From NCBI GenBank assembly GCA_903863935.1, contig CAIPDV010000022.1, positions 1 through 50,002 of the forward strand: 50,002 nt of DNA. The letters run 5' to 3'. The position numbers were made by a program, and so were the translations under genes. The notes under the pieces are model-generated. The model saw only the letters and a program-made list of their open reading frames with translations, did no database searches and had not been told where the DNA came from. This document shows, one piece after another, positions 1 to 50,002 of this stretch; position 1 is the first letter of the stretch; each line of letters starts with the position of its first letter. Source of the DNA: an uncultured Bacteroidota bacterium (GTDB taxonomy: Bacteria; Bacteroidota; Bacteroidia; JABEUT01).

Positions 1-100
1 AGCTGGGTTTTGCAGGGTATTCCCGGTTCGTTTCAATTGCCGTCCGCTGTAGCTGGGTTTTGCAGGGTATTCCCGGTTCGTTTCAATTGCCGTCTGCTTT
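1..100. repeat. two tandem copies of a 50-bp repeat
   Basis: Positions 1-50 and 51-100 are the same 50-base unit with only two differences (near 45 and 49). Each unit ends in the GTTTCAATTGCCGTC sequence that also appears, inverted, at 650-705 beyond the transposase. The array may continue to the left of the window. It belongs to the REP family mobilised or maintained by the adjacent transposase. Confidence 0.85.
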
Positions 101-147
101 AGCTGACGGAAAAAGTAGCCCCAATGAATTTGGCTTTAGCCTAAAAC

Positions 148-582
148 TCAATCTTTAAATTTGGTCCATCCATATTTTTCCATAAATTCATTTACTTCCA
201 ATTCAAATGATTTATGTTTATGATGCTCTTCCTGATTCCTTATATAAGTCCTTACCCGTTCAAGTTGTGATTGCCCTACTGAAACAGCAAAATAATCGTC
301 TTGCCATTGTATTTTTCCTTTTAAAAGTGGGGTTTTGTTCAGCCAATTAGCCGATTCACCTTTCATTAATTGTAATGCATTGGCAATCGTCATGCTCTTG
401 TCTAATGAAATTAATGCATGAACATGTTCTTTATATCCATTCACTGTGTCTATCCAAATTCCCTTTTTTCTTCCGTTGTCAAAAATGTGTTGAAACAACT
501 CCGGCCTAATCTCATTGGTGAGTATAGGTTCTCTGTTTTTAGTTGACCAGACACAATGCAGCCATACTGTTACATAGGACAT
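148..582 (-). CDS. IS200-like REP-associated Y1 transposase
   Basis: This 144-residue protein is a full-length Y1_Tnp (IS200/TnpA-like) HUH endonuclease. The metal-binding pair is visible as HVH in EHVHALISL at about residues 53-61, and the nucleophilic tyrosine is in VRTYIRNQEEHH near residue 112. The enzyme cuts and rejoins single-stranded DNA at hairpins through a 5'-phosphotyrosine bond. The flanking REP-like hairpins in opposite orientation suggest a RAYT, the domesticated branch that spreads or processes REP sequences, rather than a simple insertion sequence. The frame is intact and the start ATG at 582 is preceded closely by the right hairpin, so the gene may be functional. Confidence 0.88.
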   Translation of the reverse strand: MSYVTVWLHCVWSTKNREPILTNEIRPELFQHIFDNGRKKGIWIDTVNGYKEHVHALISLDKSMTIANALQLMKGESANWLNKTPLLKGKIQWQDDYFAVSVGQSQLERVRTYIRNQEEHHKHKSFELEVNEFMEKYGWTKFKD

Positions 583-636
583 ACTACAATCGATTTTGTT
601 TAGGGCTAAAGCCTAAAATTAGGAGTATTTAGTTAA

Positions 637-705
637 CCGTCAGCTAAAGCAGACGGCAATTGAAACGAACCGAAAAACACATCAGCTAAAGCAGACGGCA
701 ATTGA
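637..705. repeat. REP hairpin and partial second copy
   Basis: 637-656 is the exact reverse complement of 90-109. A partial copy at 682-705 repeats TCAGCTAAAGCAGACGGCAA. Together with the left-hand copies they frame the transposase symmetrically. Confidence 0.75.
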
Positions 706-719
706 ATATTGTATTTCTT

Positions 720-738
720 ATCGCGCCTTTGCGAGCAC
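720..738. repeat. half copy of a GCGCCTTTGCGAG repeat
   Basis: GCGCCTTTGCGAG lies just past the stop codon of the 742-2856 gene. The same word lies just past two other T9SS genes (near 48070 and 49865), where it forms a palindrome with an upstream CTCGCAAAGGCGC. Here only one arm is present. Confidence 0.6.
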
Positions 739-741
739 CCG

Positions 742-2856
742 TTATTTCTGAATTACCACCTTCCCCTCTCCTACCAATTCCCCGGTTTGTTTTAGCACAC
801 GGTAGAAATAAATTCCGGAAGACTGCGAAGAGATATCGATCAGGTTATCACTCTTATCAGTTAACATGGTTTCTTTAATTATCTTTTCTCCAAGAATATT
901 ATATATTTCAATTATTGGCGGAGATACTTCCCCTTTTCCCGGATCATAAATCACATTAAAGAGTCCATTGCCCGGATTCGGGTACACCCTTATAGATGAG
1001 GAATTATCTATGTTATCATTTCCCGTAGTTAGTTTTACTGTTATACAGGTTGTTTGGGTGCAGCCGTTATTATCAGTAACCTGCACACAATAGGTGCCGG
1101 CACATTGTCCTTTTATTGTATCGGTTGTTTGGTTACCTGTGAGCCATAAATAATTATATGGCTGTGTACCGCCTGTAACGGTTATTGCCGCTATTCCGTT
1201 ACAAGGGCCCACCTGGCTCACCGAATCATGCGTGATTACCATTGCGGTTGGCTCTGTTACAGTAGAAGTGGCAGTCGAAATACAGCCGTTATTATCGGTT
1301 ACGGTAATAGTATATGTTCCGGCAGAAAGTCCGGATTTTACAGGGTTTGAACCACCTCCCGACCAAGCATATGTATAGGGAGCCGTTCCTCCGGCAGGAG
1401 ATGTAGAAACACTTCCATTATTCGAACCAAAACAATTAATGTTATTGGTGGTGGTTGCCGGAGAAGTTAGGACTACGGGTTGTTTCACATTTACAGTAGT
1501 TTTAGAAACACAACCGTTATTGTCAGTTACAGTTACTGTGTAAAAACCTGCACTTAAAACTGGTCCTGTAGGGTTATTTGTCGACACTACATTCGTTCCA
1601 CCATTCGACCAGGAATATTGATATGGCGTTGGTCCACCGGTTACAGTTGCCAAAGCATTACCATTGTTATCGCCATGGCAGCTTACATTATTAACTGTGG
1701 AAGCACTGGAGGTTAAAAGATAGCATATAGGATAACTGAAAATAACTCCTTGATCAAATCCACCTATTTGACTTCCGCCAGATGTCATTCCATATAAAAC
1801 GCCTTGCGAAATAGATAAAGCACCATAAGGAGCGGAGCCATAATATCCCGGGTTTTTTCCGGTAAGCACAGCAAGGTCGGAATATCCGGATCCTGTAGTA
1901 TCAATAAGAAAAATAGAACCGTTTTCAGCCCAAAAATATGCCCCGGTAGTCATACCGTATAACATGTTACCCGAAAGAGTTAAAGAGCCGTAGGGATTAA
2001 TATCAGGAAAAGTAAATGGATAAAGCACATTAAATGCTGTGCCATCGGTATGCACCCTGAACATTGTGCCAAATGTATTTACCCCGCCTTGAGATGTCAT
2101 ACCAAATAATTCATTTCCCGATATGCACAAATCTGCCTGTGGTGAAAAACCGGATGTCTTATTGAAATCATATATATCCGTATATCCAGTGCCATTGGTC
2201 TGTATGGAAAAAACAAGTCCGCTGTCGTTTGCACCACCCCCCGAGGTCATGCCATAAAGGGTTGTTCCCCATTGAATTAATGAGCCATAAGGATAAGAAC
2301 CGTTTGAGCCTAGAAAATCGAGCAGGTCAGTTTCCCCTGTTCCGCTTGAATCAATAGTGAAAAGACAACCTAAACCACTAAATCCTCCCTGAGCTGTCAT
2401 TCCATATAGTTTTCTTCCAATCAATAATAATTTTCCAAATGGAATTGCTCCATCGTTCGGGCTACCTTTAAAATCATATACATCTTTGAACCGAGTGCCA
2501 TCGGTGTCCATGGAAAAAATAATCCCATTGTTATGTGCTCCTCCGCCTGATGTCATGCCGAACAAAGTGCTTCCGCTAACTATTACTGAACCATATGGAT
2601 TTGCTCCTGTGGTAGTGCCGTTAAAATCATAAATGTCTTTATATAAAGTACCATCGGTATTCATAGAAAACACGCAACCATAATTGTGCGCACCGCCAGC
2701 CTGAGTCATGCCGAATACGGTATTCCCTGATACAGTTACTGAACCTCTTGGACTTTCGCCTGTTGAAGCGATGAATGAATGAAGCACTGTATATTGTGCG
2801 TTAGATGCTCCTATTATTAAGGCAAACAAAGTACTTAATAAGGTATGTTTTTTCAT
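742..2856 (-). CDS. secreted T9SS protein with GloVer-type and SprB-like repeats
   Basis: This is a 704-residue secreted protein. An N-terminal signal peptide ends near ASNAQ (about residue 20). Residues 25-375 hold about eight units of roughly 38 residues built on LYGMTSGGG...G.IFS...DGT, the pattern of the GloVer-type extracellular repeat (TIGR03803), likely a beta-propeller. Two or three SprB-like repeats follow (CHGDNNG...TGGPTPYQYSWS and NCFGSNNG...GGTAPYTYAWS, about 390-600). The last 80 residues are a type A sorting domain (VYPNPGNGLFNV, ending GEGKVVIQK) that directs export through the type IX secretion system and surface attachment or release. No enzyme motif is visible. An adhesive or surface role is an inference. 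Confidence 0.85.
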   Translation of the reverse strand: MKKHTLLSTLFALIIGASNAQYTVLHSFIASTGESPRGSVTVSGNTVFGMTQAGGAHNYGCVFSMNTDGTLYKDIYDFNGTTTGANPYGSVIVSGSTLFGMTSGGGAHNNGIIFSMDTDGTRFKDVYDFKGSPNDGAIPFGKLLLIGRKLYGMTAQGGFSGLGCLFTIDSSGTGETDLLDFLGSNGSYPYGSLIQWGTTLYGMTSGGGANDSGLVFSIQTNGTGYTDIYDFNKTSGFSPQADLCISGNELFGMTSQGGVNTFGTMFRVHTDGTAFNVLYPFTFPDINPYGSLTLSGNMLYGMTTGAYFWAENGSIFLIDTTGSGYSDLAVLTGKNPGYYGSAPYGALSISQGVLYGMTSGGSQIGGFDQGVIFSYPICYLLTSSASTVNNVSCHGDNNGNALATVTGGPTPYQYSWSNGGTNVVSTNNPTGPVLSAGFYTVTVTDNNGCVSKTTVNVKQPVVLTSPATTTNNINCFGSNNGSVSTSPAGGTAPYTYAWSGGGSNPVKSGLSAGTYTITVTDNNGCISTATSTVTEPTAMVITHDSVSQVGPCNGIAAITVTGGTQPYNYLWLTGNQTTDTIKGQCAGTYCVQVTDNNGCTQTTCITVKLTTGNDNIDNSSSIRVYPNPGNGLFNVIYDPGKGEVSPPIIEIYNILGEKIIKETMLTDKSDNLIDISSQSSGIYFYRVLKQTGELVGEGKVVIQK

Positions 2857-3039
2857 GATTATTAGGTTTTTATGGCGACAAACCTAATAATTATTTTAAC
2901 ATAATGAACGTAGCTGTTATAAAAAAATACTTTTTATCTCTTATTAAATAAATTAGTTAAAAGTTAACATAGGAAACTATTTGAATCAAACTTTATTATT
3001 AACCCTTGGTTTGCAACTTGGCGAGAAATCTGCCTTTTC

Positions 3040-3876
3040 TCACCACCAATTCGCACAGACCTGTCCCACTTTTTTAGCGTGGAAGGAGAGTATGATACCG
3101 GCAAAGGAATACCAGTCGTTTTTGCCATCGCCGCGTTGGGTGCCAATCATGCTGGCATGGTCGGTATTCAGGCTGCGATTGCTCATAGTTAAAGCCAATC
3201 CTGAGTTAGGACCTTGTTGTGCCCCCAACTGTGTAGGGTTAGGATAGAGTCCGCTTACATCGTCAATATATCCGGTAAAGGTTTTGCGCAAGCCCCACTC
3301 AATGGTAAGACACATGGTTTGCGAAAAAGATGTTTTAATACCAATACCAAAAGGTATACAGGGTTGTATTAGTTTGTAAGGGGCATCGGGATTCGATTGG
3401 GTGCCTTGTCCTTCGGTGTGCAGCGGCTGCAAAGCCACCCACTGATCGCCAATTTTACCAAAGGGTTCAAAGTGAAAAAAGCCTAATCCGCCGAAAATAA
3501 ACGGAGTGAAATTATATTTTGGATTATCGATGGAATATTCCTGGAAGTTGAATTCCATTTGTCCCGATATTTCATATACAGGCGATTTAAAATTCAGGTT
3601 CCGTTCGCGCTGAAAAGCGGAAGATGATTTGGAATCATCGGCATAAAGCGTTCCGTAAAAACCGCTAACCCTGGCCGAAAAGCGATTATTAATGTTGTAG
3701 CGGTAAATTGCACCGGCTGCAAGGCGTGTAAACTGATTGAAAAATCCGTGAGGGTTCAAATCTCCCAGGTAATAGCTGCAACCGAGGAACACCCCTATTT
3801 CAGAAGTATGCTGTTGTGCGGAAGAAGGAAAAGCCCAGCAAAAAACTGAACTAATGACAAGAAAAAATCTTTTCAT
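3040..3876 (-). CDS. DUF6089-type outer membrane beta-barrel protein
   Basis: This 278-residue protein has a signal peptide (MKRFFLVISSVFCWAFPSSAQ) followed by alternating aromatic/polar strands typical of an outer-membrane barrel. The opening HTSEIGVFLGCSYYLGDLN and the later NFTPFIFGGLGFF segment match the DUF6089 family found across Bacteroidota. No catalytic residues are apparent. It is probably an eight-stranded porin-like or structural barrel in the outer membrane. It is monocistronic and convergent with nothing nearby. The C-terminus ends in AKKVGQVCANWW, a little longer than usual, so the final residues may be out of the barrel. Confidence 0.7.
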   Translation of the reverse strand: MKRFFLVISSVFCWAFPSSAQQHTSEIGVFLGCSYYLGDLNPHGFFNQFTRLAAGAIYRYNINNRFSARVSGFYGTLYADDSKSSSAFQRERNLNFKSPVYEISGQMEFNFQEYSIDNPKYNFTPFIFGGLGFFHFEPFGKIGDQWVALQPLHTEGQGTQSNPDAPYKLIQPCIPFGIGIKTSFSQTMCLTIEWGLRKTFTGYIDDVSGLYPNPTQLGAQQGPNSGLALTMSNRSLNTDHASMIGTQRGDGKNDWYSFAGIILSFHAKKVGQVCANWW

Positions 3877-4115
3877 TTTTTGATTATCAACAGAAATAAT
3901 AGTGTACTTGTTTCCTTCCTATAGTGCAAAAGTATTAAAATTTCCGCTCTTTTGAGCTAAAGTAAGCGTTTCTAAATCCCCAAACCACCAAAGGAGCTTT
4001 AAAAGTCATTGAATTTTAATAAGTTAAATTACTTAAAGTCCGCCTAGGCGGATTAGGCTAGGTTTAATTTCATTGAATTTCCTTGCCAAACGGCATCTAA
4101 TCTTGAAATTTTATT

Positions 4116-4123
4116 TATATTTG
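4116..4123 (+). promoter_or_regulatory. -7 promoter element for nusA-infB
   Basis: TATATTTG matches the Bacteroidota TAnnTTTG -7 consensus. No well-spaced -33 TTG is visible. It leaves a leader of roughly 130 bases before nusA. Confidence 0.55.
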
Positions 4124-4258
4124 CATCGGATTTTGCGAATTAGATAGGATTCTCCCATAATTAAGTATCAGCATGGAGGGCTCAAGCGGACCTCCTTTGT
4201 TGTTTATATAACCCGCTGGAAAGATAAAAGTTGTAAGTCTTAAAAATTAAAAATAGTC
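4124..4258 (+). ncRNA. structured nusA leader with hairpin and 12-codon upstream ORF
   Basis: The leader contains a hairpin with GGAGG (4175-4179) paired to CCTCC (4191-4195), an inner GC/GC pair, and a T-rich stretch after it, so it could act as an attenuator. Inside it lies a 12-codon reading frame, ATG at 4173 to TAA at 4211, encoding MEGSSGPPLLFI. The 3' half of its hairpin is part of that frame. I see no known riboswitch consensus. Autoregulation of the nusA operon through the leader is plausible but inferred. Confidence 0.4.
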
Positions 4259-5533
4259 ATGGCAAAAAAGGCAAACGTTGCAGAGCTAAAAGAAATCACT
4301 CACTTAAATATTATTGAGTCGTTTTCGGAATTTAAGGAAATAAAAAGTATTGATAAAGCCACCCTCATGAATGTGATTGAGGATGTATTTAAAGCTATGC
4401 TGCGCAAGCGTTTCGAAACCGATGAGAACTTCGATATTATTGTAAACCCTGATAAAGGTGACGTGGAAATTTGGAGAAACCGTGTGATTGTGGAAGACGA
4501 TAAAATTGAAAATCCGAATACACAAATTGCATATTCCGAAGCTATAAAAATTGAACCCGATTTTGAAGTGGGTGAAGATGTTTCGGAGCCGGTGAACTTT
4601 ATGGACTTCAGCCGCAGGGCTATCCTTGCCGTGCGCCAGAACCTGAGTTCACGCATTTCGCAACTTGAAAAAGAAACACTCTTCAAAAAATATAAAGACA
4701 AAGAAGGCGACATCATCAGTGGTGAGGTTTACCAGATCTGGAAAAAGGAAATTCTGGTTATGGATGATGAAAGCAACGAATTAATTCTGCCACGCACCGA
4801 ACAGATACCATCCGATTTCTTTAAGAAAGGAGATACCATCCGGGCGGTAGTATTGTCAGTAGAAATGAACGGAACCAATCCGTTAATTATATTATCCCGA
4901 ACATCACCAAGCTTTTTGGAAAGATTGTTTGAAATGGAAGTACCTGAAATTTTCGACGGGCTTATTACCATTAAAAAGATTGTTCGTGAACCGGGCGAAA
5001 GAGCCAAGGTTGCTGTGGAATCGTATGATGATCGTATTGATCCTGTAGGAGCATGCGTAGGTGTTAAAGGTTCACGCATCCACGGAATTGTTCGTGAGTT
5101 GAAGAATGAAAATATTGATGTTATTAACTTCACCACCAACCCTACCCTGTTTATTACCCGTGCATTGAATCCTGCTAAGATCACTTCTATAAAAATTGAA
5201 GAAGCTACCAAGCATGCCGATGTGTATCTGAAACCTGACCAGGTGTCACTTGCTATCGGTAAGGGAGGCCACAACATCCGTTTGGCAGCTCGTTTAACAG
5301 GTTACGAAATTGATGTATACAGGGATGCAGAAAACTATACCGAAGACGTTCCGTTGGATGAATTCGGAGATGAAATTGAAGGATGGATACTCGATGCATT
5401 GAAGAGCATAGGTTGCGATACCGCTAAGAGCGTATTGGAACTCTCTGTTGAAGATTTGGCAAAGAGAACCGACCTGGAAGAAGAGACTATTAAAGAAGTA
5501 CAAAGTATTTTAAAGAAAGAATTTGAAAGCTAA
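4259..5533 (+). CDS. nusA: transcription termination/antitermination factor NusA
   Basis: NusA binds RNA polymerase and nascent RNA and controls pausing, termination and antitermination. The 424 residues show the family order: N-terminal RNAP-binding domain (1 to about 130), S1 domain (about 140-205, with GDIISGEVYQIWKKEILV), and two KH domains (about 240-370) with the GxxG loops GVKGSRI and GKGGHNIRLAA. A short helix-hairpin-helix tail follows (ALKSIGCDTAKSVLELSVEDL). Length is typical for Bacteroidota, which lack the extended acidic repeats of enterobacteria. infB follows 94 bases later. The usual upstream partner rimP is missing from this locus. The start ATG at 4259 gives the conserved N-terminus. 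Confidence 0.96.
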   Translation: MAKKANVAELKEITHLNIIESFSEFKEIKSIDKATLMNVIEDVFKAMLRKRFETDENFDIIVNPDKGDVEIWRNRVIVEDDKIENPNTQIAYSEAIKIEPDFEVGEDVSEPVNFMDFSRRAILAVRQNLSSRISQLEKETLFKKYKDKEGDIISGEVYQIWKKEILVMDDESNELILPRTEQIPSDFFKKGDTIRAVVLSVEMNGTNPLIILSRTSPSFLERLFEMEVPEIFDGLITIKKIVREPGERAKVAVESYDDRIDPVGACVGVKGSRIHGIVRELKNENIDVINFTTNPTLFITRALNPAKITSIKIEEATKHADVYLKPDQVSLAIGKGGHNIRLAARLTGYEIDVYRDAENYTEDVPLDEFGDEIEGWILDALKSIGCDTAKSVLELSVEDLAKRTDLEEETIKEVQSILKKEFES

Positions 5534-5627
5534 AAGAAAGTTATAAGTTATAAGTTATGAGTTATTTACGAATTAATTTTGTTTATTTAAACTCATAACT
5601 TATAACTCATAACTCATAACTAAAAAC
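5534..5627. repeat. inverted array of TTATAAG/CATAACT microrepeats between nusA and infB
   Basis: AAGTTATAAGTTATAAGTTATGAGTT on the left is answered by ACTCATAACTTATAACTCAT-type units on the right, about 25 bases per arm around an AT-rich loop. It can fold into a long AT-rich hairpin on either strand. No run of T follows on the plus strand, so it is not a normal terminator. Confidence 0.7.
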
Positions 5628-8309
5628 ATGGCAGAGGGCGTACATAGGTTAAGTAAAGTAGCAAAGGAACTGAACGTGAGTGTTGGAACACTTGCCGATT
5701 TCCTCAATGCAAACGGGCATAAGGTTGATTCGAACCCTAACGGGAAGATTACGGATGGCCAGTACGCATTAGTGAGAAAGGAATACGAAGGCGAGAAAAA
5801 AACGAAAGACGAGGCGGTACTTATTCAGAAAGAAAAGGAAATTATTTTTGCAGAGGAAGAAGCGAAAAAAGCTCCTCCGGTGGTGGTTGAAACCCCTGTC
5901 GTAAAAGCACCTCCTGTGGTAGCTGCACCTGTTGAACCTGCACGCGAAAAAGTAAAACTTGAAGGGCCGAAAATAACCGGGAAAATCGACTTGCCTGAAC
6001 CCCCTAAAAAAGGTAAAGCAAAGGAGAAAGAAGCGGAAGTAAAAGCACCTGAAAAACCGAAAAAAGAAGAGCCTAAAAAAGTGGAGGAAGTAAAACCTCC
6101 CGTGGTTGAAACCCCGGTGGTAAAAGCACCTCCTGTGATTGAACGCATAAAAGAAGATTTTGTACCAACCAAGTTCAGTAAACTTGAAGGGCCTACTATT
6201 ATTGGTAAGATTGACCTTCCGCAGAAACCTATTGCCTCATCAAACACCGATTCAGCACCAAAAGGCGGAGGTGCAGGAGCAGGCAAAAAGCGCAAACGGA
6301 TATTTAAAAAGGAATATAACAAGGAAGATATTAACCAGGCTGCAAGGCCAGCCGGAGCTACTAGACCTGCTGGTGGAGCACCACGAGGCAGGGAAGCCCG
6401 ACCTGAACTTACCGACGAGGAAATTCAAAACCAGATTAAGGAAACACTTGCCCGTTTAAGTGGTTCCGGAAAATCAAAGGCTGCGAAATACCGCCGTATG
6501 AAACGTGACCTGATGAGTGAAAAAGCTCAGCAGGAAGCGGAACAACTGGAAGCTGAAGGAAAAGTTATAAAAGTAACCGAATTCGTATCGGCCAATGAAC
6601 TGGCTAAGATGATGAGCGTGCCAATACAGGATGTTATTTCAACCTGTATGAGTTTGGGATTGTTTGTTTCCATCAACCAACGGTTGGATGCTGAAACCAT
6701 TTCCATTGTTGCAGAAGAATTCGGACACAAAGTAGAATTTGTAAGTATTGATGTACAGGAATCAGTAAAAATAGAAGAAGACAAGGAAGAAAATATGGTT
6801 CCGCGTTCTCCTATTGTAACTGTTATGGGTCACGTTGACCATGGTAAAACATCTTTACTCGATTATATTAGAAAGACCAACGTTATTGCCGGTGAAGCGG
6901 GTGGTATCACTCAGCACATTGGTGCATATAATGTAACGTTAGAAAACGGCAAAAAAATTACCTTCCTGGATACTCCCGGTCACGAAGCATTTACTGCAAT
7001 GCGTGCCCGTGGTGCTCAGGCTACAGACATCGCTATTATTGTAGTTGCGGCTGACGACGGTGTTATGCCTCAAACAAAGGAAGCAATCAACCACGCACAG
7101 GCTGCAGGTGTGCCAATGATTTTTGCCATTAATAAAATAGATAAGGAAGGAGCTAACTCCAACCGGGTTAAAGAAGAACTTTCCCAAATGAATATTTTGG
7201 TGGAAGATTGGGGCGGTAAATACCAGGTGGAAGAAATATCTGCCAAGAAAGGAGTACATATCCATGAACTGTTAGAAAAAGTTTTGCTGGAAGCAGAATT
7301 ACTTGAGCTTAAAGCTGATCCTGACAAAAAAGCACATGGTATTGTTATTGAGTCTGCATTGGACAAAGGAAAAGGATATGTTGCAACCATTCTTGTAGAA
7401 GGTGGTTCGCTTCATGTCGGAGATATTATTGTTGCAGGTTGTTTCAGCGGTAAGCTGAAAGCCATGCATAATGAACGCGGTGCCGCAATTGAAGTTGCAT
7501 CACCTGCAATGCCAGCATTGATATTAGGTTTGGATGGGGCTCCACAGGCCGGTGATCAGTTCCACGTTGTAGAAAGTGAATCGGAAGCCCGTGAGATTGC
7601 TAACAAGCGTTTGCAACTGCAACGTGAACAAGGTTTGAAGACACGCAAGCATATTACGCTCGATGAAATCGGAAGACGTCTTGCAATAGGTGACTTTAAA
7701 GAATTGAACGTAATTGTGAAAGGTGACTTTGACGGTTCTATCGAGGCTTTGTCTGATTCATTGTTGAAATTGGCAAGCAACAAGATACAAGTAAATATTG
7801 TACATAAAGGTGTTGGTGCCATTACCGAATCAGATGTGTTGTTAGCTTCGGCTTCCAATGCAATTATCATAGGATTCCAGGTGCGTCCTTCGCAAAATGC
7901 CCGTAAGATAGCCGAGCAGGAACAAATTGATATTCGCCTCTACTCTATTATATACGATGCCATTGAAGAGGTAAAAACCGCTATGGAGGGTATGTTAAGT
8001 CCTGAAGTGCAGGAGAAGATTGTCTGCAACCTCGAAGTACGCGAAGTATTTGGAGTTACCAAAGTTGGTAACGTGGCAGGATGTATGGTACTCACAGGTA
8101 AAATTACCCGTAACACAAGGATTCGTGTGATACATGATGGTATTGTGGTTCATACCGGCGATCTGGGCTCTCTCAAACGTTTTAAAGACGATGTGAAAGA
8201 GGTTGTATCGGGCTACGAATGCGGACTAAATATTGCAGGCTTTAACGATATTAAAGTTGGCGATATTATTGAAGGCTTCGAGCAGGTGGAAGTGAAAGCC
8301 AAGCTATAA
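5628..8309 (+). CDS. infB: translation initiation factor IF-2
   Basis: This GTPase brings initiator tRNA to the 30S subunit and promotes subunit joining. The 893 residues contain an N-terminal helical domain (1-60, [20 protein letters not shown]), a long Pro/Lys/Glu/Val linker (60-300) with repeated KLEGP.I.GKIDLP units, an IF2_N segment (about 310-380), and the G domain. G-domain motifs include GHVDHGKT near residue 400, DTPGHE and NKID. Domains II, III and the C-terminal fMet-tRNA-binding domain complete it. The linker is low-complexity and likely disordered. It follows nusA in the usual nusA-infB operon order. The gap between them contains a microrepeat hairpin. Confidence 0.97.
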
Positions 8310-8417
8310 AGATTTCTATTGAAACCTTGATGAATAATTGTACGTAGAAATACATGCTTTAAGGCAAAATTAAGATGCTTTGTAAGTATAGGTACTATTT
8401 GTTTCTACAATATTTTA

Positions 8418-8425
8418 TATCTTTG
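8418..8425 (+). promoter_or_regulatory. -7 promoter element upstream of the 8459 gene
   Basis: TATCTTTG is a perfect TAnnTTTG match. A TTTG 16 bases upstream (8398-8401) could serve as the -33 element, slightly close. Transcription would start about 30 bases before the 8459 ATG, separating this gene pair from infB. Confidence 0.6.
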
Positions 8426-8458
8426 AACGTCTAATAACCCAAGAACTAATCAATAGTT

Positions 8459-8677
8459 ATGTCAAAAAAGAAGTATCAGACAGATTTCCTATTCGCCAAT
8501 AATGATTTCATAATTGGCGCAGGGAGTGTTATGAATATTGGTGGTAATTATTATGAGTTCAATTATTCTGATTCCCCAAAAGAAGCTGATAGAAAGGCTA
8601 TTGGTTGTGATTGGGGTGTTGTTGGTCAAGATATCCTTGAAGTTACTAATTCGTTGGATGCGGAACTGAAAAAATAA
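8459..8677 (+). CDS. small hypothetical protein, partner of DUF2335 gene
   Basis: I do not recognise this 72-residue soluble protein. It has no signal peptide or membrane segment. The central part (GSVMNIGGNYYEF) looks like a small beta-rich fold, and the C-terminus is a short helix (ILEVTNSLDAELKK). It has its own promoter element 34 bases upstream. The next gene (DUF2335) starts three bases after its stop, so the two are almost certainly translated together and may work as a pair. The coding frame is well supported by position and spacing. The function is unknown. Confidence 0.7.
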   Translation: MSKKKYQTDFLFANNDFIIGAGSVMNIGGNYYEFNYSDSPKEADRKAIGCDWGVVGQDILEVTNSLDAELKK

Positions 8678-8680
8678 GTA

Positions 8681-9202
8681 ATGGCTAAGAGTGGTGATAA
8701 AAATAAAGCACAACAAGGCCTAGTTCCAACCAGTCAAAACACTAAAGTCGAATTACCCCCTGAACTCAAGGCGATAATTGATCAGATTCCAAAAGAAAAA
8801 AGGGAACAGGCATTACAGTCCATATTGTCGTTTAAATTAACTATTAGTAGCGGTCCACTCCCTTCCCCAGAAATCCTTGCTCAATATAATGAGATTATTC
8901 CGAATGGTGCGGACAGAATTACCACTATGGCTGAAAAACAATCTGACCATAGAATGAAACTTGAAAGTATTGCGATACCCGCTCAATTAGCCGAAAGTAG
9001 CCTTGGTCAAAAAATAGCCGCAGTTATTTCAGTTTTGGCATTAGCATGCGCTACATACTGCGCGGCTATTCATGAGACTACTGTAGCTACAACAATTGGT
9101 GGTGCTACAATAGTCAGTTTAGTATATGTTTTTATAACCGGAAAAAAGAAGGGTTCACAAAGTCTTCAGGAAAAGAATCCGAATAATAAGGGTGGAAGGT
9201 AA
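8681..9202 (+). CDS. DUF2335 membrane protein
   Basis: This is a 173-residue protein of the DUF2335 family. The diagnostic segment GPLPSPEILAQYNEI...GADRI..MAEKQSDHR lies at about residues 65-105. It is followed by two closely spaced membrane helices (KIAAVISVLALACATYCAAI and TTIGGATIVSLVYVFITG) and a charged tail (KKKGSQSLQEKN). The N-terminal 60 residues are hydrophilic and presumably cytoplasmic. DUF2335 proteins are scattered, often in mobile or accessory regions, and have no assigned function. It forms a two-gene operon with the 72-residue gene before it. yggS follows 56 bases later without an obvious promoter. Confidence 0.8.
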   Translation: MAKSGDKNKAQQGLVPTSQNTKVELPPELKAIIDQIPKEKREQALQSILSFKLTISSGPLPSPEILAQYNEIIPNGADRITTMAEKQSDHRMKLESIAIPAQLAESSLGQKIAAVISVLALACATYCAAIHETTVATTIGGATIVSLVYVFITGKKKGSQSLQEKNPNNKGGR

Positions 9203-9258
9203 TAGTCTTCTTAACAACTCCTTAATTTAATCAACAACTTACAACTTATAAGCCCTCA

Positions 9259-9897
9259 ATGACTTTAACTGAGCGATACTCCTCTGTTAAGAACACCATC
9301 CCACCGGGAGTTGAACTAGTTGTTGTTTCCAAAAAACATACAGTAGAAGAAATTAAGCAGTTATATGATGCAGGTCATCGTCACTTTGGAGAGAACAAGG
9401 TGATGGAACTGATGGATAAAAAAGACCTGCTCCCCACTGATATACAATGGCATTTGATTGGCCACCTGCAGACAAATAAGGTAAAATATATTGCTCCTTT
9501 TGTGAGTCTTATTCAGTCTTTAGATAGTGCCAAACTTGCTGCTGAGATTGATAAACAGGCTAAAAAATGCAACAGGATAATAGATTGCCTTCTCGAAGTC
9601 TATATAGCCTCAGAAGAGACTAAATTCGGGTTTGATTTTACTGAGGCAGAAACATTCCTTACCAACGAGTTATCCAAGTTCCCAAACATAAGGATAACAG
9701 GGTTTATGGGAATGGCTACCAATACATCTAATATTGAACAGGTAAAACTGGAATTCAGGTCTCTTACCGATTTTTACAAGAAATACGAAAAGGCTTTGGC
9801 CCTAAAACACCTCTCAATGGGTATGACCAGCGATTACAAAATAGCAATAGAAGAAGGAAGTAACATGGTAAGGATAGGCAGTGCAATATTTGCTTAG
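9259..9897 (+). CDS. yggS: YggS family PLP homeostasis protein (PLPBP)
   Basis: This 212-residue protein is a fold-type III PLP-binding protein that buffers pyridoxal 5'-phosphate and affects amino-acid pools; it has no known catalytic reaction. Visible family motifs are VVSKKHTVEEI (the Lys that forms the Schiff base), HFGENKVMEL, WHLIGHLQTNK, LSMGMTSDYKIAIEEGSNMVRIGSAIF. The protein is slightly shorter than the usual 220-235 residues. A second, diverged copy of the last 25 codons lies 640 bases downstream (10535-10612), after a lipoprotein gene. That suggests that this copy arrived by recombination and displaced the resident gene. Confidence 0.93.
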   Translation: MTLTERYSSVKNTIPPGVELVVVSKKHTVEEIKQLYDAGHRHFGENKVMELMDKKDLLPTDIQWHLIGHLQTNKVKYIAPFVSLIQSLDSAKLAAEIDKQAKKCNRIIDCLLEVYIASEETKFGFDFTEAETFLTNELSKFPNIRITGFMGMATNTSNIEQVKLEFRSLTDFYKKYEKALALKHLSMGMTSDYKIAIEEGSNMVRIGSAIFA

Positions 9898-9923
9898 ATT
9901 TACCGAATAATTTCTTTACCAGC

Positions 9924-10532
9924 ATGTTTAATGCCTTTAAGAGAACTATTCTTTCTTTCTTTTTGCTGGCTTCCCTTTCCTTTCTTTTGGATTCCTGTTG
10001 GGCTATTAATGAAGGTAGAGGTTGGAATTATCCATCTAATCAACATCCCTTTGAAGATTTAAATAAATATAAAGAAACCGATATTGGTTTTGAAATTAAC
10101 GTTCACAGAAGGCAATTAGGCTTTCCTATACCACTTTTTTTCATTTTCTATTTTGATATCAGCAGAAAATACTTTATCCGTATAAACTTCAGTACGCATA
10201 ATACACATTATAACAGGATTGATTCTGTTAAATACGGCGTTTTCGACACGAAGGACAGTTTATTGTTTAAGGGGGTAATTAAGGGTGGAGCTAAAGGGGT
10301 TTTTAAAGACTATATTTCAGAAGCACAACGAGAATGGCATGGTTATCCACGTTTTCTTACAGCAAAAGTAAAAATGGGGCACCTGGATTTGAATAGATTT
10401 AAAGACTTGAAAAATTTAAAAATGAATATCGCTATTTACGGCATTGCGGATAGCTCTAAGTGCTTTAGCAAGACTATTGATTCAATACCCATTTCAAACA
10501 TAAAAGGCGTTTATTATGATGCAGCCGATTAA
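9924..10532 (+). CDS. putative lipoprotein of unknown function
   Basis: This 202-residue protein has an N-terminal hydrophobic stretch (TILSFFLLASLSFLL) ending in LLDSC, an acceptable lipobox with Cys near residue 26, so it is probably a lipoprotein. The remainder is mixed alpha/beta, rich in Tyr, Phe and Asn, with no motif I recognise. It begins 26 bases after yggS. A yggS 3' remnant starts two bases after its stop, so the gene sits exactly between two yggS ends. It likely travelled together with yggS. I cannot assign a function. Confidence 0.65.
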   Translation: MFNAFKRTILSFFLLASLSFLLDSCWAINEGRGWNYPSNQHPFEDLNKYKETDIGFEINVHRRQLGFPIPLFFIFYFDISRKYFIRINFSTHNTHYNRIDSVKYGVFDTKDSLLFKGVIKGGAKGVFKDYISEAQREWHGYPRFLTAKVKMGHLDLNRFKDLKNLKMNIAIYGIADSSKCFSKTIDSIPISNIKGVYYDAAD

Positions 10533-10534
10533 AA

Positions 10535-10612
10535 ATGACTAGCAATTACAAAGTTGCAATAGACGAAGGCAGCAACATGGCAAGGATAGGGAGCGCGATA
10601 TTTAATGAATAG
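10535..10612 (+). pseudogene. remnant: 3' end of a second yggS
   Basis: Twenty-five codons read MTSNYKVAIDEGSNMARIGS... and stop at TAG. They align with the last 25 codons of the intact yggS (MTSDYKIAIEEGSNMVRIGS...) with mostly synonymous base changes, so it is a diverged homologue rather than a recent duplicate. No start or upstream part of the gene remains. It is best read as the tail of the original resident gene after allele replacement upstream. Confidence 0.85.
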
Positions 10613-10690
10613 TATTTCTCTGTGCAACTTGGTGTCGAAAGGATTTTAACACAGAGGTCGCAGAGTTTAAAGAGTTTCACAGAGAATATT
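10613..10690. repeat. CACAGAG-rich inverted repeat
   Basis: TATTTCTCTGTG near 10612 is answered by CACAGAGAATA at 10678-10688, with another CACAGAGGTCGCAGAG between them. It overlaps the last codons of the minus-strand gene at 10677 and probably acts as a transcript-end hairpin for both directions. Confidence 0.5.
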
Positions 10691-11300
10691 TATAAAACTG
10701 AAAAGATACTCCGAACAAAACACCCCACAAAAATTCAGGCGGTGCTATGTTTCCAGGATATTGAATAATTTCATAACTACTTTCCGGCACATAATAAATG
10801 TAAGGCTCTGCAAATAATTTGATCTTACTGTTACAACTCCATTCTGCCCCGAGCCCAAGGCGGGAAAAGAGAAATGAATGCCGGTAGTAATTGTAGTGAG
10901 TTACATGAGAATTATTTGATTGATTCAATGGAATAGGAATATCGATGATATCGAGCGAGATATAGGAATCCCACTTCTTTCTGACAATAAAATTATAGCC
11001 TATCGTAAACGGAATAGTCAGGTTTGAATAAATGCTTGTATCCGCATACCTTCCTCCCATTGAATACCTTACTTCAAGGTTATAGTCGGTAGGTATATCA
11101 CTTTCCACCCCAATCTTCACATTCACTCTTTTATCTGAAACCGCCAATAAAACCCCTGCAAGAGCCGTGCGGTGAGAACCACTAAATAATGGAGAACCAA
11201 CCAATTGAACAGAGCAATGAACTAATGAATCTTTCTGAGAACTTGTCTTAATAGCTGAAAATGAGAGAAATATGACTATAAAATACTTCCGGAACCTCAA
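10677..11300 (-). CDS. putative outer membrane beta-barrel protein
   Basis: This 207-residue protein has a signal peptide (YFIVIFLSFSAIKTSSQ) followed by short amphipathic strands rich in Tyr, Ser and Gly (YSMGGRYADTSIYSNLTIPFT, RLGLGAEW, FAEPYIYY) and a terminal aromatic strand (FGVSFQFYKYSL). This is the look of a small barrel such as outer-membrane protein W or DUF3575-like proteins, but I do not recognise a specific family. The only reasonable start is TTG at 11300. It stands alone, divergent from tRNA-Gln. Confidence 0.55.
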   Translation of the reverse strand: MRFRKYFIVIFLSFSAIKTSSQKDSLVHCSVQLVGSPLFSGSHRTALAGVLLAVSDKRVNVKIGVESDIPTDYNLEVRYSMGGRYADTSIYSNLTIPFTIGYNFIVRKKWDSYISLDIIDIPIPLNQSNNSHVTHYNYYRHSFLFSRLGLGAEWSCNSKIKLFAEPYIYYVPESSYEIIQYPGNIAPPEFLWGVLFGVSFQFYKYSL

Positions 11301-11370
11301 TTTTTTGAACTTTTTTAAAGATTAAAACATTGTTATGGCCCTTAACCCTAAGTACAATAATAATAATTTT

Positions 11371-11378
11371 TATCTTTG
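11371..11378 (+). promoter_or_regulatory. -7 promoter element for tRNA-Gln
   Basis: TATCTTTG, a perfect TAnnTTTG match, 33 bases before the tRNA 5' end. No clear -33 TTG is present. Confidence 0.6.
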
Positions 11379-11410
11379 CACCCCTTTTGAAAAAAAGGAT
11401 ACTGCTAGAT

Positions 11411-11483
11411 TGTCCGATGGTGTAACTGGCAACACGTCTCCCTTTGGAGGAGAAGAGTCCTGGTTCGAGCCCAGGTCGGACAA
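11411..11483 (+). tRNA. tRNA-Gln (anticodon UUG)
   Basis: The cloverleaf folds with acceptor TGTCCGA/TCGGACA, D-stem GTG/CAC, anticodon stem TCTCC/GGAGA with loop CTTTGGA (anticodon TTG), and T-arm with loop TTCGAGC. The discriminator base is A and CCA is not encoded. It is flanked by its own promoter element and a strong terminator, so it is a single-gene transcript. Confidence 0.95.
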
Positions 11484-11485
11484 CT

Positions 11486-11512
11486 TAAAAAGCCCCTAAT
11501 CAGGGCTTTTTT
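11486..11512 (+). terminator. rho-independent terminator after tRNA-Gln
   Basis: AAAAAGCCC, a seven-base loop, then GGGCTTTTTT. The T-run follows the stem on the plus strand. Confidence 0.85.
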
Positions 11513-11613
11513 CATTTTTGATATTGTCACCTCTTTATTGTAAGGCGCAACTTTTATTTGTTTTTGTATTTTATTATTTTTGTATTTTTTATTGGTAACG
11601 AATGGGAAATAAA

Positions 11614-12710
11614 ATGCCAGCCAAATTATTTTCTTGTAGCTCAATTTTAGGCATTTTATTATTTGCCTCATGTTCCAAGTATACCTATACTCCCACTCCT
11701 ACTCCGCCTCCATCATATTACGATTACGTAAACCAGGGCATAGTATATAATGGCAATCTAGTGGTAGCCGGTGGATTTAATTCGGGTTTGTTTAATGGTG
11801 CGCATAGTATTGCAATGTGGGACGGCTCAAGCTGGCAGTCTTTAGGAGAAGGTGTTAGCGGACCGGGTTATAGCTCCGGAGGCAAAGGAGCTCAGGAAGG
11901 AGACGGATACAGCCCTGTTAAGGCACTAGCAATTTATAATGGAAATCTTATTGTTGCCGGCTCATTCAATTCTGCCGGTGGTGTGGCTGATTCTTCCATA
12001 GCACAATGGGATGGTTCTAATTGGTCTAAAGTAGGTAAAGGATTTGTTGGCACGATAACTTCATTAGCAGTTTACAATGGTAAACTCATTGCGGCTGGGT
12101 CTTTTAGTCAAATTGGTAATGCTTATGTATATTCAGTTGCAGAGTGGGATGGAACGAACTGGTCGGCGTTAGGGAGCGGTTTTTTTTGGGATACATCACC
12201 TCATTGGCTGTATATAACGGGAACTTGTTTGCTGCTGATTATGGAATGGTTGAAGAATGGAATGGAACCTCCTGGATACAAATTGATTCAGTTGGAGGCG
12301 AAATTGAATATCTACTGCCTTCTAATGGATCCTTAATGGCAAAAACATCTGAGGGTAATTACATAAGAGTATGGAATGGTTCCACCTGGTCCATCTCAAA
12401 TACTATGGGCTTATTTTATCCTTTTCCTAGTTCTCAGTCGATTGTTTACAATAATGAATTAATATATACTAATGTGAGAGATTCAACCATTGACCAATGG
12501 AATGTTACAAGTTCGAATTCTTTTGGAAAGCTTACAGGGTACAAACCATTACTTTATAAGATTGATGGCAGTATTGCCCCATTTTTGACCCCGCTTTGCA
12601 CATATAATGGAAACCTGATTGTAGGCGGGTGGTTTAGTTCTATCAGCGGAACAACCGTGAGCAATGACCTTGCCCAATGGAACGGGAGTTCATGGTCACC
12701 ATTCCCTTAA
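11614..12710 (+). CDS. lipoprotein with WDG/YNG propeller-like repeats, frame broken at a T8 run
   Basis: The first part (11614 to about 12187) starts MPAKLFSCSSILGILLFASC, a lipobox, followed by a Pro/Thr linker and repeats of ITSLAVYNGKLIAAGSF...IAQWDGSNWSKVGKG. The repeat pattern continues in another frame from about 12186 to 12710 (YITSLAVYNGNLFAA... to LAQWNGSSWSPFP). The break is at a run of eight T (12180-12187); one more T would restore a single frame of about 365 residues. It could be a sequencing error, a phase-variable tract, a -1 programmed slip or a true frameshift. The repeats resemble Kelch-like or GLPGLI-type propeller blades of surface lipoproteins. No enzyme motif is visible. 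Confidence 0.65.
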
Positions 12711-12714
12711 CGAG

Positions 12715-13353
12715 TTACTTAAATTTCGGAGAGTTGAACCCTGCTTTGAAACTGAAAACGGGAGTTACATACCATATATACCCGTTATAGTTTCCAAGTC
12801 CGGGTCCCGCCGTAAGATTAGTAACCGAAGTTACATCGAAATTCCTTAGGCGGTCATGCAGCCCAAGCCCTACAGAAAAGTCAAGATGATACCAGGAATT
12901 TTTACCGATTATTATACCCTCTGATATGTCTAATCCAACCACATTGGTTTTTTCATTCATGGTATACTCAAGTGAGTTGTCCCCATTGTAGGCATCTGTA
13001 AAGTTGACATTATTAAACCATTCATGTTTGTACATTGCCTGTGCCGATATGTATCTCTTCGGATGATTACGTATAAAGTGCTTATAATTCACTCTGAATG
13101 CCTCCCCCTGATATACAAGCCCCGGAAAGCTATATTGTCCGTTCGCAAAGGGGTTGTCTGAATATAATTGGCCGGGATAAATTTTAGCTGCATTAATTTC
13201 GATAACAGAACCATTCCACCTAAATCCAATACCAATATTGGGTTGGTAAAGTATATATTGGGCTACATCAGTAGTAATTGAAAACTCCTTAATGGTATCA
13301 CGTATCTGTGCCCGGGAATTACAAAAAATAAGTATTGAGGCGGAACGTTTCAT
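12715..13353 (-). CDS. putative outer membrane barrel protein, signal peptide unclear
   Basis: This 212-residue protein is rich in Tyr, Asn, Phe and Gly with alternating strand patterns (IGFRWNGSVIEINAAKIYPGQ, YHLDFSVGLGLHDRL) and a terminal aromatic strand (YVTPVFSFKAGF). It looks like an outer-membrane barrel but I recognise no family. The N-terminus (MKRSASILIFCNSRAQIRD) is a poor signal peptide, so the gene may have lost its original 5' end or start elsewhere. It converges on the 11614-12710 gene with only four bases between stops. Confidence 0.55.
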   Translation of the reverse strand: MKRSASILIFCNSRAQIRDTIKEFSITTDVAQYILYQPNIGIGFRWNGSVIEINAAKIYPGQLYSDNPFANGQYSFPGLVYQGEAFRVNYKHFIRNHPKRYISAQAMYKHEWFNNVNFTDAYNGDNSLEYTMNEKTNVVGLDISEGIIIGKNSWYHLDFSVGLGLHDRLRNFDVTSVTNLTAGPGLGNYNGYIWYVTPVFSFKAGFNSPKFK

Positions 13354-13420
13354 TAATGGATAATGATTAATACATAATACAAATATAAAAATTTCTCTTC
13401 CCCCCGTTTTAAACCCTCTC

Positions 13421-13428
13421 TATATTTG
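13421..13428 (+). promoter_or_regulatory. -7 promoter element for the 13464 gene
   Basis: TATATTTG, a perfect TAnnTTTG match 36 bases before the ATG. No good -33 element. Confidence 0.6.
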
Positions 13429-13463
13429 TACAATCCAACAACAAACCAATAAATAAAAACCCT

Positions 13464-13739
13464 ATGAAAAAATCACTATTAGCAGCTATTGTAATTGTAG
13501 CGTTTGCAAGCGGCATTTTTGCTACCACTGCATTCACCAGTATTGAAAAACAAAACGAAGGTAAAATGCACCCCCGTATTGAAAAAGCCATTGACCAAAT
13601 GGAAGATGCCATGGATTATATGGAGCATGCTTCCTGGAATTTTGGCGGCCATAAATTAGTAGCTATGAGAGATACCCGGCTGGCAATTAAATCGTTGAAA
13701 GAGGCATTGGGCTATCGCTACAAGGAGGATAAGAAATAG
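13464..13739 (+). CDS. small exported helical protein
   Basis: This 91-residue protein has a signal peptide (MKKSLLAAIVIVAFASGIFA, cleavage near TTAF) and a mature part that is almost all helix (IEKAIDQMEDAMDYMEHASW, RDTRLAIKSLKEALGY). The pattern of regularly spaced Met, His and acidic residues resembles small periplasmic metal or stress proteins, but I do not recognise the family. It has its own promoter element and a strong terminator, so it is monocistronic and likely well expressed. The function is unknown. Confidence 0.72.
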   Translation: MKKSLLAAIVIVAFASGIFATTAFTSIEKQNEGKMHPRIEKAIDQMEDAMDYMEHASWNFGGHKLVAMRDTRLAIKSLKEALGYRYKEDKK

Positions 13740-13761
13740 TTTTTCCGCTAAGTTAAAATGG

Positions 13762-13790
13762 GGTTTCACTTAATTGTGAAACCTTTTTTT
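13762..13790 (+). terminator. rho-independent terminator
   Basis: GGTTTCAC, six-base loop, GTGAAACC, then seven T. It ends the 13464-13739 transcript. Confidence 0.9.
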
Positions 13791-13839
13791 ATTCCAGTTA
13801 CATCGTATAATTTCCATGTTTTCCTGTTGACTTAAATAG

Positions 13840-13847
13840 TAGTTTTG
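13840..13847 (+). promoter_or_regulatory. -7 promoter element for the SPOR-like gene
   Basis: TAGTTTTG fits TAnnTTTG and lies 18 bases before the TTG start at 13866, supporting that start. Confidence 0.5.
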
Positions 13848-13865
13848 TATTTATAAGTTTCTTCC

Positions 13866-14231
13866 TTGAAAACACGAATAGCTTTATTATTTTCTTTACT
13901 GTTTACTCTTGTCTGCACCCCGGGATATTCACAAAAAAAGGATAGTGCTACGATCCCTAATTTGGTATACCGAATTCAAATAGGAACTGTAAGCATTAAA
14001 CCGAAAGCCCAATTCTTATTAAAGCGTTATCATATAACCGATGAACCCTTTCTGGAGGTGGAGAATGCTTCCACCGTAAAAGTGATGGTTGGCAGTTATG
14101 CAAATTATAGTTCGGCCAATGAACGACTAACTGAATTGAAAAAGAAAGGTATTAAAGGGGCTTTTATTGCTCCATATTATAAAGGGAAGAGAGTGAGTTT
14201 GCAGGAGGCTGCAACACATTCGCAGGAATAG
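13866..14231 (+). CDS. SPOR-like domain protein
   Basis: This 121-residue protein has a signal peptide (IALLFSLLFTLVCTPGYSQ) and then one SPOR-like fold. VYRIQIGTVSIKP opens it, and VKVMVGSYANYSSANERL..LKKKGIKGAFIAPY closes it at about residues 70-105. SPOR domains bind denuded peptidoglycan glycans, often at the division site. The start codon is TTG; there is no ATG upstream in frame, and the promoter element is close. The protein is short, consisting only of the exported domain. The call is based on the fold pattern and is moderate in certainty. Confidence 0.65.
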   Translation: MKTRIALLFSLLFTLVCTPGYSQKKDSATIPNLVYRIQIGTVSIKPKAQFLLKRYHITDEPFLEVENASTVKVMVGSYANYSSANERLTELKKKGIKGAFIAPYYKGKRVSLQEAATHSQE

Positions 14232-14238
14232 AATAATT

Positions 14239-15981
14239 CTATCGGTGCTCGGTATGCCCTATTCCGTTTTCGTACTTCACTTTGCGTTCCACGTTTCCAT
14301 TCTTGTCGTAGAATATCCATTCACCCACCGACACACTTCTTTCGGTGCCGTTCTTTTCCTTAACAAGCGTATAGTCTGAGGTACTCGAAACTTTCGAATC
14401 TGGGAAATAATTGGTGCATTTGCCGGATGGCAGCCCATTTGTAAGCATTTGTTTTTGCATGAGTACACCCGTTTCATAATAAAAACACCATTCCCCGTCA
14501 AGCTTATCTTTTTTGTAATTCCCTTCCTGAATTTTAATCCCTGTAGGTTGCAGAATAACCCAGTGCCCATCCTGCAGATCTTTATGGAAGTCTCCTTCCC
14601 TTTGCAGCGGACCTTTTTCATAATAATATTTCCAGTGGCCTTCTTTTAAGTTATTTGTCCGGGTTCCTTCGTATTTCAGTTTACCGTTGTCGTACCAGCC
14701 TTGCCAGCTGCCTTCCATACTTCCAGACTTATAACTGCCTTCATCTTCTTCCTTTCCATTTATATACCACGATTTCCACAAACCTTCTTCCTTATTATCC
14801 AAATAATTTCCCTGTTCGCTCATTTGCGCGTTGCGATACCATAACGTACAAAGCCCGTTTAATAAATTGGCTTTAAAATGAACTTCTTTCAGCTTTACAC
14901 TACTGCTGTCGTAATAATAGGTCCAGAGGCTGTCCTGCATGTCATTTTTAAAATAGCCTTTCACAGTAGTGTCACCACTAGATTGAAAATATATCCAATA
15001 TCCTTCTCTTTTTTTATTGTGCATATCTCCGGAGGTCTGGGCTTTTCCGTTTTCATAGTACCATATCCAGTGTTTGTCTTTCTCACCATTTGTAAAGAAG
15101 CCTTTGGCTTTTATTCCTCCACCGCGGAACCAGGCAGTATAACTGCCATTCTGCCTGCCACCTGCAAACATGGCTTCGTTGTCTTCGCTTCCATCGGAAA
15201 AATTTGTTTTCCATAAACCTTCCTTCAAACCATTTACATATTTGCCTGTTGCCTGAACAACCCCACCAGGATAATAAACCGTAATAGTTCCATTACCATT
15301 CGAAACTGTTTTCTTTCCTTTAGGATCGTAATATTCATCCATGTAAGTAAGGCTGTCAGCATGCCTAACCACATCTTTCAGCTTGCCCGTTTCATACCAT
15401 TCCTGCCATTTGCCTGCTGCTTTATCATCCTGAAAATCTCCTTCGCTTTCTTTATTTCCATTTTCAAACCAGGAAGTATAGTGGCCTTCTTTCTTGCCTT
15501 TTACAAACGAGCCCTGGTTTTTTATATTTCCGTTATCATAGTAATAGGTCCAAAGGCCTTCTTTTTTATCTTTTACGTAGTGGGTAACACTGGTAAGTTT
15601 TCCACCAGTGCTCCATGATTTCCAAACTCCGTCCTTCAAGTTTTCAGAAAAGGAGTTTACCATGTCGGTATCTCCGTTGGAGAAGAAAAATACAAATGAA
15701 CCATTGGCTCGTCCATGGTGATAATACCTTATTGAACGCTCTACCCCGCTTTCATAATAGTTTCTCCAAGTGCTGTCTTTTTCCCCTTTCTTAAAAAATC
15801 CTGACTGGTCTAACTGCCCGTTTTTGTACCACAGCTTGAAAGAACCATGTTGCATACCATTCAGGAAATTGACCTCGCTTTTTTTAATTCCGGCAGCACT
15901 GTCCCAATACTCTATCACTGGCTGGGAGAAGCCCGTAAGGGAAATGAGAAAGAAACAAATAAACAACAAATGTCTTTGCAT
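14239..15981 (-). CDS. secreted MORN_2 (YwqK-type) repeat protein
   Basis: About 580 residues: signal peptide MQRHLLFICFFLISLTGFSQ, then more than twenty tandem MORN_2 repeats of about 23 residues with the core G.W..YYENGK....G.F..G..DG. Well-formed units are GLWTYYYDNGNIKNQGSF and GHWKYYYEKGPLQREGDF. Such repeats form elongated beta-hairpin ribbons. In Bacteroidota they occur in exported proteins, and the database label YwqK antitoxin does not imply a toxin partner here. I chose ATG at 15981 because the upstream codons spoil the signal peptide. The function is unknown; a structural or binding role is inferred. Confidence 0.8.
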   Translation of the reverse strand: MQRHLLFICFFLISLTGFSQPVIEYWDSAAGIKKSEVNFLNGMQHGSFKLWYKNGQLDQSGFFKKGEKDSTWRNYYESGVERSIRYYHHGRANGSFVFFFSNGDTDMVNSFSENLKDGVWKSWSTGGKLTSVTHYVKDKKEGLWTYYYDNGNIKNQGSFVKGKKEGHYTSWFENGNKESEGDFQDDKAAGKWQEWYETGKLKDVVRHADSLTYMDEYYDPKGKKTVSNGNGTITVYYPGGVVQATGKYVNGLKEGLWKTNFSDGSEDNEAMFAGGRQNGSYTAWFRGGGIKAKGFFTNGEKDKHWIWYYENGKAQTSGDMHNKKREGYWIYFQSSGDTTVKGYFKNDMQDSLWTYYYDSSSVKLKEVHFKANLLNGLCTLWYRNAQMSEQGNYLDNKEEGLWKSWYINGKEEDEGSYKSGSMEGSWQGWYDNGKLKYEGTRTNNLKEGHWKYYYEKGPLQREGDFHKDLQDGHWVILQPTGIKIQEGNYKKDKLDGEWCFYYETGVLMQKQMLTNGLPSGKCTNYFPDSKVSSTSDYTLVKEKNGTERSVSVGEWIFYDKNGNVERKVKYENGIGHTEHR

Positions 15982-16100
15982 AATTCGGGATGATATCATG
16001 AACACAAAGTTATAATGGAATACCTGCCTAAAAGATACAGGAAAAAAATATTTTAAACAAAATGAACCTTATAACCTTTTACAATCTTCTGCTGAAAAAG

Positions 16101-17357
16101 TTACTCATACCGCAGTGCTTCAATAGGGTCGAGCCTGGATGCCTTAATGGCGGGATAGATGCCGGAAATTATTCCAACAACCAGGCAAATAATAACAGCG
16201 GTTCCTATCCACATCCAGGGAATTATAAATCCTATTCCGAATTGCAATGCAATTAAATTCCCTATAACTAAACCGAATAATATTCCCAGTATTCCACCCA
16301 TTTGAGATATTACAATGGCTTCAATTAAAAACTGGTTTCGAATAATTTGTTTAGTTGCCCCGAGCGATTTCCGGATACCAATTTCAGTAGTGCGTTCAGT
16401 TACCGAAACAAGCATGATATTCATTAATCCTATTGCTGCACCAAGTAATGTTATCAGTCCAATTACTGTTGCACCAATGGTTAGTGTTGACATTTTACTA
16501 ATCAAAACATTTGAAAGGTCGTCGCTTTTAAACACACCAAAATCTTCTTCATCACCAATTTTATCGCGGCGAATGACCCTGAAGGTTCCTTTTGCTTCAC
16601 TTATTGCAGCATCAATTAAGTTAGGATTATGAACAAGAATACTTATAGTAAATGTCATGTCGCCCACATCAATTAAATGTGAATAAGAACGGACAACTTC
16701 AATTGGTAGCAGAGCAACCCTGTCGCCTCCAAAACCAAAACTATTGCCTTTTGATTGAAGCACTCCAATAACGCGGTAATCGCCAGCCTCGCCAATACTT
16801 ACCACTTTATCAATGGGATCTTCCAGCTTTTTAAATAATGCCTTTGCAATATCCTGTCCAATAATAATTACACGTCTCCCATCCTTCACTTCTTCGGGAG
16901 AAAAATTCCTGCCTTTGCTCAATGTGTATCCAGAAGTGACTATAAAATTCTGGTCAGTTCCATCCACTTCAACATTAGGGTCTGTTTTTTCTTTTCCATA
17001 TTTAACGGTTGCAATGTCCGAAGCATCATTGGTTATTGACACTTCAGCCGGAAAAGTATATTGTTGAGAAAACTTTACCGCTTCATCGTATGATATGTTT
17101 CGGTAAACCTTCGGACGTTTCCCTTTATGCCCTATTCGTATGGAAGCATCCCTGTTACGGATGGCAAATGTGTTGGCTCCCATGCTGGAAAAATTGCTGT
17201 TGATGGCTTGCTTCATCGCATCAATGGATGTAAGAATTGCTACCAAAGCAGTGATACCTACTGCTATAATAATAATAGTAAGGATGGTACGAAGCAGTTG
17301 CCCCCTGACAGAGGAAAGAGCGATACCAAGATTTACTTTAAACAGTCCGGATGCCAT
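16101..17357 (-). CDS. MacB/FtsX-like ABC transporter permease
   Basis: About 418 residues with the MacB architecture. One membrane helix lies near the N-terminus ([20 protein letters not shown]), then a periplasmic MacB_PCD-like domain (about 60-270, [32 protein letters not shown]). The FtsX core follows with three helices ([58 protein letters not shown]) and the signature [15 protein letters not shown] before them. It would export a substrate or transmit force with an ATPase partner. No ATP-binding gene is adjacent. ATG at 17357 is preferred over the upstream TTG. Confidence 0.88.
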
Positions 17358-17424
17358 ACAGGGTTTTGTTCCCTGCAAAGTTAATTTCTTTTCCCAAAGG
17401 GATTCATTCCATCAAATGAAGCAC

Positions 17425-17922
17425 CTAACGGGGGCCCATATCATCGTCTTCAGAGTTTCTCCCATTCCGTTCCCTGCGTTGCTTAAGCTGGTTTAAAAGA
17501 TACCGCTTAAATCCATCCTCAGCAACGAAGAATTTGGCCACTTTGCGGATGGGAATAACATTTTGGAATTTTGTTACATATTCCTTACGTATATCTAATT
17601 GCTTGGTTTCAATATCGGTTTCAGCAGCTATTAATTTCTTAACATCCTCTTCACTCATATTATCCATTCCGCCGGCTTTTTTAACGCTTTCAATATTATC
17701 CATGCGCTGTTTGCGGAGTTCTTCCATAGCTGCCTTATACTGATTATAAACCGGCCAGAATTTCTGAGCTTCTTCAGGTGTAAGATCTAATTTTTGTGTT
17801 ATATATGCAATATGCATGGTTTCAAGTTTATCCTTTCGGTCCTGCTTATCCTGGGCAAAAAGAGTAAAGGGAATTAGCAGCAATAAGGATAGTAATAAAC
17901 GGGTGGTATGTTTTGGCTTCAT
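17425..17922 (-). CDS. periplasmic Spy/CpxP-like helical protein
   Basis: About 165 residues. It has a signal peptide (RLLLSLLLLIPFTLFAQ) and a long helical mature part, with LDLTPEEAQKFWPVYNQY echoing the LTxxQ-type helix of Spy/CpxP chaperones, followed by repeated charged heptads and a C-terminal RRERNGRNSEDDD tail. It lies last in an operon with an ECF sigma factor and a membrane protein. Its start is taken at ATG 17922, which just avoids overlap with the preceding gene's stop at 17930. Similar trios occur in Bacteroidota as envelope-stress modules. A chaperone or sensor role is inferred. Confidence 0.68.
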   Translation of the reverse strand: MKPKHTTRLLLSLLLLIPFTLFAQDKQDRKDKLETMHIAYITQKLDLTPEEAQKFWPVYNQYKAAMEELRKQRMDNIESVKKAGGMDNMSEEDVKKLIAAETDIETKQLDIRKEYVTKFQNVIPIRKVAKFFVAEDGFKRYLLNQLKQRRERNGRNSEDDDMGPR

Positions 17923-17929
17923 GTTAGAA

Positions 17930-18442
17930 TTATTCATTTTCAATTTCAGAGACACTTACGTTGTTGTCGATTAAATAAGCTATGATTTGTTGGTCGGAAT
18001 TTGTTGAATCGGATGTGCTTTTTACATTTGCCGAACTTGATTCCTGGTCTTGGGTTTCTGTTACCTCCTCGAGATTTGTAATGCTGATTGAATTGATATT
18101 TTTATCAAGCTGCTCTACAATTAAACTGTCGGGTATGGTTTGTATAATAGCCTCATACGATTGCGGTGAACTATTATTCCTTAGAATGAAGAAACAGACT
18201 AGTATAAGGCAACCTGTCACCGATAATATACTCCACTTATAGCCTACAACGGTAGTTAGTATTCCATTGCCCCATTTCTTAGGTTCAGCCTCAGTTCGGC
18301 ATTTTTCAATGATCTCTGAAGGAAGACTTTCAAAATAGTTTTCGGGTACCGAAAATGGATTCTCTTTTGCAATGGAATGTAGCAACGGAGATTCCTTTTT
18401 TAATCTCTCCTCGTCCTGAAATATGTCTTGTTTCTTGCTCAT
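17930..18442 (-). CDS. single-pass membrane protein next to ECF sigma factor, possible anti-sigma
   Basis: This 170-residue protein has a cytoplasmic N-terminal part (NPFSVPENYFESLPSEI, a motif common in such Bacteroidota proteins), one membrane helix near residues 68-88 (WSILSVTGCLILVCFFIL), and an acidic Ser/Asn-rich outer part. The order sigma factor, this protein, Spy-like protein suggests that it is the regulator of the sigma factor, but no recognised zinc-binding anti-sigma motif (HxxxCxxC) is present. The 33-base spacing to the sigma gene supports co-transcription. Confidence 0.62.
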   Translation of the reverse strand: MSKKQDIFQDEERLKKESPLLHSIAKENPFSVPENYFESLPSEIIEKCRTEAEPKKWGNGILTTVVGYKWSILSVTGCLILVCFFILRNNSSPQSYEAIIQTIPDSLIVEQLDKNINSISITNLEEVTETQDQESSSANVKSTSDSTNSDQQIIAYLIDNNVSVSEIENE

Positions 18443-18475
18443 TACGGTCTTTTGACGCCTCTAAAGTAGGGAAGT

Positions 18476-19027
18476 TTAATTATTTTTTAAAAAAGCCTCT
18501 ATTTTCTTTACTGCGTGATGGTAGGATGCCTTTAAGGCCCCCACTGAGGTATCCAGCATTTCAGACATTTGTTCGTACTTAATGTTATCGTAGTATTTCA
18601 TATTGAACACAATGCGTTGTTTATCAGGCAATGTAAGGATAGCTTTTTGAAGTTTCTTCTGAATTTCATCACCACTGAAATAGTTATCATCTTCCAGCTT
18701 TCTTGACAGGGAGCGAGAAACGCTATCGAACGGCACATACATGTTAGCGCGTTTCTGTTTGATGAAAGTAAGTGATTCATTGGTAGCGATTCGGTACATC
18801 CAGGTATAAAGGCTTGATGCTTCCTTAAAAGTGCCAAGGTTCCTCCATACCTTAATAAATACATTCTGAACCACATCGTTGGCATCGTCGTGGTCGATAA
18901 TGATACGGCGCACCTGCCAATAGACCCTTTTCTGGTATTTGGTAACAAGCATATGGAAGGCATGATTCCGGCTGGTTTCAATCCGGAACATCTCCAATAA
19001 ATCACTATCGCTTATTTCATCTGCCAT
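18476..19027 (-). CDS. ECF-type RNA polymerase sigma factor
   Basis: This 183-residue sigma-70 family extracytoplasmic-function factor directs RNA polymerase to stress promoters. Region 2 is clear (HAFHMLVTKYQKRVYWQVR, DHDDANDVVQNVFIKVWRN, YTWMYRIATNESLTFIK, about residues 20-95). Region 4 follows (LPDKQRIVFNMKYYDNIKYEQMSEML...VGALKASYHHAVKKI, about 125-175). It is first in a three-gene operon with a possible anti-sigma membrane protein and a Spy-like exported protein. No promoter match could be fixed upstream. Confidence 0.92.
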   Translation of the reverse strand: MADEISDSDLLEMFRIETSRNHAFHMLVTKYQKRVYWQVRRIIIDHDDANDVVQNVFIKVWRNLGTFKEASSLYTWMYRIATNESLTFIKQKRANMYVPFDSVSRSLSRKLEDDNYFSGDEIQKKLQKAILTLPDKQRIVFNMKYYDNIKYEQMSEMLDTSVGALKASYHHAVKKIEAFLKNN

Positions 19028-19109
19028 ATACCCTCCTCCACTTAGAAGAGAGTGAAATAAGACTTGTTACATGAAGATAGGATGAAAAGTAAGGGCAAGT
19101 ACGTTACTC

Positions 19110-20099
19110 TTACTTTTTGGGTGAAGAAGCGGGTGTATTATTTGCTGGCGATTGTGATGGAAACAGTTTACTAATATCCAACGCATACCCTATTTGTATT
19201 TGAACAAAATTATTCTGATAGCTAAGATTGCGGTTTGAAAAGAAATTATCGTAAGCTGAAAAATGGAGGTAAATGTTTGATTTATTAGTCGGATCGGAGG
19301 TAGTATTATATTTAAACAAAATATCTAACCCTGCAAATGGTTCCGATTGTGCATTCAAAAAGAAAAATGGCTTTGAACTGCCTTGCATATCTCCTAGTTT
19401 ACTATGCTCAACATTCAACCCCGGAGTAACAGAATTAGTGGCAGGATTTACCCAAAATAGCTGTCCGGTTATTTCTGCATTGAATTTTGATTGTGCCTGA
19501 TATGACATAAACTTCAGGTTCAAACCATAAATGGCTGAGTTAACAGTGAAGTTTGTTCGTGTTTGTTTTGGCATTGAATCAGTAAGGTTTGTTCTTATAA
19601 TTCCAAAATCAGCATCAAGGTATACTGTGAATCCGTTCCATCGCTGATAATCCAGAAGATTTAAATTGATCTTGCCAATTGTAGATGCAAAGTGATAAAG
19701 GTCGAGGTTATTGACAAACTTGTTCCTGGTGCCGGAAATGGTACTATCCAAAGTACTAAGTGTTAAGTTATCGGTACCAATTAATGAGGTTGTAAGCTGA
19801 ATGAAAAGATTATGAAAAAGGCTGATCTTGGTTTTGCCGGAATCTCGATGTGTACTATGGAGTGGTATGCTAAACCTGAAATAATCCTGCACCATTCCTT
19901 TCGGATTATCATCGGTTACCCCGGGAAATGAACTAAAAACAGCTCCTAAAAATGAAGCAGGTGATTTTGGAGTTATAGTGGTATCTTTTTTAGCACTGTC
20001 CTTTTTTGAAGTAACCTTTACAGTGGCTTGTGAAAATATATTCGTTGATCCTGCAAATATTAAAAGGCTTGTCAACAATGAATGAATGTTTCTTCTCAT
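19110..20099 (-). CDS. exported outer-membrane barrel-like protein
   Basis: This 329-residue protein has a signal peptide (SLLTSLLIFAGSTNIFSQ), a Lys/Ser/Thr-rich linker (KVTSKKDSAKKDTTITPKS) and then repeating amphipathic strands (WNGFTVYLDADFGII, SAIYGLNLKFMSYQ, FVQIQIGYALDI). It ends in a Ser/Pro/Asn tail rather than a terminal aromatic residue. I do not recognise the family. It is the last of a run of minus-strand genes (membrane protein, OB-fold protein, lysozyme, collar protein) but it lacks the shared leader motif of the upstream three. Confidence 0.58.
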   Translation of the reverse strand: MRRNIHSLLTSLLIFAGSTNIFSQATVKVTSKKDSAKKDTTITPKSPASFLGAVFSSFPGVTDDNPKGMVQDYFRFSIPLHSTHRDSGKTKISLFHNLFIQLTTSLIGTDNLTLSTLDSTISGTRNKFVNNLDLYHFASTIGKINLNLLDYQRWNGFTVYLDADFGIIRTNLTDSMPKQTRTNFTVNSAIYGLNLKFMSYQAQSKFNAEITGQLFWVNPATNSVTPGLNVEHSKLGDMQGSSKPFFFLNAQSEPFAGLDILFKYNTTSDPTNKSNIYLHFSAYDNFFSNRNLSYQNNFVQIQIGYALDISKLFPSQSPANNTPASSPKK

Positions 20100-20125
20100 T
20101 TTCTGTTTTTATTTTTACTGGAATA

Positions 20126-20572
20126 TTAAGCTTTGGCAGGTTTATTATTGTTTGCATTATCTCCATTTGCATCCACTGAATTGCTTCCGTTATCCGGCGT
20201 ATTATCTTCACCAAATTTCTGGAACGCTTTACTTCCAAATGCCAGCCCAAGAATATAAATCCAGCTTTTATCAATTGTGAAATTTTCAAATGAACCTACA
20301 GTCCATCCAATTTTAATATACATTACGCAAAAAACCAACGTAACTGCAAAAACAATAATGCGCATGGTAGACAATTGGCCATTACTTTCCTGTAACATAG
20401 TGGGAAAAGCAAATGCCATACCCAATAAAATAACTAAGAATGAGGCTGCGGGAAGTGCCCCCTGGTCGAACCCTGAATATTTTGTAAAGCTGATAATTAT
20501 AGCTCCCAGGAACCCAAGTATTCCAAGAATTATTAGGGTTCGTCCAAAATTTGGAAAGGTAATTGATTTCAT
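20126..20572 (-). CDS. four-helix membrane protein, holin-like in layout
   Basis: This 148-residue protein has four predicted membrane helices (TLIILGILGFLGAIIISF, ALPAASFLVILLGMAFAF, MRIIVFAVTLVFCVMYIKI, WIYILGLAFGSKAF) and a polar Asn/Asp/Gly-rich tail (about 120-148). The compact helices and charged tail resemble phage holins, but no holin family signature is recognisable. It lies 18 bases after the OB-fold-like gene and close to a GH24 lysozyme gene, which is the reason to consider a lysis role. That role is an inference only. Confidence 0.6.
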   Translation of the reverse strand: MKSITFPNFGRTLIILGILGFLGAIIISFTKYSGFDQGALPAASFLVILLGMAFAFPTMLQESNGQLSTMRIIVFAVTLVFCVMYIKIGWTVGSFENFTIDKSWIYILGLAFGSKAFQKFGEDNTPDNGSNSVDANGDNANNNKPAKA

Positions 20573-20590
20573 TTTTTTAATTTTTTAAGA

Positions 20591-21175
20591 TTATTTAACT
20601 GCTTTTAAACTTAGTACTGGATGTAGTTCAACGTTGTTATCTGCATGACCGGTTTGACCGTGCGCTTTGTCAACAAAAAGCACGCCCGTTACATCGAAAA
20701 GATGATGCCTGTAACTGGTACCGTATTTATCCATCTCATCACGTGCCTTCTGATAATTGCTGCAATGGCTGGAAGCCTGCGCATCCGGGCAATCCGGATC
20801 CGGTATTTCAACAATCATATGGTTGTTTTTACCATCTTCTATTACAATATGATAATCATTATCCGACTCGCGTTTTACCAGTGTTATTAATACATTATTC
20901 ACTGTATACGCCTGGTTTTCAATAGGAGGTCTTGGTCTGGTTGTGCTGAAATCAACGTTATCAGTATTTTTGGATGTAAGGTCTTTAATGGTTGTAACTA
21001 CCGGTGTAAAATTGATTCCTGTGGTTGAACCGGGCGATAATATTTTTTCATTCCACCATTCCGTACCGCCGCAGGTTTTCGTATTTAAACTTCCGGTTAT
21101 AGTTTCTGAACCAAGAGCAAATAACACGGCGTACATGACACCGCCAATTGCCATTTTTGTTTTTTTGCCTGCCAT
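20591..21175 (-). CDS. exported OB-fold-like protein of a conserved secreted family
   Basis: This 194-residue protein has an N-terminal hydrophobic segment (KMAIGGVMYAVLFALGSETI). Its mature part carries CGGTEWWNEK, YTVNNVLITLVKRESDNDYHIVIED, VEIPDPDCPDA and HGQTGHADNNVELHPVLSL. The spaced pattern C-x-E-W, D-Y-H, IPDP-x-C and HGQTG...E-x-HP recurs in a family of secreted bacterial proteins with an OB-like beta barrel of unknown function. It has one of three shared leader motifs (21199-21216) upstream. The membrane-protein gene follows 18 bases after it. Confidence 0.62.
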   Translation of the reverse strand: MAGKKTKMAIGGVMYAVLFALGSETITGSLNTKTCGGTEWWNEKILSPGSTTGINFTPVVTTIKDLTSKNTDNVDFSTTRPRPPIENQAYTVNNVLITLVKRESDNDYHIVIEDGKNNHMIVEIPDPDCPDAQASSHCSNYQKARDEMDKYGTSYRHHLFDVTGVLFVDKAHGQTGHADNNVELHPVLSLKAVK

Positions 21176-21198
21176 AGTTTAATTTATTCTTTAACTAC

Positions 21199-21216
21199 CT
21201 GTTTTCGGCTTCCCCG
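21199..21216 (-). promoter_or_regulatory. shared leader motif, copy 3 (OB-fold gene)
   Basis: On the coding strand it reads CGGGGAAGCCGAAAACAG, matching 15 of 18 bases of the copies upstream of the lysozyme and collar genes. It lies 23 bases before the ATG. Confidence 0.6.
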
Positions 21217-21225
21217 TTTTTATAA

Positions 21226-21669
21226 TTAACTAAAGTAAAGGTCTGATTCCGCTTTTCTCCTGGTTACTAACCCTTGCAATACCTCACCTCCGGCATGCAC
21301 CCATTTGGCAAATTCATCTGCAATGGTTGGGTCATTCGGATTTGCAATTACTTTTTTGAGGAGTGTTGAACCTTTTAATGCACTAATTCCAAGATTGTAT
21401 GCAAATGAAATTAACGCATCAAACTGGTTTTGATTTACACTTGCAGGAAGAACGGTATTGAGGATATTCTCAATAATGGTAACTGAATTCCGTAATAATA
21501 CCTCCGCCTGATCCTTCGTTATAGTAGCGGTCATAAGCCATTGCTGTGTATCCGTATGAATTAATGTCCCGTATCCAATCGTTGGCAATCCTACTGCATC
21601 TTTATACATGGTTGGCCTGAATCCTTCAAATTGCTCAATCAGTGCTACTCCTTTGCTGCTAATGTTCAT
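21226..21669 (-). CDS. GH24 lysozyme (phage-type endolysin)
   Basis: This 147-residue enzyme cleaves the beta-1,4 bond between N-acetylmuramic acid and N-acetylglucosamine. The catalytic triad of the GH24 family is visible near the N-terminus: Glu in IEQFEGFRPTMYKD, Asp in KDAVGLPTIGYG, and Thr in IGYGT. A C-terminal helical lobe (NQFDALISFAYNLGISALKGSTL) completes the fold. There is no signal peptide, so it would need a holin or other route to reach the wall. No phage structural genes surround it. It has a 52-base leader that is clearly homologous to that of the collar gene at 22077. Confidence 0.93.
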   Translation of the reverse strand: MNISSKGVALIEQFEGFRPTMYKDAVGLPTIGYGTLIHTDTQQWLMTATITKDQAEVLLRNSVTIIENILNTVLPASVNQNQFDALISFAYNLGISALKGSTLLKKVIANPNDPTIADEFAKWVHAGGEVLQGLVTRRKAESDLYFS

Positions 21670-22035
21670 AATTCTAGTTTATTAATTCCGCCTACTCTGT
21701 TTCCGGTTTTCGGCATTCCCGCGTTTTAATTACTAAATATTTTATCTTTTTTCTCAAATACTTATATAATGAATAGATGGTAATAAATTATAAGTTTATT
21801 CCCTTTTATTTATAAATACTTACTATTTATCGCTTTAACGGTTTTGCCTCCTCGATTTTTGCAGCTTCTGAACACAAACATAAATATTTATTTTTATTCA
21901 TGCAACATATATAATATATTTATTTTTAAAATCTATTTAATATTAACGCGAATCAGCTTAATCTTTTTCAGTGTTTTATTGAAGTATAACCCTACGATCT
22001 ATACTTATCTTATGGGGTTTTATTTCTCAAAAAAC
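21670..22035. other. AT-rich intergenic stretch
   Basis: About 365 bases with no supportable gene. The right part is very AT-rich. It contains the lysozyme leader (21670-21721) and a weaker look-alike of the leader motif, CGGTTTTGCCTCCTCG, at about 21839-21854. A -7-like TATTTAG on the minus strand lies near 21732-21740. Confidence 0.5.
21704..21721 (-). promoter_or_regulatory. shared leader motif, copy 2 (lysozyme gene)
   Basis: Coding-strand sequence CGGGAATGCCGAAAACCG, differing at one base from the copy at 22471-22488. It begins 52 bases and ends 34 bases before the ATG, the same distance as in the collar gene. Confidence 0.75.
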
Positions 22036-22067
22036 AACCCGGCATAATTCGGATACTCTGCCGGGTT
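22036..22067 (-). terminator. rho-independent terminator of the collar gene
   Basis: On the minus strand AACCCGGCA pairs with TGCCGGGTT across a 14-base loop and is followed by GTTTTTTG. It lies ten bases past the stop of the collar gene, so that gene is a separate transcript. Confidence 0.8.
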
Positions 22068-22076
22068 TATTTATAC

Positions 22077-22436
22077 CTATTCTTTTATAAGAAAAATAAC
22101 AAAAGAACTAGGTGGCATATTCAACTGATCATCGGTCTGAAGTGTAAACCTGGCATCTTTCCCAATTGCCATTGTGCCGGGGTGATGTTGATAAGGATCG
22201 ACATCGTAGGCTGACCCGGCAATATAATTCGCAGTTGTTCCTCCATGCGAATGAGTAGCTTTGCCGCCGGTTGGTTTGCCAAGCTTTTCAAAGTCTGTAG
22301 TACCCAGCGGAAATTTTCCGTTTAAATCCGGCCTGCCTTCTTTTCCATCACAAATCTTCCATCCTTTCGGTAATTCATTTTTTTTGCCATACCACATCAA
22401 AATTGTACCTTTCGGTAATTCGTCCATACTTGCCAT
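22077..22436 (-). CDS. phage tail collar-domain protein
   Basis: This 119-residue protein carries the tail-collar (MdpB-like) pattern: PKGTILMWYGKKNELPKGWKI, CDGKEGRPDLNGKFPLGT, a His-rich TGGKATHSHGGTT segment, and the closing MPPSSFVIFLIKE. In phages and phage-derived injection devices such domains lie at the tail-fibre or collar. Free-standing bacterial copies also exist. It has its own promoter region, leader and terminator. Its leader is homologous to that of the GH24 lysozyme, tying the two together. No other tail genes are present in the window. Confidence 0.82.
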   Translation of the reverse strand: MASMDELPKGTILMWYGKKNELPKGWKICDGKEGRPDLNGKFPLGTTDFEKLGKPTGGKATHSHGGTTANYIAGSAYDVDPYQHHPGTMAIGKDARFTLQTDDQLNMPPSSFVIFLIKE

Positions 22437-22470
22437 AATTCTTAAAATTTAATTTTGCTTACTCTCTTTA

Positions 22471-22488
22471 CGGTTTTCAGCATTCCCG
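22471..22488 (-). promoter_or_regulatory. shared leader motif, copy 1 (collar gene)
   Basis: Coding-strand sequence CGGGAATGCTGAAAACCG, 34 bases before the ATG. A -7-like GACTTTTG lies about 15 bases further upstream. The bases between motif and ATG also align with the lysozyme leader (AAA.AGAGTA.GC..AATTAA, then AGAATT next to the ATG). Confidence 0.75.
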
Positions 22489-22659
22489 TTTAATTTTCGA
22501 TGACAAAAGTCGTGTGATAGGAACCTTTTTAAAAGGGGGTATTATGCATTTCGTTCATGGGACTTTTCCCATATATAACACTCTGGTATTTAATATTGTT
22601 CTTTCTATCATAAAACCTTTTCTCCTGCTTTGCGTTAGAATAGGAAAGAGTACTCTGAT

Positions 22660-23535
22660 ATGTTGGAAAAATTTCTTGATTATCTCCGTTTTGAAAGAAA
22701 TTTTTCAAAGCACACTATTATATCATATCAAAATGATTTAGAGCAGTTTACTGCCTTCCTGAAAAGAACCTACGAAATAGACAATCCTCCGGAAGCCTCC
22801 ACTTCAATGATACGCTCCTGGATGGCAGAAATGATGCAGGAAAAAATCTCGGCACGGAGCGTAATCCGCAAAGCATCAGCCCTTAGGACCTTCTATCACT
22901 TCTTATTAAAAGAAGATGTAATTAAGGCCGACCCAATGGTAAAAATTACAGCTCCTAAAATGCCGTCGAGGCTGCCTGTTTTTATAAACCAAAAGGATAT
23001 TAGCTTGTTATTCAAAGAGATAGTGTTTCCCGATACCTTTAACGGGGTTCGAGACCGCATTATTATGGAAATGTTTTATGCTACCGGCATACGTTTATCT
23101 GAACTTATTACAATGAAAGATGCTAATGTAAATGTATTCAACCTAACAATCAAGGTGTTTGGAAAGAGAGCTAAAGAACGGATCATCCCTATACCTGGTA
23201 TTATTAAAGAATATATTACCGCTTACAGGACTGAACGTGATAAACTTGGTTTAAAAGGAGAATATTTTTTTGTTGACGAAAAAGGTAATGAGTTGTATGA
23301 AAAAAAGGTATATTTGATAGTGCATAATTATTTAGGGATGGTAACAACAGTCAACAAGAAAAGCCCACACGTACTCAGGCACACATTTGCCACCCACCTC
23401 CTTGACAATGGTGCCGATATAAATTCGGTAAAAGAACTTTTAGGCCATGCCAATTTGGCTGCCACACAGGTTTACACACACAACTCATTGGAAAAACTTA
23501 AGAATGTATATAAGCAAGCACACCCCCGAGGGTAA
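22660..23535 (+). CDS. xerC: tyrosine recombinase XerC/XerD family
   Basis: This 291-residue site-specific recombinase resolves chromosome dimers at dif. The N-terminal SAM-like DNA-binding domain covers 1-85 (FLDYLRFERNFSKHTIISYQNDL). The catalytic domain holds the set: Arg in ATGIRLSEL near 143, Lys in VFGKRAKERIIPIP, His and Arg in HVLRHTFATHLLDNGADI, His in LLGHANLA, and the nucleophile Tyr in ATQVYTHNS. The position immediately before hpf is a common Bacteroidota arrangement and supports the housekeeping role over a phage integrase. Confidence 0.92.
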   Translation: MLEKFLDYLRFERNFSKHTIISYQNDLEQFTAFLKRTYEIDNPPEASTSMIRSWMAEMMQEKISARSVIRKASALRTFYHFLLKEDVIKADPMVKITAPKMPSRLPVFINQKDISLLFKEIVFPDTFNGVRDRIIMEMFYATGIRLSELITMKDANVNVFNLTIKVFGKRAKERIIPIPGIIKEYITAYRTERDKLGLKGEYFFVDEKGNELYEKKVYLIVHNYLGMVTTVNKKSPHVLRHTFATHLLDNGADINSVKELLGHANLAATQVYTHNSLEKLKNVYKQAHPRG

Positions 23536-23573
23536 TTAACAACAAGAATTTCAAATCAATTAAATCAGAATAT

Positions 23574-23873
23574 ATGCAAGTTAAAATTCAGTCTATTCAC
23601 TTTGATGCAGACAAAAATCTGCTCGAATTCATTCAGAAGAAAATTGATAAACTAGGCCACTATTACGATGGAATTATGGGCGGTGAAGTATTTCTCCGTC
23701 TTGAAAAAGCCCAGGATACACAAAATAAAATTGCAGAAATAAAAATTCAAACCCGCACCGGAGACCTCTTCGCAAAGAGGCAGTGCAAAACTTTTGAAGA
23801 AGCTGTTACAGAAAGTGCTGAAGCTCTTTCCATGCAAGTTAAAAAACATAAGGAAAAAGTAAGGGGCAATTAG
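23574..23873 (+). CDS. hpf: ribosome hibernation promoting factor (short HPF/RaiA type)
   Basis: This 99-residue protein binds the 30S subunit in stationary phase and blocks the A and P sites. The family pattern is seen in MQVKIQSIHFDADKNLLEFI, KKIDKLGHYYDGIMGGEVFL and the C-terminal helix AKRQCKTFEEAVTESAEAL. It is the short form without the dimerisation tail. It follows xerC by 38 bases and is likely co-transcribed. In many relatives a tRNA-tuf cluster follows; here the convergent RNA-repair operon lies next to it. Confidence 0.93.
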   Translation: MQVKIQSIHFDADKNLLEFIQKKIDKLGHYYDGIMGGEVFLRLEKAQDTQNKIAEIKIQTRTGDLFAKRQCKTFEEAVTESAEALSMQVKKHKEKVRGN

Positions 23874-23932
23874 TCAAAGCCCCTTAAAATTATAGTCCTA
23901 AGAATCCACCCAAGATGGTGATGTGATTTCTT

Positions 23933-25333
23933 TTATCCATCCATTTTTACAATGCGAGGGTAGAAAGTACCAAGCACATCTACAAGATTTTTTTGTGCTT
24001 TCATCACTTCGTGAATATCCTTGTAAGATTGTGGGGCTTCGTCAATGTCGCCACCAATAAGGGTTACACCATTTGCTTCAAGCATGTTTTTCATGTCCTT
24101 GCGGGTGATAGTTCTAAAAGCCTGTCCCCTGGACATAGCCCTGCCGGCCCCGTGCGAAGCTGAATTTAAGGATGCCTCTTCTCCTTTTCCACGAACAATA
24201 AATCCGGGTGCAGTCATAGAGCCGGGAATAATTCCCAATACGCCTTTACCTGCGGGTGTTGCACCCTTACGGTGAACAATAACATCATTTCCATTCCATT
24301 TTTCTTTCCATGCAAAGTTGTGGTGGTTCTCAACAATTGCTAACGGTTCCAAGGCCAAAGCGGATGCAATTTTTTTATGAATGCTATGGTGACAAGCCGA
24401 TGCATAGTCTCCTGAAAGGTTCATAGCAAGCCAGTATTCCATGCCTTCTGCGGAATCTAAACTCAACCATGCCAAATGTTTTGCCTCTTGCGGAAGTCTG
24501 CATTTTTCCATGGCAATTTTGGTGTAATGATTGGCAACATTCGCACCCAATCCCCTGGAACCGGAATGAGAAAGCAATGCTAAATATTTTCCTGCCGGGA
24601 TATTTAACTCCTCTGTAGTTTCATAAATCTCCACTTCCCCAAATTCTACGAAGTGATTACCCGAACCCGAACTTCCCAATTGTTTGGATGCTTTTTGTTT
24701 AAGCCCTTTCAGCAATTCGATTTCATCAAAAATCTTGCGGTCAATAATTTCGTTTTCCTCCGCAACTTTGAATTCCCTTCCTGCTCCAAAGAGTGTATTA
24801 TCCAAAAGGATTTTATACAAACTTCTTTTATCATGAACTGTTTTATCAGGCGAAGTGGGAAAAATACTGAGGCACATTCTGCACCCAATATCAACTCCCA
24901 CTCCATATGGAATAATGGAATTCTCAGTAGCTAGTACACCGCCAATAGGTAATCCATATCCTTGATGTGCATCGGGCAATAAGGCTCCGGCAACCGTTAC
25001 AGGAAGCCTGCTTGCAATCTCCATTTGGTTGATTGCTCCTTCTTCAATGTTACCCGCTCCAAAAATATTGTATTCCTTTTTTTGTACAAGCAAAGGAATC
25101 TCGTCGTTTGCTTCTTTTGGTTTCTCAATTAATTCATAAGCGATTTTTGCAAGAACGGGGTCTTCCAAATATTCTGCCGGTTCCGAAAGAATTTTTTTCA
25201 GAATCTCCAGTGCATTTTCGAAAGAAGTATGCTTATGTGATTTATGCATTACCTGCATGGTAATACCAATAACCTTCCCTTCGGGATAACCAATGTTCCT
25301 CAAATCTTTTCCGCTTAAATTCAGTTTAGCCAT
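23933..25333 (-). CDS. rtcB: RNA-splicing ligase RtcB
   Basis: RtcB joins RNA ends with 2',3'-cyclic phosphate or 3'-phosphate to 5'-OH ends, using GTP and Mn2+, via a guanylated histidine. The 466-residue protein shows the family metal and catalytic motifs: YGVGVDIGCRMC, SGSGNHFVEFGE, LLSHSGSRGLGANVANHY, KGATPAGKGVLGIIPGSM and NSASHGAGRAMSR, whose His (about residue 393) is the expected guanylation site. It is the last gene of a minus-strand unit that begins with rsr and includes six Y-RNA-like and two tRNA-like genes. The first tRNA-like gene lies 28 bases before the ATG. No rtcA cyclase is present. An archease gene is also not in the window. Confidence 0.96.
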   Translation of the reverse strand: MAKLNLSGKDLRNIGYPEGKVIGITMQVMHKSHKHTSFENALEILKKILSEPAEYLEDPVLAKIAYELIEKPKEANDEIPLLVQKKEYNIFGAGNIEEGAINQMEIASRLPVTVAGALLPDAHQGYGLPIGGVLATENSIIPYGVGVDIGCRMCLSIFPTSPDKTVHDKRSLYKILLDNTLFGAGREFKVAEENEIIDRKIFDEIELLKGLKQKASKQLGSSGSGNHFVEFGEVEIYETTEELNIPAGKYLALLSHSGSRGLGANVANHYTKIAMEKCRLPQEAKHLAWLSLDSAEGMEYWLAMNLSGDYASACHHSIHKKIASALALEPLAIVENHHNFAWKEKWNGNDVIVHRKGATPAGKGVLGIIPGSMTAPGFIVRGKGEEASLNSASHGAGRAMSRGQAFRTITRKDMKNMLEANGVTLIGGDIDEAPQSYKDIHEVMKAQKNLVDVLGTFYPRIVKMDG

Positions 25334-25361
25334 GATGTAAATTTATATTAAATTGTTTTTG

Positions 25362-25445
25362 TGGATGCAGAAGGATTCGAACCTCCCAAGCTTTTAGACA
25401 GCGGATTTACAGTCCGCCCCAACACTCCAACGTTGGCGTGCATCC
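25362..25445 (-). tRNA. tRNA-Tyr-like gene (anticodon GUA), non-canonical D-arm
   Basis: The fold has acceptor GGATGCA/TGCATCC, anticodon stem GCGGA/TCCGC with loop CTGTAAA, a long variable region as in bacterial tRNA-Tyr, and T-arm GGAGG/CCTTC with loop TTCGAAT. The D-arm is unusual: base 8 is C instead of the near-invariant U, and the D-stem is CCAAC/GTTGG with loop GTTGGAGT. It could be a working tRNA, a decaying copy or a mimic. The discriminator is A; CCA is not encoded. Confidence 0.75.
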
Positions 25446-25454
25446 ATATATTTG

Positions 25455-25528
25455 CGGTGCCGGACAGATTTGAACTGCCACCGCGGAGATTTTCAATCTC
25501 CCGCTCTACCCATTGGAGCTACAGCACC
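25455..25528 (-). tRNA. tRNA-Phe-like gene (anticodon GAA)
   Basis: A full cloverleaf: acceptor GGTGCTG/CGGCACC, D-stem GCTC/GAGC, anticodon stem GGAGA/TCTCC with loop TTGAAAA, T-arm GGCAG/CTGTC with loop TTCAAAT. Base 14 is C rather than A, and the discriminator is G rather than the A normal for Phe, so aminoacylation is uncertain. It lies eight bases after the last Y-RNA-like unit and nine before the Tyr-like gene. Confidence 0.82.
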
Positions 25529-25536
25529 TTATTAAA

Positions 25537-25667
25537 TTGAACGGGTAACAATGCAATAAGAGACTAATTATATGCTCTACCAACTGAGCTATCCGCCGCA
25601 GGCGGAACAGGAATTGAACCTGTGACCCCATAACCCCGAAGTAACTCTTATTTACGACACCATTCAA
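25537..25667 (-). ncRNA. Y-RNA-like unit 6, permuted tRNA opened at the anticodon
   Basis: Ends TTGAA/TTCAA pair, GGT/ACC follow, then an internal loop with GTCGTA, an eight-pair helix AATAAGAG/CTCTTATT, and TACTTCG (signature at 25637-25658). The head is a tRNA in the order T-arm (ACAGG/CCTGT, loop TTCAATT), closed acceptor hairpin TCCGCC-TGC-GGCGGA, complete D-arm GCTC-AGTTGGTA-GAGC. TATAA/TTATG acts as the anticodon stem, so the Y stem replaces the anticodon loop. Variable loop GGGTC is of normal length. Confidence 0.8.
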
Positions 25668-25673
25668 GAAGTT

Positions 25674-32599: not shown

Positions 32600-33862
32600 A
32601 TGAGAAAAAATACAATTCGATATATTGTTCTTCTTGGGGCTATTTCCATTGCAGGTATTATTCTTATTCAAATTTATTGGGTTAGGAAAGCATTTGATTT
32701 AAAAGAAAAGGAGACCAATCAAACCATACAAATAGCATTACGGAATGTAGCCGATAAAATGGCTCAATATGGTCAATTCTCTTTACCTTCCACTGACCTG
32801 GTTAATCAGGTTTCGACAGACTATTATGCGGTAAACCTTAATAACACAATTGACGCTAAAATACTGGAGTACTATCTTATTAACGAATTCCAGAAGATGG
32901 GGATAACCACCGATTTTGAATATGGAATTTATGATTGCAGCAGCGATAAAATGGTATATGGAAATTATGTTAGCGCAAAAGGTGTAGTGGAAAACAAGCC
33001 TATTAAAGCCTTGCCTAAAATGGATAAGCTCACGTACTATTTTGTAATCTATTTCCCTGAGCGTTCCTCTTACATCACAGGCAAAATGGATAACTGGATA
33101 CTTACCACTCTCATTTTACTTTTTGCAATTGTATTTTTTTCATATTCACTTTTTATCATTCTTCGCCAGAGGCGGCTTTCCGAGGTGCAGAAGGATTTCA
33201 TCAATAATATGACACACGAATTTAAAACTCCCATCTCAACAATCGCAATAGCTTCAGAAACAATTTCACAGCCTGATATTGTCAACACACCCGAACGATT
33301 ATTCACATACACAGGTATTATTCATGATGAAGCTGCAAGGCTGAATATGCAGGTGGAAAGGGTTTTGCAGACTGTGAAAGCAGAAAGAAGAGAATTCGAA
33401 CTGAACAAAGAAATGATTGACCTGCACGAATTGATCAAAACTATTGTAGATAGTTTTAATGTGAATGCAAAAAATCAGAAAGGTGAAATTAAACTGGACC
33501 TTGTTGCCGCCAAACATACTATTAGCGCAGACAAACATCACCTTACCAATGTAATTTTTAACCTGCTGGATAATGCGGTAAAGTATTCCGACAAATCTCC
33601 TGTAATTACAATAACTACTGCAAATGAAGAAAACAAACTTTTGTTGTCGGTTGCAGATCAGGGTATCGGAATTAAAAAGGAATACCTCTCTAAAATATTC
33701 GATAAATTCTTTCGGGTACCCTCCGGAAATATCCACACTGTAAAAGGATTCGGGCTTGGATTGAGTTATGTGAAAAGCATTGCAAAACTGCATCACTGGA
33801 AAATAAAAGTGAAAAGCGAACCGGGAAATGGAAGTACTTTTACATTAGTAATACCTGTTTAA
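32600..33862 (+). CDS. sensor histidine kinase
   Basis: This 420-residue two-component kinase has a membrane helix at 8-28 (IVLLGAISIAGIILIQIYWV), a periplasmic sensor part (30-155), a second helix (WILTTLILLFAIVFFSYSLF) and a cytoplasmic kinase core. The H-box is MTHEFKTPISTIAIASETI near residue 210. ATPase motifs are N (VIFNLLDNAVKYS), G1 (SVADQGIGIKKEYLSKIFDKF) and G2 (VKGFGLGLSYVKSI). It is followed by its response regulator with a one-base stop/start overlap. The signal is unknown. Confidence 0.94.
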   Translation: MRKNTIRYIVLLGAISIAGIILIQIYWVRKAFDLKEKETNQTIQIALRNVADKMAQYGQFSLPSTDLVNQVSTDYYAVNLNNTIDAKILEYYLINEFQKMGITTDFEYGIYDCSSDKMVYGNYVSAKGVVENKPIKALPKMDKLTYYFVIYFPERSSYITGKMDNWILTTLILLFAIVFFSYSLFIILRQRRLSEVQKDFINNMTHEFKTPISTIAIASETISQPDIVNTPERLFTYTGIIHDEAARLNMQVERVLQTVKAERREFELNKEMIDLHELIKTIVDSFNVNAKNQKGEIKLDLVAAKHTISADKHHLTNVIFNLLDNAVKYSDKSPVITITTANEENKLLLSVADQGIGIKKEYLSKIFDKFFRVPSGNIHTVKGFGLGLSYVKSIAKLHHWKIKVKSEPGNGSTFTLVIPV

Positions 33863-34566
33863 TGAAAGACGCCAAACCGAATATATTATACGTGGAAGAT
33901 GATGTGAACCTTGGGTTTGTTACTACCGATAACTTAGCCATGAAAGGCTACAATACCATCTTTTGTAAAGATGGTATTAGCGGTTTGGATACTTTCAAAA
34001 AAGGAAAATTTGACTTGTGCATATTAGATGTTATGATGCCGGAGATGGATGGTTTTACGCTTGCGCGTGAGATCAGAAAGATAAATAATGATGTCCCGAT
34101 AATCTTCCTCACCGCCAAAACCATGAAGGAAGATAAGATAACCGGTTTTCAAACGGGTGCTGATGATTACATTACAAAACCATTCAGTATAGAGGAATTG
34201 ATTTTAAGGATAGAGGTATTCCTTAAACGCAGCAGAAAAGCAGAACCCATTGATACCCGACCAACTGTTTTTGAAATAGGAAACAGTACATTTAGTTTTA
34301 GCGATCTGACACTTATTTCAGGTAAACAAAAAAATATTCTTACTATGAAGGAAGCAGAATTACTACGATACTTCTGCATGAACAAAGATAAAATATTGAA
34401 ACGGGAAGAGATACTCCGCGCCGTTTGGGGTGATGATGATTACTTCATGGGCCGAAGCCTTGATGTTTTTATCTCCCGGTTACGGAAATTCTTACAGAAG
34501 GATACTTCCATCCAGATAGAAAACATCCACAGCGTTGGTTTCCGGCTATCAGTTAAAAACGGTTAA
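33862..34566 (+). CDS. OmpR/PhoB-family response regulator
   Basis: This 234-residue regulator has a receiver domain (1-120: ILYVEDDVNLG, acceptor Asp in LCILDVMMPEMDGFTLARE, FLTAKTMKEDK, TGADDYITKPF) and a winged-helix effector domain (about 135-232: TMKEAELLRYFCMNKDKILK, GRSLDVFISRLRKFL, IENIHSVGFRL). It overlaps the histidine kinase stop by one base, the usual sign of coupled translation, and so is the partner of that kinase. Confidence 0.94.
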   Translation: MKDAKPNILYVEDDVNLGFVTTDNLAMKGYNTIFCKDGISGLDTFKKGKFDLCILDVMMPEMDGFTLAREIRKINNDVPIIFLTAKTMKEDKITGFQTGADDYITKPFSIEELILRIEVFLKRSRKAEPIDTRPTVFEIGNSTFSFSDLTLISGKQKNILTMKEAELLRYFCMNKDKILKREEILRAVWGDDDYFMGRSLDVFISRLRKFLQKDTSIQIENIHSVGFRLSVKNG

Positions 34567-34579
34567 CCTCTTCGTTTTT

Positions 34580-35110
34580 TTATTTTGCTTCTTCTTTCTG
34601 TTTAACAATTGCAGCATAGGCTGAAGTGAATGGTACTGTCATTTGAGCAGTATCCATTTTTACAATTAATATACCGCCAAAGGATAATGAAAGCGCATTA
34701 TTTTTCCGGTCAAAGTACCCATCGCATTTTGTTCCCGCAAGTGTGTATTCCATTAAACCATGTAACTCACTTTTCGATGTTGAATCATCTCCTTGGCCCT
34801 GCACCTTCTGTTGCGGAATAGTAAAGGTTACTCCTTCGGATATGGAGTTAACATTCTGAAGCGTAATGTCTATTCCCTTTCCATTTTCCATATAAAATTC
34901 TCCCTTGTCATTCTTTTTAATGGCTATTATCCTCTCATCTTTGGAATCAATGGAAGCATCCGGAATGCCCACATTTGTTTTAGACCACAATAAAGTGCCT
35001 TTCATCATTCCTTTATAATTTCCCAGCATATCATCAGTTGCATTATGGGTGCATGAAATAATAATAGAGGAAAAAGCTATTAAAGTTATGAGTTTACTTA
35101 AGGGTTTCAT
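34580..35110 (-). CDS. lipoprotein of unknown function
   Basis: This 176-residue protein starts with a signal and lipobox (LITLIAFSSIIISC) and a domain with two or three beta-hairpins (GNYKGMMKGTLLW, ISEGVTFTIPQQK, GLMEYTLAGTKCDGYFDRKNNALSLSFGG). I recognise no family; the layout resembles lipocalin-like or calycin-fold lipoproteins of Bacteroidota. It converges on the response regulator with 13 bases between stops. Confidence 0.72.
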   Translation of the reverse strand: MKPLSKLITLIAFSSIIISCTHNATDDMLGNYKGMMKGTLLWSKTNVGIPDASIDSKDERIIAIKKNDKGEFYMENGKGIDITLQNVNSISEGVTFTIPQQKVQGQGDDSTSKSELHGLMEYTLAGTKCDGYFDRKNNALSLSFGGILIVKMDTAQMTVPFTSAYAAIVKQKEEAK

Positions 35111-35173
35111 TGCGTTTATATTTTGTGGTTATCTAACAAAACTACTATTTAAAATTACTCTAAAGGAAAATAA

Positions 35174-35181
35174 TACCTTTG
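35174..35181 (+). promoter_or_regulatory. -7 promoter element for the 35205 gene
   Basis: TACCTTTG matches TAnnTTTG and lies 23 bases before the ATG. No clear -33 box. Confidence 0.55.
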
Positions 35182-35204
35182 AAATCTAATTTTAAGAAAC
35201 CGCT

Positions 35205-36299
35205 ATGCCTTCGAAATTGAAAAAGATATTTTTTACTTGTATTTTTCTTTTGTCATTTGTATTATGTTTTGCTGCAGGGAAAGATACAACCCGGAATGAT
35301 CACAAAACCAAAAAACTGGATGTTCGGTTGGTACCTGTAATTTCATTTGCTCCGGAAACACGCTTTCTGTTTGGTATTGGTGTACTCACTCCTTTTAAAT
35401 TATCATATGATAGCATTACAAAGCCCAGTCTTATTTCCTGTTTCGTTGCCTATTCACAAAACAAACAAGATTATCTTTATATCCCTTATCAATTTTTTAC
35501 CAAGCATAATAACTTTTATATTGAAGGCGAAGTAAACTATTACAACTACAGTTATTACTACTGGGGAATTGGCGAGAACCGCGTACCTAAAGAATTGTAC
35601 AATGTGCTTTTCCTGAAACTATTTGCAAATACTTACCGCAAAATTTTGCCTCACTTTTACCTTGGCCTCGATTATTATTTTGAGCACGATATGATGCGTG
35701 GCACTAAACCCGGCGGTGAATTGGCCAGTGGGTCTGTGTTGGGAAGTAATGGAGGATTTATTGCAGGCGGTGGCCCCGATCTGCTATACGATACAAGAGA
35801 CAGTATTTTCTTCCCGCGCCATGGTTGGTTTATTAAGGCTACCTCCTATTTTAACTTTACTCAACTTGGTTCTTCGTGGCAATTCGGAAGGTTTGTGAGT
35901 GATATTTCCTGGTATCATCAACTGGCAAGGCCAATAGTGCTTGCTATAAACCAACATAACCAGTTTAGCTGGGGAACGGTACCCTTCAACCAACTGGCAT
36001 TAATTGGCGGAACAAAACAGATTCGTGGCTACTATATGGGGTATTACAGGGATGATGCACTTACCTACCTGCAAGCCGAAACAAGAATAAATTTGATTGG
36101 CCGAGTTGGATTTGATGTGTTCGGAACTATGGCTTTTTTCGGCAACTACCAAAAATTTCCGGAAAGCCCGGCACCCGTTTTTGCGGAAGGAATCGGGCTA
36201 CGTTATAATTATGAAAAAAAGCAACACATTAATGTGCGTGCTGATGTTGGGTATGGGAATACACTCGAGTATTATCTCACCATTCAAGAGGCGTTTTAA
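35205..36299 (+). CDS. Omp85/BamA-like surface antigen barrel
   Basis: This 364-residue protein has a signal peptide (FFTCIFLLSFVLCFAAG) and a C-terminal barrel of the BamA/TamA type: VPVISFAPETRFLFGIGVL, DLLYDTRDSIFFPRHGWFI (the NxxxPxxG-type strand), LIGGTKQIRGYYMGYYRD (the V/IRGY motif in loop 6), and INVRADVGYG near the end. There are no POTRA domains, so it is a short barrel-only member, likely an exporter or uncharacterised outer-membrane protein rather than BamA itself. Confidence 0.85.
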   Translation: MPSKLKKIFFTCIFLLSFVLCFAAGKDTTRNDHKTKKLDVRLVPVISFAPETRFLFGIGVLTPFKLSYDSITKPSLISCFVAYSQNKQDYLYIPYQFFTKHNNFYIEGEVNYYNYSYYYWGIGENRVPKELYNVLFLKLFANTYRKILPHFYLGLDYYFEHDMMRGTKPGGELASGSVLGSNGGFIAGGGPDLLYDTRDSIFFPRHGWFIKATSYFNFTQLGSSWQFGRFVSDISWYHQLARPIVLAINQHNQFSWGTVPFNQLALIGGTKQIRGYYMGYYRDDALTYLQAETRINLIGRVGFDVFGTMAFFGNYQKFPESPAPVFAEGIGLRYNYEKKQHINVRADVGYGNTLEYYLTIQEAF

Positions 36300-36308
36300 A
36301 ACACTGCC

Positions 36309-36758
36309 CTACACAAATAATTCCCGCAACATTGCCGCCACTCTTTTATCGATTGGAAAAGTAAAATGGTCTTCGGAAATTGTTTGAATCGGGATTAATC
36401 GGAAAGCAATTGCTCCGTCTATTTCCTCATCAAAATCAAAGGGTTTTTGTTTTATCGTAATATCTATCGAGCTAACGGCCTTGATTAAATAATAAATACT
36501 AAGCACCTGTGCATTCGGATTGAATGCAGATACCTGGAAGAAATCGGTGGTGTAAAAATGTTCAGTTACCTCCACCACAATTCCTGTTTCTTCCATCATC
36601 TCCCGCTTAATGGCATCAATGGTGCCTTCGCCAAACTCCAACCCACCGCCGGGTAGCTTAGTAATATATTTTCCATGAACCAGCTCATCGGCTACAAGCA
36701 GGTTGTGGTCGTCATCAATTAAGATGCCGTAAACACGAACATTAAATGGATAGCTCAC
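36309..36758 (-). CDS. Nudix hydrolase
   Basis: This 149-residue protein carries a complete Nudix box (PGGGLEFGEGTIDAIKREMM, then EETGI). The N-terminus (FNVRVYGILIDDDHNLLVAD) and the central beta-grasp segment are typical for the short branch. The start codon is GTG at 36758. It is three bases after frr and probably co-transcribed. Substrate unknown. Confidence 0.9.
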   Translation of the reverse strand: MSYPFNVRVYGILIDDDHNLLVADELVHGKYITKLPGGGLEFGEGTIDAIKREMMEETGIVVEVTEHFYTTDFFQVSAFNPNAQVLSIYYLIKAVSSIDITIKQKPFDFDEEIDGAIAFRLIPIQTISEDHFTFPIDKRVAAMLRELFV

Positions 36759-36762
36759 TTTA

Positions 36763-37326
36763 TCAAACGGTCAAGATCTCTTTCTCCTTACTTTCGGAAT
36801 GTTTCTCGCTTTTAACGATAAACTCATCGGTTATTTTCTGAACTTTTTCTTCTCCGTCTTTCACCTCATCTTCCGGAACACCATCTTTTTGCAAGGCTTT
36901 CAGTGCCTCGTTGGTTTCCCTGCGGATGGTTCGGATGCTTACTTTGGCTGCTTCAGCTTCCACTTTCACCTTTTTAACCATTTCTTTACGGCGTTCTTCG
37001 GTAAGAGGAGGAAAAGAAAGGCGAATTAAATTTCCGTCATTTTGTGGTGTTACACCCAGGTTAGCAGCCTGCAAAGCCTTATCAATAGCTTCGAGTGTAG
37101 ATTTGTCCCATGGCTGAATAACGAGCGTACGTGAATCTTGAGAGTTAATATTTGCAAGCGACTTCAATTGGGTTCTGCTTCCATACGCTTCTGCCATTAT
37201 ATTTTCGAGCATGGCCGGGTTGGCACGTCCGGCGCGTATTTTGGCTAATTCATTTTCCAGGTGAATAATGGCTTTTTCCATTTGTTCTTTGGTATCATCC
37301 AGAATCATTTGCATTTCTTCGTTCAT
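36763..37326 (-). CDS. frr: ribosome recycling factor
   Basis: RRF splits post-termination ribosomes together with EF-G. The 187 residues match the family: KAIIHLENELAKIRAGRANPA near the N-terminus, the insertion domain with SQDSRTLVIQPWDKSTLEAID and NDGNLIRLSFPPLTEERRKEM, and the C-terminal helix RETNEALKALQKDG. ATG 37326 is chosen because it gives the normal length and N-terminus MNEEMQMILDDTKEQ. pyrH, the usual upstream neighbour, is not here. Confidence 0.96.
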   Translation of the reverse strand: MNEEMQMILDDTKEQMEKAIIHLENELAKIRAGRANPAMLENIMAEAYGSRTQLKSLANINSQDSRTLVIQPWDKSTLEAIDKALQAANLGVTPQNDGNLIRLSFPPLTEERRKEMVKKVKVEAEAAKVSIRTIRRETNEALKALQKDGVPEDEVKDGEEKVQKITDEFIVKSEKHSESKEKEILTV

Positions 37327-37410
37327 AGTCGAGGGTAGCTTGATTAATATGTGCAAAAATAGGAAAATTGGTTTTATACCGAACACAATGTAAATAGTTT
37401 ATACTAAGTT

Positions 37411-37495
37411 CGTCATTGCGAGGCTCTGCGAAGCAATCTTGCTCAATTGGTTGTCCGAATTTTATGAGATTGCTTCGCAGAGCCTCGCAATGACG
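37411..37495. repeat. 29-base inverted repeat of the CGTCATTGCGAGG type
   Basis: 37411-37439 (CGTCATTGCGAGGCTC...) is the exact reverse complement of 37467-37495. This dispersed palindrome is found in many bacteria. Here it separates frr and gcvH and could end both transcripts' leaders. One related single arm is at 38029-38058. Confidence 0.88.
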
Positions 37496-37554
37496 ATTGG
37501 AAGCATGTTTCAAGGCAACTCAAAAAAATCACAAAGTAACTTACTTGTTTTATT

Positions 37555-37562
37555 TATATTTG
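37555..37562 (+). promoter_or_regulatory. -7 promoter element for gcvH
   Basis: TATATTTG, a perfect TAnnTTTG match 20 bases before the chosen ATG. No -33 TTG at the normal distance. Confidence 0.6.
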
Positions 37563-37582
37563 CCGACCTAATAAACAAGACT

Positions 37583-37963
37583 ATGAATTTTCCTGAAGAA
37601 CTGAAATACACTAAAGACCACGAATGGATTCGCGTTAATGGTAATGAAGCTACTGTAGGTATCACCGATTTCGCCCAAGGCGAATTAGGCGATATCGTAT
37701 TTATCGATATTAACACCGTTGGCCAGGAAGTGGCTCACGAAGGGCTTTTCGGAACTGTGGAAGCGGTTAAAACCGTATCTGACTTGTTTATGCCTGTTTC
37801 AGGAAAAGTACTTGAAATAAACCCTAAGCTGGAAGCCAACCCCGAGTTGGTTAACAACGACCCGTATGGCGATGGCTGGATGATTAAGCTAACTATCACC
37901 AACGAAGCTGAGTTAAGTAACCTACTTTCGGTAGAAGATTATAAAAAGGAAATAGGACACTAG
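37583..37963 (+). CDS. gcvH: glycine cleavage system H protein
   Basis: H protein carries the aminomethyl group on a lipoyl-lysine between the P, T and L proteins. The 126 residues fit the family: [31 protein letters not shown], and the lipoylation site in [14 protein letters not shown] (Lys near residue 63). ATG 37583 lies right after the -7 element; the frame upstream is not coding. The window holds no other gcv gene. Confidence 0.96.
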
Positions 37964-38146
37964 GAACCCTTCGGGTTCAATTAGGAATTAATAATTAGGA
38001 ATTAGTAATCGAAAGGCATTGCGCTACCCGTCATGGCGAGGCTTTGCGAAGCCATCTTACCCAATTGCCAAAAAATTTCACTAAAACTCACCCGCTTTTA
38101 CTGCAAAAAATGGGGGGGGCGATTTACTGTGTAAAACAGTAAAAAT

Positions 38147-38242
38147 ATCTTGAAAATAACAACGAAATAACAAGGAAAATAACAATGAATAACAACAAAA
38201 ATAACAGTAGATAACAAGGAAAATAACAACGAAATAACAAGG
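38147..38242. repeat. A-rich microsatellite, AAATAACAACG unit
   Basis: Roughly eight tandem copies of an 11-base unit (AAATAACAA[C/G]G) with small changes. A short inverted answer, GTTGTTATT and AATAACAAGG, sits at 38300-38326. Confidence 0.8.
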
Positions 38243-38518
38243 GAAGGTCAAAGGTAAAATGCCGTAATTAGCTGATACACAAAACAAATAAAAAACCCTC
38301 GTTGTTATTATAAAAAAAATAACAAGGAGATTTATGGCATGCGATTTACCTGTTGTTTGCGGTGAAAATATTTCCCATTTTTTCATACTAGACCCGCCGT
38401 CGTATAAAGCTAAGGCTGACGAAGCAAAGTTAGTTCATGAAATGTGTTTTTTGAAAATGGTCAATGACCGACGGCCAAATATTTATGAACATTGGTATTT
38501 CAATCCCCTTTACCGCAT

Positions 38519-38566
38519 ACCCCTAAAGGGGCTTTGAGTAGCACTATTCAAAGCCCCTTTAGGGGT
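38519..38566. repeat. 19-base perfect inverted repeat
   Basis: ACCCCTAAAGGGGCTTTGA (38519-38537) and its exact complement at 38548-38566 around a ten-base loop. The inner CCCCTAAAGGGG words make it palindromic at two scales. It is not followed by a T-run on either strand, so it is not a standard terminator. Confidence 0.8.
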
Positions 38567-38962
38567 TTGGGGTTGACAAACATTGCTATTTCAATCTTGC
38601 CCTAAACCCGATCAAAAATTTACAACCAAATAAGAGGAGAAAAATCAATTTTTTCCTGAAAATTTCTGATTACTGATTTTGCGGATATGTCAGTAAAATC
38701 AATTTTTCACTTTCATGACATATACTTATAAGTAATAGATATACAATTAATTAACACCCCTATTTTTATGTCAGCGCCAAAGGGGTACTGACATATAATT
38801 TTTGCCAAATAAATGCGTGGCAATTGTGAGGCAATTGCCTGATAAATGACTGGCAAATTATTTATCGTACCGGCAATGTTGCATTTCGTGGGTATGGGAA
38901 CATTGCTATTTCAATCTTGCAACCCAAAATTTCTCTTATATTTACTTTTTGAAAATCAGGTT

Positions 38963-40768
38963 ATGAAAGGGAGGAAATCAATATTAAATATGAAGGGTGC
39001 TTTGCTCTCCTTCATATTTGTGTTTAGCATTTCACTTTGTGAAGGACAGAGTTGGCTATGGGCTAAAGAGGCTCATGCGAACTTTGAAGGAGGAGATATT
39101 AATAATGGTGACCATTGTGTTGCAACAGATAAATTCGGTAATGTGTTTTATACTGGAATGTTCTTAGATACAATATCGTTTGATAACTATATGATTTACT
39201 CCGTCAATTATGCCTCCGATATGTTTACCGTTAAATATAATCATTTTGGGAAAGCACTTTGGGTAAGACAAGGTAATGCGGTCATTAATAACTACTATCC
39301 TCATTCAATAAGTGTAGGCGCTGATGGCGTGGGTAGCATTTATGTTACCGGGTATTTTGGTGGAAAACTGGCTTTTGGTCCAGATACACTTTTAGGCCCA
39401 ATAAATGGATATCAGGAATTATTTTTGGTCAAATATGACTCGGCGGGGAATTTGATGTGGGCAAAGCAATCGAATGGAACATCTGTAACGACAATAGTTC
39501 CAACATCAATGATTACAGATTTAAATGGGAATTGTTATATCACAGGGTGGTTCCAAGATTCAGTGCATTTTGGTTCATATGCTTTGGGGACATCTGGCAC
39601 TAGTATTTTCTTGGCTAAATTTGACGTAAATGGCAATGTGAAATGGGCTAAACAGGCAATTCATGCGCCAGCTATCGGTACGGGAGGTGCGACATCAATT
39701 GCATTTGGCAAGGATGGTAAAATCTATATTACAGGTGGTTTTGCAGGTGTTGTAGATTTTGATACTGATACTTTAAAATGCAATACATCAGGAGGAGAGT
39801 TTTTTATAGCAAAGTATGATACTCTTGGAAATGCTATTTGGGCGTCAACATGCAAGTCCCCAAGTAATGCAAGTTCTTCTACCGCTTCATCAATAGCTGT
39901 TGATGGTGCTGGGATGATTTATGTTACTGGTGGATTTGTAGATACATTAATATTTAATGCGGATACATTAACAAGTTCACAATCTAAAAATGACTACAGT
40001 ATTTTTTTATTTAAATTTGATTCAAATGCAAATTTTAAATGGGCGGTTCAATCATCCGAATTGACCCCTAAAAATTACTATGCAAGTTTCTCTATAGTTT
40101 GTGATACTTTGAAGCGGGGTGGTTGTTATATGGGTATTTATAGCACGGGATTTGCCAGCACCTACTTTTCTGTAGGGTTTCCCGGAGATACTACTACACT
40201 AACCAGCAAATTTGGGTCTGGTGAAATTGTATTAAAGTTTGATTCTGCAGGAAAAGCAATGTGCAGTTCAATATTTTCTGAAGGAATAGAAGACGAAGGA
40301 GATGGTTTATGTGTTGATTTATCCGGAAAATACGTATACTTTTTGGGTGACTTAGCGGATACGTGTGTATTTGGAAATGACACTTTGCCATGTAATAGAA
40401 CAAAGGCAGAATTGCCTTTTCTTGCTTGTTGGCAACCATGCTACCCTGATACTGAAACAACAGGAACTAATAAGTCGAAAGTTCAAAATAGAGAGCTGAA
40501 GGTTTTCCCCAACCCCTCCACCGGCCGCTTCACGCTTGCTTTTTCTGGCTCCCCAAATGTTGTGTCCGGTACTGTTGAAATTTATAATGTACTTGGTGAG
40601 AAAGTATTAACACAGATCCTTCGCTCTGCTCTGCCTGCCCGAACTGGTACAGGCGGGGATGACAAAGTCATTGATTTAACAAATCAGCCCAACGGGGTTT
40701 ATTTTTATAGGGTTATAAATAATGAAGGGAGTGTGTTGGGGAGTGGGAAGGTGGTGATAGAAAAATAA
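38963..40768 (+). CDS. secreted T9SS protein with SBBP-like repeats
   Basis: About 601 residues. Signal peptide (MKGALLSFIFVFSISLCEG), then eight or so propeller blades of the SBBP type (ITDLNGNCYITGWFQDSVHFG, IFLAKFDVNGNVKWAKQA) in which KYD or KFDSNGN and W+K/Q recur. The final 85 residues form a type A sorting domain (LKVFPNPSTGRFTLAF, ending LGSGKVVIEK). Within that domain the segment RSALPARTGTGGDDK is foreign-looking and comes from an inserted repeat (about 40620-40665). ATG 38963 is used; 38990 is possible. The -7-like TATATTTAC upstream supports either. Confidence 0.85.
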   Translation: MKGRKSILNMKGALLSFIFVFSISLCEGQSWLWAKEAHANFEGGDINNGDHCVATDKFGNVFYTGMFLDTISFDNYMIYSVNYASDMFTVKYNHFGKALWVRQGNAVINNYYPHSISVGADGVGSIYVTGYFGGKLAFGPDTLLGPINGYQELFLVKYDSAGNLMWAKQSNGTSVTTIVPTSMITDLNGNCYITGWFQDSVHFGSYALGTSGTSIFLAKFDVNGNVKWAKQAIHAPAIGTGGATSIAFGKDGKIYITGGFAGVVDFDTDTLKCNTSGGEFFIAKYDTLGNAIWASTCKSPSNASSSTASSIAVDGAGMIYVTGGFVDTLIFNADTLTSSQSKNDYSIFLFKFDSNANFKWAVQSSELTPKNYYASFSIVCDTLKRGGCYMGIYSTGFASTYFSVGFPGDTTTLTSKFGSGEIVLKFDSAGKAMCSSIFSEGIEDEGDGLCVDLSGKYVYFLGDLADTCVFGNDTLPCNRTKAELPFLACWQPCYPDTETTGTNKSKVQNRELKVFPNPSTGRFTLAFSGSPNVVSGTVEIYNVLGEKVLTQILRSALPARTGTGGDDKVIDLTNQPNGVYFYRVINNEGSVLGSGKVVIEK

Positions 40769-40799
40769 AATTATCAGGGAAAGGTTTTAACAATAATCT

Positions 40800-41000
40800 T
40801 CATTTACGAAGTTTTGCCCTTATTTTGGAAAGAGGAACTGTCTCTGATTTCATTCCCTCATCAATTAATTGCGCAAAATGAAAATCTTCCAACGCTTTTC
40901 CCTTCAGGATTTTGGCTTCTCCCTGAACCCTTTTAATCACTTGAAGAAGAAAGTCAGCATCCTTCTCGTTATTCAGTTTTGCAATTACTATAGAACTCAT
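40800..41000 (-). CDS. small antitoxin-like protein
   Basis: This 66-residue helical protein (MSSIVIAKLNNEKDADFLLQ...KLRK) has the look of Bacteroidota toxin-antitoxin antitoxins: a short N-terminal strand, acidic helix, then a C-terminal toxin-binding tail with ETVPLSKIRAKLRK. No toxin gene follows. ATG at 41000 is preferred. It may be an orphan antitoxin or a regulatory protein. Confidence 0.55.
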   Translation of the reverse strand: MSSIVIAKLNNEKDADFLLQVIKRVQGEAKILKGKALEDFHFAQLIDEGMKSETVPLSKIRAKLRK

Positions 41001-41215
41001 ACTAGGCAATTTTATACAAAGGTACGCAAGAATTTGTTATCTATAGACCTCACTCCCGACGGTTCGGTCGGGACTAAACGCCTACCCTCTCCTACGAGGC
41101 GAGGGTAAAGTCACGTTCTCCGCAATTAGGTGAGAGAAAGAGAATTGTTACAACCTAGGAAAATGATACGCTTCCCCATTTAGGGGGAAGTAAGGAAAGG
41201 GGCCGCAAAAAAGTA

Positions 41216-41223
41216 TATATTTG
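41216..41223 (+). promoter_or_regulatory. -7 promoter element for oxidase subunit III (first copy)
   Basis: TATATTTG followed by CGCCG. The same TTTGCGCCG occurs at the second copy's promoter. No -33 TTG is seen. Confidence 0.6.
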
Positions 41224-41246
41224 CGCCGTTTTTAACCCTAACTAAA

Positions 41247-41840
41247 ATGGCCGGAGAAATTGAAATAATACAAGGGACCATGAGTCCCGAGGTGAAAGAA
41301 AAATCGAGGAAATTCTTATTATGGATTGGCCTTGTAAGTGTAGCTATGATGTTTGCCGGGTTAACCAGCGGCTACATTGTGCGCCGTCAGACCGGTACCT
41401 GGCAGAAGTTCGACCTTCCCTTCACATTTTGGATAAGTACTGCACTCATCCTTGTAAGCAGTGTTACAATGAACTGGGCTGTTCAACTTATCCGGAAAGA
41501 CGATACTAAAAAACTGCCCACTGCGGTACTGCTTACTTTCCTTTTAGGCATTGGTTTCGGGGCGTTTCAGTTCCTATCATGGGCTACCCTTATAAGCAAA
41601 AACATATACTTTACCGGAACCGAAAGCAGTGCATCGGGCTCCTACCTCTATATACTATGTGCCCTGCACTTATGCCATATTTTAGGCGGATTAATAGCTC
41701 TGGGGGTTATTTATGTAAAGGCATTACGGGCGAGATACTCATCGGGTAACTACTTGGGTATTAAGCTAGGTGCAATCTATTGGCACTTCTTAGACGGGCT
41801 TTGGGTATACCTGTTTTTATTTATGCTCATGATACGGTAA
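41247..41840 (+). CDS. cytochrome c oxidase subunit III (heme-copper oxidase), first copy
   Basis: This 197-residue membrane protein belongs to the heme-copper oxidase subunit III family, with five predicted helices. Hallmark motifs are LWIGLVSVAMMFAGLTSGYI (first helix), the LHLCHILGGLIALGVIYV segment, and YWHFLDGLWVYLFLFML at the end. It is part of the caa3/cbb-type terminal oxidase. A second, longer subunit III follows 93 bases downstream, the usual two-gene arrangement in Bacteroidota. The N-terminus is cytoplasmic and polar. Confidence 0.9.
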   Translation: MAGEIEIIQGTMSPEVKEKSRKFLLWIGLVSVAMMFAGLTSGYIVRRQTGTWQKFDLPFTFWISTALILVSSVTMNWAVQLIRKDDTKKLPTAVLLTFLLGIGFGAFQFLSWATLISKNIYFTGTESSASGSYLYILCALHLCHILGGLIALGVIYVKALRARYSSGNYLGIKLGAIYWHFLDGLWVYLFLFMLMIR

Positions 41841-41862
41841 GAAAAAAAATTATTTTATCAGG

Positions 41863-41891
41863 TTGTTCTTATAATAAACTTTTTAATTTTG
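41863..41891 (+). promoter_or_regulatory. promoter of oxidase subunit III (second copy)
   Basis: -33 TTG (41863-41865), an 18-base spacer, -7 TAATTTTG (41884-41891), then CGCCG. A full match, so the second copy can be transcribed on its own as well as with the first. Confidence 0.75.
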
Positions 41892-41933
41892 CGCCGCTTA
41901 GGCATTTAATTTACAACTCAACTCAATTCAATT

Positions 41934-42680
41934 ATGTCCAATCAAGCTGCGGCTGTTCCGTTACGTAAAGACTGGGAAGGTGGTGTATCACCCTTTGGTG
42001 TTAGCTATGGAAAGCTCTTTATGTGGTTCTTCCTTGTTTCCGATGCGTTAACATTCTCAAGCTTGCTTTGTGCGTATGGTTTCATGCGTCATAAATTCTT
42101 TGGCGATTGGGCTCACCCGAACGAAGTATTCCATCACTTCCCATTCCTGGAAGGTAAAAACCTGCCGTTGGCGTATGTAGGTTTCATGACCTTCGATTTG
42201 ATTATGAGTTCTGTTACTATGGTGCTGGCTGTTGAAGCAGGTCACCGTAAAAACCGCAAACAAGTTTTAATGTGGTTGTTCTTCACCATTATTGGTGGAT
42301 TTATATTTGTTGGTTCACAGTGCTGGGAGTGGTATCACTTCATCACAGGTCCTGAACTTTCTGAAACCTATCACGGGGTCTTCCGGGAATATTTTGTGAA
42401 TGGCAGGCATATCGTCAATCCGCATTTTACAGGGGCTAACCTGATGGTGAACTCCTATACCATGCTACCTACCTTCGGCGATTTCTTCTTCTGTATAACG
42501 GGCTTCCATGGATTCCACGTATTCAGCGGGGTTATCATCAACATTGTTATTTTTATTATGGTTGCCAACGGTGTAATGGACAAACGCGGGCACTATGAAA
42601 TGGTAGAAAAAGCAGGCTTATACTGGCACTTTGTGGATTTGGTTTGGGTATTCGTATTCACCTTCTTTTATTTATTATAA
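41934..42680 (+). CDS. cytochrome c oxidase subunit III, second copy
   Basis: This 248-residue protein is the longer paralogue. The helices include LFMWFFLVSDALTFSSLLCA, GFMTFDLIMSSVTMVLAVEA, WLFFTIIGGFIFVGSQCWEW and the terminal YWHFVDLVWVFVFTFFYLL. The FHGFHVFSGVIINIVIFIM segment fits subunit III. It sits on its own promoter and is followed 46 bases later by subunit IV. Confidence 0.92.
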   Translation: MSNQAAAVPLRKDWEGGVSPFGVSYGKLFMWFFLVSDALTFSSLLCAYGFMRHKFFGDWAHPNEVFHHFPFLEGKNLPLAYVGFMTFDLIMSSVTMVLAVEAGHRKNRKQVLMWLFFTIIGGFIFVGSQCWEWYHFITGPELSETYHGVFREYFVNGRHIVNPHFTGANLMVNSYTMLPTFGDFFFCITGFHGFHVFSGVIINIVIFIMVANGVMDKRGHYEMVEKAGLYWHFVDLVWVFVFTFFYLL

Positions 42681-42683
42681 AAC

Positions 42684-42721
42684 CAGATTCCTAATTCCTA
42701 ATTGCTAATTCCTAATTAAAT
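42684..42721. repeat. CCTAATT microrepeat between oxidase genes
   Basis: Three ATTCCTAATT-type words in a row, one form of the short repeat that also occurs at 26327-26388, 37975-38010 and 43115-43196. Confidence 0.7.
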
Positions 42722-42726
42722 ATAAT

Positions 42727-43110
42727 ATGTCAGATTTTTTTGAAGAATATAAAGGATATCCGAACTACGAAAAAATGGCCATCCATGATGAAGCCCATGG
42801 CAAAACAACCCGGAAAAAACTCTGGATGGTATTCTGGATCATGCTTATTGTTACTCTTTTTGAGCTTTTTATAGGATTTAAGTATTCCGAAACATTGGGC
42901 GAAACCAACAAAGAATATTTATTCATCTTCTTAACCATTGCTAAGGCATTCTTTATTGTATTTGTATTTATGCACCTGGGCGATGAAAAAAATGCACTGA
43001 AATATGTAATCATTGCGCCTTATACCTTGTTTATATTCTATTTAGCATTTATGGCTATTACCGAAGGAGTATACTCATGGCACATTAAGGATTTGCTGCT
43101 GCACCAATAA
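42727..43110 (+). CDS. cytochrome c oxidase subunit IV-like protein
   Basis: This 127-residue protein has three helices (LWMVFWIMLIVTLFELFIGF, YLFIFLTIAKAFFIVFVFMHLG, VIIAPYTLFIFYLAFMAI) and the histidine-containing VFMHLGDEKNALKYV loop typical of caa3-type subunit IV. The acidic polar N-terminus (EEYKGYPNYEKMAIHDEAHG) is cytoplasmic. It completes the oxidase cluster behind two subunit III genes. Confidence 0.85.
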   Translation: MSDFFEEYKGYPNYEKMAIHDEAHGKTTRKKLWMVFWIMLIVTLFELFIGFKYSETLGETNKEYLFIFLTIAKAFFIVFVFMHLGDEKNALKYVIIAPYTLFIFYLAFMAITEGVYSWHIKDLLLHQ

Positions 43111-43114
43111 ATTA

Positions 43115-43196
43115 ATTAGGAATTAGGAATTAATAATTAGGAATTAATTTCGTAAAGTCATTCAGATTCCTAATTCCTAATTGTTAATTCCTAATT
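43115..43196. repeat. inverted CCTAATT microrepeats before the Sco-like gene
   Basis: AATTAGGAATTAGGAATTAA on the left (43115-43145) is answered by ATTCCTAATTCCTAATT on the right (43167-43195), about 25 bases per arm. It could form a long AT-rich hairpin. Confidence 0.75.
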
Positions 43197-43901
43197 ATGA
43201 AGAAGACTTTTCTACTTCTTTTTATTCTTATTTTTCCGTCTGCTTTTTACGTATACCTCACTGCGGGTAAAGAGAATTCGTTTGTGCGGTTGCCTTACTA
43301 TGGACCGAAACATCCTATAGTTCTTATTAAAGATGGCAAACAAAAAAAGGATACTGTTTTTTATGCCATCCCTGGTTTTCCTTTAATGGATTCTTACGGA
43401 AAATTCAAAAATCAGTATGGAAATAGCCCATCCTCTATGCAAGGTCATATTTGGGTTTGCTGTTTTGAGCATTTAAAAGATACACGGCTTTCTCCTTCCA
43501 TGACCATACTGTTGAACCGGGTGGAAAGTCGAACCGATCTGGATACTACACTCAGGCTAATAACCTTTGCCCTAGACTCTGCAAGCACCCAAAGCCTTAA
43601 AGCCTATTCCACAATGGTTCACGCCGGAAGAAGACAGTACTTCCTTGCAACAGATAGCGGCAAAATGGAAAAATTTGCACAAGAAGCCTTTTATCAGCCT
43701 CTTGACAGTTCGGCAAAAAATGGCTATATCCATTTCTTTTTAATTGACAGGGAGGGCTGTGTGCGTGGTATTTATAACGGCCTTCATATAAAAGATATTG
43801 ATGAGCTGATTGACAATATAAGCATGCTCGAAGCCGCCTATTACGTAAAGGAAAACCGCGAAAAAAGCAAGAAAGGCGGAGATGATGACGTTGCAATGTA
43901 A
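43197..43901 (+). CDS. Sco1/SenC-like protein without the CxxxC copper motif
   Basis: This 234-residue protein follows oxidase subunit IV, where a Sco copper chaperone is usual, and has an N-terminal anchor (LLLFILIFPSAFYVYLTAG). The thioredoxin-like core is seen (FPLMDSYGKFKNQYG, GHIWVCCFEHLKDTR, IHFFLIDREGCVRGIYNG). In place of the family's CxxxCP it has VCCFEH, and the usual C-terminal His is not in its expected spot. So it is either a redox-inactive paralogue or has altered metal binding. The position near the oxidase supports a link to oxidase assembly. Confidence 0.65.
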   Translation: MKKTFLLLFILIFPSAFYVYLTAGKENSFVRLPYYGPKHPIVLIKDGKQKKDTVFYAIPGFPLMDSYGKFKNQYGNSPSSMQGHIWVCCFEHLKDTRLSPSMTILLNRVESRTDLDTTLRLITFALDSASTQSLKAYSTMVHAGRRQYFLATDSGKMEKFAQEAFYQPLDSSAKNGYIHFFLIDREGCVRGIYNGLHIKDIDELIDNISMLEAAYYVKENREKSKKGGDDDVAM

Positions 43902-43903
43902 AT

Positions 43904-44014
43904 AAATACAATGGCACACGGATGACGCGGATTGCTTAAGATTGATAATGATTCTTTAAAATTGTTATCTGCGTTTATCATAATTATCCGCGTCATCGGC
44001 GTTCCATTGTATTT
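43904..44014. repeat. 111-base inverted repeat, MITE-like
   Basis: AAATACAATGG (43904-43914) is complementary to CCATTGTATTT (44004-44014). Further inside, GATGACGCGGAT pairs with ATCCGCGTCATC. This kind of CGCGGAT/ATCCGCG palindrome is dispersed in many bacterial genomes. Confidence 0.8.
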
Positions 44015-44040
44015 CACATGTCAGTGTTCCAATCCTATGC

Positions 44041-44048
44041 TATCTTTG
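44041..44048 (+). promoter_or_regulatory. -7 promoter element very close to the M23 gene start
   Basis: TATCTTTG ends only four bases before the ATG at 44053. Transcription would start at or next to the ATG, so the message may be leaderless. Confidence 0.6.
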
Positions 44049-44052
44049 CACA

Positions 44053-44934
44053 ATGACAGAGGAAAAACCCAAGAAAAGTTTACTCAAAAGACTTCGTAAC
44101 CGGTATTTTTTCATTATCCGAAAGGAAGAAAATTTCGAGGAGCGTTTATCTGTGCGCATGTCATTCGCTTCGTTTGTAATGATAACCGGAGGATTGATAG
44201 TAGTATTGATCATGGTCGTTATAAGCTTGGTGGCATTTACCCCTTTACGTGAATATATTCCCGGCTATGCCGATGTGGGAATGCGTAAGCAAATACTCAA
44301 GTTAAGCATGAGAGCCGATTCATTGGAAATAGCGTTGGATAACCGATCGAAATATATCCGTAGCATCCGGCGTGTTTTAAGCGATTCTACTGATGAAGAA
44401 GATACTTCCGGCAGCGGGAAGCCCGATACCATGGCGACCAAACATCCTCAGCCGTTTACAAAACCATCTCAGGCCGATTCACTATTACGCGCCAAAGTTG
44501 AATCTGAAAATCCGTATAACGTAGCCCTTGGCGGAAGTGGCAACCATGCTTCAAACAACCTGAATGAACTTTTCTTTTTTGCTCCGCTGAAAGGGTATGT
44601 TACAAACGGATTTAATCCGGCATCGAGTCATTTTGGAGTTGATATAGCATCAAAAGAAAACGAAGCTGTGAAAGCTACTCTCGATGGAACCATTATTCTT
44701 TCTACCTGGACACTGGCCACCGGAAATGTGATCATTATTCAGCACAACTCAAATATTATTTCGGTGTACGAACACAACTCTGTACTGATGAAAAAAGTGG
44801 GCGATAATGTGGAAGCAGGTGATGTGATTGCCATTGTGGGTAATTCCGGCGAACTTACCTCAGGCACTCATCTTCACTTTGAATTATGGGCTGACGGCAA
44901 CCCGGTTAACCCAATCGACTATATCACTTTTTAA
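44053..44934 (+). CDS. M23 family murein peptidase, membrane-anchored
   Basis: This 293-residue protein has a membrane helix near residues 38-60 (FVMITGGLIVVLIMVVISLV), a helical linker (80-165) and a C-terminal LytM-type zinc peptidase domain. Metal ligands are in HFGVDIA (HxxxD, about residue 195) and HLHFEL (about 275). Such enzymes cleave peptide crosslinks in peptidoglycan, often acting in cell division or elongation. The gap of only five bases to the promoter element suggests a leaderless or very short 5' end. Confidence 0.9.
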   Translation: MTEEKPKKSLLKRLRNRYFFIIRKEENFEERLSVRMSFASFVMITGGLIVVLIMVVISLVAFTPLREYIPGYADVGMRKQILKLSMRADSLEIALDNRSKYIRSIRRVLSDSTDEEDTSGSGKPDTMATKHPQPFTKPSQADSLLRAKVESENPYNVALGGSGNHASNNLNELFFFAPLKGYVTNGFNPASSHFGVDIASKENEAVKATLDGTIILSTWTLATGNVIIIQHNSNIISVYEHNSVLMKKVGDNVEAGDVIAIVGNSGELTSGTHLHFELWADGNPVNPIDYITF

Positions 44935-44936
44935 AT

Positions 44937-45638
44937 TTACTTTTTCCCTACTCCCAAAGATTCTGCGGCGGTTTGCTCAATAATATTATGGGCTTCATCT
45001 TTCCCAAGAATTTTTACAATTGCTCCGTGACCTAAATAAATAAGGGGTGTTGCAGCAATGGCAATAATAACTTTGAACGTGTATTGTGTTCCTATAAGGC
45101 TTATGTATTGAGCGGTGGTAAGTTTACCCTGCAAGTAAAATCCAATACCCAACACCAAGGTAGTATCTACTAATTGGGAAACTATGGTAGAGCCTGTTGA
45201 ACGAAGCCACACCATGCCATGCCCTGTACGTTTGCGCAACATCCAAAAGATGCTGTTATCAACCAGTTGTGATACTACAAAAGCCACCAAACTGCCAACT
45301 ATTAACCACATAGATTGACCAAAAACATTTGCAAACATTGAATCGGAAATGGGGGAAATAGGGGAAGCGTGAATGCTCATAGCAGCCCACAGAACCAGAT
45401 ATGCATACCCAATTAAACAAGCAGTGATAATAGAAAGACGGCGTACTCCTTTTTTACCATAAAACTCATTTATAATATCGGAGGCAATAAATACCACAGG
45501 CCATGGAATAACGCCAATGCTGAAAGTAAATCCGTAAATATTGATAAGTTTTCCGCCAATCAATTCTGCTGTAATGGCATCGGCAGCGAAGAACATGGCA
45601 AGTGCTATAAATATGAGTTCCTTTTTATTACTGAACAT
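44937..45638 (-). CDS. queuosine precursor transporter (YhhQ/VUT family)
   Basis: About 233 residues with six membrane helices, of the vitamin-uptake-like family that imports queuine precursors for tRNA modification. Segments seen: FIALAMFFAADAITAELIGG, FTFSIGVIPWPVVFIASDII, DSMFANVFGQSMWLIVGSLV, VDTTLVLGIGFYLQGKLTTA and AIAATPLIYLGHGAIVKILG. It lies convergent to the M23 gene, two bases between stops. ATG 45638 is preferred over the upstream start. Its own pathway genes are not in the window. Confidence 0.9.
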   Translation of the reverse strand: MFSNKKELIFIALAMFFAADAITAELIGGKLINIYGFTFSIGVIPWPVVFIASDIINEFYGKKGVRRLSIITACLIGYAYLVLWAAMSIHASPISPISDSMFANVFGQSMWLIVGSLVAFVVSQLVDNSIFWMLRKRTGHGMVWLRSTGSTIVSQLVDTTLVLGIGFYLQGKLTTAQYISLIGTQYTFKVIIAIAATPLIYLGHGAIVKILGKDEAHNIIEQTAAESLGVGKK

Positions 45639-45692
45639 ACACGATAGGGTTTGAACAAAAATAGGGAAATAAGAATAACGCAATGCATTTGT

Positions 45693-45785
45693 TTCTCGCC
45701 AAGACGCAAGGTCGCAAAGAGAATAAATGTTTTTACTTAGTGGCTTTGCGGGAAACCGCTTTACTCTTTAATAAACTTTTTCATC
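45693..45785. repeat. CGCAAAG/CTTTGCG repeat and remnant of a T9SS end
   Basis: TTCTCGCCAAGACGCAAGG...GGCTTTGCGGGAAACCGC is a copy of the palindromic repeat near other T9SS genes. Next to it, on the minus strand, is EMKKFIKE and a stop (45759-45785), the same last residues as the T9SS sorting domains at 46405 and 48091. This is probably the last remnant of a lost T9SS gene. Confidence 0.6.
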
Positions 45786-45876
45786 TCTCTTCTAATAAAG
45801 GGGTTTAGAAGAATGAAATACTTTCCAATGTATAGAAAGAACAACCTCAGAATAATAGGAATAAAATTATTTTGCA

Positions 45877-45884
45877 TATCTTTG
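45877..45884 (+). promoter_or_regulatory. -7 promoter element of the toxin-antitoxin operon
   Basis: TATCTTTG, a perfect TAnnTTTG match, 15 bases before the antitoxin ATG. No clear -33 element. Confidence 0.6.
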
Positions 45885-45898
45885 AAAATAAAAGAACT

Positions 45899-46105
45899 AT
45901 GGAGACCCCGAAGCCTATAACCAGTCATGAGCAATTTATTTCCGGCAAGAATGGTAAAGTGCAATATGTTATAGTTCCGGCTGATGAATACGAAATACTT
46001 TCAGAGATAATTGAAAACTATGGCTTAGGATTAGCAATGAAAAAGGCTATGAAAGATAAAATGTATTCGAAAAAAGATGCATTAAAATTTTTAGGTGATG
46101 CTTGA
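45899..46105 (+). CDS. antitoxin of a RelE/ParE-type pair
   Basis: This 68-residue protein (METPKPITSHEQFISGKNGK... to ALKFLGDA) has an N-terminal DNA-binding-like strand followed by a helix and a flexible Lys-rich C-terminal tail (KKAMKDKMYSKKDALKF) that would wrap the toxin. It precedes the toxin and overlaps it by eight bases. ATG 45899 is chosen because a -7 element lies just upstream. It probably binds its own promoter, as such antitoxins do. Confidence 0.78.
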   Translation: METPKPITSHEQFISGKNGKVQYVIVPADEYEILSEIIENYGLGLAMKKAMKDKMYSKKDALKFLGDA

Positions 46106-46370
46106 GGTAACCTATGCGGAATCCTTTCTTAAAGATTTGAAACTACTTAAAAGTACACCTTATTATCAGAAGATAAAGAAGGTTTGTTTTACTGAATTAC
46201 CAGCCTGTTCAGCTACTAAGGAAATCAGGAACCTTAAAAAACTTGAAGGCCATCCGGATTTTTTCAGAATAAGAATTGGCGATTATAGAATAGGGTTGCA
46301 TATCAAAAACAATTCAATCCAACTATTAAGGATTTTAAACCGGAAAGAGATTTATCGCTTTTTCCCTTAA
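46098..46370 (+). CDS. RelE/ParE family toxin
   Basis: This 90-residue mRNA interferase-like toxin has LEVTYAESFLKDLKLLK, LKKLEGHPDFFRIRIGDYRI, GLHIKN and the terminal ILNRKEIYRFFP, with the R..YRIGL pattern typical of RelE/ParE folds. It overlaps the antitoxin gene by eight bases, the standard coupling. The target (ribosome-dependent mRNA cleavage as in RelE, or gyrase as in ParE) cannot be told from the sequence. Confidence 0.85.
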   Translation: MLEVTYAESFLKDLKLLKSTPYYQKIKKVCFTELPACSATKEIRNLKKLEGHPDFFRIRIGDYRIGLHIKNNSIQLLRILNRKEIYRFFP

Positions 46371-46404
46371 ATACTTAAGTTTAATACACTAGTTGTTTTG
46401 CGTT

Positions 46405-47979
46405 TTACTCCTTTATAAACTTCTTCACTTCAGTTGCGCTGCCGGAATTAATACGGAGGAAATACATGCCGGGGACTAGAGCTGAAACATCAATAGAATA
46501 ATGGTCAGTGGTCAGTAAGCAGTGGTCAGTCAATAGCACCCTGCCAGTAATATCCATAATTTGAATGGAGGATAAATTGGATGGGGTTTCGAAATCAATG
46601 GTTAGGGTGGTGGAGCAGGGGTTGGGGAATATCTCTAAATAGGAATTAGCAGAATACTTATTTTTTGAAGTTGAAATAACATTACAAACATTTGTAATTA
46701 CTCCTAGGGCACTTTCCGTTCCGCCACTGCTTAAAGTTGCGCCCGAACTTATTAAGCCGCCTGAACTTACCAAGCCACTGTCTTGTCTTGTAATACTTCC
46801 GCCACTGTTAATTGAATTACAAAAACTAGCTGAAGAATCTAATTTGATAAAGTAAAAGTCTCCTTTACCTAAACCAAATGTAGTAGTAATTCCTGTTATT
46901 CCAAAGCCTTTATCTTTGGTTTGAATAAGGGAATGCCCCATTTCAGAATTTGCACCACCAATAACCTTGGTCCATTGCAAAATGTCAGATGAATCTAGTT
47001 TTATTAAATACACATCAAACCCGCCGGCACCGTAAGAATTTGTATATCCGCCAAGGGCATATCCGCCATCCCAAGTTTGGATTATTGAATTGCCTTCTTC
47101 AGTTCCGGCACCTCCAAATGTATTGGTCCATTTGAGCGTACCTAACGAATCTAACCTGATGATGTACATGTCGTTATTTCCCACCCCAAATGAATTTGTA
47201 TATCCCGCAATTGCATATCCACCGTCGTGTGTTTGTATTATTGAATTACCTATATCATCACCCCTTCCTCCAATGGTTTTTGTCCATAATAAATTCCCTG
47301 CAGAATCTATCTTTACCACATATACATCACTATTCCCAGCACCATAGGAACGAGTAAGCCCAGTAATAGCATAACCTCCATCATATGTTTGTATAATAGA
47401 ATTTCCTTGCTCTGAGTTTGCGCCCCCAACCGTTTTTGTCCATTTTAAATTTCCGGTAGAATCTAACTTTACTATATAAACATCGGAACCCCCATTTCCA
47501 AATGCAAAAGTATATCCTGTTAAAGCGAATCCGCCATCTTTGGATTGGACTAACGAATAACAGATATCAGAACCAAATCCTCCGATAGTTTTAGTCCATT
47601 TTAAGGCACCCATAGAATCTAATTTTACTATATACATATCATAACCTCCTGCTCCGTAGCTGTTTGTGCTTCCCCCAATGGCGTACCCGCCATCTTTGGT
47701 TTCCACTATTGCATAGGCTTCTTCGTTACCATTACCACCAATGCTTTGAGTCCATTGCAAGTTTCCTTTTGAATCTAATTTTACCACATAGAAATTGTTA
47801 GCACCTGATAATGGAATAAATGTTAATCCCGCAATTACATATCCCCCGTCTCTGCTTTGAATAATAGAGTAACCTTCATTATAGTTCGTGTCACCAATTG
47901 CAAATTCACCCTGTTGCAATTGTGCTAGCACATAAAATGGAGAAATTAAAAGTATTAAACACATGAGTAGTTTTTTCAT
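46405..47979 (-). CDS. secreted T9SS protein with DGGYA/IGG repeats
   Basis: This 524-residue protein has a signal peptide (LLMCLILLISPFYVLAQ), seven repeats of about 53 residues built as GNSIIQT.DGGYAI.GYTNSYGAG..DVY.VKLDS.G.L.WTKTIGG (likely propeller blades), a Ser/Gly-rich linker (SGGLISSGATLSSGGTES) and a type A sorting domain (YLEIFPNPCSTTLTIDF, ending TEVKKFIKE). The domain contains TDHCLLTTDHYS, encoded by a run of TGACCAC-like microrepeats. The repeats are strongly alike, so the gene may expand or contract. Confidence 0.88.
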   Translation of the reverse strand: MKKLLMCLILLISPFYVLAQLQQGEFAIGDTNYNEGYSIIQSRDGGYVIAGLTFIPLSGANNFYVVKLDSKGNLQWTQSIGGNGNEEAYAIVETKDGGYAIGGSTNSYGAGGYDMYIVKLDSMGALKWTKTIGGFGSDICYSLVQSKDGGFALTGYTFAFGNGGSDVYIVKLDSTGNLKWTKTVGGANSEQGNSIIQTYDGGYAITGLTRSYGAGNSDVYVVKIDSAGNLLWTKTIGGRGDDIGNSIIQTHDGGYAIAGYTNSFGVGNNDMYIIRLDSLGTLKWTNTFGGAGTEEGNSIIQTWDGGYALGGYTNSYGAGGFDVYLIKLDSSDILQWTKVIGGANSEMGHSLIQTKDKGFGITGITTTFGLGKGDFYFIKLDSSASFCNSINSGGSITRQDSGLVSSGGLISSGATLSSGGTESALGVITNVCNVISTSKNKYSANSYLEIFPNPCSTTLTIDFETPSNLSSIQIMDITGRVLLTDHCLLTTDHYSIDVSALVPGMYFLRINSGSATEVKKFIKE

Positions 47980-47980
47980 T

Positions 47981-48208
47981 AAGCTAAATTTCAGTTAACA
48001 AAGATAAAAGAATTTTTGAATTAACACTCGCAAAGGCGCAATGCTGCAATGCAAACGTGAATTCTCTTAGCACCTTTGCGAGAAACCGCTTTATTCTTTT
48101 ATAAATTTCTTCACCTCGGTTCCACTGCCGGAATTAATCCTGAGGAAATACATGCCAGGAGAAAGTGAGGAAACATCTATGGGGAAGTGGTCAGTGGTAA
48201 GTGTACAG
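47981..48208. repeat. 228-base direct repeat, copy 1
   Basis: Matches 49775-50002 with about three differences, as far as the window allows. It covers the intergenic region (with palindrome CTCGCAAAGGCGC/GCACCTTTGCGAG) and the last 40 codons of the T9SS sorting domain. Confidence 0.9.
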
Positions 48209-49773
48209 TGGTCAGTCAATAGTACCCTTCCGGTAATATCCATAATTTGAATAGTGGATAAATTGGATGGGGAATCAAAAGTTATGTTAAGGGTGGAAGA
48301 GCAAGGGTTGGGGGAAAGATTTACTTGGAATTGAATGGAATGTAGGTCCGGAGTCATCGTCTCTAATGAATTACATTTCCCACTCCATCTGGCCACAAAT
48401 GGATATTCCCAGCCAAGCGCAATTGAAGGACCAATGGTATCTGGACCAAAAATAATTGCAGTATCCCATAAATCTCCGCCCAAATAAACATACTTGCCAG
48501 TTGGGTCTGCTCCAATTCCATTCCAATCATCACCCCCACTTGGAATTATTGAACCGCAAAGTACTTTCCCGTTTGAATCAAATTTTACTACAATTGCCGG
48601 GTCTGTAACATGATTTAATGCCAATGTATCCGCACCAAATGCTATTGAATAATTGGCAAAAGAAGGGAATCCATATAAGCCGCCACCTGCAAGATATATC
48701 TGCTTTGATTTATCAGTGGCAACAGAAAAGCCTTGCCAATCATTAGCATATTTGGAAAAGGAGGATTCAGCCCATACGGCGCTTCCTAGAGAATTATATT
48801 TAGCAAGAAAGATACCCCTCTTTCCTGCATTATTGTTATAAATACTATTGGAACCGAAACTAATTGTGTCCATAAAATATCCTGTCAAATAAATATTCCC
48901 TGAACCATCTGTTATAATTGAACCCACATCACCCTGCGAATTTGAAGAAGGCACTGTTGTTTGCTTCGCCCAAATGACATTGCCAGATGAGTCATATTTA
49001 GCAAGAAAAATATCTTGCCTATTATTAGCATTGAGGATATAAGTTCCAAAAATCAGACTATCTTTAAAATCTCCGCTCAGGTAAATATTCCCATTAGCAT
49101 CTGATGTTATTGCTTGCCCCATGCTAAATTGATTTGAATATGGTTGCTTAACCCATAATACATTCCCATTCGAATCGTATTTTGCAATGAATATATTGTC
49201 AGTTCCATGTGCAGTTAGGGTATACGAGCCGAGCGTAAGCTGGTTAGAAAAGTAACCGGTTATATAACTATTATTTGCTAAATCCGTTGCAACCGAAATG
49301 CCGTAGGTAAATCCGGTAACAGTCCCCTGTTTAGCCCAAATTATATTACCACCGGGCCCATATTTGGCAATAAATGGAGCATAGTTACTGGTAGTCGTTA
49401 AAGTATAGGTTCCGAATGTCAATGAATTTTGAAAATATCCAGCAACATATACATTACCCGATTTATCAGTCGATAGTGAATGTCCTTCGCTAAAGTTAGT
49501 TGTTATGGGTTGAGCAGCCCAAAGCAAATTTCCATTTGAATCGTATTTTACAAGGAAGGCATTAATATTTGGAGTCGTAAACTTATATACACCAAAAGTT
49601 AAACTATCCTGGTACTCTCCTGTCAGAAACACATTATCCTTCTTATCTATAGCAAGAGCAATTGGCTCAGTACTGTGGTGTCCGCTATTCCCCAGTTTAC
49701 CCCAAAGCCACGACTGGCCATAAGTGCATACGGATAAATTGAAAACTAAAAAACACATTAGGAATTTTTTCAT
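48091..49773 (-). CDS. secreted T9SS protein with SBBP-like repeats
   Basis: About 560 residues: signal peptide (MKKFLMCFLVFNLSVCTYGQ), SBBP-type blades (AIDKKDNVFLTGEYQDSLTF, FLVKYDSNGNLLWAAQP and eight or so repeats), then a type A sorting domain (FQVNLSPNPCSSTLNITFDS, ending VKKFIKE). It resembles the 38963 gene in its blades. Its C-terminal 40 residues and the following region match the next gene at the window edge almost exactly, which suggests a recent duplication. ATG 49773 is preferred to the upstream TTG. Confidence 0.87.
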   Translation of the reverse strand: MKKFLMCFLVFNLSVCTYGQSWLWGKLGNSGHHSTEPIALAIDKKDNVFLTGEYQDSLTFGVYKFTTPNINAFLVKYDSNGNLLWAAQPITTNFSEGHSLSTDKSGNVYVAGYFQNSLTFGTYTLTTTSNYAPFIAKYGPGGNIIWAKQGTVTGFTYGISVATDLANNSYITGYFSNQLTLGSYTLTAHGTDNIFIAKYDSNGNVLWVKQPYSNQFSMGQAITSDANGNIYLSGDFKDSLIFGTYILNANNRQDIFLAKYDSSGNVIWAKQTTVPSSNSQGDVGSIITDGSGNIYLTGYFMDTISFGSNSIYNNNAGKRGIFLAKYNSLGSAVWAESSFSKYANDWQGFSVATDKSKQIYLAGGGLYGFPSFANYSIAFGADTLALNHVTDPAIVVKFDSNGKVLCGSIIPSGGDDWNGIGADPTGKYVYLGGDLWDTAIIFGPDTIGPSIALGWEYPFVARWSGKCNSLETMTPDLHSIQFQVNLSPNPCSSTLNITFDSPSNLSTIQIMDITGRVLLTDHCTLTTDHFPIDVSSLSPGMYFLRINSGSGTEVKKFIKE

Positions 49774-49774
49774 C

Positions 49775-50002
49775 AAGCTAAATTTCAGTTAACAAAGATA
49801 AAAGAATTTTTGAATTAGCACTCGCAAAGGCGCAATGCTGCAATGCAAACGTGAATTCTCTTAGCGCCTTTGCGAGAAACCGTTTTATTCTTTTATAAAT
49901 TTCTTCACCTCGGTTCCACTGCCGGAATTAATCCTGAGGAAATACATGCCAGGAGAAAGTGAGGAAACATCTATGGGGAAGTGGTCAGTGGTAAGTGTAC
50001 AG
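49775..50002. repeat. 228-base direct repeat, copy 2 (cut by window edge)
   Basis: Matches 47981-48208 with about three differences. Here the palindrome CTCGCAAAGGCGC/GCGCCTTTGCGAG is perfect at 13 bases per arm. The repeat probably continues beyond the window. Confidence 0.9.
49885..50002 (-). CDS. partial T9SS protein, C-terminal sorting domain only
   Basis: The window ends within this gene; only the last 39 codons are visible, ending in SGTEVKKFIKE and a stop at 49885-49887. They are identical to the end of the 48091-49773 gene. It is the third of a tandem set of T9SS genes on this strand. Confidence 0.85.
   Translation of the reverse strand, partial: CTLTTDHFPIDVSSLSPGMYFLRINSGSGTEVKKFIKE

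Follow-up and report, generated by a model that had tools for sequence, protein, structure and literature searches.

Four genes on the reverse strand occupy positions 20126 to 22488 of the window, namely the whole 50,002-nucleotide stretch of uncultured Bacteroidota DNA analyzed here. The gene at 22077..22436 encodes a 119-aa collar-like protein; the preliminary description had placed it among tail-collar proteins, which agrees with PHROGs (tail protein phrog_5795, 5.9e-12) but finds weak backing in Pfam, where the match to Collar (0.003) was below the cut-off. On the 3' side of this gene, a terminator-like hairpin (AACCCGGCA/TGCCGGGTT followed by TTTTTT; 22031..22071, reverse strand) was read from the sequence, and a shorter version of it appeared in a hairpin scan, the match count of which was near chance. 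The hairpin suggests that the collar gene may constitute a transcript of its own. The gene at 21226..21669 encodes a GH24 (T4-type) lysozyme of 147 aa (Pfam Phage_lysozyme, 6.6e-39; PHROGs endolysin, 4.6e-48), in which E15, D24, and T30 are spaced as in the GH24 triad, confirming the earlier assignment to GH24. No signal peptide was seen in this protein, its best viral relatives are 56% identical, and it appears to be an intact-looking phage-type enzyme.

The third gene (20591..21175) encodes an exported or membrane-anchored protein of 194 aa, of which homologues with 33-41% identity were found in four genomes (G008, G025, G028, and G200). The family shares C/G/E/W and ELHP motifs and belongs to no named family. 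As this protein had no match in Pfam, PHROGs, or PDB (the last by both single-sequence and profile searches) and the structure predicted without an alignment was too poor to use (pLDDT of 35), the OB-fold label given to it earlier has no firm basis; the model of the collar protein predicted in the same manner was likewise unusable. The last gene (20126..20572) starts 18 bases after the exported-protein gene, has no leader of its own, and encodes a rare 148-aa membrane protein with three to four hydrophobic helices, which had no holin match in Pfam or PHROGs. A defence system was considered and rejected, as the gene set had no match in PADLOC.

The motif CGGGAATGC[CT]GAAAACCG occurs in exactly two copies in the window (22471-22488 and 21704-21721, both on the reverse strand), and the leaders of the collar and lysozyme genes are the only places in the 3.76-Mb assembly where exact copies were found. 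As had been described, the motif ends 34 bases before the ATG of both genes, and the two leaders align over more than 50 bases. When up to three mismatches were allowed, the motif was found three times in the window against 0.10 expected per shuffle, and none of the 100 shuffles reached three. As judged by cmscan, the repeated leader is the known cis-regulatory RNA DUF805b (RF02914) rather than a private motif. The collar leader (22456..22490, reverse strand) scored 39.0 bits, above the gathering score of 35.6 bits, and the lysozyme leader (21689..21723, reverse strand) fell just below it with 34.5 bits (E-value of 2e-7, and of 7e-8 in the scan of the whole genome with RF02914). In the alignments to RF02914, both leaders have the P1 stem and the conserved GAA..GAAAA..AGAGUA bases, and both RNAs end 20 nt before the respective ATG, at 22436 and 21669. 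In the collar leader, P1 comprises 22489-22486 and 22473-22470 (ACGG/CCGU) and the pseudoknot helix P2 comprises 22481-22479 (GCU) and 22459-22457 (AGC), all on the reverse strand; the corresponding strands in the lysozyme leader are 21721-21719 and 21706-21704 (CGG/CCG) for P1, and 21714-21712 (GCC) and 21692-21690 (GGC) for P2.

The preliminary description counted the exported-protein gene as the third carrier of the shared leader. Its 18-mer (21199-21216) has three mismatches, the DUF805b-like element (21176..21216, reverse strand) matched model positions 5-18 only with 13.1 bits, and neither P1 nor P2 can form. We regard this leader as apparently a decayed DUF805b copy; the claim of three shared leaders thus stands for the exact copies of the collar and lysozyme genes but not for the third one. 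The scan of the whole genome yielded a third strong DUF805b-like candidate (G000:C26:40850-40881, equivalent to L235:1500-1531; 26.9 bits), which precedes a gene for a 549-aa pro-kumamolisin/S53-type protease (L397:4901-6550) with no visible signal peptide.

A scan of a public genome collection for exact matches to the 18-mer gave the first sight of a wider pattern. In most of the matches in Bacteroidota and all of those in Fibrimonadaceae, AGAGTARGC and, behind it, a start codon come after the motif; GCC tends to occur together with GGC, and GCT with AGC. The RF02914 model matched in 82 of 296 Bacteroidota genomes, and about 170 elements were collected across Bacteroidota together with their surroundings. 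Among the 122 elements with P1 geometry, in which P1 pairing was demanded by the filter and is hence not independent evidence, full pairing of the NCY triplet that precedes GAAAA with the one that follows GAGTA is seen in 111. The number of pairing elements obtained by shuffling the 3' triplets among elements 5000 times was 49 on average and 67 at maximum, a comparison that does not amount to a strict probability as some elements are from related genomes. Only 1-4 elements pair in shifted registers, and all four Watson-Crick pairs occur at the first position of P2. In the printed structure line of RF02914, the P2 bases are unpaired, so that the covariation in P2 was not built in by the structure of the model. 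The covariation of the P2 triplets (111 of 122 elements against 49 in shuffles) thus shows the DUF805b RNA to be an H-type pseudoknot. The fold consists of a 5' P1 strand (P1 being 3-6 bp), a loop some 4 nt long, the P2 strand NCY, GAAAA, and the other P1 strand, followed by an A-rich linker ending in AGAGUA and the P2 strand RGN. Thermodynamic folding of single leaders was no better than that of shuffled sequences; this is expected for a pseudoknot, which the program cannot model, and provides no independent support for the structure.

Measured from the end of P2, the spacing to the start codon has its peak at 21 nt, with 155 of 167 elements falling within 14-30 nt. About one in five elements (29 of 136) lies 100 nt or less behind a co-directional ORF. 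The sequence TAnnTTTG is the consensus of the Bacteroidota-type -7 box, and such boxes, found upstream of 11 of the other 107 elements versus none of the 29 behind a co-directional ORF, peak at 21-40 nt upstream of P2, which would put the mRNA start close to the pseudoknot. DUF805b therefore appears to work both at the 5' ends of mRNAs and between cistrons, and from these positions it most likely acts on the translation or the mRNA stability of the next gene. The shared RNA-level or initiation-level control proposed in the preliminary description is well supported by the covarying pseudoknot and its fixed distance to the start codon.

The genes downstream of DUF805b are mutually unrelated. Among 143 downstream genes, 14 belong to a bacteriocin-like leader family of Chryseobacterium and seven encode CCPGW putative bacteriocins, and no bacteriocin family was found among the 25 commonest families listed for 143 control genes from the same loci. 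The downstream genes further include those for five S8 peptidases, five proteins with a T9SS tail, four Collar and four DUF2589 proteins, three trypsin-like proteins, two caspases, two DUF805 proteins, and one muramidase besides the lysozyme in the window. By simple patterns, peptides resembling GG leaders were encoded by 23 of 167 downstream genes against two of 143 control genes, and signal-like N termini by 65 of 167 against 27 of 143. Many of the targets are without known function or are not obviously antagonistic (e.g., DUF6520, DUF2589, DUF805, pilins, and SCO4226-like proteins), and no recurring transport or biosynthesis gene that would name a ligand was found among them. Across Bacteroidota, the genes directly behind DUF805b thus encode peptides resembling bacteriocins, enzymes of the cell wall, proteases, and further products that are mostly exported or accessory, and the theme of antagonism is a trend rather than a rule. 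The leader is not special to a lysis set, since the same RNA precedes many unrelated Bacteroidota genes, a finding that the preliminary description itself had named as speaking against its reading; the cassette in the window makes up a minor share of a larger set of genes marked by this RNA.

Tandem arrangements, in which each of consecutive genes has its own DUF805b, were seen at L289 (G111), L327 (G200), L301 (G246), L285 (G264), L279 (G330), and L382 (G266), and cassettes with multiple leaders appear to be a recurring layout. Outside Bacteroidota, the element was observed before type IV pilin-like genes of Fibrimonadaceae (L141, L147, L179, and L197), where the spacer is shorter; it measures 9 nt up to the first ATG, but translation may start elsewhere.

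The membrane protein was found in only two of 395 Bacteroidota genomes, namely that of the window and G200, which belongs to another family. The exported and membrane proteins of G200 are 39% and 56% identical to those in the window, respectively (the latter encoded at L304:2803-3222). At this G200 locus (L304), the genes for a papain-like peptidase and Amidase_2 are followed by an intact DUF805b, the exported and membrane proteins, a TPR-like protein, a Tle1-like phospholipase, and then another DUF805b with a secreted protein. Both genomes have the exported/membrane pair immediately after the gene for a cell-wall hydrolase, and the leader occupies the same position. The loci differ in that the hydrolases are unrelated (an amidase in G200 and a lysozyme in the window), the leader is intact in G200 but decayed in the window, and no collar gene is present in G200. 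The hydrolase, the leader, and the pair may therefore represent a rare recurring module, seen in two genomes only. The leader pattern was absent in three relatives of the exported protein, and, among the loci examined, it was found only in the genome of the window and G200; this ties the leader to the joint occurrence of the exported and membrane proteins rather than to the exported-protein family as such. In G266, DUF805b, an N-acetylmuramidase, and small membrane proteins stand in a row. Several kb downstream of the G200 module, a DarT/DarG-like toxin-antitoxin pair was recognized by reading (L380:8567-10236), which suggests a variable or defence island.

Within the genus, the cassette was found only in this genome: ten other genomes, several of which are incomplete, had no close match to any of the four proteins, and the sole relative is the exported protein of G008 (35% identical). 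This distribution is consistent with acquisition of the genes in this lineage. Upstream of xerC, where an empty site was looked for, the relatives in the genus differ among themselves. A phage origin of the leader was rejected, as it was found in none of the 80 phage lysozyme loci scanned. The membrane protein was absent from viral contigs and from phage and plasmid records, and the 18-mer was found in viral contigs only inside unrelated sequence. The contractile sheath (PF04984) that would point to a contractile tail or injection system is absent from the assembly (98% complete), while it is present in three of 14 control genomes. A prophage remnant was also rejected, as no phage genes lie beside the set and no sheath was found in the genome. 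Elsewhere in the window (23933-29192), we recognized by reading alone an RtcB-like ligase (23933-25333), a tRNA (25455-25528), a Ro60/TROVE-like protein (26386-27903), and a WYL-type regulator (28080-29192), a gene group that resembles an RNA-repair locus.

Altogether, we propose that DUF805b, standing some 20 nt before the start codon, is probably a pseudoknot switch and that, in this genome, the genes marked by it are a horizontally acquired set, coding for phage-derived and exported proteins with a likely part in extracellular or envelope attack. A ligand or an RNA-binding factor would be the signal by which the pseudoknot switches or tunes the translation, or the mRNA survival, of the gene that immediately follows. 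The set in this genome would comprise the collar gene as one unit and the genes for the lysozyme, exported protein, and membrane protein as the other, with the kumamolisin-type protease marked elsewhere. The proposal builds on the observed RNA class, covarying structure, spacing, and genomic distribution, to which it adds a putative signal shared by the collar and lysozyme units; co-regulation of the entire set is not assured, given the score of the lysozyme leader just under the gathering score and the decay of the exported-protein leader. The most likely role of the set would be attack on the cell envelope or on extracellular targets, in which the membrane protein may help the signal-less lysozyme across the membrane or protect the producer. 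Lysis or killing by the set is plausible: the phage-type lysozyme looks intact, the exported/membrane pair recurs next to a different cell-wall hydrolase, and the regulon is enriched in bacteriocin-like peptides and contains hydrolases.

Other explanations for the leader were weighed against this proposal. It is possible, albeit not our preference, that DUF805b is a riboswitch for a small metabolite or a second messenger that gates ribosome access, and that its mixed regulon reflects a physiological state such as surface growth or stress instead of antagonism. The compact H-type pseudoknot, the conserved loops GAAAA and AGAGUA, and the fixed distance to AUG all suit a riboswitch, the unrelated downstream genes are reminiscent of those under global second-messenger riboswitches, and pilin genes are among the targets, but no transport or biosynthesis gene recurs to name the ligand. 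Somewhat unlikely in our assessment is that an RNA-binding protein docks at the leader, or that the leader constitutively stabilizes the 5' end or enhances translation, allowing accessory genes to be expressed in new hosts. Such a role would account for an element that accompanies genes of patchy distribution (present in 82 of 296 genomes) and is also found between cistrons, whereas the unpaired loop bases are strongly conserved, which points to specific recognition more than to stability alone.

The preliminary description raised the possibility of a phage lysis or release cassette that was domesticated and has a control of its own; the affinity of the GH24 lysozyme to phage endolysins is in its favour, as is the membrane protein, which adjoins a cell-wall hydrolase in both genomes that have it. 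We consider it improbable, as the leader is not private to the set and is missing from all 80 phage lysozyme loci, the genome lacks a contractile sheath, and searches of viral contigs and phage records gave no match to the membrane protein. Phage holin-endolysin cassettes likewise combine a GH24 endolysin with a small membrane protein nearby but differ from the window, where no holin family is matched, an extra exported protein lies in between, no phage genes surround the set, and the leader is one that phage lysozyme loci do not carry. That the likeness of the leaders stems merely from the duplication of one leader-gene segment, with no function, is hardly credible: the collar and lysozyme leaders are indeed very alike over more than 50 bases, but they differ in a pairing-consistent manner (GCU/AGC versus GCC/GGC), and the same RNA with compensatory changes precedes non-homologous genes across the phylum.

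The leaders in the window agree with the DUF805b RNA (RF02914, clan CL00115) in sequence, P1 stem, and cis position before unrelated Bacteroidota genes; P2, revealed here by covariation, is not drawn in the printed structure line of this model, and the targets in the window are the collar and lysozyme genes. PreQ1-I and SAM-II are small H-type pseudoknot riboswitches, and DUF805b calls them to mind as a compact 5'-UTR pseudoknot just upstream of a start codon, although Rfam reports no sequence match to them for the leaders in the window. As Bacteroidota rarely use Shine-Dalgarno pairing, the expression platform of DUF805b must differ from those of preQ1-I and SAM-II.

No functional study of DUF805b was found in the literature searched. 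The window thus adds a new set of targets to a known but unexplained RNA class, together with a structural addition and a trend in its targets. For this orphan candidate regulatory RNA, the pseudoknot, the spacing rule, and the list of targets enriched in bacteriocin-like peptides make a switch testable, and the laterally gained lysozyme, exported protein, and membrane protein would come with their own expression control. In a broader version, which we hold with considerable doubt, DUF805b would be the shared translational switch of a regulon for exported antagonism that answers to one signal, and mobile cassettes, that of the window included, would carry the switch between genomes. If this is true, a single pseudoknot would control bacteriocin-like peptides, proteases, cell-wall hydrolases, and collar proteins.

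Follow-up and report, generated by a model that had tools for sequence, protein, structure and literature searches.

The window analysed here is a 50,002-nucleotide stretch of contig CAIPDV010000022.1 from an uncultured Bacteroidota bacterium. It carries an RNA-repair locus in which two tRNA genes lie between a series of Y RNAs and the gene for the RNA ligase RtcB, raising the question of what tRNA genes do in an operon of this kind. An earlier note, made from the letters alone, had placed two complete cloverleaves at 25362–25528, one Phe-like with a G discriminator and C14, the other Tyr-like with C8 and a rebuilt D-arm, and Rfam scores and folding bear out this description. The features of the locus are:

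23933–25333, minus strand: rtcB, encoding a 3'-phosphate RNA ligase (Pfam PF01139, E 4.9e-79)
25362–25445, minus strand: tRNA-Tyr(GTA) of a phage-type C8/G9 long-D-stem subfamily (tRNA-Sec model, subfamily pattern, covariation)
25455–25528, minus strand: tRNA-Phe(GAA) (ARAGORN; Rfam RF00005, 55.3 bits, E 2.7e-9, cut-off 29)
25539–25658, minus strand: YrlA-like Y RNA with tRNA-like module, the closest to the tRNAs (YrlA 45.8 bits, below the Rfam cut-off of 69 bits; core 25637–25658)
25690–25800, minus strand: YrlA-like Y RNA with tRNA-like module (YrlA 26.1 bits, partial; core 25779–25800)
25845–25959, minus strand: YrlA-like Y RNA with tRNA-like module (YrlA 22.9 bits, partial; core 25929–25950)
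26016–26289, minus strand: three more Y-RNA-like cores (26016–26037, 26117–26138, 26268–26289; core motif, only the cores delimited)
26386–27903, minus strand: rsr, encoding a bacterial Ro60 (TROVE) protein (Pfam PF05731, E 1.7e-31)
28080–29192, plus strand: WYL-domain regulator, divergent from rsr (Pfam PF13280 and PF25583)

Read along the minus strand, the order is rsr, six Y-RNA cores, tRNA-Phe, tRNA-Tyr and rtcB. The core motif GNCGTA-N9-TACTTCG has six matches in the window with none expected, and a tRNA-like YrlA module, in each case scoring below the Rfam cut-off, is present in three of the six elements. No terminator-like site was found on the minus strand between rsr and rtcB, and the rtcB ATG lies 28 nt downstream of the tRNA-Tyr gene, making co-transcription from rsr through rtcB likely; promoter scans did not rise above chance. 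ARAGORN miscalled the Y RNA at 25845–25959 as tRNA-Arg(tcg), the call covering 25871–25959, and likewise took Y RNAs for tRNAs at one other locus (L132:9768) and at several viral loci. Counts of tRNAs near rsr require the removal of such miscalls, and the strand counts given below are filtered accordingly.

The adjacency of a Ro60 gene, Y RNAs (below the Rfam cut-off) and RtcB is that of an rsr-yrl-rtcBA operon. The operon's RtcB is the single RtcB match in the whole genome, the RtcA cyclase (PF01137) has no match in it, and the divergent gene encodes the WYL protein, with no RtcR sigma-54 activator adjacent to the operon.

Gathering the genome's tRNAs place by place yielded 45 matches, among them a main tRNA-Phe (L005) and a main tRNA-Tyr (L032) outside the operon, and the operon genes are therefore not the sole Phe and Tyr tRNAs of this genome. 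The earlier note had held that sole and fully charged copies would end the idea of tRNA mimics; the ordinary genes exist, with identities of 68% (Phe) and 64–65% (Tyr) to the operon copies. A degenerate pseudogene was rejected on the intact main stems and because the oddities of the Tyr gene are subfamily traits. Both genes encode the full cloverleaf of an elongator tRNA, with acceptor, D, anticodon and T stems; the discriminator agrees with isotype expectation in Tyr (A73) and differs from it in Phe (G73).

The surroundings of the block point to its acquisition. None of 10 congeneric genomes, most of them incomplete, contains rsr. Two congeners preserve an empty site, xerC, hpf and a NUDIX gene following directly on one another, and in the window the entire block is inserted between hpf and the NUDIX gene, with a GC content of 0.41 against 0.38 in the flanks. 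An assembly artefact or contamination is unlikely because the flanking genes adjoin in the congeners. The operon was acquired laterally as a single block, situated between these two genes and not in a phage or prophage. Near its flank are a phage lysozyme gene (21226–21669) and a possible tail-collar-like protein without a Pfam match (22077–22436). Rfam also matches a DUF805b cis-regulatory RNA at 22456–22490 (39 bits).

The tRNA-Phe gene combines discriminator G73 with C14 and does not encode CCA. Its sequence has A15-U48 where the host gene has G15-C48, apparently a compensated tertiary pair, and its anticodon loop differs from that of the host tRNA-Phe at position 32 only. G73 is uncommon in tRNA-Phe, occurring in one of 16 rsr-linked and two of 24 viral genes; tRNA-Phe has A73 in all four host genomes, from which the window's copy departs, and its G73 could reduce charging. 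The best same-isotype matches, which bear on a possible phage origin of this gene, reach about 70%, equally among viral and host genes. Lacking a close relative and carrying the rare G73, the Phe gene presents the weaker case for function of the two.

The tRNA-Tyr gene is called neither by ARAGORN nor, at threshold, by the general Rfam tRNA model; the Rfam tRNA-Sec model matches it with 39.1 bits (E 5e-6), below its cut-off of 47. Besides C8 it has G9, a long D-stem (CCAAC/GTTGG) and A73, and CCA is not encoded. In the single-strand fold all four stems (acceptor, D, anticodon and T) are intact, and the alignment indicates that only two of the three variable-arm pairs remain. Its anticodon loop is the same as that of the host tRNA-Tyr. 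The closest match (L338), at 86%, lies on a 336-kb viral contig.

These traits define a subfamily, delimited here by C8 G9, a CCRR..YYGG D-stem, a GTA anticodon and a long variable arm, to which the window's gene conforms in both pattern and alignment. The pattern CGCCRRMGYTGGWGDGYYGGGRC matched 69 viral contigs, the matches being tRNA-Tyr with GTA anticodon at loci with up to 30 tRNAs, and the annotated tRNA-Tyr of Microbacterium phage Cece has a D-arm identical in type. In an alignment of 33 subfamily sequences, 97.7% of pair cells hold standard pairs, falling to 37–53% in slid controls; two-sided changes occur in 19 of the 24 pairs, with covariation in all five stems. Among 395 Bacteroidia genomes the pattern was found in four (G000, G051, G093 and G295), in the first three no more than 3 kb from rsr. 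The reversed pattern, used as a control, gave no matches. The C8 and the rebuilt D-arm are thus traits of a widespread phage tRNA-Tyr subfamily and not signs of degeneration; the oddness that the earlier note implied was wrong in kind, the gene being a standard member of that subfamily.

The fourth genome, G295 (L312, L457), consists of one contig with 29 tRNAs. Its single tRNA-Tyr is of the C8 type and lies in a Thr-Tyr-Gly-Thr cluster, so that this type can serve translation, and the window's own copy may do so as well. The cluster resembles that in which the window's genome keeps its ordinary tRNA-Tyr; in G295 the phage-type gene has apparently taken over the place of the housekeeping tRNA. 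As identities between short tRNAs make no tree, a phage origin of the window's Tyr gene is likely and the direction of transfer presumptive. The C8/G9 long D-arm was also seen in rsr-linked tRNA-Cys(GCA) genes (L095:473, L115:2513, L117:6468, L124:4722), so the arm type appears to span two isotypes, Tyr and Cys.

The linkage of tRNAs to rsr extends well beyond this locus. In an even class sample of Bacteroidia, rsr is present in 18 of 395 genomes, tRNAs lie within 3 kb at eight of 15 rsr loci, and within 8 kb of rsr 92 tRNAs are co-oriented with the gene and one is opposite (about 3 expected). Within 8 kb at 80 genome-contig rsr loci plus the window, 152 are co-oriented and seven opposite (about 15 expected); the loci of this set were picked for their resemblance to the Rsr of the window, and many are from Chryseobacterium; the even sample for that reason weighs more. 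The linkage recurs at viral rsr loci, with tRNA strands at 98 to 1. An earlier mention of it would be likeliest in the work of Burroughs and Aravind from 2016 and of Chen et al. from 2014.

Such orientation bears on the suggestion that the tRNAs are neutral or selfish cargo, phage genes acquired in the lateral transfer and yet to be lost. The phage-type Tyr, the patchy occurrence and the unusual G73 and C14 of the Phe gene would fit it, but the main stems of both tRNAs are intact, co-orientation with rsr is near-total and, apart from the window, 12 groups have rsr-linked arrays, and we consider it improbable.

Larger arrays have the composition of decoding sets. One locus (L426) carries 28 tRNAs covering 20 amino acids, another (L425) 23 tRNAs with each anticodon once, and anticodons are seldom repeated among rsr-linked tRNAs in general. 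The discriminator base N73 equals the host's in 204 of 234 rsr-linked tRNAs, against a shuffled maximum of 124, while array copies compared tRNA by tRNA in two hosts are only 46–73% identical to the host genes with the same anticodon. Non-redundant sets of up to 20 isotypes, host-matching discriminators and the sole tRNA-Tyr of G295 support a role as spare tRNAs, the best supported of those that the earlier note had listed. The same evidence argues against decoys, mimics that would absorb an anticodon nuclease and thereby spare the host's tRNAs: neither a decoy nor a sensor would need complete decoding sets, although the two-gene case in the window still allows either, and a decoy type would hardly be the only tRNA-Tyr of a genome. 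The near-identity of both anticodon loops to the host's suits a decoy, competitive inhibition has been raised for YrlA by Hughes et al. (PMC7790460), and phage tRNA-Tyr has been considered as either a decoy or a supplement in the face of Septu (PMC13096335); on balance a decoy function seems a poor prospect.

Anticodon loops match the host's in 107 of 234 rsr-linked tRNAs, and C38 is commoner in rsr-linked tRNAs (60 of 238 versus 15 of 142); the loop differences and the C38 excess are no more than suggestive of anticodon-loop evasion. Evasion as in mycobacteriophage tRNAs is unsupported for the window, where the loops are identical or near-identical to the host's. Resistance of the window's tRNAs to anticodon cleavage is accordingly not evident, as the Tyr loop is that of the host and a single position, 32, sets the Phe loop apart.

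The genes around the arrays are those of RNA repair, including Rnl1-, Rnl2- and OB-fold-type RNA ligases, Thg1, RlaP and slipin. At one Bacteroidota locus (L053), a reverse polymerase of the Thg1 type (3463–4224) and an RNA ligase of the OB-fold type (4362–5363) lie directly upstream of the array. tRNA-free rsr-YrlA-rtcB loci are also numerous, and the tRNAs are for this reason optional cargo of rsr operons. This weakens the idea of processing punctuation, in which the cloverleaves would be cut by RNase P and RNase Z or E, freeing rtcB mRNA and Y RNAs. The tandem arrangement in the window, uninterrupted by a terminator and ending so close to the rtcB start, would lend itself to such processing. 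Punctuation fails, though, to explain the many operons without tRNAs or the varied, seldom repeated isotypes, and some arrays do not lie between rsr and the ligase gene at all; as the primary function it is a slim prospect, and it may well accompany a spare-tRNA role as a side effect. Least credible of all is a sensor in which cleavage products of the operon tRNAs signal to the WYL regulator: such a regulator is divergent from rsr here and present at 36 of 81 rsr loci, and cut tRNAs activate the Salmonella operon (PMC7790460), yet WYL-rsr loci without tRNAs are common and no feature marks the operon tRNAs as a source of ligand.

We therefore favour, with a probability of roughly 60%, the reading that the two tRNAs, foreign-type cargo of a laterally gained operon, are a supply of spares coupled to RNA repair. 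The operon comprises Rsr, Y RNAs, RtcB and the WYL regulator. Cutting of tRNAs by a toxin, anticodon nuclease or defence system would switch it on; RtcB would reseal cut tRNAs, Rsr and the Y RNAs would deal with damaged RNA, and the operon tRNAs would replenish the pool with copies that differ in sequence from the host's. This scheme supposes that the operon tRNAs are induced on damage, charged, used by the ribosome and able to escape the nuclease. In its favour, the genome has main Phe and Tyr genes, from which the operon copies diverge by about one third. Against it, the window has just two tRNAs, the Phe gene has G73, the Tyr variable arm has lost a pair and many operons are tRNA-free. A more general and more doubtful proposal, which we hold tentatively, is that Ro60/Y RNA and RNA ligase operons with phage-type tRNAs, up to a 20-isotype kit, form a bacterial mend-and-replace response whose tRNAs are selected for remaining uncut by the toxins and defence nucleases that cut host tRNAs.

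The linkage joins two questions, why RNA ligases accompany bacterial Ro60 and Y RNAs and why bacteria have extra tRNA arrays. It suggests that in Bacteroidota the loci for RNA repair hold replacement tRNAs as well, some belonging to a type that phages share, and, as the sets in related operons reach a complete 20, that the cell replaces cut tRNAs as well as mending them. It opens the matter to direct testing in culturable hosts such as Chryseobacterium, and establishes a tRNA-Tyr missed or poorly scored by standard tools as a real type able to serve translation.

Among known systems, the Salmonella rsr-yrlBA-rtcBA operon resembles the window's in uniting Ro60, Y RNAs and RtcB and in having a regulator in divergent orientation; the Salmonella operon responds to cut tRNAs (Hughes et al., 2020; PMC7790460). 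The sections of that report cited here describe no tRNA genes in the operon, where the window has two; the window's genome, for its part, has no RtcA, and where Salmonella has RtcR the window has a WYL protein. Phage tRNA arrays counter tRNA-cutting defences (PMC10264068, PMC11555353, PMC13096335), and in particular retron-Eco7 and Septu cut tRNA-Tyr and phage tRNA-Tyr rescues the phages (PMC11555353, PMC13096335). The subfamily of the window's Tyr gene is found in viral arrays, but unlike these the window's genes lie in a bacterial chromosome, within a repair operon and beside housekeeping xerC and hpf. The same parts list is found in jumbo phages that combine tRNAs with RtcB, Rnl ligases and TROVE proteins (PMC7824862), and tRNAs are co-oriented at viral rsr loci too. 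The genomes concerned are viral, and the cited sections of that paper do not describe a linkage of bacterial rsr to tRNA arrays. The closest demonstrated case is the trn/TrcR system of Anabaena, in which the repressor TrcR holds down a 26-tRNA operon together with rtcB and translational stress releases this second tRNA set (PMC10272220). There the tRNAs, on a plasmid, and rtcB are joined by a shared RHH repressor and not physically, and the paper's main text mentions neither Ro60 nor WYL. A second tRNA set of comparable size is present in L425 and L426 and not in the window, with its two tRNAs, and a slipin gene, which also occurs beside rsr-linked arrays, belongs to the TrcR regulon (PMC10272220).
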